A model generated the notes under the pieces. It had not been told where the DNA came from. It made no database searches and saw nothing but the letters and a program-made list of their open reading frames with translations. From contig NZ_JAKSYI010000120.1 in assembly GCF_022829285.1 (NCBI RefSeq), positions 124,001 through 188,000 of the forward strand: 64,000 nt of DNA, written 5' to 3'. This DNA is from Methylobacterium sp. J-078 (GTDB lineage: Bacteria; Pseudomonadota; Alphaproteobacteria; Rhizobiales; Beijerinckiaceae). Of this stretch, positions 1 to 64,000 are shown one piece after another. The translations under genes were made by a program, and so were the position numbers. Every line of letters begins with the position of its first letter. The first letter of the stretch is position 1.

Positions 1-21
1 CGGCCGAGTAAGACCGGCGGT

Positions 22-53
22 CGCCGGGGCTCACGCACGCGTGAACCCCGGCG
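22..53. repeat. Two-tier inverted repeat downstream of sdhB
   Basis: An 8-base arm at 22-29 pairs with 46-53, and inside it 31-36 pairs with 39-44, so the whole stretch can fold into one long hairpin with single-base bulges at 30 and 45. It lies just beyond the sdhB terminator and has no T-run of its own. It could be the end of a gene arriving from the left edge of the window, or a palindromic filler; the sequence does not decide. Confidence 0.4.
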
Positions 54-57
54 CACG

Positions 58-95
58 AAAAAGGGGCGCGCGGTCCGATCGACCGCGCGCCCCTT
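58..95 (-). terminator. Rho-independent terminator of the sdh operon
   Basis: A perfect 13-bp GC stem (63-75 pairing with 81-93) with a 5-base loop is followed, reading the minus strand, by five T residues (58-62 on the plus strand are A). It sits 33 bases after the sdhB stop and closes the sdhCDAB transcript. Confidence 0.88.
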
Positions 96-127
96 CTCCT
101 TTGTCCGACCTCGGCCGAAGCCGGCGG

Positions 128-931
128 TCACACCTCGCGGGCGATCATCATCTTCTTGATCTCGGCGATGGCTTTCGCCGGGTTCAGGCTCTTCGGGCAG
201 GTGTTGGCGCAGTTCATGATGGTGTGGCAGCGATACAGCCGGAAGGGATCGTGCAGGGCGTCGAGGCGCTCGCCGGTATTCTCGTCGCGGCTGTCGATCA
301 GCCAGCGATAGGCCTGGAGCAGGGCCGCCGGGCCGAGGAAGCGGTCGCCGTTCCACCAGTAGCTCGGGCACGAGGTGGTGCAGCAGGCGCACAGGATGCA
401 CTCGTAGAGCCCGTCGAGTTGGGCGCGGTCCTCCGGCGTCTGCTTCCACTCGCCCTCGGGAGCCGGCGTCTCGGTCTGGAGCCAGGGCTCGATCGAGGCG
501 TGCTGGGCGAAGAAGTTCGTCAAGTCCGGGACGAGATCCTTCAGCACCGGCATGTGCGGCAGCGGATAGATTCGGACCGCGCCGGTCTTCTTGCCCTTGG
601 CGTGCTCCTGGCACTCGTCGATGCCCATGGTGCAGGCCAGCGCGTTCTGGCCCTCGATGTTCATGGCGCAGGAGCCACAGATGCCCTCGCGGCAGGAGCG
701 GCGGAACACCAGGGTCGAGTCGACCTTGCTCTTGATCCACAGAAGGGCGTCGAGCACCATCGGGCCGCAATCGTCCCGATCGACCTGATAGACGTCGACG
801 CGCGGGTTCTTCCCGTCATCGGGATTCCAGCGGTAGATCCGGAATTCCTGCAGGTTGTTGGCGCCCGTCGGCCGAGGCCAGGTCTTGCCCTCGGTGATCT
901 GAGAGTTCTTGGGTAGATTGAACTGAGCCAT
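128..931 (-). CDS. sdhB: Succinate dehydrogenase iron-sulfur subunit
   Basis: Iron-sulfur subunit of complex II, carrying electrons from the SdhA flavin to membrane ubiquinone at the cytoplasmic face of the inner membrane. The 267-residue length is normal. The N-terminal half holds the plant-type ferredoxin [2Fe-2S] motif, visible as [10 protein letters not shown] with a later C near residues 80-105. The C-terminal half has the [4Fe-4S] motif [12 protein letters not shown] and the [3Fe-4S] ligands [13 protein letters not shown]. It is the last gene of the sdh operon, 62 bases after sdhA, and is followed by a strong terminator. Nothing is missing or unusual. Confidence 0.97.
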
Positions 932-993
932 GGTTTGGCGTGCCTAAATCCGTCTCGTGAGAACCAATCCGGGGAACGACACCAGTCGTTTCC

Positions 994-2814
994 TCAGTAC
1001 ACGCGCGCCTTCGGCTCGATGTACTGGATCTCGTTCGACATCGTGTAGGTGTGGACCGGGCGGTAATCGATAGTGACCTGCTTGGAGGTGTCGTCCATCC
1101 AGGCCAGCGTGTGCTTCATCCACTCCTTGTCGTCGCGATCCGGGAAGTCCTCGCGGGCATGGGCGCCGCGGCTTTCCTTGCGGTTGGCGGCGGATTCCAT
1201 GGTGACGACGGCCTGACCGATCAGGTTGTCGAACTCCAGCGTCTCGAGGAGATCGGTGTTCCAGATCAGCGAGCGGTCGTTGACGTGGATGTCGGGGATG
1301 CCGGCGGCAACCTTGTGGATGAGAGACTTGCCCTCTTCCAGCACTTCGCCGGTGCGGAAGACCGCGCAGTTGTTCTGCATCGTCTTCTGCATCTCGGCGC
1401 GCAGCTGCGCCGTCGGCGTGCCGCCATTGGCGTAGCGGAAGCGGTCGAGGCGTCCGAGGGCCTTGTCGGCGGAATCCTTCGGCAGGTCCATCTGACGGGC
1501 ACCCGCCTCGACGATCTCGGCGCAGCGCAGGCCCGCCGCGCGCCCGAACACCACGAGGTCGATCAGCGAGTTGGAGCCGAGGCGGTTGGCCCCGTGCACC
1601 GAGACGCAGGCGGCCTCGCCCAGCGCCATCAGGCCCGGCACCACCGTATCGGGGTTGCCGTTCTTCAGGGTCAGCACCTCGCCGTGATAGTTCGTGGGGA
1701 TGCCTCCCATGTTGTAATGGACCGTCGGCAGAACCGGGATCGGCTCCTTGGTGACGTCGACGCCGGCGAAGATCTTGGCGGATTCCGAGATGCCCGGCAG
1801 GCGCTGGTGAAGGATCGCCGGGTCGAGATGGTCGAGATGCAGGTAGATGTGGTCGTTGGATTTGCCGACGCCGCGCCCGGCCCGGATCTCCATGGTCATC
1901 GAGCGGGAGACCACGTCGCGGGAGGCGAGGTCCTTGGCGCTCGGGGCGTAGCGCTCCATGAAGCGCTCGCCCTCGGAATTGGTGAGGTAGCCGCCCTCGC
2001 CCCGTGCCCCTTCGGTGATGAGGCAGCCGGCGCCGTAGATGCCGGTGGGGTGGAACTGCACGAACTCCATGTCCTGCAGCGGCAGGCCGGCGCGCAGCAC
2101 CATCGCGTTGCCGTCGCCCGTGCAGGTATGCGCGGAGGTGGCCGAAAAGTATGAGCGGCCGTAGCCGCCGGTGGCCAGGATCGTCATCTGCGCGCGGAAG
2201 CGGTGGATCTCGCCGGAGGCCTGGTCGATGGCGATGACGCCGAGGCAGCGGCCCTCCTCGTCCATGATGAGGTCGAGGGCGAAATACTCGATGAAGAAGT
2301 TGGTGTGGTTCTTCACCGCCTGACCGTAGAGCGTGTGCAGCATGGCGTGGCCGGTGCGGTCGGCCGCCGCGCAGGTGCGCTGGGCGGTGCCCTTGCCGTA
2401 ATCGGTGGTCATGCCGCCGAAGGGACGCTGGTAGATCTTGCCTTCCTCGGTGCGGGAGAACGGCACGCCCCAGTGTTCGAGCTCGTAGACCGCGGCGGGC
2501 GCGTTGCGCACGAGGTACTCGATGGCGTCCTGGTCGCCGAGCCAGTCCGACCCCTTCACGGTGTCGTACATGTGCCAGCGCCAGTCGTCCGGGCCCATGT
2601 TGCCGAGCGAGGCCGAGATGCCGCCCTGCGCCGCCACGGTGTGGGAGCGGGTCGGGAACACCTTGGAGATGCACGCGGTGCGCAGGCCGGCCTGGGAGCA
2701 GCCCACGGTGGCGCGAAGGCCCGCGCCGCCGGCGCCCACCACCACCACGTCGAAGGTGTGGTCGTTGATCGTGTAGGCGGGGGCGCCGTTGCCGTTGGTT
2801 CCGTTGGTGGCCAT
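994..2814 (-). CDS. sdhA: Succinate dehydrogenase flavoprotein subunit
   Basis: Catalytic subunit of complex II that oxidises succinate to fumarate with covalently bound FAD. The 606-residue protein starts with a low-complexity Asn/Gly stretch, then a Rossmann FAD motif [12 protein letters not shown] near residue 22. The SHTVAAQGG segment holds the histidine that binds FAD covalently in this family. [11 protein letters not shown] near the middle is the conserved capping/active-site segment. The open frame runs far upstream, but the ATG at 2814 is chosen because the family N-terminus begins there and sdhD ends 29 bases before it. Order in transcription is sdhC, sdhD, sdhA, sdhB. Confidence 0.97.
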
Positions 2815-2843
2815 GGGCTGATCCTTCGGGTTCGGGGGGCGGG

Positions 2844-3257
2844 TCAGACGAGCTTGCCGAGGCTGACGCGGAGGATCGCGTACAGGCAGGCCACGGCGAC
2901 GACGACCGCGTAGAAATTGTTGGCGAGCAGGCTCAGGAGCTTGAGTTTCTTGTCGTGAACGTAGTCTTCGATGATGACCTGCATCCCGATCCTCATATGG
3001 GCCGTGACCGAGATCACGGCGAGGATCAGGATCAGCGCCACCACCGGATGCGACATCAGCGCGACGGCCTCCGGATAGGGCCGGTTCGCCATCAGCGCGA
3101 CGATGACCACGAAGGCCAGCATCAGGGGCGCGTTGGCGGCGGCCGTGAGGCGCTGGGTCCAGAAATGGCCCGCGCCGTGGCCCGAGGCCCCGAGGCCCTT
3201 CACCCGGGCGCGGGGCGTGCGCATGGTGACGTTCGTGTTCTGGCGGTTGTCGGCCAT
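2844..3257 (-). CDS. sdhD: Succinate dehydrogenase membrane anchor subunit
   Basis: Small membrane anchor of complex II, forming the quinone and heme b site with SdhC. The protein is 137 residues with a basic N-terminus ([16 protein letters not shown]), the [14 protein letters not shown] segment typical of alphaproteobacterial SdhD, and three hydrophobic helices near residues 45-62, 68-88 and 108-132. The conserved histidine in [10 protein letters not shown] is the likely heme ligand, by family knowledge. The gene lies 12 bases after sdhC and 29 before sdhA, so it is co-transcribed. Confidence 0.93.
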
Positions 3258-3269
3258 CGGTCCGGCTCC

Positions 3270-3671
3270 TCAGCGCAGGGTCAGGGCGAGCGCCCAGATC
3301 AGGACGGTCAGGATGACGGAGCCGATCAGGGTCGCGCGGGCGAGGCCCATGCGCTGGGCGCGGTCGAAGCCGTAACCGAGGTCCCAGATGAAGTGGCGCA
3401 GGCCGCCCAGCATGTGGTGCATCAGGATCCAGGTGTAGACGAACAGCACCAGGCGCCCGACGATGGAGCCGAAGAACCACGCCACGGTGCCGTAGGCGGC
3501 CGGACCCGAGGCGAGGGCCACGAGCCAGATCGCCACCAGGGCCGCGCCGCCGTAGAGGGCCGTGCCGGTGATGCGGTGGAACACCGACATCGCCATGGTC
3601 CAGGTCCAGCGGTAGATCTGGAGATGGGGCGAGAGCGGCTGGGCGACCGTGGGACGGACGGTTGGAGCCAT
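3270..3671 (-). CDS. sdhC: Succinate dehydrogenase cytochrome b556 subunit
   Basis: Membrane cytochrome b subunit of complex II. The signature [12 protein letters not shown]-like segment is present (here [12 protein letters not shown]), followed by [14 protein letters not shown] and a [15 protein letters not shown] motif that supplies heme/quinone ligands; three hydrophobic helices follow the usual spacing. The frame could start 12 codons earlier at 3707, but no ribosome-binding site lies there and family members begin near MAPTVRP, so 3671 is preferred (133 residues). It is the first gene of sdhCDAB; the operon promoter should lie in 3672-3837, where I see no convincing -35/-10 pair. Confidence 0.93.
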
Positions 3672-3837
3672 CGTGCTGAAGGTCCTCGACTGGGCGGCAC
3701 CATTCAATTTTGAGATGGGCCTCAGAAAAATTTGGATCGTCTCTAAAGTGCTAGCGGGCAGGCGCCAATGCGCAACCCCGCTTTGCCGCAGCGCACATGC
3801 GACACAGGGGCCGAATCGTCATTCGCTTCGTTCCGCC

Positions 3838-5160
3838 TCATGGCAGCCATCCGAGCGCACGCCACCAGAGATAATCCAGGGGTGCGACGACGAGGAGAGA
3901 GGCGAGCCCGGTCGCGAGGGTCAGCTTGGTCGCCGCCCGCAGCGGCACCTTGCCGAGATCCACCGCAAGGACGATCGGCGGCGCCTGATAAGGCAGGAAC
4001 AGGGTCGAGTAGCCGACCACCTGGATCATCACCACCGCCATGAGGTCCAGGCCGCTGGCTCGTGCCATCTCACCGGCGAGCGCCGTGTAGAGCGCCGGGG
4101 CACCGTTGGCGGTGACGGCGACCGTGAGGATCGCCGCCAGCCCGGTCAGAATTCCGAAGTTGTAACCCGGTGCATCCGGGGTCAGGGGCGCGACGTGGAG
4201 GAGGGCGTGGCCGAGGCGGGCGCCGAGTCCGGTCTCGTTCACGGTGGCGACGAGGCCCAGCAGGGCGGCGACGTAGAAGCAGGTGCGCAGGTTCACCGCG
4301 CCGAAGGCTTCGGCCGGCAGCACGCCGATGCGGGGCATCAGACAGAGGATCGCGGCGACGAGGCCGACCCAGGCCGGGGCGATGCCGTGCAGGCTGTCGG
4401 TGACCCAGAAGCCAAGGGTGCCGGCCAGGATCACCGCGAGGCGGCGCGCCTCCGGCCGTAGTGGCTCCTTAACGAGGGCGGCCCCGTTCTCGCCGTGGTC
4501 GAGGCGGTCCGGAAACAGCCGGACGATCGCCAGCACGAGTAGCATGCCCTTCACGAGAGCCAGCACCGGCGCGTGCAGCAGGAGGTAGGGCAGGTAGGCG
4601 ATGTGGAGGCCGTACTGCGTCTCGGCGGTGCCGGCCATCACGAGGTTCGGCACGTTCGCGGGCAGGATCGCGGCCGAGAGGATCGGCGTGGCGAGCCCCA
4701 CCGCCAGCACCGCCCCGTGCCGGCCCGGCCGGCCCACACCGAGGCCGAAGGCGTCGCAGAGGGCGAGTACCACCGGAACCAGCAGGGCGATGCGGCCGAG
4801 ATTGGACGGCATCACGAAGGCGACGGCGAAGGACAGGGCGACGATGCCGGCGACGAAGGCCGGGTAGGAGGCCGAGAGGTGTCCGGAAAGGCTTCGCGCC
4901 AGGCGGTCGCCGAGGCCCGAGCGGGTCATGGCAAGGCCCACCACCATGCCGCTGAGCACCAGCCAGAAGGCCGAGGAGGCGAAGCCCGAGAATACGACCG
5001 CAGGGGGGGCGAGGCGAAACAGCATCGCTCCGGCAAAGAACAGCATCGCGGTGACGATCTCGGCGATCAGGCCGCTCGCCCACAGGCCCATGCAGAGCAC
5101 GAGCAGGAGGGCGGTCAGCACCACCGTCGCCTCCCCGCCCATGAACGCCCCTGCCGGCAT
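3838..5160 (-). CDS. SLC13/DASS-type anion permease
   Basis: A 440-residue polytopic membrane protein with about eleven hydrophobic segments, resembling the divalent-anion:sodium symporter and ArsB/NhaD ion-transporter fold: two pseudo-repeats, each with a re-entrant segment. The first repeat shows FVMPSNLGR, in the place of the Ser-Asn substrate/sodium motif, and the second shows [10 protein letters not shown]. Likely substrates in the family are dicarboxylates, sulfate or citrate; the sequence does not specify which. It stands alone, same strand as sdh but separated from it by 166 bases, with the glycosyltransferase upstream. A second possible start is the ATG at 5142, with a comparable ribosome-binding site. 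Confidence 0.72.
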
Positions 5161-5260
5161 CGCGTGATTCCGCCCCTCGAAGTCCGAGGGACGATGCGCC
5201 TACCTTGGAGCCGTTCGCAATTCGGACTTTTCGGCAGAAGCCTTCGCGACCGGCGAAGGC

Positions 5261-7486
5261 TCAGAACCGGGCCGGGTCGAGCTCGAAGGTCGGCGGCAGG
5301 GCCTCGAACCATTCGCCGTAATAGGGATCGCGGGGGAGCTTTTCCGCCCAGCGATCGCGAAAGCGCTGATGCTCGGCCGGGTCGACGGTGCGGGCGCGGT
5401 TGCGGCTCTCGTAGTGGTAGAGGCTCGCCTGGGCGCAGTAGACGCTGCGCAGGCCCCGCTCCCGCAGCCGCAGGCAGAGGTCGACGTCGTTGTAGTTGAC
5501 GGCAAAGCCCTCGTCGAACCCAGCCACGGCCTCGAACTCGGCTCGCCGCACCATCAGGCAGGCACCGGTCACCGCGAGGTAGTTGCGATTGCCGACGGTG
5601 GAGAAATAGTGCCCCGGATCGTCGCCGGGATATCCGCGCCGGACATGGTCGGGCGTCGCGTCAACGATCGAGACGCCGGCATGCTGGATCTCGCCGGTCT
5701 CGAAGAGGAGCTTCGGCGCAACCGCGCCGACGCCGGGGATCTGGAGCTGTGCCAGCAGCGCCTCGATCCAGTCGGGGCTGATCACAGCGATGTCGTCGTT
5801 GAGGAAAACCAGCACCTCGCCGCGCGCAGTGGCCGCGCCGAGATTCATCTTGGCGGCCACGTTGAAGACCGGCTCCGACCAGGTCACGCGTTGGGCGCCG
5901 TGCCGCTCGATGGCCGCCAGCGTATCGGGCCGCAGGTCGCCGTTGTCGACCACCACGAACTCGATGGGGGCGTAGGTGCTGAGAGCGGCGACGCTGTCGA
6001 GGCAGGCGGCCAGGAGATCGACCGTGCGGCCGCCGACGATGCTGTCGCGGCCGGCACTCGGGATGACGATGGAGACGAGGGGGCGGTCGGTCAGCTTGCG
6101 CCGCAACGCGAAGCAGCCCTTGAAGGCGCTGGAGCGGGCGAAGTCGAGTTCGCCCGTGCGCCGGGCTCGATCCTCCAGGCCGCGGATCGCCGCCGCGATG
6201 ACGTAGTCCTTGTTGTCCATCGTCTGGGCGGTGGAGCCGGGGATCGCGCGCCAGTGATAGAGCACCTTCGGCACGTGGACGACGTTGCGCACGTGCTCGG
6301 TGTAGCGCAGGGCGAAGTCGTAATCCTGCGCGCCGTTGCATTCGTCGCGAAAACCGCCGATCCGCGCGACGATGTCCATGCGGTAGAGCGCCAAGTGCGC
6401 CGTATACATGCAGGCCTCGAGGGCCTCGGGCGACCAGTCCGGCTTGAAGAACGGCTCGTAGCGCACCCCGTCGATCGTGAGTTTGTCCTCGTCCGAATAG
6501 ATGAAGTCGACGCTCTCGTCGGCGTTCAGGATCCGGACGAACTCGAAGAGCGCGTTGTCTGGGATCGCGTCGTCGTGGTCCATCAGGGTCATGTAGCGGC
6601 CGGTGGCCAGCGCCATGGCGTCGTTCGATGCAGCGGAGATCCGGCCGTTGCTCCGGCGGCGGTGGAGCTTGATCCGGGGATCGGCCGCCGCGTAGGCTTG
6701 GAGCATCGGCCAGACATGCGGCGCCGACGAGTTGTCGTCGCAGAGGCAGAGTTCCCAATCCTCGTAGGCCTGCGCCTGCACCGACGCGATGGCCGCCTCG
6801 AGCCAGCGCTTCGGCGTATCGTAGACCGGCAGGATGATGGAGATGCGCGGCCGGAACGGATAACCGGCGATCTCGGCGCGCATCGCCGCGACCGAGAGGC
6901 GGGCGGGCGTCTCCACGGTCTCGATCCAGGCCATGTAGGACGCCGGCACCGGCCGCGGCCGGGCGCTTGCGAAGAAGTCCTGCCAGAGTGCGGCGAGCCC
7001 CCGCCCACGGGCGAGCGCCTTGACGCGAGCGAGGAGCGGACCCGGCCGGCGTTCGGCCACCGGCAGGCGCGCAAGGAGACGGCGCGCGATCTCCGCTACC
7101 GCGCCGATGCGGCCCAGGTAAGTCAACTCGACATGGCCGAGGCGGAACCGGCCGAGGCCGCTCAGGGGATCGAGGCGCAGGCCTCGGACGCGGCGCGGCA
7201 GCCGCACCAGGTTGTCGATGCCGTTCGCATCGAGCTCGAGGGGAACGGTCAGGGTCTCGCGAAAGCCCTTGCCGTCATCGACGTAAAGCAGGGGCGTCAG
7301 CTTCGCCCGGTCGAGGGCCGTGAGGTCGGCCCGCAGGCGCACCCAGCCGCCGCGATGGCGCTTGCGGCCCTGCGGCGGCCAGAGGCGGAAGTTCGGGTCG
7401 GTGCCCGTCGCACGCCACGTGTCGGGTGCCCCGTCCGCCTCGATCTGGCTGGCGGGGTCGAGACGGCAGCGAAGGGTGCGACGCAA
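5261..7486 (-). CDS. Two-domain family 2 glycosyltransferase
   Basis: A 741-residue protein with two GT-A fold glycosyltransferase family 2 domains in tandem. An uncharacterised N-terminal part (about 1-185) is followed by domain 1 from ISIILPVYDTP with the acidic motif MDHDDAIP, and domain 2 from VSIVIPSAGRD with the acidic motif FLNDDIAV and a late DVDLCLRLRERG acceptor/catalytic segment. Such proteins extend surface polysaccharides or the rhamnan/O-antigen part of LPS. The start is a TTG at 7486, preceded by GAGAGGA at a spacing of about eight. No sugar-nucleotide synthesis genes are adjacent; the flippase and GNAT genes at 12.6-15.2 kb may belong to the same envelope pathway. Confidence 0.86.
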   Translation of the reverse strand: MRRTLRCRLDPASQIEADGAPDTWRATGTDPNFRLWPPQGRKRHRGGWVRLRADLTALDRAKLTPLLYVDDGKGFRETLTVPLELDANGIDNLVRLPRRVRGLRLDPLSGLGRFRLGHVELTYLGRIGAVAEIARRLLARLPVAERRPGPLLARVKALARGRGLAALWQDFFASARPRPVPASYMAWIETVETPARLSVAAMRAEIAGYPFRPRISIILPVYDTPKRWLEAAIASVQAQAYEDWELCLCDDNSSAPHVWPMLQAYAAADPRIKLHRRRSNGRISAASNDAMALATGRYMTLMDHDDAIPDNALFEFVRILNADESVDFIYSDEDKLTIDGVRYEPFFKPDWSPEALEACMYTAHLALYRMDIVARIGGFRDECNGAQDYDFALRYTEHVRNVVHVPKVLYHWRAIPGSTAQTMDNKDYVIAAAIRGLEDRARRTGELDFARSSAFKGCFALRRKLTDRPLVSIVIPSAGRDSIVGGRTVDLLAACLDSVAALSTYAPIEFVVVDNGDLRPDTLAAIERHGAQRVTWSEPVFNVAAKMNLGAATARGEVLVFLNDDIAVISPDWIEALLAQLQIPGVGAVAPKLLFETGEIQHAGVSIVDATPDHVRRGYPGDDPGHYFSTVGNRNYLAVTGACLMVRRAEFEAVAGFDEGFAVNYNDVDLCLRLRERGLRSVYCAQASLYHYESRNRARTVDPAEHQRFRDRWAEKLPRDPYYGEWFEALPPTFELDPARF

Positions 7487-7600
7487 ACCCGGATCCTCTC
7501 GGGGGCCGGCGCGCGCGGGGCGCGGCCCGTCGGCAGGTCGCCGGACCCGCCGCGGCGAGGTTTAGGGCAAGCCCGCTTCCCCCCGCAAGACCGGAGCGCG

Positions 7601-9406
7601 TCAGGCTTGATTGGCGGCGAGGTAGGCGCGCCAGCCACCATGGTGGGTGATCTCCGGGGCGCCCGCCACCGCGTGCGCCTCGCACAGAAAGCCGGAAGCC
7701 GTCTCGCCATCGGCCAGGGTGATCTTGCCGATGCCGAGGGGAGCGGGAATCGCGGCGGCGAAGCGCCCGAAGCTCGCCGGATCGAGGCTCCAGACCTCGA
7801 CTTCAAGGCCCGGCCCGGCATGGCCGGGCTCGCGCACGAGGCCGGGTTTGGCCGGCACCGTGCCGGGCAGGGCGAAGAGGCGGTAATCGGACGCCGTGCG
7901 GGTGGCTCGGAGGAAGCGTGCGCCGAGGTCCTGGAGCTGGTGGTTGAGGGCGAGGCCCGTGAGATGGGCGCCCACCACCACGAGGGATATCCCATCGGCC
8001 TCGGCCCCCGGCACCCGGCTCGCCTCCGGCAGGGCGGCGGCCCGGTCGAGCCCCATGCCACCGCCGAGCGCGCGGTGCAGGGCGTCGGCCCAGGGGGCCA
8101 GGGCCTCGTCCGTGAAGGCCGGCGCCACCAGCATCACGCCCGCCGGCAGCCCGTCCCGGCGAAACCCGGCCGGGACCGCGATGGCGGCCATGCCCAGCAG
8201 GTTGGCGAAGTTCGTGTAGCGCCCGAAATGGCTGTTGCGGAGAATGGGTTCGGCCTGCATCTCGGCCACCGAATAGGTGGTGGGCGACGTAGGCAGCAGC
8301 AGCACGTCGAGCCCGGCCAGGATCGCGTCTGTGCGGCGCTTGCACGCCTCGAAGGCATAGCGCCCCTTGAACGCGTCGACGGCGCTGTAGCCCCTGGCGG
8401 ATTCGACGATGGCGCGAACGCTCGGGTCCATCGCCCCCGCGTGATCGGCGTGGAACGTCTCGATGGCCGCCAGCCGCTCGGCCACCCAGGGGCCGTCGTA
8501 GAGCAGGGCCGCGATCTCCCGGAACGGGGCGTAGTCGAACGGCACCGCCACGCCGCCGAGGCTCTCAAGGCGCGCGATGGCGGCGTCGTAGAGCGCTTCC
8601 GTCTCGGCATCGCCGTAAAATTCGCGCTCGTCGGGTGCCAGGACGCCGAAGCGCAGACCGGTGGCGGGCAGCGCCCGCGGAATCGGTATCCGCGAATAGG
8701 GATCGGCGGGGTCGAACCCCTCCGCCACCCGCCGCACCGCGGTGCCATCGCCCACCGTGGCGGCGAAGACCGTGATGCAGTCGAGGCTGCGGCAGGCGGG
8801 GACGAGACCGGTCGTGCTGAGCGCCCCGGGGGTCGGCTTGATGCCCACGATGTTGTTGAAGGCCGCCGGCACGCGGCCGGACCCGGCCGTGTCGGTGCCG
8901 AGGCTGAAGCAGGCGAGCCCGGCCGCCACCGCCACGGCCGAACCGGAACTCGACCCACCGGAGACGTACTCGGCGCTGAACACGCTGCGCGGCGCTCCGT
9001 AGGGCGAGCGCGTACCGTTAAGGCCGGTGGCGAACTGATCGAGGTTGGTCTTGCCCGTCACGAGGGCACCCGCCGCCTTGAGGCGCGCCACCACGGCGGC
9101 GTCCGCCTCGGGCGTGTAGGCGAAGGCCGGGCAGGCGGCGGTTGTGGGCAGGCCCGCCACGTCGATGTTGTCCTTGACCGCGAAGGGCAGGCCCCAGAGC
9201 GGCAGCGAGTTCGGCTCCGGATGGCGCTCCATGAGGTCGCGGGCCGCCGCGACCAGGTCGTCGTGCGCCACCGCCGTGATGAAGATCGCCGGATCGGCCG
9301 AAGTCGCCATGCGCTCCGCGACGATGCCGGCGACGACGATGGGGTCCAATTCGCGGGACGCGTAGGCTTCGCGCAGGGTCGCGGCATCGAGGATGGTGGG
9401 CAGCAT
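7601..9406 (-). CDS. atzF: Allophanate hydrolase
   Basis: Amidase-signature enzyme that hydrolyses allophanate to ammonia and carbon dioxide, the second step of urea carboxylation or the last of s-triazine degradation. The Ser-Ser-Lys triad is visible: Lys78 in FAVKDN, Ser152 in VSGGSSSGS and Ser176 in TDTAGSG, each 13 residues before the numbering reported for Pseudomonas AtzF. The C-terminal 160 residues form the extra allophanate-hydrolase domain, so this is not a plain amidase. Start ATG 9406 is preceded by GAGGAG at good spacing; the upstream in-frame extension is Arg-rich and rejected. Length is 601 residues, as in the family. No urea carboxylase or cyanuric-acid gene is nearby; ureD lies 178 bases upstream on the same strand. 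Confidence 0.93.
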   Translation of the reverse strand: MLPTILDAATLREAYASRELDPIVVAGIVAERMATSADPAIFITAVAHDDLVAAARDLMERHPEPNSLPLWGLPFAVKDNIDVAGLPTTAACPAFAYTPEADAAVVARLKAAGALVTGKTNLDQFATGLNGTRSPYGAPRSVFSAEYVSGGSSSGSAVAVAAGLACFSLGTDTAGSGRVPAAFNNIVGIKPTPGALSTTGLVPACRSLDCITVFAATVGDGTAVRRVAEGFDPADPYSRIPIPRALPATGLRFGVLAPDEREFYGDAETEALYDAAIARLESLGGVAVPFDYAPFREIAALLYDGPWVAERLAAIETFHADHAGAMDPSVRAIVESARGYSAVDAFKGRYAFEACKRRTDAILAGLDVLLLPTSPTTYSVAEMQAEPILRNSHFGRYTNFANLLGMAAIAVPAGFRRDGLPAGVMLVAPAFTDEALAPWADALHRALGGGMGLDRAAALPEASRVPGAEADGISLVVVGAHLTGLALNHQLQDLGARFLRATRTASDYRLFALPGTVPAKPGLVREPGHAGPGLEVEVWSLDPASFGRFAAAIPAPLGIGKITLADGETASGFLCEAHAVAGAPEITHHGGWRAYLAANQA

Positions 9407-9584
9407 CGGTTCGGGTCTCCTCGATCGGCGCGACGGGGTCTTTCGCGCGCGGCATGTGACCCGCGGCGGCGAAACACGCCCGGGGTTTGAATCGTCCGAG
9501 TGCCGGCGAGGGCGCCCCTGCGACCGAGATTGCATCCTCCGTGCCGACGCGCCCGCAAGCCGCGCGATGGGCCTTCCGACACCC

Positions 9585-10493
9585 TCAGGCCTGCCAGACC
9601 CGAGGGAGCGGCTGCCCGCGATAGGCGGTCAGGAGGCGCTGCGCCAGCATCCGCAGGGCATCCGGGTCGGTGCCCAGGCACCGCACGACGAGGTGGCCGT
9701 TCCAGGCGGAGGCCGCCGCCGCGACACCGTCCAGCGCCACGTCGTCGAGGATCGCGCGGGCCTGCTCCAGGCGGCCCTCCGCCTCGGGAGAGACGTCGAG
9801 CAGGGTCGCCATGGCTCGGGCGCCTCCGCCGATCGCCGCGCGCGCGAGTTGCACCGAGAGATCGCCGTCGAGGCGCACGGAATCCGCGTAGACCAGTCGC
9901 CCGCCGCGCCGGATGCGCCAGATGTCGGTGAGGTGGCCCCGCGTGATCGGCTCTTGGCGCGCCGTGCGCCCGAACGTGACGGCCTCAAAAGCGAGGAGCC
10001 GCGCATCCGGCGCCAGATCCGCCGAGAATTGCCGTTCCAGGGCGGCCTGATCGAACAGGATCGTCTCCTGCGGCAGGAAGGCGAGGCGGGCTCCGGCCGC
10101 GAGGGTGGCGCACGTCGTCAGGCGGCTCACCGGACCATCGGATCGGTAGATCTTCTCGGCCGCCGTCGTCGTCAGGACGAGGTCGGCGCCGGCTCCGACC
10201 TCGACCGTGACGCCGAACGTGTCCCCGCAGGCGATGCCCCCGGCGGTGTTGAGAAGGACGGCCTCGCAGGGTCCCCTCGGGCGACGTGGCAGGCGCAGGC
10301 GGGCGGGGCCTGCCTCGGCGATGTCGCGGATGCGGGTGTCGTGGCCGTCCGCGCAGTCGACGCTCAGGTGGATGCGCCCGCGCGAGCGCTGGCGCTCAGG
10401 CGCCGCGACGCGCGGAGGCGGGCGGTCCGGATCAAGCAAGGCGGGGCTTAAGCCGCACCGGTCGCCACGGGACGGGCGGGATCGGCCCCCCAT
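9585..10493 (-). CDS. ureD: Urease accessory protein UreD
   Basis: UreD (UreH) is the scaffold that binds apo-urease and recruits UreF and UreG for nickel insertion. Family segments are clear: ARLRLPR, LLNTAGGIACGDTF, TTAAEKIYRS, LPQETILFDQA and a LVYADSVRLDG stretch. The protein is 302 residues from the ATG at 10493, which overlaps the 3' end of sseA by 46 bases and has no good ribosome-binding site; a TTG at 10439, nine bases after the sseA stop, would give 284 residues and fits the family better. No ureABC, ureE, ureF or ureG lies within the window, so it is an orphan here, between sseA and allophanate hydrolase. Confidence 0.86.
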   Translation of the reverse strand: MGGRSRPSRGDRCGLSPALLDPDRPPPRVAAPERQRSRGRIHLSVDCADGHDTRIRDIAEAGPARLRLPRRPRGPCEAVLLNTAGGIACGDTFGVTVEVGAGADLVLTTTAAEKIYRSDGPVSRLTTCATLAAGARLAFLPQETILFDQAALERQFSADLAPDARLLAFEAVTFGRTARQEPITRGHLTDIWRIRRGGRLVYADSVRLDGDLSVQLARAAIGGGARAMATLLDVSPEAEGRLEQARAILDDVALDGVAAAASAWNGHLVVRCLGTDPDALRMLAQRLLTAYRGQPLPRVWQA

Positions 10494-11296
10494 TCCGACC
10501 AGGAGCCGTCGTAGAGCGCGCGCTGGGGGCGCCCCAGGGTCTCCAGGGCCAGCCCGACGATCGCGGCGGTGACACCGGACCCGCAGGTGGTGACCACCGG
10601 CCTGTTCACATCGACGCCGGCCTCGGCGAAGACCGCTCGCAGGGCCTCCGGATCCTTCAGGCGCCCTTCGGACTGAAGAGCCGCGTAGTGGACGTTGCGG
10701 GCGCCCGGCATGTGGCCGGGGCGAACGCCAGGGCGGGGCTCGGCCTCCTCGCCACGAAAGCGTGCGCCCGAGCGGGCATCCACCAGCTGGGCGGAGCCGG
10801 TCTCCAGGGCGCGGGCGACGTCGCCGGCATCCGCGAGCGCGCCGTGGTCGAGGCGTGCGGTGAAGTGGCGCCGCGTGCGCGGGCGCCCCTCGCCCTCCTC
10901 GAGGGGGTAACCGGCCGCGATCCAGGCCGGCAGGCCGCCCTCCAGGATCTCGACGTCGCGGACCCCGAAGGTCTGCAGCATCCAGCGCACCCGCGGCGCC
11001 GAGAACAGGCCCATCCCGTCATAGACCACGATGTGCGCCCCGTCGCCGATGCCCAGCGCCCGCATGCGGGAGGCAAAGACCTCCGGGCGCGGAAGCGTGT
11101 GGGGCAGGGGCGAGGTCTCGTCGCTCATCGTGTCGATGTCGAAGCGGATCGCACCGGGGATATGCCCGTCGAGGTACTCGGCCCGCGCGTCGCGTCCCTG
11201 GGCCGGCAGGTACCAGGACGCGTCGAGGATCACGATGTCGGGGGCGCCGAGGCGGGCGTGGAACCATTCGGCCGTGACAAAGGGCGTCGTCGCCAT
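10448..11296 (-). CDS. sseA: 3-mercaptopyruvate sulfurtransferase
   Basis: Two rhodanese domains in tandem, 282 residues. The first lacks a catalytic cysteine and the second carries Cys238 in CGSGVTA; the CG(S/T)GVT loop marks mercaptopyruvate sulfurtransferases as opposed to thiosulfate rhodaneses (CRxGxx). It transfers sulfur from 3-mercaptopyruvate to thiols or cyanide in the cytoplasm. Start ATG 11296 is used because homology begins at FVTAEWF; an in-frame ATG 26 codons upstream adds an Arg/Pro-rich tail. It is the first gene of a same-strand run sseA-ureD-atzF, though a shared function is not evident. Confidence 0.93.
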   Translation of the reverse strand: MATTPFVTAEWFHARLGAPDIVILDASWYLPAQGRDARAEYLDGHIPGAIRFDIDTMSDETSPLPHTLPRPEVFASRMRALGIGDGAHIVVYDGMGLFSAPRVRWMLQTFGVRDVEILEGGLPAWIAAGYPLEEGEGRPRTRRHFTARLDHGALADAGDVARALETGSAQLVDARSGARFRGEEAEPRPGVRPGHMPGARNVHYAALQSEGRLKDPEALRAVFAEAGVDVNRPVVTTCGSGVTAAIVGLALETLGRPQRALYDGSWSEWGADPARPVATGAA

Positions 11297-11476
11297 GGTG
11301 TTCTCTGTTCGATGAGCCGGAGGGTTTCCGGCCGGGACTCGCGCTCGGGCGCTCACGGACCGGCACCAAACCACATCCGGACGGGTGTTGCACGCCCGGC
11401 CGTGACGTCGCTCACTTGAACCCTCGACTCGTAGGCCGCGTTGATATCGGGAAAGACCGCCAACAGGAGACCCTCC

Positions 11477-11800
11477 ATGCGCATCGCGACCATTTTGCTC
11501 GCCGTCTCGACCCTGGCCCTCGGTGCAGGTACCGCCCTGGCGCAGACAAGCGGGCCGGGAAGTACCGGCGGCATGAGCAATCCCGGCATGGGCAATTCCG
11601 GCATGAGCAATTCCGGCATGGGCAGCCCGGGCAGCGTCGGCGGTACAGCCGGCGGCGCGGGCGTGACCGGCAGCACCGGCAGCGTGGGTGGGGTCGGGCC
11701 GGGGACCGGCGCCGCGCGGAATCCGAATGCGGCCCCTCTTCCGAGCACCGGAGGCGGCATCAATTCCGGCGGCGCGCCGGCCGGTGCGCTACCGCGCTGA
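11477..11800 (+). CDS. Exported Gly/Met/Ser-repeat small protein
   Basis: A 107-residue protein with a clear Sec signal peptide (MRIATILLAVSTLALGAG, cleavage after TALAQ) and a mature part made almost entirely of Gly, Ser, Asn, Pro and Thr. Four five-residue units of the type GM(S/G)(N/S)(P/S) lie near residues 32-51. There is no Cys, and aromatic residues are nearly absent, so the chain is probably disordered. The start ATG 11477 has an AGGAGA site six bases upstream; an in-frame start 12 codons earlier lacks one. It is transcribed away from sseA. Function unknown; similar low-complexity exported proteins are frequent in this lineage. Confidence 0.72.
   Translation: MRIATILLAVSTLALGAGTALAQTSGPGSTGGMSNPGMGNSGMSNSGMGSPGSVGGTAGGAGVTGSTGSVGGVGPGTGAARNPNAAPLPSTGGGINSGGAPAGALPR
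11570..11629 (+). repeat. Four tandem 15-bp repeats
   Basis: Four in-frame 15-base units (11570-11584, 11585-11599, 11600-11614, 11615-11629), each beginning GGCATG and alternating A/G at the seventh base. They encode the alternating GMSNx/GMGNx peptide units of the exported protein. Period and frame make slippage-driven change in copy number possible. Confidence 0.85.
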
Positions 11801-11938
11801 GACCCATCGCGCCGGCGAACCGGGCCACCGGAGCACCGGCCTTTTTCGTCGCAGGTGGGCGACGCACGGTGCCAAGGCGGATAGCGGCGGCTATGGAGGG
11901 GGCGGCACCGCTACCGCAGGACGCCCCCAGGACATGCT

Positions 11939-12193
11939 TTGACCCCGCGCGAGACCTATCACATCGAAGTACTCGCCTCGGAGGACGAGGCCGGTGCGCG
12001 CGGCGAGGACCCCGTGAGGCAGCGCGTCTCCGTGCGGACCGGCTCCGTCGAGGGGGCCAAGGAGCGAGCGCTCTTGCTATTCGCTCGGGCCCGCGCGCCG
12101 CAGCGCTCGGGCGCACCCGCCGAGGCGGTACGGGTGATCGACGGCGCCGGCACGGAAGTGTTCCGCTGGAGCCGGTTCGACGAACCGGCGTGA
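11939..12193 (+). CDS. Small uncharacterised protein
   Basis: An 84-residue soluble, charged protein without signal peptide or cysteines. It starts at a TTG (11939) with an AGGA site six bases upstream; I see no ATG in frame that gives a better start. The pattern of short strands and one helix (ETYHIEVLASEDE, RVSVRTGSVEGAKERALLLFARAR, AVRVIDGAGTEVFRW) suggests a small alpha/beta fold. It precedes 12210-12566 by 16 bases on the same strand, so the two are probably co-transcribed. I do not recognise a named family. Confidence 0.6.
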   Translation: MTPRETYHIEVLASEDEAGARGEDPVRQRVSVRTGSVEGAKERALLLFARARAPQRSGAPAEAVRVIDGAGTEVFRWSRFDEPA

Positions 12194-12209
12194 GGGATCG
12201 AGCCCCGGC

Positions 12210-12566
12210 ATGCTGCGCGCCCTGATCCTTCCGGCCCTGGTCCTCGCCTTCGCGGCCCTGTTCCTGCGCAGCTACACCGTGCCGCCGGCCCCCGACCGGC
12301 GCGGCGGCACAGTGGTTTCCCTGAACTGGCCGAACCGGCCCCTGTTCGGGAGCGCTCGCGGCGACTGCATCGATTTACCGGAGGACCAGCCGGTGATCGG
12401 CTGCCTGATCGCGTCCGTGGCGCGGTCTCGCCAGGACGGCATCCCCCTGCTGCAGCTCGGGTTCTGCGCGACCTGCTACGGCCTCTCGCAGCGCCTCGCC
12501 ACCCTCGGGCGCGACGAGGCTTCGACCCGGGCGCGCCTCACCGAGATCGGGCGCTTCGGATGGTGA
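12210..12566 (+). CDS. Small membrane-anchored or exported protein
   Basis: A 118-residue protein with a hydrophobic N-terminal helix (LRALILPALVLAFAALFLRS) that reads as a signal anchor, followed by a predicted periplasmic domain with four cysteines, two of them in a late FCATCYG motif (CxxC) and two in GDCIDL and IGCLIAS. The cysteine count suggests disulfides or metal binding. It follows the 84-residue gene closely and converges with the GNAT-like gene, whose stop lies only six bases away. Family unknown to me. Confidence 0.6.
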   Translation: MLRALILPALVLAFAALFLRSYTVPPAPDRRGGTVVSLNWPNRPLFGSARGDCIDLPEDQPVIGCLIASVARSRQDGIPLLQLGFCATCYGLSQRLATLGRDEASTRARLTEIGRFGW

Positions 12567-12572
12567 GGCACC

Positions 12573-13814
12573 TCAGGCCGGGTCGCCCGCCCCGGCCTCA
12601 TCGGTCCGGTGGGGGGCGCTCCCCCTGGCCTCCCGGCGGGCGCGCAGGCGGTCCCGCCAGGCCTTGACTCGGACGTTGGCGGCGGCCCGCGCCCGCTCCA
12701 GGCGTGCGGCGAGGGGAAAGAGCGGGTCACCGCCCTGCGTTTCCACGAGGATGTGGGCGAGGGCCAGGCGTTCGGTCCAGAAGGTTTCCGGCAGGGTGTA
12801 GTTCGGCGGCGCGCAGGAATCGGCGCTGGTGATGGTGGGGTCGGCGACCAGGTCCTGCGTCAGCTGGTGGAAGGCGAGGGCGCCGGGGGAATGCCTGGCC
12901 GCCGCCGCGTCGTAGGAAATCTTGAGGCTCCACAGCTGCTTACCGGTGACGAAGCTGACGACAGCCGCCAGGGTGCGCCCGTCGCGGCGCAGGCGGTCGA
13001 TCCGGACGTCGCCGCGCGCGCCGAAGGCCGCGATGGCCGTGCGCATCATCGCGGCCTGGCTCCCGTCATCGCCGATGGCGGTGCCGCGCCGCCCCTTCCA
13101 GCCGGCGCTCTCCAGGGCGATGTAGTCGTCGATGGCGGCGGGCAGGTCGGCCGGATCGCGGATCGTCTCGACGCTGACCGGCCCCTCCGCGTTGAGACGG
13201 TCCCAGGCTTGGCGCATCTTGCGGCGCTTTCGGGACGAGAGATGCGCGAGGTATGCAGCCCGCGCCACGGTATCGCGCCCCCTCAGGTCGAGGAAAGCGC
13301 GCTCGTGCCCCCAGAACCGGGCGTGGCGCAACCGGTGCCGGTCGAGCCAGCCCGAGAGGAGTTCGGCGAAGGGCCCTTGCGTCGGCACGTGAGTCAGCAT
13401 CAGGCGCGGCCCGATCAGGCGTCGCAGGCCGAGGAACAGGGCGTCGAGGGCGCGGGCCGGTTCGGCGGCGTCGAGGAGAGGCACCCCGAAGATCCCGAAA
13501 TCATGCATCCACCCCATCGTGAGGAGGAGCGGCAGGCCCCAGCGCAGGCGCCTGGCCCGCACCGGCCAGGCCCCGAGGAGATGCAGGCCCGGCTCCTCCG
13601 GCGCCCGGTCGCCCACCAGGGCCACCTGCACGCCGCGGCCGAAGGCGCCCGAGGCCGGCAGGGCGAAGTCGGGATCGTAGAACAGGTTGTGGACGAGGGG
13701 CCGGCGGCTGAGGTCGCGCCAGGCCTCGATCCAGGGGGCGTTCGCCTCCAGGGGGCGCAGGGCGACCACGAGGCCGTCCGCCGTCACCACGCTGCGGGAC
13801 CGGATCTGTCGCAT
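12573..13814 (-). CDS. GNAT/FemAB-like (CelD/BcsL-type) acetyltransferase
   Basis: A 413-residue protein whose C-terminal half resembles the GNAT fold used in the CelD/BcsL and FemAB families, often annotated as cellulose or exopolysaccharide biosynthesis proteins. Visible segments are SSRKRRKMRQAWDRL, then DDYIALESAGWKGRRGTAI and the late FVTGKQLWSLKISYDAAAARHSPG, where the last Gly-rich part would meet acyl-CoA. The ATG at 13814 overlaps the flippase stop by one base (TGATG), which argues for translational coupling; the 55-codon upstream extension in frame lies inside the flippase and is rejected. Probable role: modifying a lipid-linked or surface glycan. Confidence 0.72.
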   Translation of the reverse strand: MRQIRSRSVVTADGLVVALRPLEANAPWIEAWRDLSRRPLVHNLFYDPDFALPASGAFGRGVQVALVGDRAPEEPGLHLLGAWPVRARRLRWGLPLLLTMGWMHDFGIFGVPLLDAAEPARALDALFLGLRRLIGPRLMLTHVPTQGPFAELLSGWLDRHRLRHARFWGHERAFLDLRGRDTVARAAYLAHLSSRKRRKMRQAWDRLNAEGPVSVETIRDPADLPAAIDDYIALESAGWKGRRGTAIGDDGSQAAMMRTAIAAFGARGDVRIDRLRRDGRTLAAVVSFVTGKQLWSLKISYDAAAARHSPGALAFHQLTQDLVADPTITSADSCAPPNYTLPETFWTERLALAHILVETQGGDPLFPLAARLERARAAANVRVKAWRDRLRARREARGSAPHRTDEAGAGDPA

Positions 13815-15229
13815 CAGGCGGCTCGCTTGAAGCGGCGGGCCGTGAGGTCGGCCACGCCGAGGATGTTGAAGGCCCAGGCCGTCGCGGCTGAGACCAGGGC
13901 GAGGCAGGCGAGCTTGAGGGCGAGGCCCGCGCGCGGATCGAGGGGCACCCGGTCGAGGCCCGCCAGGATGAGGCCGCACAGGAGCGCGGCGCAGACGATG
14001 ATCGCCACGTCCCGCACCGGCACCGGCATGCGGCTGCCCCCGCGCGAGCCGAACAGGAACACGAGGCAGGCGAGCCCCTGGCCCACCGCCATGGCCAGCG
14101 CCGCCCCCTCGACGCCGTAGCGGGGCACCAGCACGGCCGAGAGGGCGCCGATGGCGACCAGCAGCGTCACCGAGGCCACCGCATCGAGGTGGCTGGTGGG
14201 CGTGAAGTAGATCACCTGACCGAAGTAATAGGCCCGCAGCATCTGCAGGATGCTCGCGGTCACCAGCAGGGGCGCCACCCGCAGGGCGGTCTCGCGGTAA
14301 TCGGGCCCGAGCAGGATGCTCACAAGGACGTCGTCGAAGGACAGGAAGAACACCGCCCCGAAGGCCGCGATCACCGTGAGCAGGCGGGCCGCGTCCTCCA
14401 GCACCGGCCGGGCGGCCGGCAGTCCGCCCGCCCGGGCCTCGCGCTTGGCGATGGAAACCAGCGCGAGGGCGATGCTGTCGCCGAACACCACGAAGCTCTG
14501 GCGCAGGAAATCGGCGAAGGCCCCGTAGGCGCCGAGTTCGCCCACACCGATGCTGGCCCCGATGATGAGGCGGTCCAGGGTCTGCGCCAGGGCGGCGGCC
14601 GCGAAGGACAGCACCAGGGGCCAGCCATAGACCAGCAGGCGCCGGGCCTCGGCGCGGTCCCCCGGCCCGCGCAGCAGAGCCCGGATGGCGAGGAGCGACG
14701 GAATCGCCGCCAGCATGTTGGCGAGCGCGGTGGCCACCAGGAGCGCGATGGCATCGCCCCCGCCGAGCAGGGCGGCGCTACCCAGGCCGAGCACCAGCAC
14801 GGACCGAAGCACGATGGAGCGGGCGACGGCGCTGACCTCGAGGCGGGTTCGGGCGATCTCGGCGGCCCCCTCGAAGGCCGTCATGCCGACGACCGCGACG
14901 AGGATGGCGGCGGCCGCGCGAGGCGCGATGAGGCCGGCCATCGCCGCCCCGGCCGCACCGAGGCCGGCCAGCAGCAGCATGCCGCCGAGGAGCCGGACCA
15001 CCGTGCCGACCTGCAGCGCCGCCCGGTCCTCGGCGTAGAGGGCGAAGAACGAGAATTTCGGCCATTGGCAGGTGGCGCTGTAGAGCACGAGCGCCCAGGA
15101 CAGGACGAGCAGGTAGAGCCCGAACACGTCCGTCGGCGCGAGGCGGGTGAACACCGCCAGGGCCGCCATGTTCAGGGCGGCGGCGAAGCCCCGCGAGCCC
15201 ACATAGGTCAGGGTGTGGCGCGCGATCAT
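13814..15229 (-). CDS. Wzx-type polysaccharide flippase (MOP superfamily)
   Basis: A 471-residue integral membrane protein with 12-14 hydrophobic helices and short loops, matching the polysaccharide-transport branch of the MOP (MATE/Wzx) superfamily. These flip undecaprenyl-linked repeat units to the periplasmic face. Typical features are the N-terminal VGSRGFAAALNMAALAVFTRL segment and GVEGAALAMAVGQG near the C-terminus. Start ATG 15229 is chosen because the first helix begins directly after it; the extra 20 codons upstream are Arg/Pro-rich. The gene is coupled to the GNAT-like protein downstream; together with the glycosyltransferase at 5.3-7.5 kb they suggest a dispersed exopolysaccharide or LPS pathway. 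Confidence 0.83.
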   Translation of the reverse strand: MIARHTLTYVGSRGFAAALNMAALAVFTRLAPTDVFGLYLLVLSWALVLYSATCQWPKFSFFALYAEDRAALQVGTVVRLLGGMLLLAGLGAAGAAMAGLIAPRAAAAILVAVVGMTAFEGAAEIARTRLEVSAVARSIVLRSVLVLGLGSAALLGGGDAIALLVATALANMLAAIPSLLAIRALLRGPGDRAEARRLLVYGWPLVLSFAAAALAQTLDRLIIGASIGVGELGAYGAFADFLRQSFVVFGDSIALALVSIAKREARAGGLPAARPVLEDAARLLTVIAAFGAVFFLSFDDVLVSILLGPDYRETALRVAPLLVTASILQMLRAYYFGQVIYFTPTSHLDAVASVTLLVAIGALSAVLVPRYGVEGAALAMAVGQGLACLVFLFGSRGGSRMPVPVRDVAIIVCAALLCGLILAGLDRVPLDPRAGLALKLACLALVSAATAWAFNILGVADLTARRFKRAA

Positions 15230-15387
15230 GGGTCCCCAGGGCGCAACCAGCCCGGCCGGTCGCTCCGGCCTCGTCCCATGCGGTAGCACGCCAGTGTTGC
15301 CGACACGTCAACGGTCTCACGGGGGAGGCGCTTCATGCGTCCAGCGCATGATGGTCGGTCAGACCTCCGGAAGTGGCGAAGCTTCGA

Positions 15388-15416
15388 TTGACTTCGCAGG
15401 CGCGAAAGCTCATATC
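15388..15416 (+). promoter_or_regulatory. Candidate sigma-70-type promoter for the DEAD-box helicase
   Basis: TTGACT (15388-15393) and CATATC (15411-15416) are separated by 17 bases. Only the -35 box is close to consensus. If used it would give a leader of about 225 bases before the helicase TTG. The whole gap 15230-15645 holds no other gene I can support. Confidence 0.3.
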
Positions 15417-15645
15417 GCGACTGCAGCGTCAGCGGCCGTCATGGTTCCGCTTGAGAGGGCTGCGTGACGGATCGCCGGATCGCATCAGCGGGCCCCGAGC
15501 GACCTGAGCCCCTCTCTTCAACGTGCATGCACCCGGACTGCCCCCGCACGCGGGCGGCTCCAGCTCAACGGACCGACCATCATCTTCGATGACGCGCCTC
15601 TCCACGAGGTCGTCCGGCACGGTCCCGCTGCCTGAAAGTTATTCC

Positions 15646-17148
15646 TTGACCCAATTCACCGATTTCGGTCTCGCCCAGCCCGTGCTGCGGGCGCTGGAAG
15701 AGGCCGGCTACAAGAGCCCGACCCCGATCCAGGCGCAGGCTATCGCCCCCGCCATGCAGGGCCGCGACCTCTGCGGCATCGCCCAGACGGGCACCGGCAA
15801 GACTGCGGCCTTCGCGCTGCCGATCCTGCACCGCTTGGCCGAGACCCCGCGCCGGCCGATCCGCCGCGGCTGCCGCGTGCTCGTGCTCTCGCCGACCCGC
15901 GAACTCGCCAACCAGATCGCCGAGAACTTCTCCGACTACGGGAAATACCTGTCGTTCACCAACACCGTGGTGTTCGGCGGCGTCACCATCTCCCGTCAGG
16001 AGAAGGCGCTGGCCAACGGCGTCGACATTCTGGTCGCGACCCCCGGCCGCCTCATGGACCTCATCGAGCGCCGCTCGCTGACCCTCGAGGCCGTCGAGAT
16101 CCTCGTCCTCGACGAGGCCGACCAGATGCTCGACCTCGGCTTCATCCACGCGCTCAAGCGCATCGTGAAGATGCTGCCGAAGGAGCGCCAGAGCCTGTTC
16201 TTCTCGGCCACCATGCCGAAGAACATCGCCAGCCTCGCCGACCAGTATCTGCGCGATCCCGTGCAGGTCGCCGTGACCCCAGTCGCCACGACGGCCGAGC
16301 GCGTGACCCAGGAGGTAATCTTCGCCCATACCGGCGCGAAGCAGGCCCTTCTGAACCACATCCTGCGCGATCCGGCGATCGAGCGCGTCCTCGTCTTCAC
16401 CCGCACCAAGCACGGCGCCGACCGCGTGGTGCGCGGCCTGGAGAAGGTCTCGATCAACGCCTCCGCCATCCACGGCAACAAGTCCCAGCCGCAGCGCGAG
16501 CGGGCGCTGGCCGCCTTCAAGGACGGCTCCTGCCGCGTGCTGGTCGCCACCGACATCGCGGCGCGGGGCATCGACGTCGAGGCTGTGAGCCACGTCATCA
16601 ACTACGACCTGCCGAACGTGCCGGAGAGCTACGTCCACCGCATCGGCCGCACCGCGCGCGCCGGGGCGAACGGGCTCGCGATCTCGTTCTGCAACGACGA
16701 GGAGAAGGCCTACCTGCGGGACATCGAGCGCACCACGCGCCAGAAGATCCCCGTTTCGGGCTTCCCCGAGGGCTTCAGCCCGCCCTCCCGCCAGGAGGCG
16801 GCGGACAACGCCCAGGCCGAGGAGCGCCGTCCCGCACCGAACGGCCAGCGTCCCGGCCAGCGCCAGGGCCAGCGTCCGAGCAGCCGCCCCGGCGGCCGGC
16901 CCGGCCAGGGCCGCGGGTTCGAGGGTCGCGGCGGTGAGAACCGCGGCGGCGCCGGACGCCCGGCCCGTGCCGACGGGGCATCCCGTCCGCAGGAGAACCG
17001 GGGTGAGCCGCGCGGCGAGCGCCGCCAGGCCGCTGCTCCGGCCGAGCATCGCTCCGAGCCCCGTGGCGAGCGCCCCCGGGCCCCGCGTCCGCAGGGTGGC
17101 GGCGAAGGCCGCGCCATCGGTTGGCTGGATCGCGGCCCGCGCTCCTGA
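15646..17148 (+). CDS. DEAD-box ATP-dependent RNA helicase (RhlE-like)
   Basis: ATP-driven RNA unwinding enzyme acting in ribosome assembly or mRNA decay. In order: Q motif with FTDFGL and TPTPIQ, Walker [24 protein letters not shown] (motif II), FSATMP (motif III), then the C-terminal RecA domain with [10 protein letters not shown] and [10 protein letters not shown] (motif VI). After about residue 385 comes a 115-residue tail rich in Arg, Gly, Gln and Pro, with RGG/RGE-like blocks for unspecific RNA binding. The TTG at 15646 matches the family N-terminus (TQFTDFGL); an ATG 19 codons upstream at 15589 is the alternative. A strong terminator follows. Confidence 0.93.
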
Positions 17149-17175
17149 ACTCGACCACCATCTGACCTGAAATCA

Positions 17176-17206
17176 CGCCGCCCCGGCTTTCCGGGGCGGC
17201 GTTTTT
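17176..17206 (+). terminator. Rho-independent terminator of the DEAD-box helicase
   Basis: Perfect 11-bp GC stem (17176-17186 with 17191-17201), four-base loop, then five T residues at 17202-17206, 27 bases after the helicase stop. Confidence 0.92.
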
Positions 17207-17306
17207 CGTGCGCGCGCTCGCTGGCGCGACGGCCATTGCCAAGTCGAGCCCGAAGGCCATCTCAATGGGGCCGGGCCCCTGCGTCCGGCCTCACGGGAGG
17301 CGCGCG

Positions 17307-17492
17307 ATGCGGTTTGAACTGTACCGGGATTCGGCCGGCGGCTGGCGCTGGCGCCTACGGACCCAGAACGGCAACGTTGTCGCGGATTCCGCCGAAGCCT
17401 ACGTCCGCCGCGAGGATTGCGAGCACGGCATCGCCCTGGTGAAGGGCAGCGCCGAAGCAGGAATCGTTGACATGACCCTCAGGATAGCCTGA
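17307..17492 (+). CDS. DUF1508 (YegP-type) small protein
   Basis: A 61-residue protein matching one DUF1508/YegP unit: FELYRDSAGGWRWRLRTQNG, then a Val-Ala-Asp-Ser strand, Ala-Tyr, and a helix ending in a Cys-Glu-His turn, GIALVKG. Related proteins carry one or two such beta-beta-beta-alpha units; here there is one. The start ATG 17307 has a GGGAGG site at a good distance, so the 33 upstream codons are not coding. Role unknown; YegP-like proteins are small, soluble and stress-associated in some species. It is flanked by the helicase terminator and a 257-base gap (17493-17749) in which I see no gene. Confidence 0.75.
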   Translation: MRFELYRDSAGGWRWRLRTQNGNVVADSAEAYVRREDCEHGIALVKGSAEAGIVDMTLRIA

Positions 17493-17749
17493 AGCGGACG
17501 GAGAGCGGACCGTGATCGCATGAGCCCGCGAGGTCTGCCGGCGCGGCCGCATGGCGGCCTGTCGCTCGCCGAATGTCAGAGCGCCCCGGGATTGAGGCGC
17601 AGGGCTTCGTTGACCATTCCATCCAAGCCGCACGATGCGCCCGCAACGCTTTCGGCCGCTCGTGCGTTTGCTGCGACCGGGTTCGAGTTGCGAACGGATT
17701 TCGCGCGGGCACGGATATCGAACTCGACAGATTTCAAGGAGTTGAGAAC

Positions 17750-18043
17750 GTGCTGAGGAAACTCGTGCTGGCCGCGCTGCTGGCCTTAGGCTTCGCCGCG
17801 ATGGCACCCCAGGGCGCTTCGGCCGCCCCGATCGGCCCCGCCCTCGCCCTTCAGAGCGAGGCAGCCCCGGCCGCCGTGCAAAATGTGCAGTATTACGGCT
17901 ACCGCCGCCGCTTCTACGGCCCGCGCCGTTTCTATGGCCCGCGTCCCTTCTACGGCCGTCGCTACTACGGCCCGCGCCGCTTCTACGGCCCGCGTCCCTA
18001 TTACGGTCGTCGCTTCTACGGCCCGCGTCGCTTCTACTACTAA
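17750..18043 (+). CDS. Exported Tyr/Arg/Gly/Pro-repeat protein
   Basis: A 97-residue protein starting at a GTG (17750) with an excellent AAGGAG site eight bases upstream. Residues 1-25 are a Sec signal peptide (LRKLVLAALLALGFAAMAP, ending GASAAP). After a short linker the mature chain is two 17-residue units of the form RR(F/Y)YGPRRFYGPRP(F/Y)YG and a partial third ending RRFYY. The mature protein is very basic and tyrosine-rich with no Cys, like Tyr/Gly-rich coat or matrix peptides. Upstream in-frame codons (from 17573) are not coding. Function unknown; a cell-surface, nucleic-acid-binding or cross-linkable role is only a guess. Confidence 0.76.
   Translation: MLRKLVLAALLALGFAAMAPQGASAAPIGPALALQSEAAPAAVQNVQYYGYRRRFYGPRRFYGPRPFYGRRYYGPRRFYGPRPYYGRRFYGPRRFYY
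17906..18040 (+). repeat. 51-bp tandem repeats (2.6 copies) in the exported protein
   Basis: Two full 51-base units (17906-17956 and 17957-18007) and 33 bases of a third (18008-18040). The units differ mostly at synonymous or Phe/Tyr-swapping positions, which suggests duplication followed by selection on the peptide. Confidence 0.85.
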
Positions 18044-18252
18044 GCCATAGCGTCCAATAGGACGTCCAAACGGCACCTTCGCGTCGTCCCGGCCCGGTTC
18101 CCGCTCCCGCGGGGGCCGGGCCGCATCGTTTCGGGCAGGCTGTGCAACGGAACTAAATTTCGCAATTGCGGCTGGGAAGCCGGGAGACCATGCGATAAGT
18201 TGCCGAACGCGAGACGGCCCGCGTCAGATCGGGCCGCTCCGGAGGAATGTCC

Positions 18253-18381
18253 ATGAACGCCATCGCCGAACGGCGCGCCCCAGCCTGCGCGTACTGGAAG
18301 TCGCTACCCCTTGAGGTCCTGATGTCGGCCTTCGCCGTCATCCTCGCCGGTGGCCTGAAATGGGCCGGCGCGCTGCCCTGA
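18253..18381 (+). CDS. 42-residue predicted membrane peptide
   Basis: A short reading frame starting ATG at 18253, with a strong GGAGGA ribosome-binding site seven bases upstream, ending TGA at 18379-18381. The first 19 residues are polar and basic; from about residue 20 it forms a single hydrophobic helix (VLMSAFAVILAGGL) and ends KWAGALP. Size and layout resemble the small single-helix proteins that regulate larger membrane enzymes, but I recognise no family. It lies 87 bases before the thioesterase gene on the same strand. The Shine-Dalgarno match is the main support. Confidence 0.55.
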   Translation: MNAIAERRAPACAYWKSLPLEVLMSAFAVILAGGLKWAGALP

Positions 18382-18468
18382 TCCACCCCGATCACGGATG
18401 GGCGGCCCAGCCGTCTTCGTCCTATGGTGGGGCCGGCCCGAAGCCGGCGCGCGGAGACGAATGAGATC

Positions 18469-18864
18469 ATGACGGAGACGGACGGAGTGCCGCTTCCCCG
18501 GGGCGACTTGACGGTGCGTACCATCGCGATGCCGGCCGACACCAACGCCAACGGTGACATCTTCGGCGGCTGGGTCATGTCGCAGATGGACCAAGCCGGC
18601 GGCATCGCGGCCGTGGAGCGGGCGCAGGGCAGGGCGGTCACCGTCGCTGTGAACGCGATGACCTTCATCCGGCCGGTGCGCGTCGGCGACGTGCTCTGCG
18701 TCTATACGCGGATCGATAAGGTCGGGCGCACGTCGATGAAGATCGAGGTCGAGGCCTGGGCCCGGCGCTTCCGCACCCAGCTGCGCGAGAAGGTGACGGA
18801 GGCGACCTTCACCTTCGTGTCCATCGACGACGAGGGTCGGCCCCGGCCCCTGGACACGCCCTGA
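18469..18864 (+). CDS. yciA: Acyl-CoA thioesterase, YciA family
   Basis: Hot-dog-fold thioesterase that hydrolyses acyl-CoA to free acid and CoA in the cytoplasm. The 131-residue protein has the YciA core: TIAMPADTNANGDIFGGWVMSQMD (the Asn-Ala-Asn-Gly-Asp-Ile-Phe-Gly-Gly-Trp stretch contains the catalytic Asp), then VTVAVNAMTFIRPVRVGD and VYTRIDKVGRTSM. ATG 18469 fits family length; the upstream extension is discarded. It converges with the metallopeptidase gene, the two stops being four bases apart, and has no metabolic partner nearby. Confidence 0.88.
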   Translation: MTETDGVPLPRGDLTVRTIAMPADTNANGDIFGGWVMSQMDQAGGIAAVERAQGRAVTVAVNAMTFIRPVRVGDVLCVYTRIDKVGRTSMKIEVEAWARRFRTQLREKVTEATFTFVSIDDEGRPRPLDTP

Positions 18865-18868
18865 TCCG

Positions 18869-20017
18869 TCAGGCGTTGGGCGCGGCCACCTTCTGGCGCA
18901 GGCCCGTGATCACCGCCTTCAGGATGTCGGCGTCGGAATCGCTGCTGCCCATGGAACGCACGGTCTCGATGCGCTCGTGCACGAAGGAGAGCTTGGCGAT
19001 CACCGCCGGCGTCAGCTTGAACGGGAACAGGGCCGGCTGGCCCATGCTGCGGCTGAGCGAATTGACCGCGTAGGTCAGGGGCAGCCACGCCTCGACGATC
19101 TTGCTGAAATCGGTGGTCCGGTAGGGATCGAAGTCGATCACCACCGGCTCGGCCGGGCCGTGGCGCAGGCGCGGGCGCACATGCATCTCGAAGGTGCTGG
19201 CGGTCTCCAGGGTATCGACGATGTGGAGGTACTGCGCCCAGGTCTCGGCAAAATCCTCCCACGGGTGTGCCGTGGCGTAGGCGCTGACGTAGCTCTCCTC
19301 CCAGTCCGCCGGCGCTCCTTGCGCGTAGTGGCGCTGGAGCGCGCCCGAATAGTTCAGCCGCTCGTCACCGAACAGCGAGCGGAAGGTCCAGAGGCTCTGG
19401 TCGAAGCGCACCAGAACGTTCCAGAAATAGTGCCCGATCTCGTGCCGGAAGTGGCCCAGCAGGGTGCGGTAATACTCGCCGAACAGCATCCGCCGGCGCT
19501 CGCGCTCGACGTCGTCGGCCTCGGCGATGTTCAGGGTGATGAGGCCGCTGCGGTGACCCGTCAGCACCGGCGGGCCGATCTGGTAGCTCTCGGACGGATC
19601 GACCAGGAAATCGAAGGCGAGGCCCGTGGCCGGGTTCTCGTCCCGGGTCATCAGCGGCAGGTCGAGGCGCAGGAGCGAGTAGAACAGGCGGTGCTTGGCC
19701 GCCTCGATCTGGCGCCAGCGCGTCAGGTTCCAGGCGATCGAGAGGTCCGGCACCACGTGGTTGTGCCGGCAGGTGACGCAGTAGCGGTTCGGGGAATCCT
19801 CCGGCACCAGCCAGTTGCAGGCGTCGTAATGGGCATTGGCGCAGAAGCGGTAGCGCCGTGCCGGGTTGGCATAGGCGTGCCAGACCTGGCCCACGGGCTC
19901 CAGGGCCGACATCTCGTGGATGTCGCAGACGTAGCCGAGCCGCCGCTGACAGCTCTCGCAATGCGTGCTCTCGAAGCTAATCGGCTGGTCACAGGCCTGG
20001 CACTGGAAGATCTTCAT
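18869..20017 (-). CDS. Zinc-ribbon zinc metallopeptidase (DUF2248-type)
   Basis: A 381-residue predicted soluble protein. Its N-terminal zinc ribbon has Cys6, Cys9, Cys20 and Cys23, with further Cys pairs in RFCANAHYDACNW and RYCVTCRHN (residues ~60-90). The catalytic HExxH is HEIGH at 192-196 in GHFRHEIGHYFWN, with acidic residues downstream (HPWEDFAETWAQYLH) suitable as third ligand and transition-state support. This matches the putative zinc-binding metallopeptidases known only by DUF number. Start ATG 20017 is taken over the upstream ATG (20047) because the ribbon begins at once. It is divergent from the transglutaminase/ATP-grasp operon, a neighbourhood that suggests a shared process. 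Confidence 0.8.
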   Translation of the reverse strand: MKIFQCQACDQPISFESTHCESCQRRLGYVCDIHEMSALEPVGQVWHAYANPARRYRFCANAHYDACNWLVPEDSPNRYCVTCRHNHVVPDLSIAWNLTRWRQIEAAKHRLFYSLLRLDLPLMTRDENPATGLAFDFLVDPSESYQIGPPVLTGHRSGLITLNIAEADDVERERRRMLFGEYYRTLLGHFRHEIGHYFWNVLVRFDQSLWTFRSLFGDERLNYSGALQRHYAQGAPADWEESYVSAYATAHPWEDFAETWAQYLHIVDTLETASTFEMHVRPRLRHGPAEPVVIDFDPYRTTDFSKIVEAWLPLTYAVNSLSRSMGQPALFPFKLTPAVIAKLSFVHERIETVRSMGSSDSDADILKAVITGLRQKVAAPNA

Positions 20018-20368
20018 GAACCCGTCGCGGGACGCCTCGCCTGTCACATCCAGCGTCGCACGCTGCCCGTGAAGGAACCGTCATAGCGGATCGGCGCGCT
20101 TGCCGGTGGCAAAGCATGCGCAACACGCGAAGTTCCGGACGCCGCTCGCCCGGCGTGCATCGAACGCCCGATGCACGAAACTTGCAAGCCCACCGGCCGG
20201 GCGCGCCCTCGTCGACGCCGCCTCGCGAAGGCCATCGCACATGGGTCCGTGTTCGCGTATGTCATAGCGAAGCTTCCTCCGGGACACCGCAGGGCGGTGC
20301 CCCGTCCCTCCGCCGCCGATGCGCGTCCGCCGCGCCCGGCGCCCTGTCCAGATACAGCGGGAGCCCCC
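20018..20368. other. Divergent intergenic region, metallopeptidase / transglutaminase
   Basis: A 351-base gap between two divergent genes. It must hold promoters for both, but I see no convincing -35/-10 pair, operator or hairpin. The open frames running through it on both strands look like GC-driven extensions of the flanking genes. Confidence 0.5.
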
Positions 20369-23300
20369 GTGTCGATCAAAGCCGCCCTGCACCACGTCAC
20401 GCACTACACCTACGACCGGCCGATTTCCCTCGGCCCGCAGGTGATCCGGCTGCGCCCGGCGCCGCACACGCGCACCGCCGTGCCGGCCTACTCGCTGAAG
20501 GTGCTGCCCGAGAATCACTTCATCAACTGGCAGCAGGACCCGAACGGTAACTGGCTGGCCCGGCTGGTGTTTCCCGAGAAGACATCCGAACTGAAGATCG
20601 AGGTCGATCTCATCGCCGACATGTCGGTGATCAACCCGTTCGACTTCTTCGTGGAGGAGTATGCCCAGACCCGGGGCTTTTCCTACGCGGACGACCTCAC
20701 CGCCGAGCTGAAGCCCTACCTCGTCCTCGACGACGCCATGTCGCCGGAAGTCGACGCCTTCCTGGAGCGGCTGCCGGCCGAGACGAACACCGTGCTGTTC
20801 CTGGTGGCGCTCAACGCCCAGGTGGCGGGGGAGATCACCTACGGCGTGCGCATGGAGCCCGGCGTCCAGAGTGCGGCCGAGACCCTGACGCTGAAGAGCG
20901 GCTCCTGCCGCGACTCGGCCTGGCTCATGGTGCAGATCCTGCGCCGGCTCGGCATGGCCGCCCGCTTCGTCTCGGGCTACCTGATCCAGCTCATCCCAGA
21001 CACCACCGCGGTGGACGGCCCCGCCGGCACCAGCACGGACTTCACCGACCTGCACGCCTGGGCCGAGGTCTACCTCCCCGGCGCCGGCTGGATCGGCCTC
21101 GACGCCACCTCCGGCCTCCTCTGCGGCGAGGGCCACATTCCACTGGCCGCGACCCCGCACTACGCCTCCGCCGCGCCGATCGCGGGTCTCGCCGAGCCGG
21201 CCGAGGTCACGTTCGGCTTCGAGATGTCGGTGACCCGCGTGGCGGAAGCGCCCCGCATCACCAAGCCGTTCTCCGAGGAGGTCTGGGCGGCGATGGACGC
21301 GCTCGGCGAGCGCATCGATGCGGATCTCGCGGCACAGGACGTTCGCCTGACCATGGGCGGCGAGCCGACCTTCGTCTCCGTCGACGATTTCGAATCGGCC
21401 GAATGGAACGCAGCCGCCGTGGGCCCGACCAAGCGGGGCCTCGCCGACAAGCTCATCCGGCGCCTGCGCACCCGGTTCGCGCCGGGCGGCATGCTGCATT
21501 ACGGCCAGGGCAAGTGGTATCCGGGCGAGAGCCTGCCGCGCTGGGCCTTCGCCCTGTACTGGCGCCGGGACGGGGTGCCGGTCTGGAAGGATTCCGACCT
21601 GATCGCGCCGGAGGATGGCCCGCGCAACGCCACCATCCACAAGGCCAAGGACCTCATCGACGGCGTCGCCAAGCGCCTTGGCCTCGGCGCCTACGTGTTC
21701 CCGGCCTTCGAGGACCCGGTCTACTGGACCGAGAAGCGCGACGACCTGCCCGTCAACGTCACCACCGCCGAGCCGCACTACCCGAACCCCGAGGCCAATG
21801 CCCGGATGGCGCGGGTGTTCGAGCGGGGCCTGGGCGAGGCCGCCGGCTACGCGCTACCGCTGGCGAGCCTGCCCACCGGTAAGGACGGCGATGCCGAGCG
21901 GGTCTGGATCTCCGAGCCCTGGGAATTCCGGCGCGGCCACGCCTTCCTCACGCCCGGCGACTCGCCGGTGGGCTACCGCCTGCCCCTGTCCTCGCTGCCC
22001 TACGTCCCGCCGGAGCACTACCCCTACTACCAGCCCCAGGACACCCTGGAGGAGCGGCCGGCCCTGCCCGAGGGCCATCCCGGCACGGAGACCGTCAACG
22101 GCTCGGGCGTCACCGGCGTCGCCGTGCGCACGGCCTTCGCGGTGGAGCCGCGCAACGGCATCCTGCACGTCTTCATGCCGCCGCTGCAGCGGGTGGACGA
22201 GTACCTCGAACTCTTGAGCCACCTGGAGGCGGCGGCCGCCGAGCTGAAGCAGACCCTGCACATCGAGGGCTACGAGCCGCCCTTCGACCCGCGCCTCAGC
22301 GTCATCAAAGTCACGCCCGATCCCGGCGTGATCGAGGTCAACGTGCACCCGGCCCCGTCCTGGCGGGAGGCCGTGCGGATCACCACGGACCTCTACGAGG
22401 ATGCCCGCCAGACCCGCCTCGGCGCGCAGAAATTCATGACCGACGGGCGCCACACCGGGACCGGGGGCGGCAACCACGTGGTTCTGGGCGGCGCCACGCC
22501 GAACGATTCGCCGTTCCTGCGCCGGCCCGATCTCCTCAAGAGCCTCGTGCTGTACTGGCAGCGCCACCCGGCGATGTCCTACCTGTTCGCCGGTCTCTAT
22601 ATCGGCCCGACGAGCCAGGCCCCGCGCATGGACGAGGCGCGCCACGACGGTCTCTACGAACTCGAGATCGCGATGGCGCAGGTGCCCCGGCCCGACGCGC
22701 CCAACATCCCGCGCTGGCTCGTGGACCGCATCTTCCGCAACATCCTCGTGGACGTGACGGGCAACACCCACCGCTCCGAGATCTGCATCGACAAGCTCTA
22801 CTCGCCGGACGGCCCCACGGGCCGCCTCGGACTCCTCGAGTTCCGCTCGTTCGAGATGCCGCCGGACCCGCGCATGAGCCTCGCGCAGCAACTCCTGCTG
22901 CGCGCCATCGTCGCCTGGCTCTGGCGCGAACCGCAGGAGGGCGGCTGTGTCCGCTGGGGCACGGGCCTGCACGATCGCTTCATGCTGCCGCACTTCCTGT
23001 GGGCCGATTTCCTCGGCGTGCTGGAAGACCTCCGGGGGGCCGGCTACGACTTCGACCCGGCGGCCTTCGTGGCGCAGCGCGAGTTCCGCTTCCCCGTCTT
23101 CGGGACGGTGGAGCAGGGCGGCGTGAAGCTCGAACTCCGCCAAGCCCTCGAGCCCTGGCACGTGCTGGGCGAGGAGGGCGCGATCGGGGGAACCGTGCGC
23201 TACGTGGATTCGTCTGTGGAGCGGCTGCAAGTGAAGGTCGAGGGCTACGTGCCCGGCCGACACATCATTTCCTGCAACGGCCGGCGCCTGCCCATGACCG

Positions 23301-23668
23301 GCACCGGAACCTCGGGCGAGGCGGTGGCGGGCCTGCGCTTCAAGGCCTGGCAGCCGGCCTCCTCGCTGCACCCGACGATTCCCGCGCACTCGCCGCTGAC
23401 CATCGACATCCTGGACGCCTGGAGCGGCCGGTCGCTGGGCGGCTGCCGCTACCACGTCAGCCATCCGGGCGGGCGCAACTACGAGACCTTCCCGGTCAAC
23501 ACCTACGAAGCGGAGGGGCGGCGCCTCGCCCGCTTCCAGCCGCACGGCCACACCGCCGGCCCGGTCGCGATGCCGGTGGAAGAGTTGAACCGGGAGTTCC
23601 CGATGACCCTCGACCTGCGCACACCCGTGCCCCCGGGCTACACGCCCCCGGGCGCGACCGCGCCATGA
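20369..23668 (+). CDS. Transglutaminase-like protease with DUF2126 domain
   Basis: A 1099-residue protein. Residues ~1-100 are the bacterial transglutaminase N-terminal beta domain ([23 protein letters not shown]). The transglutaminase core has a full triad: Cys180 in SGSCRDSAW, His229 in DLHAWAEVY and Asp245 in IGLDATSG. After ~residue 290 comes the large DUF2126 domain (conserved [52 protein letters not shown]). The core more often acts as a peptidase than a cross-linker in bacteria; DUF2126 has no known activity. Start GTG 20369 directly precedes the conserved N-terminus. No signal peptide, so cytoplasmic. The stop overlaps the next start by ATGA. Confidence 0.9.
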
Positions 23669-26184
23669 CCGAAGCGGCCGCAGGGGAGGTTCAGGGACGG
23701 GCCGAGCGCCTCGCGCGCTGGACCTCCGCCTACCGGCCGCAGGCAGGGGTGCCGGACGAGTTCATGGATGCGGACGGCCGGCCCAAGGGTGCGTGGCCGC
23801 GCTTCCTCGACCGCCTCGGCGACCTCGACGAACTGGAGATCGGCGCCCGCTTCGTCTCGGCGGTGCGGCGCATCCGCGACACCGGCATCTCCTACCGGAT
23901 CTACGGCGACAAGCGCGAACATGCCTGGCCGCTGGGGTCGCTGCCCCTCGTCATCGAGCAGGACGACTGGGAGACCCTGAGCGCCGGCATCGTCGAGCGC
24001 GCCGGACTGATGGAATCCATCCTCGCCGACATCTACGGCGACGGGCACCTCGTGGCGCAGGGGCTGCTGCCGGCCGCCGCCGTGGCGGGCAGCCCCGAAT
24101 TCATGCGCCCCCTCGTCGGGGTCACGCCGCCCGGCGGACGCTTCCTCAAGCTCTACGCCGCCGACGTCACCCGCGGCCCCGACGGGCGCTGGCGGGTACT
24201 GGCCGACCGCACCCAATCCCCCTCCGGGCCCGGCTACGCCCTGGAGAACCGCCTCGTCCTCACCCGCGCCTTCCCGGACCTGCACGCCGACCTGCAGGTG
24301 GAACGCCTCGCGGCCTTCTTCCAGGCCTTTCGCGATGGCCTCGCCGTGGGGGCCGAGCGCAGCGACCCGCGCATCTGCCTGCTCACCTCCGGGGTGTTCA
24401 GCTCGACCTACGTGGAGCAGGCCGCGCTCGCGCGCTACCTCGGCCTGCTCCTGGTGGAGGGCGACGACCTCGTGATGCAGGACGGAGCCCTGCACATCCG
24501 CACGGTGTCGGGTCTCAAGCGGGCGGACGTGCTCTGGCGGCGCATCGATTCCGACTACATCGACCCCCTCGAACTCAACCCGGCCTCGCGCCTCGGCGTG
24601 CCCGGCCTCGTGGAGGCCCTGCGCAACGGCAGCCTCGTCGTCGGCAACATGCCGGGCTCGGGCATCCTCGAATCCGGTGCGCTGGCCGCCTATCTGCCGA
24701 ACATCGCCCGGCACCTCCTCGAGCGGGACCTTCGCCTCGCCGGCCCGAAGACCTGGTGGTGCGGCGATCCGGACGCCCTGGCGGAGGTCCGCGACAACCT
24801 CGGCGCCTTGAGCCTGCGCCCGGTGGCGACGCCGCCGAAGGGCGCCGTCCGGGACGCGATCCTGGCGCCCCACGCCCTCGATGCCGAGCGGGACCGGCTC
24901 CTCGCCGCCCTGCGCGACCGGCCCTTCGACTACGTCGCCCAGGAAACCATGCCGCTGGCCACCATGCCGGCCTGGGACCGGACGGGCGGCGCCTTACGAC
25001 TGGTGCCGCGCCCCTTCGTGCTGCGGGTCTTCGCGGCGGCCACGCCCGAGGGCTGGCGCGTCATGCCGGGCGGGTTCTGCCGCATCTCGGAGCGGCCCGA
25101 CGTCGAACCTCTGGAGATGCGGGCCGGCATCAAGTCGGCCGATGTCTGGATCCTGTCGCGCGATCCCGTCGAGGCGGTCTCGCTGATCCAGCCCGGCTCG
25201 GCCCGGGTGCGCCGCATCGCCGGGCACCTGCCGTCCCGGGCCGCCGACAACCTGTTCTGGTTTGGGCGCTACGTGGAGCGGGCGGAGGCGGTGATCCGTC
25301 TCGTCGTCGCGCATCTCGGCAGCGTCGGCTCGGCCGTGATCGCCGACATGGCGGGCGACGCCAAGGCGCCGACGGCGCTTCGCATCCGCGCGCTCCTCGA
25401 CGAGTGGGGGGCCATCGAGGCGCCCGACCTGCCCACCGCCACCCTGGCGCAGCAGGCGCTGAGCGGGCGCGACGCCTACGGCTCGGCCCTGCGCCACAGC
25501 CTGTCGGCCCGGGCCAACGCCGCCACCCTGCGTGAGCGCCTCTCGGGCGAGGCGTGGCGGGCGCTTGCCGACCTCCGGGATCTCCTCGAGATCGACGCGA
25601 CCCAGGCCCTGCCCGAGGCTCAGCTGCTCGGCCTGGCGGAGCGGGCCCTGAGCCACATCGCGGCCCTGTCCGGCCTCGCGCAGGAGAACATGAACCGCAC
25701 GGCCGGCTGGCACTTCGTCGATCTCGGCCGGCGCATTGAGCGGGCGATCAACACTCTCAGCTTCGCGACGCGCTTCGTCGGCGACGGCGCCACGGCGGAG
25801 GATCTCGGCGTGATGCTGTCGCTCTGCGACGCCCACGTCTCCTTCGGCGCGCGCTACCTCCAGGGCGTCGCCCTCGATCCCGTGCGCGACATGGTGCTGC
25901 TCGATCCGTTCAACCCGCGCTCGGTGGCCTTTCAGGTGGAGGCGATCGCCCAGCATCTGAGCCAGTTGCCGGTGCTGCGGGCCGACGGCCTCCCCGAGCC
26001 GCACCAGCGCCTCGCCTCCCGGCTCGCGGCGGAGTTCGCCACCGGCGAGGCGGCGGAGTTCGACGGTGCGGCCCTGACACGCCTGGAGAACGAGGTGGAA
26101 CGCCTCGCCGACGCCATCGCGACCCGCTACTTTCCCAACGGACCGCACGCCCTGCGCCCGGAAAAGCTCGTGGGACTCGCGTGA
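23665..26184 (+). CDS. Circularly permuted ATP-grasp / alpha-E fusion protein
   Basis: An 839-residue fusion. Residues ~60-490 are a circularly permuted type-2 ATP-grasp domain (formerly DUF404/DUF407), with conserved stretches [51 protein letters not shown] and a late ISERPD...[11 protein letters not shown]. Residues ~520-835 are an alpha-helical alpha-E domain (formerly DUF403), starting [21 protein letters not shown]-grasp enzymes form carbon-nitrogen peptide-like bonds; alpha-E is predicted to assist. In many bacteria the two domains are separate neighbouring genes; here they are one chain. ATGA overlap with the gene before and GTGA overlap with the gene after imply coupled translation. 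Confidence 0.9.
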
Positions 26185-27098
26185 TCTACACGCTGCGCCA
26201 CCTCACCACCTACCGCTACACGCGGCCCGTGCGCTTCGCGCGCTGCGCCCTGCGCCTGCGGCCCCGCGACGGCGAGGGCCAGACGGTGCTGGAGAGCGCC
26301 CTGACCATCAGCCCCGATCCGAGTCTGCGCGTGGTCCGGCGCGACTATTTCGGCCTCGACGTGGTCTCGGTGACGATCGACGCGCCTCATACCGAGTTGC
26401 GGGTCGAGGCCCTCTCGCGGGTCCGCGTGGAGCGCGATCCGCTGCCCGCGCCCGAATCCGGTCCGGCCTGGGAGATGGTGCGCGACCGGGCGGTAACCGG
26501 GCGGGGGCTCGACCCCGACCGGCCGGTACATTTCCAGTTCCCCAGCGTGCGCGTACCCCTGGTGCCGGCGGTGACGGACTACGCCCGGGCGAGCTTTCCC
26601 CCCGGCCGCAGCGCCTATGGCGGGGCCGTCGATCTGATGCGCCGCATCCGCGCCGATTTCACCTTCGATTCCAAGGCCACCACCGTCCACACGCCGCTGG
26701 CCGAGGCCTTCGCCCTGCGGGCCGGCGTCTGCCAGGACTTCACCCACATCATGATCGCGGGGCTCCGCGGCCTCGGACTGCCGGCGGCCTACGTGAGCGG
26801 CTACCTGCGCACGATTCCTCCGGCGGGGCGGCCGCGCCTGCGCGGGGCCGATGCCAGCCACGCCTGGGTCTCGGTCTGGTGCGGGGAGGGCTGGATCGGC
26901 CTCGACCCCACCAACGGCATCGGCATGTGTGACGACCACATCGTCGTGGCGCGGGGACGCGACTACACCGACGTCTCGCCCATCGACGGCATCGTCTCCG
27001 CCTCAGGCCCGCAGAAGCTCAAGGTCGAGGTCGACGTGGTGCCGGACGGGGAACCGATGCCCGAGCATACGGAGACCGCGCTCGCCGCATCGACCTGA
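26181..27098 (+). CDS. Transglutaminase-like cysteine peptidase
   Basis: A 305-residue protein starting at GTG 26181, whose first bases overlap the previous stop (GTGA). The N-terminal beta domain (YTLRHLTTYRYTRPVRFARC) is followed by a papain-like transglutaminase core with triad Cys184 (RAGVCQDFTH), His227 (DASHAWVSVW) and Asp242 (IGLDPTNG). No signal peptide is seen. It is the last gene of the three-gene operon, and differs from the first by lacking DUF2126. The most likely activity is hydrolysis or transfer at amide bonds; the substrate is unknown. It converges with mntR, whose stop lies 14 bases on. Confidence 0.9.
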   Translation: MIYTLRHLTTYRYTRPVRFARCALRLRPRDGEGQTVLESALTISPDPSLRVVRRDYFGLDVVSVTIDAPHTELRVEALSRVRVERDPLPAPESGPAWEMVRDRAVTGRGLDPDRPVHFQFPSVRVPLVPAVTDYARASFPPGRSAYGGAVDLMRRIRADFTFDSKATTVHTPLAEAFALRAGVCQDFTHIMIAGLRGLGLPAAYVSGYLRTIPPAGRPRLRGADASHAWVSVWCGEGWIGLDPTNGIGMCDDHIVVARGRDYTDVSPIDGIVSASGPQKLKVEVDVVPDGEPMPEHTETALAAST

Positions 27099-27112
27099 AG
27101 AGGCTCCGCGCC

Positions 27113-27565
27113 TCAGCCCATCCGCTCGGTGAAGAGCCGGAACGCTTCCAACGTCTCGGCACTGACATGGTGCTCGATGCCCTCGGCATCGCGGCGGGCG
27201 ATCTCGGGCCTGACGCCGAGGGCGCACAGGAACTGCTCGACGATGCGGTGACGCTCGCGGCTCTGCACGGCCAGGGCCTGGCCCGCCTCGGTGAGGAACA
27301 CGCCCCGGTAGGGCCGCTGCTGCACGAGGCCGTCCTCGGCCAGGCGCTTGAGCATCTTGGCAACCGTGGGCTGGGCGACCCCGAGCCGGGCCGCGATGTC
27401 GACCTGACGGGCCTCGCCGCCGTCGCCGATCAGGTCGGCGATCAACTCGACGTAGTCTTCCACGAGTTCGAGGCGGCGTGCCTCGCGGGCCTGCCGGAAG
27501 CTCTCCACGTGGACGTCGGGATCGACGAGGGCCGTATCGGGCGCGGAGGATGTCGAATCCTGCAT
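27113..27565 (-). CDS. mntR: Manganese-responsive DtxR/MntR-family regulator
   Basis: A 150-residue DtxR-family regulator. The winged helix is near residues 50-85 ([38 protein letters not shown]), followed by a metal-binding dimerisation domain with [14 protein letters not shown], then [10 protein letters not shown] with the Glu and His pair used as metal ligands. There is no C-terminal SH3-like FeoA domain, which fits MntR more than DtxR/IdeR. ATG 27565 is preferred over the upstream start as the extension is Arg/Gly-rich. In this order such proteins usually repress mntH when Mn(II) is replete; no transporter is in the window, so the target is unlinked. Confidence 0.87.
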
Positions 27566-27670
27566 CTGGCCGGCGAACTCCCCCGTTCGGCGCGCACCGG
27601 AACGGCGCCCGAGCCGGGTTGTACCCAAGCGCGGCCCCGGATGGGAGCCCCCCGGCGCGCGAAAGCCGGA

Positions 27671-28558
27671 TCAGCCTCGGAGTTGGGCCACGAAATCCCG
27701 CGTGAAGCGGGGCAGGGCGTCGAGGTCGCGCACGCAGATGGTGAGATCGCGCAGGGCCCAGGCATCCTCCAGGGGCACGATGGCCAGCGGCATGGTGCGG
27801 GCCGCCCGGGCCGCCGTGGTCTCGGGCACGATGCCGAGGCCGACGTCGCAGGCCACCAGCCGGCAGATGGCGTCGAAGCTGCGCAGCTGCACCCGCAGCC
27901 GCATGGGCGGGCGGCCCGTGCGCGCGGCCTTGTCGGCGAGGAAGCGGGTCAGGGCGCTGGTCCGGTCGAGGCCGACCAGCGGGTGCTCGATCACCTCCGC
28001 GAAGGCCACGCAGGTCCGCTCCGCCAGGGGGTGCCCGACCGCCGCCACCATGACGAAGCGGTCCTGCCGGAACGGATAGGTCTCCAGAGCGCCGGTATCG
28101 ACGGTGCCGGCGACGATGCCGAGATCGGCCGAGCCCTCGGCGACCAGCCCGACGATCTCGTCCGAGGTCCGCTCCTCGATGTCGACGCTGACGCCGGTCT
28201 GGCGCGCCAGGAAGGCGCTCAGGACCTCGGGCAGGAATTCGGTGAGCGCGTTGGTGTTCGAGACGAGGCGGATCTGCCCCACCGTGCCGCCCGAGAACGC
28301 GGCCAGATCCTCCTGCATGCGGTCGATGCGTTCGAGGAGACCGCGCGCATGGGCGAGGAGCGAGCGGCCCGCCGGCGTCGGCACCACGCCCTGGCGCCCG
28401 CGCGTGAGGAGTGCCGCCCCGAGGGTCTCTTCCATGGCGCGGATGCGCACGGAGGCGGCGGCCAGCGCGAGGTTAGCGCGCCCCGCGCCGTGGGTGATCG
28501 AGCCCGCCTCCACCACGTGCCGGAACAGCGAAAGATCGACGAGGTCGAAGCGCATCAT
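27671..28558 (-). CDS. LysR-family transcriptional regulator
   Basis: A 295-residue LysR regulator: N-terminal winged helix-turn-helix (LFRHVVEAGSITHGAGRANLALAAASVRIRAMEE; the HTH runs near 18-40) and a C-terminal periplasmic-binding-protein-like effector domain from about residue 92 (GQIRLVSNTNALTEFLP, DLGIVAGTVDTGALE, FVMVAAVGHPLAE). The two adjacent ATG codons leave start ambiguity of one residue. It is divergent from ftsB with only 78 bases between the starts, but regulating a housekeeping gene is unlikely; its target and ligand cannot be read from context. Confidence 0.9.
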   Translation of the reverse strand: MMRFDLVDLSLFRHVVEAGSITHGAGRANLALAAASVRIRAMEETLGAALLTRGRQGVVPTPAGRSLLAHARGLLERIDRMQEDLAAFSGGTVGQIRLVSNTNALTEFLPEVLSAFLARQTGVSVDIEERTSDEIVGLVAEGSADLGIVAGTVDTGALETYPFRQDRFVMVAAVGHPLAERTCVAFAEVIEHPLVGLDRTSALTRFLADKAARTGRPPMRLRVQLRSFDAICRLVACDVGLGIVPETTAARAARTMPLAIVPLEDAWALRDLTICVRDLDALPRFTRDFVAQLRG

Positions 28559-28636
28559 CGGCCGGGTTCATCACACATGGCGGTCTCTCCCCTCGGCGTC
28601 AGCACTTCCTTAACCCTGCGCGCGCATCCTGCCGGC

Positions 28637-28948
28637 ATGGTGGTCCGTCGTCGCGTCCGTGCTGTCCTGATGCCCCTCGGCCTCTACGCCGTGTCGGGCC
28701 TCGTCGTGGGCTACTTCGTGCATCAGGCCGAGAGCGGCAACCGCGGCCTCGAGGCTAAGCGCGCCCTCAAGATCCAGGCGCGGGCCCTCAACCAGGAACT
28801 CACGGCGGCCAAGGCCGACCGGGCGATCTGGGAGCACCGCGTCGCGCTCCTGCGCAGCGACCAGATCGACCGCGACCTCCTGGAGGAGCGCGCCCGCGTC
28901 ATGCTCGGCCGCGTCCACGCAAACGACGTCGTGATCATCGACCCCTGA
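28637..28948 (+). CDS. ftsB: Septum formation initiator FtsB/DivIC-like
   Basis: A 103-residue bitopic membrane protein: short basic cytoplasmic head (MVVRRRVRAVLMP), one transmembrane helix (LGLYAVSGLVVGYFVHQA), then a coiled coil with heptad-like Leu/Ala spacing (LEAKRALKIQARALNQELTA.., ending DQIDRDLLEERARVMLGRVH). It is part of the FtsQBL divisome subcomplex and acts at the division septum. Location just before pdhA is the usual alphaproteobacterial place. ATG 28637 is chosen by homology over a very long spurious upstream frame. Confidence 0.88.
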   Translation: MVVRRRVRAVLMPLGLYAVSGLVVGYFVHQAESGNRGLEAKRALKIQARALNQELTAAKADRAIWEHRVALLRSDQIDRDLLEERARVMLGRVHANDVVIIDP

Positions 28949-29090
28949 GGCCGCCCGCAGGGCAAAACTCATCGCCGACGCAGGGGCTTCGCAACTGACA
29001 ACTTCCCCGTTCTGTCGGGCCGGCGGCCTCGCTTTCCCCGGAGGCGTGCCCTAGAACCCCGGGTGAACAGATGGTCCCGGGGAGTTGCCG

Positions 29091-30185
29091 ATGGATGCCG
29101 CGAAGGATGCAGGCCAAGCCGCCTCCGACACAAGCCGGGCGGGAGCCAAGCGCTCCGCGGGGGCGAAGTCCGGGGGCGCGGCCGAGACCCACGCGCCGGC
29201 CCCGAACGCGCCGCAGTTCACCCGTGATGAAGACCTTCACGCCTACCACGAGATGCTGCTGATCCGGCGCTTCGAGGAGAAGGCCGGCCAGCTCTACGGC
29301 ATGGGCTTGATCGGCGGCTTCTGCCACCTCTACATCGGCCAGGAAGCCGTCGTGATCGGCATGCAGATGGCCTCGGTCGAGGGCGATCAGGTCATCACCG
29401 GCTACCGCGACCACGGCCACATGCTGGCCTGCGGCATGGACCCCAAGGGCGTGATGGCCGAGCTCACCGGCCGGCGCGGCGGCTACAGCCGGGGCAAGGG
29501 CGGCTCGATGCACATGTTCAGCCGCGAGAAGCAGTTCTTCGGCGGCCACGGCATCGTCGGCGCCCAGGTTTCCCTCGGCACCGGGCTCGCCTTCGCCGAC
29601 GCCTACCGGAAGAACGGCAACGTCAGCCTGACCTACATGGGCGATGGCGCGGCCAACCAGGGCCAGGTCTACGAGAGCTTCAACATGGCGCAGCTCTGGA
29701 AGCTGCCCGTGGTCTACGTGATCGAGAACAACCGCTACGCCATGGGCACCTCGGTCGCCCGCGCCTCGGCCCAGACCGACTTTTCCAAGCGCGGCATCTC
29801 GTTCGGCATCCCCGGCGAGCAGGTGGACGGCATGGATGTCCGCACCGTGCGCGAGGCCGCGACCCGGGCGATCGAGCACGCCCGGTCCGGCCAAGGCCCC
29901 TACATCCTCGAGATGCAGACCTACCGCTATCGCGGCCACTCGATGTCGGACCCGGCCAAGTACCGGACCAAGGACGAGGTCTCGAAGATGCGCGAGGAGC
30001 ACGACCCCATCGAGATGGTGCGCAAGCGCCTGATCGAGATGCACGGCGTGGCGGAAGCCGAGCTCAAGGCCACCGACGCCCGGGTGCGCGAGACCGTGAA
30101 CGAATCCGCCGAGTTCGCCACGCACGATCCCGAGCCGGATCCGGCCGAGCTGTGGACCGACATCCTGCTGGAAGCCCGGGCCTGA
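29091..30185 (+). CDS. pdhA: Pyruvate dehydrogenase E1 alpha subunit
   Basis: Thiamine-diphosphate-dependent E1 alpha, which decarboxylates pyruvate with PdhB. After an unusually Ala-, Lys- and Gly-rich, probably disordered 40-residue head comes the E1 alpha core: [36 protein letters not shown], and the ThDP motif [17 protein letters not shown]...NNRYAMGT, which starts with GDG and ends in NN as in the transketolase fold. [11 protein letters not shown] is the conserved phosphorylation-loop region (no evidence of regulation here). Length is 364 residues. ATG 29091 is six bases after GGGGAG; an in-frame TTG two codons earlier is less likely. Confidence 0.96.
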
Positions 30186-30273
30186 GCCCCATCACGCGCC
30201 GGAGACCGGGGGATGGGGCCGCGCCCCTGCCTCCGACGGGCTGACCGCCTCATCCTCGATCGACGAGTTTTTC

Positions 30274-31716
30274 ATGGCGACCGACATCCTGATGCCCGCC
30301 CTCTCTCCGACCATGGAGGAGGGCAAGCTCTCGAAGTGGCTGAAGAAGGCGGGTGATCCGGTCAAATCCGGGGACGTTCTCGCCGAGATCGAGACCGACA
30401 AGGCGACCATGGAGGTCGAGGCCATCGACGAGGGCGTGCTCGCCAAGATCCTGGTCGAGGAAGGCACCGAGGGCGTGAAGGTCAACACGCCGATCGCCAT
30501 CATCGCGGCCGAGGGCGAGGACGTCTCGGCGGCCTCCGCCGGCGGCGGCACCCCGAAGCCCGAGGCGTCAGCCCAGCCCGCCCCGGCGCCCGACATGCAG
30601 GCCGAAGGCCAGGCGGAGAAGCCCGCCCCGAGCGCCAAGACCGGCGACGACGCGCCGAAGGCCCCGGCGGCGCCCGCCACCATCACCAACAAGGCGCCCG
30701 CGCCGGTGATGGAGGAGTTCCCGGAGGGCACCGAGATGGTCATCACGACCGTCCGCGAGGCCCTGCGCGACGCCATGGCCGAGGAGATGCGCCGGAGCGA
30801 CGACGTCTTTGTGATGGGCGAGGAGGTCGCCGAGTACCAGGGCGCCTACAAGATCACGCAGGGGCTGCTGCAGGAATTCGGGGCGCGGCGCGTGGTCGAC
30901 ACCCCAATCACCGAGCACGGATTTGCCGGCATCGGCGTCGGCGCGGCTTTCACGGGCCTGCGCCCGATCGTCGAGTTCATGACCTTCAACTTCGCCATGC
31001 AGGCGATCGACCACATCATCAACTCGGCGGCGAAAACCCTCTACATGTCCGGCGGCCAGCTTGGCTGCCCCATCGTGTTCCGCGGCCCCAACGGTGCCGC
31101 CGCCCGCGTCGGCGCCCAGCACAGCCACGACTATTCGGCCTGGTACTCCAACGTGCCCGGCCTCAAGGTCATCGCGCCCTACACGGCCTCGGACGCCAAG
31201 GGCCTCCTGAAGGCGGCGATCCGCGATCCGAACCCGGTCATCTTCCTCGAGAACGAGATCCTCTACGGCCAGAGCTTCCCGGTGCCGAAGCTCGACGATT
31301 TCGTGCTGCCCATCGGCAAGGCGCGCATCCACCGTACCGGCAAGGACGTGACCATCGTGTCGTTCTCGATCGGCATGACCTACGCCCTCAAGGCGGCGCA
31401 GGCGCTGGCCGAGGAGGGCATCGAGGCGGAGGTGATCGACCTGCGCACCCTGCGTCCGATGGACACCGACACGGTGGTGGAATCGGTGAAGAAGACGGGC
31501 CGTTGCGTCACCGTCGAAGAGGGCTTCCCGCAATCGGGCATCGGCGCCGAGATCTCGGCCCGGCTGATGGTCGACGCCTTCGACTACCTCGACGCCCCCG
31601 TCCTGCGCGTCACCGGCAAGGACGTGCCGATGCCCTACGCGGCCAACCTCGAGAAGCTGGCGCTGCCCAACGTCGCCGAAGTCATCGAGGCGGTGAAGGC
31701 GGTCTGCTACCGCTAA
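30274..31716 (+). CDS. pdhB: Pyruvate dehydrogenase E1 beta subunit with lipoyl domain
   Basis: E1 beta subunit, 480 residues. An N-terminal lipoyl domain (1-~80) carries Lys43 in [12 protein letters not shown], the lipoylated lysine by homology. An Ala/Pro-rich linker of about 60 residues follows, then the catalytic E1 beta part from [13 protein letters not shown], with [13 protein letters not shown] and the [19 protein letters not shown] segment. The lipoyl domain on E1 beta is a known alphaproteobacterial feature, absent from E. coli. It follows pdhA after 88 bases and leads to the DUF5076 gene and pdhC, so it belongs to one operon. Its first 75 residues are nearly identical to those of PdhC. 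Confidence 0.96.
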
Positions 31717-31739
31717 GGGCCGCACGCGTTCACCTCCAA

Positions 31740-31760
31740 CTCTCCCCGTGCCGGGGAGAG
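31740..31760. repeat. Small palindromic hairpin between pdhB and DUF5076
   Basis: A perfect 8-bp stem, CTCTCCCC with GGGGAGAG, around a 5-base GTGCC loop. It resembles the core of the larger repeat at 33563-33668 and may belong to the same dispersed palindrome family. The DUF5076 ribosome-binding site lies four bases after it. Confidence 0.6.
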
Positions 31761-31772
31761 ACCGGAGACGAG

Positions 31773-32057
31773 ATGATGACCCAGAAATTCGAAGAACTGT
31801 CCGCCCCGCCGGATGCCATCGAGAACGGCGGCATCGAGGTGCTTCGCGCCAGCGTCGTCGACGGCGCGGTGAGCATCGCCCTGCGCCGCTCCTTCGACGA
31901 TCCAGCGACCTGGGGCCGTCTTCTGGCCGACCTCGCCCGCCAGGCGGCGCGGGTCTACGCGCTGGAGACGGAGATGGCTGAGGACGAAGCCTTCGCGCGC
32001 ATCAGCGCCGGCTTCGAAGCCGAGAGCCTCGATCCCGACGCACCGATTCTGAACTGA
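31773..32057 (+). CDS. DUF5076-family small protein in the pdh operon
   Basis: A 94-residue soluble acidic protein with a strong GGAGA site before two adjacent ATGs (31773 and 31776). Visible blocks are SAPPDAIENGGIEVLRASVVDGAVSIALRRSFDDPATWGRLLADLARQAARVY and a C-terminal acidic tail ESLDPDAP. It matches my memory of DUF5076, a group found with pyruvate dehydrogenase genes in Rhizobiales. It lies 56 bases after pdhB and 45 before pdhC, so it is expressed with them. No known function. Confidence 0.7.
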   Translation: MMTQKFEELSAPPDAIENGGIEVLRASVVDGAVSIALRRSFDDPATWGRLLADLARQAARVYALETEMAEDEAFARISAGFEAESLDPDAPILN

Positions 32058-32102
32058 CCGCCGCCCCCCGACCTCGCCCGCTGACGATCAGGATTTCACC
32101 CC

Positions 32103-33533
32103 ATGCCGATCAACGTCCTGATGCCCGCCCTGTCGCCCACGATGGAGAAGGGCAACCTCGCCAAGTGGCTCAAGAAGGAGGGGGATGCGGTGAAATCCGG
32201 CGACGTGCTCGCCGAGATCGAGACCGACAAGGCGACGATGGAGGTCGAGGCCATCGACGAGGGCGTGCTCGCCAAGATCCTGGTGGCCGAGGGCACGGCC
32301 GACGTGCCGGTGAACGACCTCATCGCGATCATCGCGGCGGACGGCGAGGACCCGGCCAGCATCCAGGCCCCGGGCGGCGCAGAAGCTCCCAAGGCCGAGG
32401 CTCCCGAGACCGAAGCCCCGAAGGCGGATGCCGAGAACGCAACCCCGGGCGGCGGGACGATGTCCTACGCCCGCGTTGACGCGGCACCGGACGGCGCGAA
32501 GCCCGATCGCGGCAAGGGCGCGGAGACTGCCGGCGCCGCGTCCGCCCCCGGGGCCGAGGGTAAGCGCGTCTTCGCCTCACCGCTGGCTCGCCGGATCGCC
32601 AAGCAGGAGGGCGTCGACCTGGCGGCGGTGACGGGCTCCGGCCCCCGCGGCCGGGTGATCGAGCGCGACGTGCGGGCAGCGCTCACTGCCGGCACCGGCA
32701 AGGCCGCTGCGCCGAAGCCCGCCGAGGCCGCGCAGACCGCCGAAGCCCCGAAGGCCACCCCGGTGGTGGCCGCGGCGCCAAAGGCCAGCGGCCTCACCAC
32801 GGACCAGGTCCGGGGCTTCTACGCCAAGGGCACCTATGAGGAAGTGCCCCTCGACGGCATGCGCAAGACCATCGCCAAGCGCCTCACCGAGGCGATGCAG
32901 GTGGCCCCGCACTTCTACCTGACGGTGGATTGCGAGCTCGACGCGCTGATGACCCTGCGCGAGCAGCTGAACAAGAGCGCCGGCACGACCAAGGACGGCA
33001 AGCCGCTGTTCAAGCTCTCGGTGAACGACTTCGTCATCAAGGCGATGGGCCTCGCCCTGATGCGGGTGCCGGCGGCGAACGCCGTCTGGGCCGAGGACCG
33101 CATCCTGCGCTTCGACAACGCCGAGGTCGGCGTGGCGGTGGCCATCGACGGCGGCCTGTTCACGCCCGTCATCCGCCGGGCTGACCAGAAGACGCTCTCC
33201 ACCATCTCCAACGAGATGAAGGACTTCGCGGCGCGCGCACGGGCCAAGAAGCTGAAACCCGAGGAATACCAAGGCGGCGTCACTTCGGTCTCGAACCTCG
33301 GCATGTTCGGCATCAAGCACTTCACGGCGGTGATCAACCCGCCGCAATCCTCGATCCTCGCGGTGGGTGCGGGCGAGAAGCGCGTCGTGGTACGGGACGG
33401 GGCACCCGCCGTCGCACAGGTCATGACCGCGACGCTGTCCTGCGACCACCGGGTGCTCGACGGGGCGCTCGGCGCCGAGTTGATCTCGGCGTTCAAGGGA
33501 TTGATCGAGAGCCCGATGGGGATGCTGGTCTAG
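32103..33533 (+). CDS. pdhC: Dihydrolipoamide acetyltransferase (E2) of pyruvate dehydrogenase
   Basis: E2 core of the complex, 476 residues. One N-terminal lipoyl domain with Lys43 in [12 protein letters not shown], an Ala/Pro/Glu linker, a peripheral-subunit-binding domain ([20 protein letters not shown], near 157-190) that docks E1 and E3, a second linker, and the catalytic acetyltransferase domain from about residue 240. The active-site DHRVLDG is near 450-457, and the chain ends MGMLV. All expected parts are present. Lipoylation needs LipA, encoded 2.6 kb on. Confidence 0.97.
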
Positions 33534-33562
33534 TCGGTCCGCAACAAACAGAACGGTCCCTG

Positions 33563-33668
33563 CTCCCCCTTGTGGGGAGGGTGTGGAGGTGGGGGTGGTT
33601 GGGTCACCCTCGACCTGCGGAGGTTAGCGGAACCACCCCCACCTTCGATCCCTCCCCACAAGGGGGAG
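33563..33668. repeat. Large imperfect inverted repeat (palindromic repeat element)
   Basis: Arm 33563-33600 (38 bases) pairs with arm 33631-33668, with 34 of 38 matches and a 30-base spacer. Each arm contains its own small palindrome of CTCCCC and GGGGAG around CTTGT, so it is a palindrome of palindromes. This structure is typical of REP/BIME-like dispersed elements of the Rhizobiales. It lies between pdhC and the DUF559 gene, starts 30 bases after the pdhC stop and could affect pdhC mRNA stability or transcription into lpd. Confidence 0.85.
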
Positions 33669-33712
33669 GGAGGCGCGGAAACCGGATCGGTTGGTTGGAG
33701 GCGCGACGGCCT

Positions 33713-34129
33713 ATGCCTTGGAGAGAATCGCGATCGGCCGAAGCCTCGCCTCGCGCCCTCGTGCATGCGAGGGTCCTGCGTCGAACCTCGACCGATGCGG
33801 AGCGGCGGTTGTGGCGTCATCTCCGCCATCGCCTCCCGATCCAGGCCTCGCACTTCCGGCGCCAGGTCGCCCTAGGTCTTTACGTTGCGGATTTCTGCTG
33901 CTTGTCGGCGCGGCTCATCGTCGAAGTCGATGGCGGGCAGCATACCCTCGATCACCGCATCGTCTACGATGAGGCGCGCACGATCGCCCTCGAACGACAA
34001 GGCTTCCGCGTCCTGCGCGTCACCAACACTGACGTGATGCACCGGATCGACGGCGTCCTCGAGACGATCCGCGCCGCCCTCGCGATCATCCCATCCCCGA
34101 CCCATGGCCCCGCCGAACCCGGGGCGTAG
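33713..34129 (+). CDS. DUF559-family (Vsr-like) endonuclease-fold protein
   Basis: A 138-residue protein of the DUF559 group, which has the Vsr/PD-(D/E)xK endonuclease fold. Conserved stretches: RRTSTDAERRLWRHLR, SHFRRQVALGLYVADFCC (Asp of the nuclease motif), LIVEVDGGQH (Glu and Gln-His) and a tail RVLRVTNTDVM. The catalytic residues look intact. The likely start is ATG 33713 (homology begins at ARVLRRTST); the frame is open further upstream across the palindromic repeat. It interrupts pdhC-lpd, which are normally adjacent, so it appears inserted. Cleavage activity and target are unknown. The lpd start is only eight bases after its stop, so the operon still reads through. Confidence 0.8.
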   Translation: MPWRESRSAEASPRALVHARVLRRTSTDAERRLWRHLRHRLPIQASHFRRQVALGLYVADFCCLSARLIVEVDGGQHTLDHRIVYDEARTIALERQGFRVLRVTNTDVMHRIDGVLETIRAALAIIPSPTHGPAEPGA

Positions 34130-34137
34130 GAGCCCAC

Positions 34138-35577
<1,440 letters not shown>

Positions 35578-35691
35578 TCGGGAGCCGCCCCGGACGCGAC
35601 GGGCACCGCTCGGCTTGAAACCCGCGCTGCCCGGTGACACCTGAGCGCCGGCCGGCCACGGGTCGAGCGGCGCAGAGAGGGAACACGCGGG

Positions 35692-35976
35692 ATGGACGGA
35701 CAGGTCTACGGCGCCATGGGTCAACCCGGCGTCGGCTTTCTGATGGCTATCGTGATCGGGGCGCTGGCGGGATGGCTCGCCGAGCGGTTCACGGCGGCGA
35801 ATATGGGGCTCATCGCCAATATCGTGATGGGCATCCTCGGCGGCCTGCTCGGCAACTATCTCGCGCACAAGCTGCACATCCCGGTTTTCGGATTCTGGCG
35901 CAACCTGATCTCGGCGACGGTGGGCGCCGTCATCATCATCACGATCTATCGGGCGATCGCCGGGCGCCGATACTGA
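35692..35976 (+). CDS. GlsB/YeaQ/YmgE-family membrane protein
   Basis: A 94-residue protein with three hydrophobic helices ([57 protein letters not shown]) and the family pattern of Gly-rich helices: GxxxGWLA and GxxGGLLGN. Members are stress-associated inner-membrane proteins of unknown mechanism. The ATG at 35692 has GAGAGGGAAC before it, good spacing. It stands between lpd and lipA on the same strand; whether it is co-transcribed is unclear, with gaps of 114 and 127 bases in which I see no terminator. Confidence 0.85.
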
Positions 35977-36103
35977 TCACAGGGCGCCTGACGAACGCGA
36001 GACCCTGTCGCGCCATCCCGTCGCGGCGGGTTTGCGGTGGCGGGCGTCACGGCTTAAGTCGGAGGATACGCCGGCCTGTCGCGGGCGAATCCCGTGGATT
36101 GTC

Positions 36104-37066
36104 ATGGCCGTCGTCCTCGACCTCCTTCGCAACGATCAGCGTCCGCGCCATCCCGAGAAGGCGCACCGGCCCGACAAGCCGATCCAGCGCAAGCCCGACT
36201 GGATCCGCGTGAAGGCACCCGGCTCCAAGGGCTGGGAGGACACGCGCAAGATCGTGCACGAGCACGGCCTCGTCACGGTCTGCGAGGAGGCGGGCTGCCC
36301 CAACATCGGCGAGTGCTGGGAGAAGAAGCACGCCACCTTCATGATCATGGGCGACACCTGCACGCGGGCCTGCGCCTTCTGCAACGTGCGCACCGGGCTG
36401 CCCGAGGGCCTCGACGCGGGTGAGCCCGACAAGGTCGCGGATTCGGTGGCCAAGCTCGGCCTGCACCACGTGGTCATCACCTCGGTGGACCGCGACGATC
36501 TCGGCGATGGCGGCGCCGAGCACTTCGCCCGCACCATTCGGGCGATCCGGGCGCGCAGCTCCGCCACCACCATCGAGGTGCTGACCCCGGACTTCCTGCG
36601 CAAACCCGGCGCCCTCGAAGTCGTGGTCGCGGCCCGGCCCGACGTGTTCAACCACAACATGGAGACGGTGCCGGGCAACTACCTCACGGTCCGCCCGGGC
36701 GCGCGCTATTTCCACTCGGTGCGCCTGCTCCAGCGGGTCAAGGAACTCGACCCGACCATCTTCACCAAGTCGGGCATCATGGTGGGCTTAGGGGAGGAGC
36801 GGAACGAGGTCGTGCAGCTCATGGACGACCTGCGCTCGGCCGATGTCGACTTCCTGACCATCGGCCAGTATCTCCAGCCGACCAAGAAGCACCACGAGGT
36901 GGTGCGCTTCGTGCCCCCGGACGAGTTCAAGGGCCTGGAGACCACCGCCTACACCAAGGGCTTCCTCCTCGTCTCGGCGACGCCCCTGACCCGCTCCTCC
37001 CACCACGCCGGTGAGGATTTCGCAAAGCTGAAGGCGGCCCGTCTCGCCCGCATCGCCAACGCTTAG
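36104..37066 (+). CDS. lipA: Lipoyl synthase
   Basis: Radical SAM enzyme that inserts two sulfurs into octanoyl groups bound to E2 or GcvH to make lipoyl cofactors. Both clusters are visible: the auxiliary set [12 protein letters not shown] and the radical SAM set CTRACAFC (residues ~68-100). Further conserved stretches are [24 protein letters not shown] and GIMVGLGEE, plus the C-terminal Arg-Ser-Ser-Tyr-like segment (here [11 protein letters not shown]). It is 320 residues from ATG 36104. It sits with the complexes it serves. Confidence 0.96.
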
Positions 37067-37073
37067 AGTCTCG

Positions 37074-37529
37074 ATGCCCTCATTCCGGATCAACCGCGCG
37101 GTGCGGCACTCGCCGCGCCAGATGTACGACCTCGTGGCCGACGTGGAGCGCTACCCCGACTTCCTGCCGCTGTGCGAATCCCTGCGGGTGCTGCGGCGCC
37201 AGCCGGGGGCGGACGGCACGGAGGTGCTCGTGGCCGAGATGGGGGTCGGCTACAAGGCGATCCGCGAGCGCTTCACCACCCGCGTCACCCTCGACCCCGA
37301 GAACCTGCGCATCGTCGCCGAGTACATCGACGGCCCGTTCCGCCACCTTGAGAACCGCTGGGTGTTCAAGGAGGGCGAAGGCGGCGGCTGCACGGTCGAC
37401 TTCTTCATCACCTACGAGTTCAAGAGCCGGACCCTCGGCATGCTCATGGGCACGATGTTCGACCGCGCCTTCCGCAAGTTCACCGACGCCTTCGAGGCGC
37501 GGGCGAACCGGGTCTACGGCGCGGCCTGA
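37074..37529 (+). CDS. Coenzyme Q-binding COQ10/RatA START-fold protein
   Basis: A 151-residue SRPBCC/START-fold protein of the COQ10/RatA group. Conserved features are the N-terminal SPRQMYDLVADVERYPDFLPLC, then GYKAIRERFTTRV, YIDGPFRHLENRW and a C-terminal amphipathic helix (MFDRAFRKFTDAFEARA). COQ10 homologues bind ubiquinone and help respiration; the RatA name (a ribosome toxin) is used in gamma-proteobacteria for the same fold. In alphaproteobacteria it often follows lipA, and here it starts seven bases after that gene. I favour the COQ10-like role. Confidence 0.86.
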   Translation: MPSFRINRAVRHSPRQMYDLVADVERYPDFLPLCESLRVLRRQPGADGTEVLVAEMGVGYKAIRERFTTRVTLDPENLRIVAEYIDGPFRHLENRWVFKEGEGGGCTVDFFITYEFKSRTLGMLMGTMFDRAFRKFTDAFEARANRVYGAA

Positions 37530-37532
37530 ACG

Positions 37533-37865
37533 TCAGCGCAGGTGCGGCGTCACGCGGGCGCGCAGCAGCCGGACGAGGTCCGGGTCCATGAAGCCATAGA
37601 CATCGGGGATGTCGAGGCAGACGAGCCGCGCGTGCTTCAGGCTCGCGCGGAAGCGGCGCTGCAGCAGCGCCCGGTGCCGGTTCTCCATCACCACGATCAG
37701 ATCGGCCCAGGCGAGCCACTCCGCCGAGACCGGTTCGTCGGCCGCCGCATCCGTCCCGGCCGAGGCGACCTCCAGATCCGGCCAGTCCGAGAACACTTGC
37801 TCGGCGGTCGGGCTGCGCAGCCGGTTTCGGCTGCACACGAAGAGCACGTGCGGCGCGCGCCTCAT
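37533..37865 (-). CDS. Low-molecular-weight phosphotyrosine phosphatase-like protein
   Basis: A 110-residue protein with a P-loop phosphatase signature CSRNRLRS (Cys-x5-Arg-Ser) at residues ~10-17 in FVCSRNRLRSPTAEQVF. The second-half DIPDVYGFMDPDL carries the general-acid aspartate region (DPD). It is shorter than classic LMW-PTPases (about 140-160) and belongs to a compact subgroup. Its ATG overlaps the ABC transporter stop by ATGA, so translation is coupled. It converges with the COQ10 gene, three bases between the stops. Substrate unknown. Confidence 0.82.
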   Translation of the reverse strand: MRRAPHVLFVCSRNRLRSPTAEQVFSDWPDLEVASAGTDAAADEPVSAEWLAWADLIVVMENRHRALLQRRFRASLKHARLVCLDIPDVYGFMDPDLVRLLRARVTPHLR

Positions 37866-39649
37866 GCCTCCACCACCCCGCCGGCCTGGCGCTCGAACAG
37901 GGCGCGGTAGCGCCCCTCCGGCCGGACCAGCAGGTCGTCGTGGCTGCCGTCCTCGACGATGCGGCCTCCGTCGAAGACGAGGATGCGGTCGAGGGCCCGC
38001 ACGGTGGAGAGCCGGTGCGCGATGACGATGGCCGTGCGGCCGCGCATCAGCCGCTCCATCGCCTCCTGGATCAGCGCCTCCGATTCCGAATCGAGGCTGG
38101 AGGTGGCCTCGTCGAGGATCAGGATCGGCGCGTCGGCGAGGAAGGCGCGGGCCAACGCCACCCGCTGGCGCTCGCCCCCCGAGAGCTTGACGCCGCGCTC
38201 GCCCACCAGGGTGGCGTAGCCCTGGGGCAGGCGCGCGATGAACTCGTGCGCGTTGGCGAGGCGCGCGGCGTGCGCAATCGCCTCGGCTGAGGCGCTGGGG
38301 CGCGCATAGGCGATGTTCTCGGCCAGCGACCGGTGGAACAGCACCGGCTCCTGGGGCACGATGGCGATGTGCGCGCGCAAGCTCGCCTGCGTCACCCCGG
38401 ACACGTCGCGCCCGTCGATGCGGATGCAACCCCCGGTGACGTCGTAGAGGCGTTGCACCAGCTTGACGAAGGTGGTCTTGCCCGAGCCCGACCGGCCGAC
38501 GAGTCCGACCCGCTGCCCGGCCGGGATGTGCACCGAGAGGTCGCGGTAGAGCGGCGTCTCGTGCCCGGCATAGTGGAAGGTCACGTGCTCGAACCGGAGG
38601 TCGCCGTTCGTCACGGCGAGCGCCGTGGCGCCCGGCCGGTCGGCGACGCCGTAGGGCTCGGCCTCGAGGGCGACGAGTTCCTCCATCTCGTTGACGCCCC
38701 GCTGGACCCGGTTGATGTGGCTGCCGATGTCGCGCAGGTAGCCGTGCACCACGAAGTAGGTGGTCAGCACGTAGGCGACGTCGCCGGGGCTCGCCGCCCC
38801 CGTCCACCAGAGCCAGAGGGCGGTACCGACGATGGCGGTGCGCAGCACCAGGAGCAGCGCGAACTGCGCCGTGATGCTCCAGGTGATCCGCATCCAGGTG
38901 CGGTGGGTGCGCCGGTTCCACTTGCCGAGTAGCCGGGCGAGGCGCGCATCTTCGCGGGCCTCGGCGCCGAAGGCCTTGACCACGGCGTTGGCGCCCACGG
39001 CGTCGCTGAGCGCGCCGCCGAGGCGGGAATCCCAGACGTTGGAGAGCTGGGCCGCCGGCGCGATGACCCGGGTGGCGAGCATCACCACGATGCCGAGATA
39101 GATCAGCGAGCCGAGGCCGATCACCAGGCCCATCACGGGCCATTGCAGGCCGAGCAGGATCATGGTGCCGAGGAGCACCGTGAAGGCCGGCAGCAGTTCC
39201 AGCAGCAGCGTGTCGTTCAGCCCTTCGAGGGCCCACATGCCGCGCGAGACCTTGCGCACGGTGGAGCCCGCGAAGCTGTTGGCGTGCCAGTCAGTGGAGA
39301 GGCGCTGGACCCGGTGGAAGCCGGCCTGCGCCACCGCCTGCATGGTCGAGAGGGTCAGTGGCACCACCAGGGCCCAGGCCACGTGGCGCAGGCCTAGGGT
39401 GACGAGGCCGAGGCCCGCCATCGCGGCGAAGGCGAGAAGGGCATCCGCGCGCGCCGCCGCGCGGTCGGCGGCCGAGAGGGCGTCGACCAGCCGGCCGGCG
39501 GACAGGGGCAGGAACACGTCGGCGAGCGTCGAGCCGACGATCGCCGCGACGACACCGGCGACGAGGGGGAGGCGGGTCCGCCACTGGCGGACGAGGAATG
39601 CGAGGACGGCCCGATAGGCCTCCGCGCCGTGCAGGCGGTCGAGAAGCAT
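37862..39649 (-). CDS. ABC exporter, fused permease and ATPase (MsbA/LagD type)
   Basis: A 595-residue half-transporter. Residues ~1-320 form the six-helix type I exporter membrane domain; ~340-595 form the nucleotide-binding domain with Walker [10 protein letters not shown]-loop in VPQEPVLF, signature [14 protein letters not shown], Walker [13 protein letters not shown] and H-loop AHRLSTV. The dimer would export lipids, peptides or drugs. The coupled phosphatase-like gene downstream gives no obvious substrate. Upstream 39650-39918 is a 269-base GC-rich gap where I see no feature beyond the absence of genes. Confidence 0.9.
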
Positions 39650-39918
39650 GGGATGCGATCACGGCGCGGGGCGGGCGCCGACTCCGTGCATGGCGGGCGC
39701 ACGCGGGCGACCGGCAGAGGATTCAGAGAGGTGCGGGGAGGGGACGGGCGCGGCGCGCTCGGGCGCGCGGCGGCGTCAGGCCGGCGGGCGCGAGACGCGC
39801 GGGCGGACCGGGGCGGCGAACGATACCGATGTCATGCAGCCTCCCCAACGGTTCGAGGGCGAACCCGGCGCGAAACGACGCGCCGTGATTCGCAACCTGA
39901 CAGCCGAGCGTGTCGGTT

Positions 39919-40422
39919 TCAAGACGCGGGCGCGAGGACCGATTCGAGCAGGCCGAGGGCGTCGCTCACCGCCTGCCGGCGGATCTCGGTGCGGCCGAGA
40001 TCGCCGTAGCGGCGCTCGAGGTGGCGCACGGGCGCGCCCTTCGCGGCCAAGCCGAAATGCACGAGGCCGACCGGCTTGTCGGCGCTGCCGCCGCCGGGAC
40101 CCGCGACACCCGTGATGGCCACGGCTATATCGGCATGCGCGTGCGCCAGGGCGCCCTCGGCCATGGCGCGGGCGACCGCCATGCTCACCGCGCCCTGCGC
40201 CGCGATGAGGTCGGCGGGCACGCCGATGCTCTCGGTCTTGGCCGCGTTCGAGTAGGTGACGAAGCCGCGCTCGACCACCGCCGAGGAGCCGGGGATCGCG
40301 GTGAGCAGCGCGGCGACGAGGCCGCCGGTGCAGGATTCGGCCGTGGCGACCGTCAGCCCCGCCGCCGCGTAGGCGGCGACGAGCACCTCCGCGCGGGCGA
40401 GCAGGGCGGGGTCGTCGATCAC
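39919..40422 (-). CDS. pncC: CinA C-terminal domain protein (nicotinamide-nucleotide amidase)
   Basis: A 167-residue stand-alone CinA_C domain, predicted to hydrolyse nicotinamide mononucleotide to nicotinate mononucleotide plus ammonia in NAD salvage. Features are AAGLTVATAESCTGGLVAALL, GSSAVVERGFVTYSNAAK, and [22 protein letters not shown], which match the PncC catalytic region (Ser in AESCTGG; Tyr in TYSN; GPGGG). Start GTG 40422 overlaps the ispDF stop (GTGA), so coupled translation. It lacks the N-terminal COG1058 half. Confidence 0.9.
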   Translation of the reverse strand: MIDDPALLARAEVLVAAYAAAGLTVATAESCTGGLVAALLTAIPGSSAVVERGFVTYSNAAKTESIGVPADLIAAQGAVSMAVARAMAEGALAHAHADIAVAITGVAGPGGGSADKPVGLVHFGLAAKGAPVRHLERRYGDLGRTEIRRQAVSDALGLLESVLAPAS

Positions 40423-41711
40423 GCGCGGCGCTCGGCCGTTTCGTCTGCGGCGTTCAGGGGGGCGGCCTCCGGCAGCCGCACGGTGGCGGCAGCCTGGGCG
40501 GCGAGGCCCTCGGCGCGGCCGACGAAGCCGAGCTTCTCGGTGGTGGTCGCCTTGATCGAGACGGAGCTCAAGGGCACGCCCGCGATCTCGGCGATGCGGG
40601 CACGGATCGCCTCCCGATGGGCACCGATCCGGGGCGCTTCGGCCAGGACCGTGATGTCGAGGTGGTCGATCTTGCCGCCGCGCGCCCGCACCAGCTCCAC
40701 CGCGTGCGCCAGGAAGCGATCGGACGAGGCACCGCGCCACTGCTCGTCGCTCGGCGGGAAGTGCGTGCCGATATCGCCGTCCGCGATCGCGCCGAGGAGC
40801 GCGTCGGTGAGGGCGTGCAGGGCCACGTCGCCGTCCGAATGGGCGAGCACGCCTCGGTCGGCGGGGATCTTCACGCCGCCGAGCCAGACATGGTCGCCTT
40901 CCGTGAAGGCGTGGACGTCGAAGCCGGTGCCGAGGCGGGTGACGTAGGTGGTCATGGAACGGGCCTCGCTTAGGGCGTCGTGGGTTTGGCCGGAGAAGCC
41001 GCGATCGGCCTCGATCAGGTCGGCCGGCTGGGTGATCTTGCGGTTGCGCGGGTCGCCCTCGAAGACGACGACGGCGAGGCCCGCCCATTCGGCGAGCGCC
41101 CCGTCGTCGGTGAAGGCGTGGAGATCGGCCTCCGCCGCCCAGCGGTGGGCGTCGCGCAAGGGGGCGTAGGCGAAGGACTGGGGTGTCTGCACGGCGCGGA
41201 GATGCTCGCGCGGCGGCGTCTCGCGGACGCGGCCGGTGCCGTCGCCGAGATCCTCCACCACCTTGATGGTGTCGGTGACGGCGATGCCCGGCACGGCGGC
41301 GCCGTGGTCGCGTCCGGCCACCAGGGCGCGCTCGATCAGCGCGCGGTCCACGTGCGGGCGGGCGGCATCGTGGACGAGGACGAGGTCTGGCGCATCCGCG
41401 CCGTCCAGGGCCTCGAGGCCGGCGCGGACCGATTGCTGCCGTGTGGCCCCGCCGGGGACCGGCTCGGCGAGCTTGTCCCGGGTCGCGGCGTCGAGGTCGT
41501 CGAGGCAGGCGCGGTAGAAGTCGACGGCGTCCGGCGCGATCACGGGCTGGATGCGGGCGATGCCCGGATGGGCGGCCAAGGCCGCCAACGTCCGGGTCAG
41601 CACGGCCTGGCCGCCGACACGGCGGTACTGCTTCGGGGTGTCGCCGCCGATGCGGATGCCACGGCCGGCCGCGACAACCACCGCTGCGGCATTCCACGCG
41701 GTGCCGGACAT
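40419..41711 (-). CDS. ispDF: Bifunctional IspD/IspF isoprenoid enzyme
   Basis: Fusion enzyme of the MEP pathway, 430 residues. Residues ~1-235 are IspD, MEP cytidylyltransferase, with AAGRGIRIGGDTPKQY nucleotide loop, LVHDAARP and VTDTIKVV. Residues ~253-430 are IspF, MECDP synthase, with GTGFDVHAF (metal ligands Asp and His), HSDGDVALHALTDALLGA, GDIGTHFPPSDEQW and a KATTTEKLGFVGR ending. The fusion is typical of alphaproteobacteria. It makes isoprenoid precursors for quinones, hopanoids and carotenoids. It is divergent from dusB (184 bases apart) and coupled to pncC. Confidence 0.96.
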   Translation of the reverse strand: MSGTAWNAAAVVVAAGRGIRIGGDTPKQYRRVGGQAVLTRTLAALAAHPGIARIQPVIAPDAVDFYRACLDDLDAATRDKLAEPVPGGATRQQSVRAGLEALDGADAPDLVLVHDAARPHVDRALIERALVAGRDHGAAVPGIAVTDTIKVVEDLGDGTGRVRETPPREHLRAVQTPQSFAYAPLRDAHRWAAEADLHAFTDDGALAEWAGLAVVVFEGDPRNRKITQPADLIEADRGFSGQTHDALSEARSMTTYVTRLGTGFDVHAFTEGDHVWLGGVKIPADRGVLAHSDGDVALHALTDALLGAIADGDIGTHFPPSDEQWRGASSDRFLAHAVELVRARGGKIDHLDITVLAEAPRIGAHREAIRARIAEIAGVPLSSVSIKATTTEKLGFVGRAEGLAAQAAATVRLPEAAPLNAADETAERRA

Positions 41712-41895
41712 GCGTATGCTCCCGCGCTTCGGGTGTTATGAGGAACCCCGGCACGTCGAGCCCCCGCGCGTTCGCGATGCGAAGGCTCCGGCGACCCGCC
41801 AATGGGGCGGTCTGTCGTTTAAGCGCGGGAGAAGCTGAAATCAAATCTTCGGAATCGCTTGCGCGGCGGGCCGATTTGTCTATTTGTTGAGCACA

Positions 41896-42945
41896 ATGAG
41901 CGCTGATGATTATTTGAGCTTTCTCCGGCTGGCGGGGGCCGCCGGAGTCTCGGCGACGACCGATGGCGGTCGGCCGGTGCCGGTACTGCTGGCGCCGCTC
42001 TCCGGCGTCACCGACCTGCATGTCCGGCGCATCGCGCGCCGCCTCGGGGCGAGCGCGGTCGTCTCCGAGATGGTGGCCGCCGCCGAGCTGGCGCGCGGCG
42101 ACCAGGAGGCGCGGCTCCGCGCCGAGGGCAGCGGCGTCGATCCCCATATCGTCCAACTCGCCGGTTGCGCGCCCGAGCCGATGGCCGAGGCCGCGCGCAT
42201 CGCCGAGGCGAATGGCGCCGACGTGATCGACATTAACATGGGTTGCCCGGCCAAGGTCGTCACCGGCGTGGCCTCGGGCTCGGCCCTGATGCGCGACCTC
42301 GAAGGTGCGACCCGCATCCTCGCGGCGGTGCGCGGCGCGGTCCGCGTGCCCGTCACGGTGAAGATGCGCCTCGGCTGGGACCACGCGACCCTCAACGCGC
42401 CCCAGCTGGCGCGCCGGGCCGAAGGGCTCGGGCTGAATGCCGTGACGGTTCATGGGCGGACCCGGCAGCAATTCTACAAGGACAGGGCCGACTGGGGCGC
42501 GATCCGCGCCGTGGTCGAGGCGGTGGCGATCCCCGTCATCGCCAACGGCGACATCGCCACGCTGGCCGAGGCGCGGACGTGCCTCGCGCGCTCGGGCGCC
42601 GCCGGCCTGATGGTGGGGCGGGCGGCGGTGGGCCGGCCCTGGGTCGTCGGCGCCCTGGCGGCCGGCCTCGCCGGGCGCCCCGCACCCGTGCTCTCGGGCG
42701 CCGAGATGGCCGCCCTGGCGGTGGAGCACTACCAGGGCCTGCTCGCCCTCTACGGCCTGCGCATGGGCGTGCGCCACGCCCGCAAGCATCTGGCGGCCTA
42801 TGCGGAGGCCGGCGGCGGCCTCAATCCGGAGGCGCGGATGCGGCTCCTCACCACCACCGACCCGGCGACCGCCACCGCGCTCCTGGCGCGCGCCTTCACG
42901 GGCGGTCGCGACGGGGCCGTCGAAGCGATCGGGGAAGCCGCATGA
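41896..42945 (+). CDS. dusB: tRNA dihydrouridine synthase DusB (NifR3)
   Basis: FMN enzyme that reduces uridine to dihydrouridine in tRNA. The 349-residue TIM-barrel shows [30 protein letters not shown] with the catalytic Cys, [25 protein letters not shown] and [13 protein letters not shown]. In alphaproteobacteria dusB (nifR3) heads the ntrBC operon, as here; the ATG of ntrB overlaps its stop by ATGA. ATG 41896 is used; a TTG four codons before is also possible. The 5' region is AT-richer than average. Confidence 0.95.
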
Positions 42946-44096
42946 GCTCGGGCAAGCCGATACCGGGCCGGAGCGGGGGCGCGCGCAGCGATGCCGCTCC
43001 CACCAGCGAGGCGGTGATCAACGCGCTGCCGCTGCCGGTGCTGACGGTGGGGGCGAACGACCACATTCTCCACGTCAACCACGCGGGCGAGACGTTCTTC
43101 GATCATTCCGCCCGGCTGATGCAGCGGCGGCGCCTCTCGGACATCATTCCCTTCGCCTCGCCGATCATCGCCCTGGTGGCGGAGGTGCGCCGGCGCCGGG
43201 CCAGCGTCAGCGAGTACGGGGTCGAGCTGGTGCAGCCGCGCTCGGGTCTCGAGCGCAGCGTCGACGTGTTCGCGACGCCGCTGGGCGACGACGAGGACGC
43301 CGTGGTGCTGATGCTCCAGGAGCGCACCATCGCCGACAAGATGAACCGCCAGCTCACCCACCGGGGCGCGGCCCGCTCCATGGTGGCCCTGGGCGCCATG
43401 TTGGCCCACGAGATCAAGAACCCGCTCGCCGGCATCCGGGGGGCGGCCCAGCTCCTCGAGCAGTCCGGCAACGAGGAGGACCGCCTCCTGACCCGGCTGA
43501 TCTGCGACGAATCCGACCGGATCGTGCGCATCGTCGAGCGCATGGAGCTGTTCGGCGACGAGCGTCCGGTGGAGCGCGGCTCGGTCAACGTGCACGGCGT
43601 GCTCGATCAGGTGAAGCGCTCGGCGCAGTCGGGCTTCGCCCGACACATCCGCTTCGTGGAGACCTACGACCCCTCGCTGCCGCCGGTACTCGGCAACCGC
43701 GACCAGCTCGTGCAGGTCATCCTCAACCTCGTGAAGAACGCCTCGGAAGCCATCGGGGCCGACGCGGTGGACGGCGAGATCACCCTGTCGACGGCCTTCC
43801 GCACCGGCCTGCGCCTGCAGGTGCCGGGCTCGCGCGAGCGCGTCAGCCTGCCGATCGAGGTGGCGGTGCGCGACAACGGCCCGGGCGTCTCGGCGGACCT
43901 GCTGCCCGACCTGTTCGACCCCTTCGTCACCACGAAGGCGCAAGGGTCCGGCCTCGGACTTGCATTGGTGGCCAAGATCATCGGCGATCACGGCGGGATC
44001 GTCGAGTGCGATCCGGTCCCGCGCCGGACCACCTTCCGCCTTCTTCTCCCCATGTCGAGCGCCCGAGACGGGCGCGAATCGTCCGCGGAGCTGTAG
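42942..44096 (+). CDS. ntrB: Nitrogen regulation sensor kinase NtrB (NRII)
   Basis: Cytoplasmic histidine kinase/phosphatase that controls NtrC in response to PII-family proteins. It is 384 residues. An N-terminal PAS-like domain ([20 protein letters not shown]) leads to the H-box [12 protein letters not shown] with His156 as phospho-acceptor, then an ATPase domain with N-box [16 protein letters not shown]1 box VRDNGPGVS and G2 region [18 protein letters not shown]. No membrane segment. It is coupled to dusB upstream and starts ntrC nine bases downstream. Confidence 0.95.
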
Positions 44097-44105
44097 AGTC
44101 GCGTC

Positions 44106-45565
<1,460 letters not shown>

Positions 45566-45569
<4 letters not shown>

Positions 45570-46249
45570 CCCCGCGCGCGCCGGCCGGACCGGGGGCGAG
45601 GCGCCCTGCGCTGTTCCACTTCAGCGAGGATCCTGACATCCGGGTCTTCGTCCCGCGCCCCGTTCGGGTCGGCATCGACCGCGGTGCGGCGCGCGCCTGG
45701 CTGAATGGCCCTCTGGTCTGGGCCATCGATGCACCCCACAGCCTGCTCTACCTCTTTCCGCGCGACTGTCCCCGGATCGTGATCTGGCCCACCGCCGAGA
45801 CGACGCCGGAGGACCGGCAGGCCTGGTTCGGCGACGTCACGGGCCGCGCCGTCGCGTATGTCGAGGCGGCCTGGGCGGAGCGGATCGCGGGCGGGACGAT
45901 CCACCGCTATCGGATGCCGCCCGGGACCTTCGAGCCCGCCGGCGATCCGGGCGCCGGGGTCTCGCGCCACGCGATCGTCCCGGAGCGCCGCGACACGATC
46001 CGGAATCTGCCCGCCGCGATGGCGGCGGCGGGCCTGGAACTGCGCATCCTGCCGCGCCTCACGCCCCTGGCCCCGGTCTGGACCTCCACCCTGCATGCCA
46101 GCGGCATCCGCCTCAGGAATGCGCAGGACTGGGTGACGCCGGAGGGCGGGCCGCCGCGACCGATCCGGAGCGACCGTCCGGGATGCGGTGACGATCGGGC
46201 GCCCGGGACGGAGGAACGCGCCGCCGTCCGCTTCCCCGCGCGGGGGTGA
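45566..46249 (+). CDS. DUF6886-family protein
   Basis: A 227-residue protein starting at GTG 45566, overlapping the ntrC stop. The conserved first half ([48 protein letters not shown]) matches what I recall of DUF6886, and [11 protein letters not shown] follows. The Cys in PRDCPR is conserved in my memory of the family. No known function; the fold may be related to enzymes acting on small ADP-ribose-like or RNA substrates, but this is guesswork. A start inside the first 12 codons would skip a Pro/Arg-rich head and may be the true one. Codon use looks like its neighbours. Confidence 0.7.
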
Positions 46250-46268
46250 GACAAGCGAAATTCGGACT

Positions 46269-46305
46269 GACACGTCATCCGCTCGACCAAAGCGGATGAC
46301 GTGTC
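46269..46305. repeat. Perfect 15-bp inverted repeat
   Basis: Arm 46269-46283 pairs perfectly with 46291-46305 around a 7-base loop. It lies 20 bases after the DUF6886 stop, in the convergent gap between DUF6886 and the chemoreceptor. No T-run on either side, so it is a palindromic element or a T-less bidirectional hairpin. Confidence 0.85.
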
Positions 46306-46334
46306 GGCAAGCCCGCGTGGCGCTTGATCCAAGC

Positions 46335-46397
46335 CCAGATCCGCCATCCCTTCCGGCGATCCCCCAGGGATCGCCGGAAGGGATCGGCCGGATCTGG
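46335..46397. repeat. Long inverted repeat with 18-bp perfect stem
   Basis: Inner arms 46346-46363 and 46367-46384 are perfect 18-base complements around a 3-base loop. Outer arms 46335-46343 and 46389-46397 add 9 more pairs beyond a small internal loop, so 27 of the bases on each side pair. It lies 29 bases from the previous inverted repeat and 48 before the chemoreceptor stop. Confidence 0.87.
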
Positions 46398-46444
46398 TAT
46401 GCCGCGTCGAGTCGGTCCCGTCCCCAGGGGCTGCCGGGTCGAGG

Positions 46445-48121
46445 TCAGGCCGCTCGAACGGTTGCGAGAAAGCGCGTCACCTCGGCCCCGAGGTGCTCGG
46501 ACTGCCGCGAGAGTTCGGAGGCCGCGGACAGGACTTGGCTGGCGGCGGCCCCCGTCTCCTCCGAGGCCTGCGCCACGGCCGCGATGTTGTGGGTGACCTC
46601 GCTGGTGCCCGCGGACGCCTGAGCGACGTTGCGCACGATCTCCTGGGTCGCCGCACCCTGTTCCTCCACCGCAGCGGCGATCGATGTGGCCACCCCGTTG
46701 ATCTCGCGGATGCGCGTGGTGATCGATCCGATGGCCGCCACCGCCTGCCCGGTCACCCCCTGGATCTGGCCTATCTGCGTGCCGATCTCGTCGGTTGCCC
46801 GCGCCGTCTGCGCGGCCAGTTCCTTGACCTCGGTGGCCACCACAGCGAAGCCCCGGCCCGCATCGCCAGCCCGTGCCGCTTCGATGGTGGCGTTGAGCGC
46901 GAGCAGGTTGGTCTGGCTGGCGATGTTCGCGATCAACCCGACCATATCGCCGATGCGCGCCGAGGCCTGGCTCAAGGCCTGGACCAGATTCATGGTCTGG
47001 TCCGCCTCCCCAACGGCCAGGCGGGCGAGGTCGGAGGAGCCGGACACCTGACGCCCGATCTCTTGGACCGAGGTTCCGAGTTCCTCGGCCGCGGCGGCCA
47101 CGGTGTGGACATTCGTCGAGGCTTGTTCGGCGGCGGCGGCGACGCTCACCGACTGGTTCGCGGTTTCGGCCGCCGTGCCCGTCATCGTTTGCGCGGTCGC
47201 CTGCAGTTCCGTCGCCGAGGAGGACACTGCGCCGACGATGCCGCCGACCGCCTGCTCGAAGGCATCGGCCATCTGACGCATCCCGGCCTTGCGCTGCTCC
47301 TCGGCGGAGGCGCGCGCCAGCACGGTCTCTTCCTCCAGGGCGCGCGACCGCAGGAGGTTGTCTCGGAAGACCCGTACGGCGGCGGACATGGAGCCGATCT
47401 CGTCGAGACGCTGAGCGTAGGGAACCTCGGCCTGGGCCTCTCCGTCCGCCAGACGACGCATCCGCTCGGTCATGCGGGTGATGGGACGCGAGACACCGAA
47501 GAACGAGTACGCCATCGCACCGAGGGCGAGGAGAATGGCGATGCAGAGGGTCAGCAGCATCGTGCGGACGGCGGAGGATTGCTGGTCGCGGATTTCCGAA
47601 CCCGCACTCCTCCCCTGGGAGAGCTTGAGTTCGACGAGCGCGCGGGTCGCATCCGCGACGGCCCGGTAAGGACCGTACATCTCGCCGTTGAGATGAAGGA
47701 TGGACGCATCTCGGTCCCCGAACGGCATGTCCCGCAGGGATTTCCAGGTTGGCTTGAGAAGCTCGTTCTTCGTCACGAGGTCGGCGTAGAGCTTCTTCTC
47801 GTCATCCGTCTTGATGAACGCCTTGAATGCTTCGATCTTGGCATTCCGGTCGCGGATGAATTCCTCAACCTTGGCAAGCGTTTCGGCCCGCACGCTCTCC
47901 GTCGTCGCGGCCGCGTAGCGGAACTGCCAGAGCCGCCCACGGGTGACGAGGACGTTGATGGCGTTGGCCTCGTTCATTGAGGGAATTGTCGTATCGAGCA
48001 ATTCTCCGGTCTTGTGGGAGATTGTGTCGAGCTTCATCAAGCCGACCGTACCTTGCGCCAGCGACAACACGAGAAGTGTCGCGAACGATCCTGCAAGCGC
48101 AGTTCTAATGCTAATCTTCAT
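46445..48121 (-). CDS. Methyl-accepting chemotaxis protein with 4HB ligand domain
   Basis: A 558-residue chemoreceptor: N-terminal transmembrane anchor ([21 protein letters not shown]), a periplasmic four-helix-bundle sensor to about residue 185, a second transmembrane helix ([23 protein letters not shown]), a HAMP domain ([20 protein letters not shown]), and the long coiled-coil signalling domain with its conserved tip [40 protein letters not shown] (here MVGLIANI). It has no C-terminal NWETF-like pentapeptide, so adaptation is assisted if at all by others. Ligand unknown. No che genes nearby. Confidence 0.93.
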
Positions 48122-48514
48122 CGTCCGTGCCCGATATTATGATCAGGCTAAAATGTTCGTATTTTACTAAATGATTATTAATGACATTATGGAAATATAG
48201 ATCATGCTATTTGATGGATGTTCTTACACAGATATCTAAGAATAAATCGACGGCATTATCGTTCGTCGGTCGGTGTATTTCTCGTCGCACTCGATGGTGT
48301 TCGGAATATCTGCGCTAGTCCATCGCGAGAATCGCAAATGTCGACAGCGCCTGATTGTTCGGCCGTCCTCGAGAACCTGCATCAGATCGCGGACGACTGT
48401 GCGTCTACCGCCCCGCATGACTGACCCGGGCCGAACCAAGACACGGCAAACCATGGCGCGGCGCAGGAATAAACCTTGGCATCGCGAACGCCTCGCGCGA
48501 GAAGAACACACGCA
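48122..48514. other. AT-rich intergenic region upstream of the chemoreceptor
   Basis: No gene I can support. The first about 130 bases (48130-48260) are strikingly AT-rich for this genome, with clusters such as TATTTTACTAAATG and ATTATTAATGACATTA, partly palindromic. It may be the promoter and upstream-activating area of the chemoreceptor, or a remnant of imported DNA. From 48290 on, GC returns. Short open frames (e.g. 48218-48424) lack a ribosome-binding site and recognisable features. Confidence 0.6.
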
Positions 48515-48544
48515 AAGCGCGGACGGGTCTCCCCGTCCGCGCTT
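48515..48544 (-). terminator. Hairpin terminator of the MFS carrier gene
   Basis: Perfect 13-bp stem (48515-48527 with 48532-48544) and 4-base loop, 25 bases after the stop of the carrier gene on the minus strand. The stem is followed by three T (48514-48516 on the plus strand are A) then GC, so termination may be Rho-independent but weak. Confidence 0.65.
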
Positions 48545-48568
48545 CGGTGCATGCTCTGCGGCGAAGGG

Positions 48569-49843
48569 TCAGGCCAGGGCGGGCTTGCCCACGCGGACCG
48601 GGGCCGTGCTGCCGTCGAGCCAGCGCCGGCGCATGGGTTTGAGCACGAAGTAGGCGAGGATCGCGGTCAGCACGTCGAGGGTGATGATGATCGCGAAGAC
48701 CGGCAGCCAGGAGCCCTGCACGGCGTAGATCCAGGCCGCGATCGGGCCGCCGAACAGCGAGCCGATGCCCTGGGCCATGTAGAGGAAGCCGTAATTCGTG
48801 GTGGCGTGCTTCGTGCCGAAGGTGTCGGTGAGGATCGACGGGAACAGCGAGAAGATCTCGCCCCAGGCAAAGAACACCACGCCGGAGAGGAGCGCGAAGG
48901 CGTAGGCGTTCTCGCGGAAGACGAGGAGCAGGGCGATGGCGACCGCCTCCGCCGCGAAGGCGATGCCCATGGTGTTCTCGCGCCCGATCTTGTCCGAGAC
49001 CCAGCCGAAGAACGGACGGGTCAGGCCGTTGGTGATCCGGTCGAAGGTCAGAGCGAAGGGCAGGGCGACGAAGCCGAAGATGATCGCGTCGGCGACCCCG
49101 AAATCGCGGGCGAAGGAGGCGAAGTTGGCCACCACCATCAGACCGCCCGTCGACATCATGGTCATCATGACGAACATCAGCCAGAACAGCGGAGTCCGCA
49201 GCATCGCCTTCGGGGCCGTGTCGTGCACGCAGGTCGAGAGGTTGACGGCCGGTGCCGGCAGCACCTCGCCGGCGCGGGGCGCGCGCAGGCCGAGGGCCGC
49301 CAAGGCACCGATCGCGCCGAGCACGATGCCGAACACCGTCAGCGTGTGGCGGTAGCCGGAGGCCGCGAGCATGTCGCTGATGGGGAAGGTGCTCAGCATG
49401 GCGCCCATGCCGTAGCCGGCGGCGACCACGCCCACGGCGAAGCCGCGCCGGTCGGGAAACCACTTCACCATCAGGCCCACGATGCCGACATAGACGATGC
49501 CGGTGCCGAGGCCGCAGAACAGGCCGTAGGTGGCGTAGACGCCGATGAGCGTGTCGACCCGGGCCGCCAGCACCCAGCCGAGGCCCGAGAGAGCGGCGCC
49601 CAGCGCGATCATCAGCTTGGGGCTGAACCGGTCGATCAGGTAGCCCTGCACCGGCGAGAAGAAGGTCTGCAGGACGATCAGGATCGTGAAGGTCCACTGG
49701 ATCTGCGGGAGCGTCGCGCCGGTCGTGGCGATGAGCGGCTTGGTGAAGAGGGTCCAGACGTATTGCGGACTGGAGATCGCCATCATGGCGATCAGGCCGA
49801 GACCGAGCTGCAGCCAGCGCTGGCGTGAGAGAGTCGTATCCAT
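48569..49843 (-). CDS. MFS transporter, oxalate/formate antiporter (OFA) type
   Basis: A 424-residue major-facilitator protein with 12 hydrophobic segments and the OFA-family profile: N-terminal AMMAISSPQYVWTLFTKPL, motif LIDRFSPKLMIALG, AGYGMGAMLSTFPI, then RPFFGWVSDKIGREN and MAQGIGSLFGGPIAAW. OxlT-like members exchange oxalate for formate; others take up other carboxylates. ATG 49843 has an AAGGAG site; the in-frame upstream ATG (49870) lies outside. It is on the same strand as, and just after, the oxamate-hydrolase-like gene. Context makes oxalate or oxamate a reasonable substrate. Confidence 0.85.
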   Translation of the reverse strand: MDTTLSRQRWLQLGLGLIAMMAISSPQYVWTLFTKPLIATTGATLPQIQWTFTILIVLQTFFSPVQGYLIDRFSPKLMIALGAALSGLGWVLAARVDTLIGVYATYGLFCGLGTGIVYVGIVGLMVKWFPDRRGFAVGVVAAGYGMGAMLSTFPISDMLAASGYRHTLTVFGIVLGAIGALAALGLRAPRAGEVLPAPAVNLSTCVHDTAPKAMLRTPLFWLMFVMMTMMSTGGLMVVANFASFARDFGVADAIIFGFVALPFALTFDRITNGLTRPFFGWVSDKIGRENTMGIAFAAEAVAIALLLVFRENAYAFALLSGVVFFAWGEIFSLFPSILTDTFGTKHATTNYGFLYMAQGIGSLFGGPIAAWIYAVQGSWLPVFAIIITLDVLTAILAYFVLKPMRRRWLDGSTAPVRVGKPALA

Positions 49844-49941
49844 TATTCGCTCCTTGCGATGAGCATGCATCGCAAGGATGATGCCAAGTCATTGTTCCGT
49901 TTGGCTTTCCGGTGCAACCCGACCGTGAAGACGAGCGGACG

Positions 49942-51540
49942 TTACAGCCCCTCCGAACCGCCGTCGGATCTCGGGTCGTGCACCGCCGCGACCGAGCCGT
50001 TGCTTGGGTGACGCACCAGCATGCCGGCATGGCCGAGGGAGTCGATGTAGGCGCCACCGAGTTCCTCGATCTCGTGGCCGAGCTTGCGCAGTTCGGCGAT
50101 GCAGGCGGGGTCGAAGCGGTCCTCCACCTTCACGGTGAGGGATTCGGCGCCCCAGGTCCGACCGTAGAGGAGGCGCGGGGCGTCGACGGCGGCGGCCGGG
50201 CTCATCCCGTAATCGGCGTAGCGGGCGAAGATCTGCGACTGGAACTGCGGCTGCCCGTCGCCGCCCATGCTGCCGTAGGACATCACCCGGCCGTCGTCGA
50301 AGCAGGCGAGCGCCGGGATCAGGGTGTGGAAAGGCCGGCGCCCGGGCTCCAGCGGATTCACCGCCCCTGCGTCGAGGGAGAACGAAGTGCCGCGGTTCTG
50401 CCAGTGGATGCCGGTCTTCGGCAGGACGATTCCGGAGCCGTATTCCCAGTAGATCGACTGGATGTAGGACACCGCGAGGCCGTCGCGGTCGATGGCGCCC
50501 ATCCAGACCGTGTCGCCCTCGCCGGGGTTGCGCAGGGGCAGGCTGGCGGCCCGGCGCATGTCGATCTGCGCCGCCTCGCGGTCCAGGCGCTCCGGCGTCA
50601 GGAAGCTCGCGGGGTCGACCGCCAGCCGGTCGTAGTCGGTGACGATCCGGTCCCGGATCGCGAAGGCGCGCTTCGTCGCCTCGATGAGCCCGTGGTAATG
50701 GGCGGTGGTCTCGGGCCGGGCGATCCGCAGGCGGTCGAAGATGCCGAGGATCAGGAGCGCGGCGATGCCTTGGGTCGGCGGCGGGAAGTTGTAGAGCGTG
50801 GCATCGCGGCGGCGGATCGACAGCGGCGCGCGCTCGCGGGGCGCGTAGGCTTCGAGATCGGCCCGGGTCACCGGTGTTCCGAGCCGGTCGAGGTCGGCGG
50901 CGATCTCGCGGCCGAGATCGCCCTTGTAGAAGTCGTCGAGGCCCGCATAGGCCAGTTGCTCCAGGGTGGCGGCCAGCGCCGGCAGCTTGCGGATCGCGCC
51001 GGCCGCGAAGGGCTTGCCGCCGTCGAGGAAGGTCTCGGCGAAGTGCGGCTGGTCGTGCAGCGTGTCGAGTTCCTTCGGGACGTAGCGCGCCTCCGAGGGC
51101 GAGACCGCTACACCGTCGCGGGCGTGGCGGATCGCGTCGGCGAGCAGGGTGTCCAGGGGCAGGCGGCCGCCGAGGGCCTTGGCGAGGTCGAGGGCGAGGC
51201 GCCAGCCGCCGATGGCCCCCGCCACGGTGAGCGCCGCGTCGGGTCCGCGCGACGGCAGCACCTCGTAGCCCTGCGCCCGGTAGCGCTGGATCGTGGCGTT
51301 CCGGCCGGCTGGACCGCAGGCCTCGATGCCCCGCACCCGCCCGCCGCGCTCGCGCACCAGCCAGAAGCCGTCGCCGCCGATGCCGTTCATGTGCGGGTAG
51401 ACCACCGCAATGGTGGCGGCCATGGCGGTCATCGCCTCGATGGCATTGCCCCCCTGTGCCAGGACGTGCTGCCCGGACTGGGCCGCGAGGCGATGGGGCG
51501 CCGCGACGGCGGCCGAGGCGAAGACGGGCGTGTCTGACAT
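49942..51540 (-). CDS. Gamma-glutamyltransferase-family protein, oxamate amidohydrolase (HpxW)-like
   Basis: A 532-residue Ntn-hydrolase precursor of the gamma-glutamyltransferase family that should cleave itself before Thr344, in GDTVWMGAID. In classic GGTs this place reads Thr-Thr-His-x-Ser; here it is Thr-Val-Trp-Met, and the following IQSIYWEYGSGIVLP and WQNRGTSFSL segments fit the HpxW (oxamate amidohydrolase) branch as I recall it. HpxW turns oxamate into oxalate and ammonia in purine/allantoin use. No signal peptide is seen, also unlike periplasmic GGT. ATG 51540 is the start, with the upstream extension rejected. The OFA carrier gene follows on the same strand, 98 bases on. Confidence 0.82.
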   Translation of the reverse strand: MSDTPVFASAAVAAPHRLAAQSGQHVLAQGGNAIEAMTAMAATIAVVYPHMNGIGGDGFWLVRERGGRVRGIEACGPAGRNATIQRYRAQGYEVLPSRGPDAALTVAGAIGGWRLALDLAKALGGRLPLDTLLADAIRHARDGVAVSPSEARYVPKELDTLHDQPHFAETFLDGGKPFAAGAIRKLPALAATLEQLAYAGLDDFYKGDLGREIAADLDRLGTPVTRADLEAYAPRERAPLSIRRRDATLYNFPPPTQGIAALLILGIFDRLRIARPETTAHYHGLIEATKRAFAIRDRIVTDYDRLAVDPASFLTPERLDREAAQIDMRRAASLPLRNPGEGDTVWMGAIDRDGLAVSYIQSIYWEYGSGIVLPKTGIHWQNRGTSFSLDAGAVNPLEPGRRPFHTLIPALACFDDGRVMSYGSMGGDGQPQFQSQIFARYADYGMSPAAAVDAPRLLYGRTWGAESLTVKVEDRFDPACIAELRKLGHEIEELGGAYIDSLGHAGMLVRHPSNGSVAAVHDPRSDGGSEGL

Positions 51541-51756
51541 GATGAACTCGGTGTGAGGAGAGATCGGAGGATAATGTATTTTCACGGGCCGTCGATCGAC
51601 CCGAGTCGCACGCATCCTGTTGATCGCCGCCGTGTCGGTGGCTCCGGCGCCCCGCCGGGAGGCTCGAATCCCCTGTCGGGAGGCCGGACTCCCCCGCCGG
51701 TAGACCGGAATTCTAAGTGGTTCCTACGCAGCCGCTTGGCCGATTCGTATTAATTT

Positions 51757-51774
51757 CGCCACACTGTTGTGGCG
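51757..51774. other. Small hairpin just upstream of ntrY
   Basis: CGCCACA (51757-51763) pairs with TGTGGCG (51768-51774) around four bases, 12 bases before the preferred ntrY ATG. It could mask the start region or be an operator half-site pair. Nothing else in 51541-51785 is recognisable, though two near-copies of a CGGGAGGC...TCCC motif lie at 51651-51692. Confidence 0.4.
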
Positions 51775-51785
51775 ACGCATCAGCC

Positions 51786-54176
51786 ATGCCGTGGCTTCGA
51801 TCTTCCAGCACTTCGGGCCCCTCCGCGGAGGGTTCAGGCCCCGCCGACGCGGCCCCCGAGACAGGCGACGGCCCCGACCGCTTGACCGCGATCGTGCGCC
51901 CGCCGCCGCGCGGACCGGGCCTCGTCGGGGCCCTGGTGGTCGTCACCGCCCTGGTCTCGGCCATCGCCACCTTCCTGATCCTGGCCGGCGTGATCCGGGT
52001 GACCCCGACGCCGACCGTCGGGCTGACGCTGCTCGGGATCAACGTCTTCCTCGTCCTCGGCCTCGTGGTGATCATCGCCTGGGAGGCGCGGGTCTTCCTC
52101 TACGCCCGGCGCACCAACGCCGCGGTGGCACGGCTGCACACCCGCATCGTCGGCCTATTCAGCCTCATCGCCATCCTGCCGACCGTGCTCCTGGCGGTGG
52201 TGGCGGCGGTGACCATCGACCGGGGCCTGTCGCTGGGCTTCACGGACCGGGTGCGCGACGTGGTGCTGAAATCCGTCGAGGTCGCCGACGCCTATCAGGA
52301 GAACCAGTGCCAGAGCCTGGCGCGGGAGATTCGCATCCTCACGGACGACCTCACCCGGGCGCGACCGAACTTCGACGTCAACCGGACCTGGTTCGAGAGC
52401 TTCCTGACCACGCGGGCCACGGCTTTGGGCCTGCCGGTGGCCGAGATCATGCGCGGGCCGACCGAGGTGGTGGCCCGGGCCAAGATCGACCTCCTCAAGG
52501 AGCGGCGCCTTCCCTCGGCCGCGGCCTTCGAGGACGCGGCCAAATCGAGCGACCCGATTTGCCTCGTGCCGAGCGAGGGGCGGATCTTCGCCGCGCTCCT
52601 GCGCATGCCGGCCTATGACGGCGCGGTGCTACTGGTGCAGCGGGAGGTGAGCCAGCTCGCGGTGGAGTTCCCCGGCGTGTCCCGCGCGGCGGCCGCCGAG
52701 TACCTCACCTACGATTCCCTGAAGCGCTCGATCCAGATCAGCTTCGCCTCGGTCTTCGTGCTGATCGCCCTCATCGCGCTCCTGTCGGCGGTGTGGTTCG
52801 GCCTCAACTTCGCCAACCGCTTCGTCGCGCCGATCCGGCGCCTCATCAACGCGGCCGACCAGGTCGCCTCGGGCAACTTCTACGCCCAGGTCCCGGCCCG
52901 GAAGAGTGACGGCGACCTCGCGCACCTCTCCGAGAGCTTCAACAAGATGACGCAGGAGCTGCGCCGCCAGCACGACGGGCTGACGGCGGCCAGCGACCTC
53001 ATCGACCGCAGGCGCCGCTTCACCGAGGCCGTCCTGTCGGGCGTCTCGCCGGGGGTGATGGGCGTCGATGCCGCCGGCCTCGTCACCATCGCCAACCCGT
53101 CGGTGGAGCGCACCCTGGGCCTCACGGCGGAAGCGATCGTCGGCAAGCCCCTGACGCAGGTGGTGCCGGAGCTGGAGGCGCTGTTTCCGGACGGGGCGGA
53201 GACGCGCCTGCGCGCCATGCAGCAGCAGATCCAGCTCACCCGCGACGGGCGGGAGCGCACGGTGACGGTGCGGGTGACGAGCGAACAGGCGCAAGGGGGT
53301 GCCCGCGGCTTCGTCGTCACCCTCGACGACATAACCGACCTCGTCTCGGCCCAGCGCACCTCGGCCTGGGCGGACGTGGCGCGCCGGATCGCCCACGAGA
53401 TCAAGAACCCGCTGACCCCGATCCAGCTCTCGGCCGAGCGCATCCGGCGCAAGTACGGCAAGGTCATCACCACCGACAAGGAGGTGTTCGACCAGTGTAC
53501 GGCCACGATCGTGCGTCAGGTCGACGAGATCAAGCGCATGGTGGACGAGTTCTCGTCGTTCGCGCGGATGCCCAAGCCCGCCATCGCGCAGAACGACCTC
53601 AGCGAGATCACCCGCCAGAACCTGTTCATGATGCGGGTGGCGCATCCCGACCTGGAATTCTCCTTCGCGGAAGCGAGCGGTGAGCGGGTGGTGGCGGCCT
53701 TCGACATCCGCCTGCTCTCGCAGGCGATCACCAACATCCTGAAGAACGCCGTCGAGGCGGTGCAGGCCGTGCCGGAGGCCGATCTCGCGGCCGCCCCCGG
53801 CGGCAAGGGCCGCGTCGACGTACGCCTCGTCCTCGAGGAGGGCTTCGCCGTCATCGAGGTGACGGATAACGGAAAGGGATTTCCCGCGGAGGGGCGCCAG
53901 CGGCTGCTGGAGCCCTACATGACAACCCGCGAGGGCGGGACGGGGCTGGGGCTGGCCATCGTCAGCAAGGTCCTCGAAGAGCATGGCGGCGGGATCGAAT
54001 TGAACGACAATCCGGAAGGCCGGGGCGGGCGGGTGCGGATGCGGGTGCCCCGCGAGGCCCCCGGCGACCCGAGCCGTGATACAGCCACCCCAACGACGCC
54101 GGAGGGTAGACCCTCCGTGCAGGACGAGAAGGGCGCCGCGCGCACGGCCCCCCCCATCGCGGAGATCCAGTCATGA
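51786..54176 (+). CDS. ntrY: Nitrogen regulation membrane sensor kinase NtrY
   Basis: Membrane-bound histidine kinase, 796 residues. Three hydrophobic helices near the N-terminus and a fourth after a periplasmic loop (SIQISFASVFVLIALIALLSAVWFG) are followed by a HAMP domain (RFVAPIRRLINAADQVASGN), a PAS domain (AVLSGVSPGVMGVDAAGLV), the H-box [15 protein letters not shown], and an ATPase domain with N-box ITNILKNAVEAV, G1 VTDNGKGFP and G2 GTGLGLAIVSKVLEEHGG. It phosphorylates NtrX, and may sense redox. The GTG at 51717 is an alternative start; the ATG at 51786 gives the usual length. Confidence 0.94.
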   Translation: MPWLRSSSTSGPSAEGSGPADAAPETGDGPDRLTAIVRPPPRGPGLVGALVVVTALVSAIATFLILAGVIRVTPTPTVGLTLLGINVFLVLGLVVIIAWEARVFLYARRTNAAVARLHTRIVGLFSLIAILPTVLLAVVAAVTIDRGLSLGFTDRVRDVVLKSVEVADAYQENQCQSLAREIRILTDDLTRARPNFDVNRTWFESFLTTRATALGLPVAEIMRGPTEVVARAKIDLLKERRLPSAAAFEDAAKSSDPICLVPSEGRIFAALLRMPAYDGAVLLVQREVSQLAVEFPGVSRAAAAEYLTYDSLKRSIQISFASVFVLIALIALLSAVWFGLNFANRFVAPIRRLINAADQVASGNFYAQVPARKSDGDLAHLSESFNKMTQELRRQHDGLTAASDLIDRRRRFTEAVLSGVSPGVMGVDAAGLVTIANPSVERTLGLTAEAIVGKPLTQVVPELEALFPDGAETRLRAMQQQIQLTRDGRERTVTVRVTSEQAQGGARGFVVTLDDITDLVSAQRTSAWADVARRIAHEIKNPLTPIQLSAERIRRKYGKVITTDKEVFDQCTATIVRQVDEIKRMVDEFSSFARMPKPAIAQNDLSEITRQNLFMMRVAHPDLEFSFAEASGERVVAAFDIRLLSQAITNILKNAVEAVQAVPEADLAAAPGGKGRVDVRLVLEEGFAVIEVTDNGKGFPAEGRQRLLEPYMTTREGGTGLGLAIVSKVLEEHGGGIELNDNPEGRGGRVRMRVPREAPGDPSRDTATPTTPEGRPSVQDEKGAARTAPPIAEIQS

Positions 54177-55543
54177 GCGCCGATATCCTGATCGTCGACG
54201 ACGAGGCCGACATCCGCGACCTCGTGGCCGGCATCCTCGACGACGAGGGCCATCGCACCCGGACCGCCGGGGGCTCCGACGAGGCGCTGGCGGCCATCGA
54301 GTCGCGCCGGCCCCACCTCGTCTTCCTCGACATCTGGCTGCAGGGCTCTCGCCTCGACGGCCTGCAGGTGCTCGACCAGATCAAGGCCGGGCATCCCGAC
54401 CTGCCCGTGGTGATGATCTCGGGCCACGGCAACATCGAGACGGCGGTAGCGGCGATCAAGGCCGGCGCCTACGACTTCATCGAGAAGCCGTTCAAGGCCG
54501 ACCGCCTGATCCTGGTGGCCGAGCGGGCGCTGGAGGCCTCGCGCCTCAAGCGCGAGGTGCGCGACCTCAAGGCCCGCTCCGGGCAGGCGAGCCGCCTCGT
54601 CGGCGCCTCCGTGGTGGTCAATCAGCTGCGCCAGACCGTCGAGCGCGTGGCGCCAACCAACGCGCGCGTGATGATCCTCGGCGCGCCGGGCTCGGGCAAG
54701 GAGCTCTCGGCGCGGACCCTGCACGCGATGTCGACCCGGGCCAGCGGCCCGTTCGTGGTCATCAACGCGGCCACGATCACGCCGGACACGATGGAGGCGG
54801 AGCTGTTCGGCGTCGAGGCCGGGGAGGGCCGGGCGCGCCGGGTCGGCGCCCTGGAGGAGGCCCATGGCGGCTCGCTCTACATCGACGAGGTGGCCGACAT
54901 GCCGCGCGAGACGCAGAACCGCATCCTGCGCGTCCTCGTCGACCAGAACTTCCAGCGGGTGGGCGGCACCGCGCGGGTGCACGTGGACGTGCGCATCATC
55001 TCGTCGTCGTCGCGGGATCTGGCCGAGGAGATCGCCGCGGGCCGGTTCCGCGAGGACCTGTTCCACCGGCTCTCCGTGGTGCCGATCCGCGTGCCTGCCC
55101 TCTCCGAGCGGCGCGAGGACGTGCCGGAACTCATCACCTTCTTCATGGAGCAGATCTCGGGGGCCACCGGCCTGCCGCGCCGGCGCATCGCCGAGGACGC
55201 CATGGCGGTGCTGCAGTCGCACGACTGGCCCGGCAACGTCCGCCAGTTGCGCAACAACGTCGAGCGCCTGATGATCCTGACCCACACCGACCCGGATCAG
55301 GAGGTGACCTCCGAGATGCTGCCCACGGAGATCGGCGCCCTGGTGCCGACCACGCCGAACGGATCGGGTGGCGAGAAGCTGATGAGCCTGGCTCTGCGCG
55401 AGGCCCGCGAGATTTTCGAGCGCGAGTACCTCGTGGCGCAGATCGCGCGCTTCTCCGGCAACATCTCGCGCACCGCGGAATTCATCGGCATGGAACGCTC
55501 CGCGCTCCACCGGAAACTCAAGTCCCTGGGCATCGGCCCCTGA
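54173..55543 (+). CDS. ntrX: Response regulator NtrX
   Basis: Response regulator of the NtrC type, 456 residues, overlapping ntrY by ATGA. The receiver has Asp53 (FLDIWLQ). The AAA+ region has Walker A GAPGSGKE and Walker B GSLYIDEVADMP, but the GAFTGA loop is absent: the ELFG motif is followed by VEAGEGRARRVGALEEA. NtrC has the loop. So sigma-54 activation is not expected, and NtrX likely works as a repressor or activator by DNA binding alone. A Fis-type helix-turn-helix ends the chain (ISRTAEFIGMERSALHRKLKSLG). A small inverted repeat (55550-55573) lies between it and hfq. Confidence 0.94.
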   Translation: MSADILIVDDEADIRDLVAGILDDEGHRTRTAGGSDEALAAIESRRPHLVFLDIWLQGSRLDGLQVLDQIKAGHPDLPVVMISGHGNIETAVAAIKAGAYDFIEKPFKADRLILVAERALEASRLKREVRDLKARSGQASRLVGASVVVNQLRQTVERVAPTNARVMILGAPGSGKELSARTLHAMSTRASGPFVVINAATITPDTMEAELFGVEAGEGRARRVGALEEAHGGSLYIDEVADMPRETQNRILRVLVDQNFQRVGGTARVHVDVRIISSSSRDLAEEIAAGRFREDLFHRLSVVPIRVPALSERREDVPELITFFMEQISGATGLPRRRIAEDAMAVLQSHDWPGNVRQLRNNVERLMILTHTDPDQEVTSEMLPTEIGALVPTTPNGSGGEKLMSLALREAREIFEREYLVAQIARFSGNISRTAEFIGMERSALHRKLKSLGIGP

Positions 55544-55700
55544 GGATCGCGCGACGATGCACTTGCATCGCGCCCGCAATACACGTGTAATGCCGGGGAC
55601 CCCGCGCGAGATCCTGGCGTTTCGCTCCCGGTCATGACACCAATAGAAGAGAACCCGTCCGGTGCGACGGGCGGCAGCGTGAAGCAAGGATAAGAAGAAA

Positions 55701-55955
55701 ATGGCGGGCGAGCGCGCGCAGAACCTCCAGGACACGTTCCTGAACCATGTTCGCAAGAACAAGATCCCGTTGACCATCTTCCTCGTGAACGGCGTCAAGC
55801 TGCAGGGGGTGGTGACCTGGTTCGACAACTTCTGCGTGCTGCTGCGCCGGGATGGACACTCGCAGCTCGTCTACAAGCACGCGATCTCGACGATCATGCC
55901 GGGCCACCCGGTCCAGCTCTTCGAGCCCGACGAGACCACGCCCGACAAGGCTTGA
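55701..55955 (+). CDS. hfq: RNA chaperone Hfq
   Basis: Sm-like hexameric RNA chaperone, 84 residues. Sm1 ([25 protein letters not shown], beginning after NKIPLT) and Sm2 ([12 protein letters not shown]) are complete, and the tail is short and acidic as in alphaproteobacteria. It pairs small RNAs with mRNAs and in this lineage also influences nitrogen regulation. The ribosome-binding site is AAGGATAAGAAG before ATG 55701. Its place between ntrX and hflX is the common alphaproteobacterial order. Confidence 0.96.
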
Positions 55956-56069
55956 GACCGCTCGAAAGCGTACGCCTCCGGCCCGATAAGGTTTGCCGCG
56001 CCCTTGTCTCGGGCCGGCAAGCGCCCATTGTCCTGAAGACACGCAGGACAGGGTCGAACGAAAACCTAC

Positions 56070-57485
56070 ATGACTGAACCGATGACGGCCGGCGAAGCCC
56101 GGCTCCAGGCGATGGCCGCCCCCGAAGGCGACATCGCGGCGGCAACCCACACCCTCGTCGTCGGCCCCTATCTCGGGCGCGCCGCGGTGGCGGCCCGGGG
56201 CAACCCGAGCGGCAGCCCCGAAGCCCTGCGCTCCACCGAGGCGCGGCTCGACGAGGCCGCCGGCCTCGCCGCCGCCATCGAACTCGACGTGGTCGAGGCC
56301 ATCGTCGCGCCGGTGCAGCGCATCCGCCCGTCCACCTACCTGGGCAAGGGCCGGGTGGAGGAACTGGCCGGGGTGATCCGTGCCCGCGAGATCGGCCTCG
56401 TGGTGATGGACTGCGCGCTCTCGCCCGTGCAGCAGCGCAACCTCGAGAAGGCCTTCGGCTGCAAGGTCATCGACCGCACCGGCCTAATCCTCGAGATCTT
56501 CGGGCGTCGGGCCTCGACCCGCGAGGGCACCCTCCAGGTCGAGCACGCGCATCTCGCCTACCAGAAGAGCCGCCTCGTGCGGTCCTGGACCCACTTGGAG
56601 CGCCAGCGCGGCGGCTTCGGCTTCCTCGGCGGCCCCGGCGAGACCCAGATCGAGGCCGACCGGCGCATGATCCAGGAGCGCATGACCAAGATCGAGCGCG
56701 AGCTCGATAGCGTCACGCGCACGCGCGGCCTGCACCGCCAGAGCCGGGCGCGGGTGCCGTACCCGATCGTGGCCCTGGTCGGCTACACGAACGCCGGCAA
56801 GTCGACGCTGTTCAACACCCTCACCAAGGCCCAAGTGATGGCGCAGGACATGCTGTTCGCCACCCTGGATCCGACAGCCCGCGCCACCAAGCTGCCGCAC
56901 GGCGAGACCGTGATCCTTTCGGACACGGTGGGCTTCATCTCCGAACTGCCGACCTCCCTGATCGCGGCCTTCCGGGCCACCCTGGAGGACGTGATCCACG
57001 CCGACATCCTGCTCCACGTGCGCGACGTTGCCCACGTGGACAGCGCCGCCCAGGCCGAGGATGTCGGGTCGGTGCTGCGCGAACTCGGGATCGAGACCTC
57101 GGCGGCGCGCATCATCGAGGTCTGGAACAAGGCCGACCTCCTCGACGAGGATGAGAGCACCCGCCTGCTGAACCTCAGCGGGCATGGGCGCAGCGACCGG
57201 GACAGCGACGCCCCGGTCCTCGTCTCGGCGGTCACGGGGGAAGGCCTCGGCGTCCTCACCGCCCGGATCGAGGCGCGGATCGCCCGGCAGCGCTCCACCT
57301 TCGCGGTCATCCTGCCGCCCGAGGACGGGGCGGCCCTGCACTGGCTCTACGAGAACGCGGAGGTGCTCGACCGGCGCGAGGAGGAGGGCGGGACCATGCA
57401 TCTCGCCATCCGCATCGCCCCCGAGAAGGAGCCGCGCTTCCTCAACCGCTTCGCGGGTGCGCGCCGGCTCAACCGGGTCGGCTGA
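56070..57485 (+). CDS. hflX: Ribosome-associated GTPase HflX
   Basis: GTPase that splits stalled ribosomes, 471 residues. An N-terminal HflX domain ([57 protein letters not shown]) is followed by a P-loop GTPase: G1 [13 protein letters not shown]3 DTVGF, G4 NKAD. The C-terminal tail extends to about 110 residues after G4. It lies 114 bases after hfq and is followed by a GAAA-loop hairpin terminator. Confidence 0.95.
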
Positions 57486-57518
57486 CGAACCTGCGTCCCC
57501 TTCGGCCCTGAACGCGTT

Positions 57519-57552
57519 GCGCCCGCGATCCGAAAGGATCGCGGGCGCTTCC
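57519..57552 (+). terminator. Hairpin terminator between hflX and the fasciclin gene
   Basis: Perfect 13-bp stem (57519-57531 with 57536-57548) capped by a GAAA tetraloop, followed by TTCCC. The position, 33 bases after the hflX stop and between convergent genes, suits a terminator that may serve both strands. The short T-run lowers certainty that it is intrinsic. Confidence 0.72.
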
Positions 57553-57580
57553 CGTCAGGCGACAGGTCGGTCCGGTGGGA

Positions 57581-58144
57581 TCAGGGCTGGAGGACGCCGT
57601 TGATGACGTGGATGACGCCGTTCGACTGCATCACGTTGGCGGTGGTGACGGTGGCGGTGCTGCCCTTGGCGTCGGTCACGTAGACCTTCTTGCCCTTGGT
57701 CTGAATGACGAGCGGCTCTCCCTCGACCGTCTTCAGCTGCGCTTCGCCGCCGCCGTCCTTGGCGAGCTTCATCAGGTCCTTGGCGGTGTAGGTGCCGGGG
57801 ACCACGTGGTAGGTTAGGATCTTGGTCAGCGTGGCCTTGTTCTCGGGCTTCACCAGGGTCTCGACGGTGCCGGCCGGCAGCTTGGCGAAGGCGGCGTTGG
57901 TGGGTGCGAACACCGTGAAGGGGCCGGGGCTCGACAGGGTGTCGACGAGGCCGGCGGCCTTCACGGCGGCGACCAGCGTGGTGTGATCCTTCGAGTTGAC
58001 CGCGTTCTCCACGATGGTCTTCGAGGCGTACATCGGCGCGCCGCCGACCATCGGGTTCTTGGCAAGGGCTGCGGCCGGCAGGGCGGCGCCGAGCGTGAAA
58101 GCGAGGGCGGCCGAGGCCAGGGCGCGGTGCGTGATCTTCATCAT
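57581..58144 (-). CDS. Exported fasciclin (FAS1) domain protein
   Basis: A 187-residue exported protein: Sec signal peptide (MKITHRALASAALAFTLGAALPAAALA) and a single FAS1 domain with FTVFAPTNAAFAKLPAG (H1) and LTYHVVPGTY (H2 / YH region), ending in VMQSNGVIHVINGVLQP. FAS1 proteins act in adhesion. Two ATGs in a row 5' give a choice; ATG 58144 has a GAGG site at nine bases while the first at 58150 is too close. There is no lipobox, so the protein is periplasmic or secreted. Neighbour on the same strand is the outer-membrane barrel. Confidence 0.9.
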   Translation of the reverse strand: MMKITHRALASAALAFTLGAALPAAALAKNPMVGGAPMYASKTIVENAVNSKDHTTLVAAVKAAGLVDTLSSPGPFTVFAPTNAAFAKLPAGTVETLVKPENKATLTKILTYHVVPGTYTAKDLMKLAKDGGGEAQLKTVEGEPLVIQTKGKKVYVTDAKGSTATVTTANVMQSNGVIHVINGVLQP

Positions 58145-58273
58145 GAGCATGTTCCTCTTCGTCGTTCCCTCGTGCGGGGTGACTGAGGCGCTCTACGAGG
58201 CGATCGCACCGAAAGTTTCAGCCCATCTCGGCCCCGGACCGAGATCACGCCGATGTGTGGATGCTAAAACGCG

Positions 58274-58302
58274 AAAACCGCCGGACCCCGAGGATCCGGC
58301 GG
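58274..58302 (-). terminator. Terminator of the outer-membrane barrel gene
   Basis: 8-bp stem (58278-58285 with 58295-58302) around a 9-base loop, followed on the minus strand by four T (58274-58277 are A on the plus strand), CGCG and four more T. It lies 54 bases after the stop of the barrel gene and blocks read-through into the fasciclin gene. Confidence 0.82.
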
Positions 58303-58356
58303 CTGTCAGAGAAGACGTCACGGGATGACCGGGGCGCGAGCCCCGGCCAGCCGATC

Positions 58357-59337
58357 TCAGTACTTGCGGACAATCGGGGCCGGAGCAGCGGCGACCGGGG
58401 TCGGCGAGTACAGCGGCACGATCAGGCGGAACCAGCCTTCGACCGTGTCGGCGCGGCGCACGGCGTTCACGACGGTCGTGGCGACCCAGGCCTGGGCGGT
58501 GACGGGTCCGAAGTCGTAGCCGATGAGACCACCGACCGAGAAGTTGCCGCGGTTGCCGGCAGCGAGGCTGAACTGGCTGACGTCGAAGTTGTAGGTGCCG
58601 TAACCGATGGCGCCGATCTCGAACTTGCCGAACTTCTTGGTCGCGGTCAGGTCGAGGTTGAGCGAGTCGGAGATGAGGAACGGACCGCGAGTGGTCGGGA
58701 ACGCGACGCTGACGCCGGGGACGCCGCCGCCGAAGCTGGCCGGCGAGTCGTAGATGTTGGCGGTCAGGTTGGCCGTCAGGTTCCAGCCGTCGCCGGTGTA
58801 GCTGGCTGCGACGCCCATGCGGTAGGTGTTCGAAGCGAGCTGGCCCAGCACCGGGGTGGCGAAGGTGGTGCCGGCGTTGTTCACGAGAACGCCGCGGCCG
58901 CCGTTGAGCTCGTTGAGGTAGACACCGCCGAGCAAGCTGACGCCGAAGTTGTTGCCGAGATCGAAGGCCCAGATGCCGCCCACGAAGGTGCCGACGTTGA
59001 TCGACAGATCGCGCGAACCGTTCGGGCCGCCGTTCTTGCCGAAGGCGAAGACGGTCGGGGGAGCGACGAGCAGCTCGATGCGGCCGCCGAGCGGAACCAG
59101 CGGGGTCGACCAGACCAGCACCGGGATGTTGACGGCGACGTCGACCGAACCCGGAGCGACGTTCTCGTTGCTGCGGTAGACGAACGTGTTCAGCGCGTAG
59201 ATGCCCTCGGGCAGCGGAGCGCCGGTGGCGAGACCGACCTGCTCACCCGGAACGGTCGTGGTCTGCGCGTAGGAAGCCGTGGCGGTCATGCCAACGGTCA
59301 GCGCGAGCGCGCCTGCGGCGAGCCAGTTCTTCGTCAT
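58357..59337 (-). CDS. Outer-membrane beta-barrel, phenol-degradation MetA-like
   Basis: A 326-residue exported protein: Sec signal peptide (MTKNWLAAGALALTVGMTATASYAQ), then alternating-strand repeats with short turns such as ISDSLNLDLTATKKFGKFEIGAIGYGTYNFDVS and GNFSVGGLIGYDFGPVTAQAWVATTVV. Features (PLPEGIYALNTFVYRSNE, PVLVWSTPLVPLGGRIELLVAPP) agree with my recollection of the transporter family named for MetA of meta-cleavage phenol degradation. The C-terminus ends in VRKY, with an aromatic last residue but not the classic Phe. The molecule transported is unknown. ATG 59337 is chosen at the signal peptide; 44 codons upstream do not code. Confidence 0.78.
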   Translation of the reverse strand: MTKNWLAAGALALTVGMTATASYAQTTTVPGEQVGLATGAPLPEGIYALNTFVYRSNENVAPGSVDVAVNIPVLVWSTPLVPLGGRIELLVAPPTVFAFGKNGGPNGSRDLSINVGTFVGGIWAFDLGNNFGVSLLGGVYLNELNGGRGVLVNNAGTTFATPVLGQLASNTYRMGVAASYTGDGWNLTANLTANIYDSPASFGGGVPGVSVAFPTTRGPFLISDSLNLDLTATKKFGKFEIGAIGYGTYNFDVSQFSLAAGNRGNFSVGGLIGYDFGPVTAQAWVATTVVNAVRRADTVEGWFRLIVPLYSPTPVAAAPAPIVRKY

Positions 59338-59846
59338 TATCTTCTTCCTTCCCAAGGATTTCAGGTCCGCCACGCAGCCAACCGAATCATTCTGCCGATA
59401 CGCCGCTTTGGTGCGGCTTGTTTGCAGTCGATCCGGTGGCCCCCCTTGCGGCGCGTTCTCAAGTCTCAACGTCGAGAACTATTCTACAGGACGCGGCGGA
59501 AGAACAGCAGAATGCTTGGAAACGGGGCAGTTCGGATCGAACCGTTGCGCAAAAGCCGCAATTCCGCCGCGCTGCAGCGTAAGATTGTGTTAACTATTTC
59601 AGCAGGCTTTTCGCGTTCTCGAGGCGTCCTTCGGTCGGCATGCCGGCAGAATACCGCTGAATGCTCAAGCTGTTGGCACGAGCCGGCCAGGCCGGGAACA
59701 TCCGGCAAGCGCGGGGCTGCGATCGCGCATCCGCGCAAAGCGCCAACGCCAGTTTCGGCGCTGCGAGGCCGGTTCAGGCGTGACGCGGAACGGTTCAGGC
59801 GCGGTTCGCCGCGCGAATCGCACACCCGTCGGGTGGAAGGGACCGC
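59338..59846. other. Intergenic region between uvrA and the barrel gene
   Basis: About 509 bases without a gene I can support. It must hold the promoter and 5' region of the barrel gene; the stretch 59470-59660 has AT-richer patches (GTGTTAACTATTTCAG) but no clear -35/-10 pair. A direct repeat GGTTCAGGCG occurs twice at 59770-59779 and 59792-59801 near the uvrA end; no uvrA terminator with a T-run is seen. Confidence 0.5.
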
Positions 59847-62822
<2,976 letters not shown>

Positions 62823-63289
62823 GGTGTCTCTTCGGAAGGTCGCGGGCCCGGGCGGGGCAGGGCTCTCCCGTCTCCTCCCGAGCGCCATGTCGGGCGCGCG
62901 CCCCCAAGCGGCAAGGCACGCGCCACGCATATCCCCATCAGCTAGAACAAAATGCGTACAGGCTCAACTCCGCGCGGACCGCGGGTACAGGCGACGCGCG
63001 AGGGCGGCGGAACCGTCGCCCCGGCATCTCCGGGGCGGCCCTCGGCCGAGGCGATGCGGAGAGGGGCAAGACCAAGCCTTCGACTTGGAGCCGACGCAGG
63101 AGATGCGACGGTTATCCGCAAGGTGATCGCGCACAACGCGAAGGACTTCGCGCATGCGTCGCCGCGCCGGAAAGTCTGCCTCCAAACGAGCAGACTGCTG
63201 CAAAAAACATCAAAGGTTACACCGGCAAGAAAAACTTTACGGCCCGACACGGACAACGATCGGGCCCTCGCGTTTTCAGGCTCTCATTC
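62823..63289. other. Divergent promoter region uvrA / NIT-domain sensor
   Basis: A 467-base gap between divergent genes. Besides the LexA-like site it contains a 7-bp hairpin (63241-63247 with 63260-63266) followed by CTCGCGTTTT, 13 bases ahead of the sensor start; that could be a leader hairpin. I see no gene. Confidence 0.5.
62945..62959. promoter_or_regulatory. Candidate LexA (SOS) site upstream of uvrA
   Basis: The minus strand reads GTAC, seven bases, GTTC, one mismatch from the alphaproteobacterial LexA consensus GTTC-N7-GTTC. It is 123 bases upstream of the uvrA start, facing the direction of uvrA transcription. uvrA is an established SOS gene in this class. Confidence 0.6.
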
Positions 63290-64000
63290 ATGTCTGCCGG
63301 ATTTTTCTCTTCCCTTCGCGTCCGTATCCTGCTGGTCGCGCTCGCGCCCTGCTTTGCCTTCGCGGTGGTGGCCGGTCTCACCATCGCCGAGCGGATCGGG
63401 GAGCGGGCCCGCATGGGGCAGGTCCAGCACCTCGTCGGGTTCGCCGGGCGGGTCAGCGCCTTCGTCCACGAGGCCCAACGCGAGCGCGGGGCGTCCAGCC
63501 TGTTCCTCGGCTCGAAGGGCACCCAGTTCCGGGCCGAACTCGACGCTCAACGCCTGCGCACGGATGCCAGCCGCCGCGCGCTGGACATCGCGGCCGACGC
63601 GGAGGCGTTCGGCGCGGGCATGGCGCGCCGGCAGGCCGCCCTGGCGGACGGGCTCGCCGGCATCGCCGCCCACCGCAAGGCCGTCGACGACCTCGCCCGG
63701 ACTCCTGCGCAGAACATGGCCCTGTATTCGGGCGTGATCGGCCAGGCCCTCGACCTCGTGCGGGAGATGTCCCAGGTCGCGTCCAGCGCGGACCTCGCGG
63801 CCCGGGTCTCGGCCTATTCCGCCTTCCTGTCCCTGAAGGAACTCGCCGGCCAGGAACGGGCCGCAGCCTCGGCCATCATCGGCGCGGGCCGCATCGACCT
63901 GCCCGGCCACGAGCGCCTGGCAAGCCTGCTCGCCGGGCAGACCACCTACGAGGGCCTGTTCCGCCTCGGCGCCGATCCGGCCCAGGCCGCCCTCCTCGAC
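63290..64000 (+). CDS. NIT-domain sensor, probable chemoreceptor (5' part)
   Basis: The first 237 codons of a gene that runs off the right edge. It begins with an N-terminal transmembrane helix (VRILLVALAPCFAFAVVAGLTI) and an extracytoplasmic helical sensor with HEAQRERGASSLFLGSKGTQF and FLSLKELAGQERAAASAI, the two marker segments of the NIT (nitrate/nitrite-sensing) domain. Such domains head chemotaxis proteins, histidine kinases or diguanylate cyclases; which one cannot be told. ATG 63290 has no strong ribosome-binding site, so the start is provisional. Confidence 0.83.
   Translation, partial: MSAGFFSSLRVRILLVALAPCFAFAVVAGLTIAERIGERARMGQVQHLVGFAGRVSAFVHEAQRERGASSLFLGSKGTQFRAELDAQRLRTDASRRALDIAADAEAFGAGMARRQAALADGLAGIAAHRKAVDDLARTPAQNMALYSGVIGQALDLVREMSQVASSADLAARVSAYSAFLSLKELAGQERAAASAIIGAGRIDLPGHERLASLLAGQTTYEGLFRLGADPAQAALLD

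Follow-up and report, generated by a model that had tools for sequence, protein, structure and literature searches.

Our analysis indicates that the locus studied in the window (the whole stretch of DNA analysed, 64,000 nucleotides) is the DUF2126 half of a predicted peptide ligase/peptidase system, and that it includes an apparent pseudo-ligase. The system as such had already been predicted. Iyer et al. in 2009 reportedly proposed, for peptide tagging or synthesis, a combination of a circularly permuted ATP-grasp, a glutamine-synthetase-like ligase, alpha-E, a transglutaminase-fold peptidase and the NTN peptidase Anbu. That work supports the view of the sequence-only reading that a system of peptide-bond-making and peptide-bond-breaking domains has been predicted in print. 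Here TD refers to the transglutaminase-DUF2126 fusion, AE to the fused ATP-grasp/alpha-E, T to the stand-alone transglutaminase-fold protein, A and E to stand-alone ATP-grasp and alpha-E, and Mx to the Peptidase_Mx metallopeptidase. We put at about 0.62 the joint probability that the locus represents this system's DUF2126 module (TD-AE-T plus the optional Mx), that its AE is dead, and that the steps proposed below take place.

Organization of the locus

The TD, AE and T genes lie on the plus strand at 20369-27098, and the Mx gene is divergent (Table 1). As described in the sequence-only reading, the three genes overlap by 4 bases at their junctions, ATGA between TD and AE (23665-23668) and GTGA between AE and T (26181-26184), and the divergent gene encodes a putative zinc metallopeptidase. 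The latter has a Zn-ribbon and an HExxH motif. From the 4-base overlaps that reading predicted a fixed stoichiometry. The alignment of most homologues of TD begins at its GTG start. In the gap between Mx and TD, the only sizeable DNA matches were 61 bp beside the TD start, in L007 (77% identity) and L150 (75% identity). Seven flanking window ORFs were compared with Pfam. Two had no match; among the others are pyruvate-dehydrogenase E1-type proteins, a LysR regulator, a DEAD-box helicase and an iron-dependent-repressor family protein.

Table 1. Positions of the genes, domains and sites of the locus, numbered from the first letter of the window
Feature	Position	Strand	Basis
Mx: N-terminal Zn-ribbon and putative zinc metallopeptidase, divergent	18869..20017	-	Pfam, HEIGH motif position
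Intergenic region between divergent Mx and TD genes, 351 bp	20018..20368	.	small-ORF and sigma-54 inspection
TD: transglutaminase-fold domain and DUF2126 putative amidoligase, 1099 aa, GTG start	20369..23668	+	translation, Pfam, homologue starts
DUF2126 domain, residues 276-1084, conserved acidic/His/Arg core	21194..23620	+	Pfam, model, alignment
AE: circularly permuted ATP-grasp and Alpha-E, 839 aa	23665..26184	+	Pfam, ATGA junction
ATP-grasp domain of AE, residues 94-474, predicted pseudo-ligase	23944..25086	+	Pfam, model, motif counts
Apparently lost ExN motif site in AE: Ala180-Asp181-Arg182 replaces Glu-Asp-Asn	24202..24210	+	motif comparison
Apparently lost Lys and Gly-rich loop site in AE, residues 382-400	24808..24864	+	motif comparison, model
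Alpha-E helical domain of AE, residues 522-823	25228..26133	+	Pfam, model
T: stand-alone transglutaminase-fold protein, 305 aa, GTG start	26181..27098	+	Pfam, triad, GTGA junction

The ATP-grasp part of AE

AE matched CP_ATPgrasp_2 (PF14403, E 8e-129) and Alpha-E (PF04168, E 2e-63) in Pfam. Its modelled fold is closest to 3n6x (Z 40.8 over 440 residues), with glutathione synthetases at Z about 22-23, and the sole look-alikes of the Alpha-E part of the model were helical membrane proteins near Z 10.

The AE of the window lacks the ExN motif, Lys and Gly-rich loop found in the intact paralogues. The E, N and K residues, which we take to be metal and ATP ligands by analogy with glutathione and glutathionylspermidine synthetases, occurred as a set in 0 of 119 distinct AE proteins versus 65 of 65 distinct stand-alone A proteins, and after clustering at 70% in 0/54 versus 28/28. 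The Gly-Gly of the loop was missing in 118/119 AE proteins. Some residues of the site persist: the loop Lys in 8/119 and the Glu in 2/119, a further Lys (TKD motif) in 27/119, the Asp in the middle of ExN in 113/119, and the Arg of the LR motif and an acidic residue (Asp or Glu) further upstream in all 119. In a tree, AE and A formed a clean bipartition with support 1.0 (115 versus 68). L021, whose gene is cut by the contig end, and L026, with a split ORF, looked like stand-alone exceptions; both were treated as AE in the tree and in the motif counts.

Judged by these residues, the ATP-grasp of AE appears to be catalytically dead, that is, a pseudo-ligase. The sequence-only reading had taken it for the ligating enzyme, and this part of that reading was not borne out by the counts. 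Among the papers listed, screened by titles and the starts of abstracts and with Iyer et al. outside the check, no prior report of a dead ATP-grasp with alpha-E or Anbu was evident. Since the AE active site is apparently lost, bond-making most likely falls to another domain, DUF2126.

DUF2126 and the transglutaminase-fold domains

The DUF2126 "putative amidoligase" domain of TD spans 809 residues and scored 1272 bits in Pfam. The earlier domain inventory held good for ATP-grasp, alpha-E, transglutaminase and metallopeptidase, all found by Pfam, but it overlooked DUF2126, the main domain of TD. The model of the domain has a mean pLDDT of 83.2. Glutamine synthetases and the related GmaS made up all the structure matches listed for this part, at Z 8.4-9.8 over 207-285 residues and 8-14% identity; the other rows listed for the TD model align to its transglutaminase part. 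The best Foldseek E for a glutamine synthetase was 0.055. The likeness to glutamine synthetase is supported only modestly by the model. Fourteen residues picked from the conserved core, namely E332, K382, E387, E448, D449, E656, N658, H703, R753, D755, E756, E804, E824 and R826, were each present in 65/65. To our knowledge no activity of DUF2126 has been described, and our literature search found nothing on this domain, nor under the COG numbers. DUF2126 is a likelier ATP-dependent ligase of the operon than the ATP-grasp of AE.

The transglutaminase triads Cys180/His229/Asp245 of TD and Cys184/His227/Asp242 of T were found exactly where the sequence-only reading had placed them. The TD triad was complete in 121 of 121 TD proteins, that of the window included. 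For the second triad, stand-alone relatives from both modules were counted, and 111 of 112 had it complete, the exception being L045; this sample was not deduplicated, and 21 short matches had been dropped from it. Such completeness indicates that the triads are not due to chance. The alignments show strict conservation of both predicted Cys-His-Asp transglutaminase-fold sites and of the amidoligase-type core of DUF2126.

Distribution and gene neighbourhoods

Among 200 sampled genomes of the phylum, DUF2126 was found in 63, the circularly permuted ATP-grasp in at least 116 and Anbu in 69. All 63 genomes with DUF2126 also had the circularly permuted ATP-grasp. Among the matches listed, so did 68 of the 69 genomes with Anbu, and 35 of the 69 had DUF2126. 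Fused-length copies (an open frame of at least 803 aa, a proxy for AE) numbered 36 among the matches listed, all in genomes with a second ATP-grasp match. One genome with a single ATP-grasp match (G149, E 1e-113) is 74% complete.

Gene neighbourhoods were compared in two sets. The genome loci were the best 80 of 592 confirmed and are therefore near relatives, and 6 of the 81 loci of this first set were not assessable; the 40 regions of the second were hand-chosen from the 63 genomes. The AE gene lay directly downstream of the DUF2126 gene at 70 of the 75 assessable loci and in 25 of the 40 regions, and elsewhere in the same stretch in 1 and 11 more, respectively. This agrees with the conserved unit expected by the sequence-only reading, and genes that are single and unlinked as a rule, which would have spoken against it, were not what we found. 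The TD-AE-T set is not obligatory, since AE-T occurs without DUF2126 in the stretch (L157, L159-L161, L166 and L171) and some TD loci have no AE in the stretch. A and AE were found within one stretch in 23/40 regions. The gene order was A-E-Mx-TD-AE-T in Caballeronia sp. M1242 and A-E-T-TD-AE-T in B. cenocepacia, and A-E-TD-AE-T forms one cassette on an Enterobacter plasmid. Phyla other than the sampled one were represented by plasmid matches only; in Paenibacillus, Tsukamurella and Deinococcus, both A and E were stand-alone and intact, and the stretch examined contained no AE. Rv2566-Rv2569c of M. tuberculosis is presumably the same gene set.

No Anbu match was found in window positions 10001-40000. 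Intact ATP-grasp, alpha-E, transglutaminase and Anbu are encoded at a separate locus (L003) of the same genome. Anbu lay in the same stretch as the relatives' loci in 1 of the 75 assessable loci and 9 of the 40 regions, and is therefore optional nearby.

The Mx protein has 382 aa from its ATG, carries HEIGH at residue 192, and matched Peptidase_Mx (PF15887, E 1e-104) and Zn_ribbon_DZR_6 (PF10005, E 3e-29). HExxH was reported in 22 Mx ORFs, one of them (L150) spurious, and was missing from 4 of 26, namely the cut stretches L085, L086 and L097, plus L059. Mx is an optional partner of the DUF2126 module, since Peptidase_Mx was found in 29 of the 200 genomes and in only 19 together with DUF2126, as against 63 with DUF2126.

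Nitrogen limitation and sigma-54 sites

Related clusters have been linked to nitrogen. Passages of the respective reports describe a cluster I35_5080-83, with a "large protein containing transglutaminase-like domain", as NtrC/sigma-54-dependent (PMC5491218), P. putida PP_2686-2688 as induced by nitrogen limitation (PMC7801951), and PP_2685 and PP_2688 as induced on nitrate in P. putida (PMC8050072). The Anbu gene PP_2685 is given a mere 1.12-fold rise in wild-type P. putida (PMC7801951).

Two scans for sigma-54 sites were made. The first applied a sigma-54 consensus to 120 upstream regions on both strands, where the best scores averaged 17.2 versus 16.5 for shuffles; the best site of the window scored 17.5 versus 17.1 by chance. 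The second was stricter (coding strand, score of at least 20). Upstream of TD, 2/79 and 0/40 reached this score, versus 0.38 and 0.20 expected. For Mx it was 1/23 versus 0.02 expected, and for stand-alone A 15/54 versus 0.36 expected, where the 15/54 are not fully independent because the A sample counts some genes twice (L084-L113 overlap L114-L153). Caballeronia sp. SBC2 (L170) has near-consensus sites on both sides of its divergent Mx/TD pair, with 21 and 20 of 22.

In the second scan, the TD and the Mx of the window both scored 15, and the 351-bp gap showed no convincing site. A sigma-54 promoter for the window operon was rejected, its sites being at chance level, and we accordingly make no claim of nitrogen control for this particular operon.

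Proposed explanation and alternatives

We propose that DUF2126 would use ATP to couple a carboxylate with an amine, and that the two transglutaminase-fold domains would hydrolyse or transfer amide bonds of that same kind. Together with alpha-E, the dead ATP-grasp would bind substrate or partner enzymes and not ligate. The intact ATP-grasp/alpha-E/transglutaminase/Anbu set of the other locus could provide the pathway with another ligase and with its proteolytic end. By analogy with other species, the pathway may serve nitrogen limitation. Against this explanation, a pull-down with the Yersinia Anbu-operon proteins is described as giving no specific interaction (PMC6376114, in the part available).

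A bolder version is that AE is a clade-wide pseudo-ligase, a subunit that holds substrate for, or regulates, the two true ligases A and DUF2126, and that the five proteins form one mobile nitrogen-starvation peptide-conjugation machine, encoded as a single cassette on the Enterobacter plasmid and at two loci in this Methylobacterium relative. We regard it as tentative.

It is also conceivable, although we think it unlikely, that the locus serves nitrogen scavenging and not tagging: the glutamine-synthetase-like domain would glutamylate amines or small peptides, while the release of ammonia or amino acids would fall to the cysteine and zinc peptidases. This fits with the placing of related clusters under NtrC/sigma-54 (PMC5491218, PMC7801951) and with a link between these domains and urea metabolism, described in part of a report on marine metagenome networks (PMC3597751), but no amine oxidase, transporter or nitrogen-compound catabolic enzyme was found by Pfam among the seven flanking window ORFs, and the window is without a sigma-54 site.

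Two alternatives would make AE an enzyme. In one, which we consider rather improbable, the segment DR-x-QAPSG-x-GYALENR has replaced the old site and supports a new chemistry, as in atypical ATP-grasp proteins. The segment at the replaced motif is indeed strongly conserved, unlike plain decay (R 92/105, Q 95/105 and G 105/105, with the short ATP-grasp matches L135, L121 and L038 dropped). But AE proteins show no conservation in the Lys/Gly-rich loop region, and its model falls below pLDDT 50 at residues 391-399, so that no new nucleotide site is evident. In the other, the model of the sequence-only reading, the ATP-grasp of AE is itself active and builds a peptide tag, which the transglutaminase-fold proteins trim. 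Here the intact fold, the retained acidic site residues and a release of phosphate from ATP by an Anbu-operon ATP-grasp (PMC6376114) can be cited; the enzyme assayed was, by its description in the part available, of the stand-alone kind, and with the E+N+K set missing from every AE and the loop Gly-Gly from nearly all, we hold this to be very improbable. Last, a graspetide-like cluster, in which ligases crosslink a small ribosomal precursor as ATP-grasp fold enzymes do elsewhere by family knowledge, is scarcely credible, as no conserved small ORF was seen by eye upstream of TD in 12 Methylobacterium-group loci (at most 6 ORFs per locus) and the next ORF begins just 14 bp beyond T, the last gene of the operon.

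Our preferred reading, the DUF2126 module with a dead AE, points to DUF2126 for ligation and to AE for binding the intact ligase instead of catalysis. The system is widespread in the phylum sample, yet no substrate is named in the literature found. Published assays cover the Anbu-operon ATP-grasp and Anbu (PMC6376114, as far as the part available goes), and the five-gene Enterobacter plasmid cassette would be a compact unit for reconstitution.

Comparison with known systems

The locus has the same domain set and neighbourhoods as the Iyer-type system, with ATP-grasp and alpha-E fused in one gene, triads intact and DUF2126 present; it differs in being split over two loci in this genome, in its apparently dead fused ATP-grasp and in having no Anbu nearby. 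With the Anbu operon, of which L003 is a full example in this genome, it shares paralogous ATP-grasp, alpha-E and transglutaminase; the window module departs from it by its DUF2126, its fused degenerate AE and its metallopeptidase, and by having no Anbu match.

Residues 27-498 of AE resemble the glutathione/glutathionylspermidine synthetase-like ATP-grasp enzymes (3n6x, 2io7-2io9 and 2hgs; Z 19-41), although AE lacks the Glu, Asn, Lys and Gly-rich loop that the intact paralogues have. The DUF2126 part has its best structural neighbours in the glutamine synthetase fold, but at low identity, and the DUF2126 domain is much longer and is fused to a transglutaminase domain.

Pseudomonas RimK/RimB with RloABC (ATP-grasp, retropepsin and inactive transglutaminase) involves another ATP-grasp subfamily and another peptidase, and the part of the report available describes neither alpha-E nor DUF2126 (PMC12239564). 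It is similar in that a ligase is paired with a peptidase, and RloB, like the apparently dead AE, is described there as an inactive enzyme within its set.

Gene content of the locus

The operon consists of three co-directional genes, encoding a transglutaminase-fold protein that is mostly DUF2126 (TD; the Pfam name is putative amidoligase), a fused circularly permuted (CP) ATP-grasp and alpha-E protein (AE), and a stand-alone transglutaminase-fold protein (T). The TD/AE and AE/T junctions are ATGA (23665-23668) and GTGA (26181-26184), and a Peptidase_Mx metallopeptidase gene (Mx) is divergent from the operon. These 4-base overlaps, the divergent fourth gene and the positions of two transglutaminase triads had been reported in a sequence-only reading, and all were found to be correct. 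For the first protein, however, that reading recognized the triad but overlooked DUF2126, which is the bulk of TD. None of the four proteins matched NCBIfam at E 0.001. Among the matches listed, the closest named-genome relatives of the DUF2126 protein were from Methylobacterium and Methylorubrum. The flanking genes include a small ORF with C-terminal near-tandem repeats of the type RRFYGPRPFYGRRYYG, and an Iron-dependent repressor family gene whose 3′ end lies 14 bp past the operon on the opposite strand.

Features of the window locus and of compared loci
Feature	Location	Strand	Content
Window	G000:C128:124001-188000		genome of 5.5 Mb
Small ORF	window 17573-18043	+	no Pfam match
Mx	window 18869-20017	-	Zn_ribbon_DZR_6, Peptidase_Mx (Pfam)
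TD	window 20369-23668	+	Bact_transglu_N, Transglut_core, DUF2126 (Pfam)
AE	window 23665-26184	+	CP_ATPgrasp_2, Alpha-E (Pfam)
T	window 26181-27098	+	Bact_transglu_N, Transglut_core (Pfam)
Regulator	window 27113-27628	-	Fe_dep_repress, Fe_dep_repr_C
L003, second locus of the genome	G000:C12:106000-122000, about 5400-9640	-	intact CP ATP-grasp, alpha-E, transglutaminase-fold protein, proteasome-like protein
L170 sigma-54 sites	gap from Mx (end 6388) to TD (start 6419)	both	near-consensus
L172 cassette	NZ_CP116251.1, 3162-12395		A-E-TD-AE-T

The ATP-grasp of AE, a probable pseudo-ligase

Compared with its L003 paralogue, AE has LADR at one motif, and the VKEVNGSGGYG and NSSQGGGTKD of the paralogue are both replaced. 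The Glu, Asn and Lys lost here are presumably metal and ATP binders, as in glutathione and glutathionylspermidine synthetases. They were jointly present in 70/70 stand-alone CP ATP-grasps (A; 65/65 once identical copies were removed) but in 0/119 AE proteins, and after clustering at 70% identity in 28/28 versus 0/54. Singly, the Asn was found in none of the 119 AE proteins, the Glu in 2 and the Lys in 8; the Gly-Gly pair and the later Asn were each found in one, and the later Lys in 27. AE (115) and A (68) were split without error in a tree, with support 1.0. The AE model retains the fold (3n6x, Z 40.8, 440 residues), with pLDDT below 50 at residues 391-399, inside the lost loop. The Asp between the Glu and Asn positions is kept in 113/119, the upstream acidic residue in all (Asp 87, Glu 32) and the LR-motif Arg in 119/119. 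Because these residues are kept and there is strong conservation across DR-x-QAPSG-x-GYALENR, AE is being maintained rather than decaying. Judged by its residues, the fused ATP-grasp looks catalytically dead. In contrast, the transglutaminase triad is complete in 121/121 TD and in 111 of 112 stand-alone T proteins of either module. The literature listings searched, which did not cover Iyer et al. 2009, showed no report of clade-wide ATP-site loss in a fused ATP-grasp, and we do not claim novelty.

The DUF2126 part

In an AlphaFold2 model of TD (65-sequence alignment, mean pLDDT 83.2), the first 295 residues matched the transglutaminase-like enzyme 3isr (Z 22.4), and residues ~296-924 matched glutamine synthetases (Z 8.4-9.8, 207-285 residues aligned). 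Since this match is modest and Foldseek alone gave a best E of 0.055, a glutamine-synthetase fold is likely for DUF2126 without being proven. In its conserved motifs, fourteen charged or polar residues, chosen for being conserved, were each present in 65/65 sequences (H695, for contrast, in 62/65), as would be expected of a working enzyme.

Linkage and the second locus

We compared 81 TD loci, the window and 80 others from a genome contig search (best 80 of 592). In 70 of them AE immediately follows TD, and in 1 it lies at another position; 4 have no AE in the stretch, counting L026, where the ORF is split, and 6 could not be assessed. Of 40 regions from other genomes, 25 have AE as the next gene after TD, 11 have it at another position and 4 lack it (L117, L118, L119 and L145), and L145 has an AE-T pair on a separate contig (L167). 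These regions also carry A (25), Anbu, a proteasome-like peptidase (9), and Mx (6). Across a single sample of 200 genomes from the phylum, DUF2126 was found in 63, CP ATP-grasp in 116, Anbu in 69 and Peptidase_Mx in 29; the 63 DUF2126 genomes had CP ATP-grasp in 63/63, Anbu in 35 and Mx in 19. AE-T lacked DUF2126 in the stretch at L157, L159-L161, L166 and L171, and the genomes of L159, L160, L161 and L166 are outside those 63.

AE appears to require A, but not vice versa, since among the matches listed all 36 genomes with a fused-length copy had two or more matches to ATP-grasp, and a single match of stand-alone length was seen in many others. At L117, L118 and L119 the DUF2126 gene adjoins Anbu with no fused AE in the stretch, and in the first two stand-alone A, alpha-E (E) and T genes are also beside it; this arrangement may represent a reduced or earlier version of the system. 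At L163 and L164, in genomes without a DUF2126 match, Peptidase_Mx adjoins Anbu and A, so the metallopeptidase goes with both modules.

The one further alpha-E gene of the window's genome is that of L003, on C12. We take the proteasome-like protein there to be Anbu mainly from gene order, as its Proteasome match (E 1e-4) scored 22.2 bits, just below the 22.4-bit cut-off. Whole cassettes were found as A-E-Mx-TD-AE-T in Caballeronia sp. M1242, as A-E-T-TD-AE-T on a Burkholderia cenocepacia replicon, and as five consecutive genes on an Enterobacter roggenkampii IncFII plasmid (L172). Therefore the window locus and L003 likely share one pathway. The system is present on the plasmid as a single unit, with A intact and AE having the Lys but neither Glu nor Asn. 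The same 20-kb stretch carries arsC and an IS26-family transposase gene.

Nitrogen control

In the available parts of the source, the B. cenocepacia H111 cluster I35_5080-83 ('transglutaminase-like' and 'large ... transglutaminase-like' proteins) is NtrC and sigma-54 dependent (PMC5491218). Its order would match the A-E-T-TD of the compared locus L169, where a near-consensus sigma-54 site (21/22) lies ahead of A. Similarly, P. putida PP_2686-PP_2688 are described as up in nitrogen limitation, with a wild-type rise of just 1.12-fold for PP_2685 (PMC7801951, in part), and PP_2685 and PP_2688 as up on nitrate versus ammonium (PMC8050072, in part). The published NtrC control agrees with the sigma-54-like sites ahead of A in L084-L153 (15/54 versus 0.36 expected, some genes being counted twice). 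Upstream of TD such sites numbered just 2/79 and 0/40, and our scan found none at the window operon. Nitrogen control is thus evident chiefly at the A module, and would extend to the window's DUF2126 module by association. A notable exception is Caballeronia sp. SBC2 (L170), which, with Mx and TD divergent as in the window, has sites of 21/22 toward Mx and 20/22 toward TD.

Proposed mechanism and relation to known systems

The domain set, the conserved and lost sites and the linkage are established at the level of sequence. In the mechanism we propose, DUF2126 would form amide bonds at the expense of ATP, the transglutaminase-fold domains would cleave or transfer them, and AE may hold a substrate or partner. 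The A/Anbu module would supply the other ligase and a peptidase, and Mx may be an accessory peptidase.

Iyer et al. 2009 reportedly predicted this system, of which the window locus is a member. The available parts of PMC6376114, PMC5666114 and PMC3597751 credit them with the prediction, and the Anbu operon in the first two has the same gene arrangement as L003.
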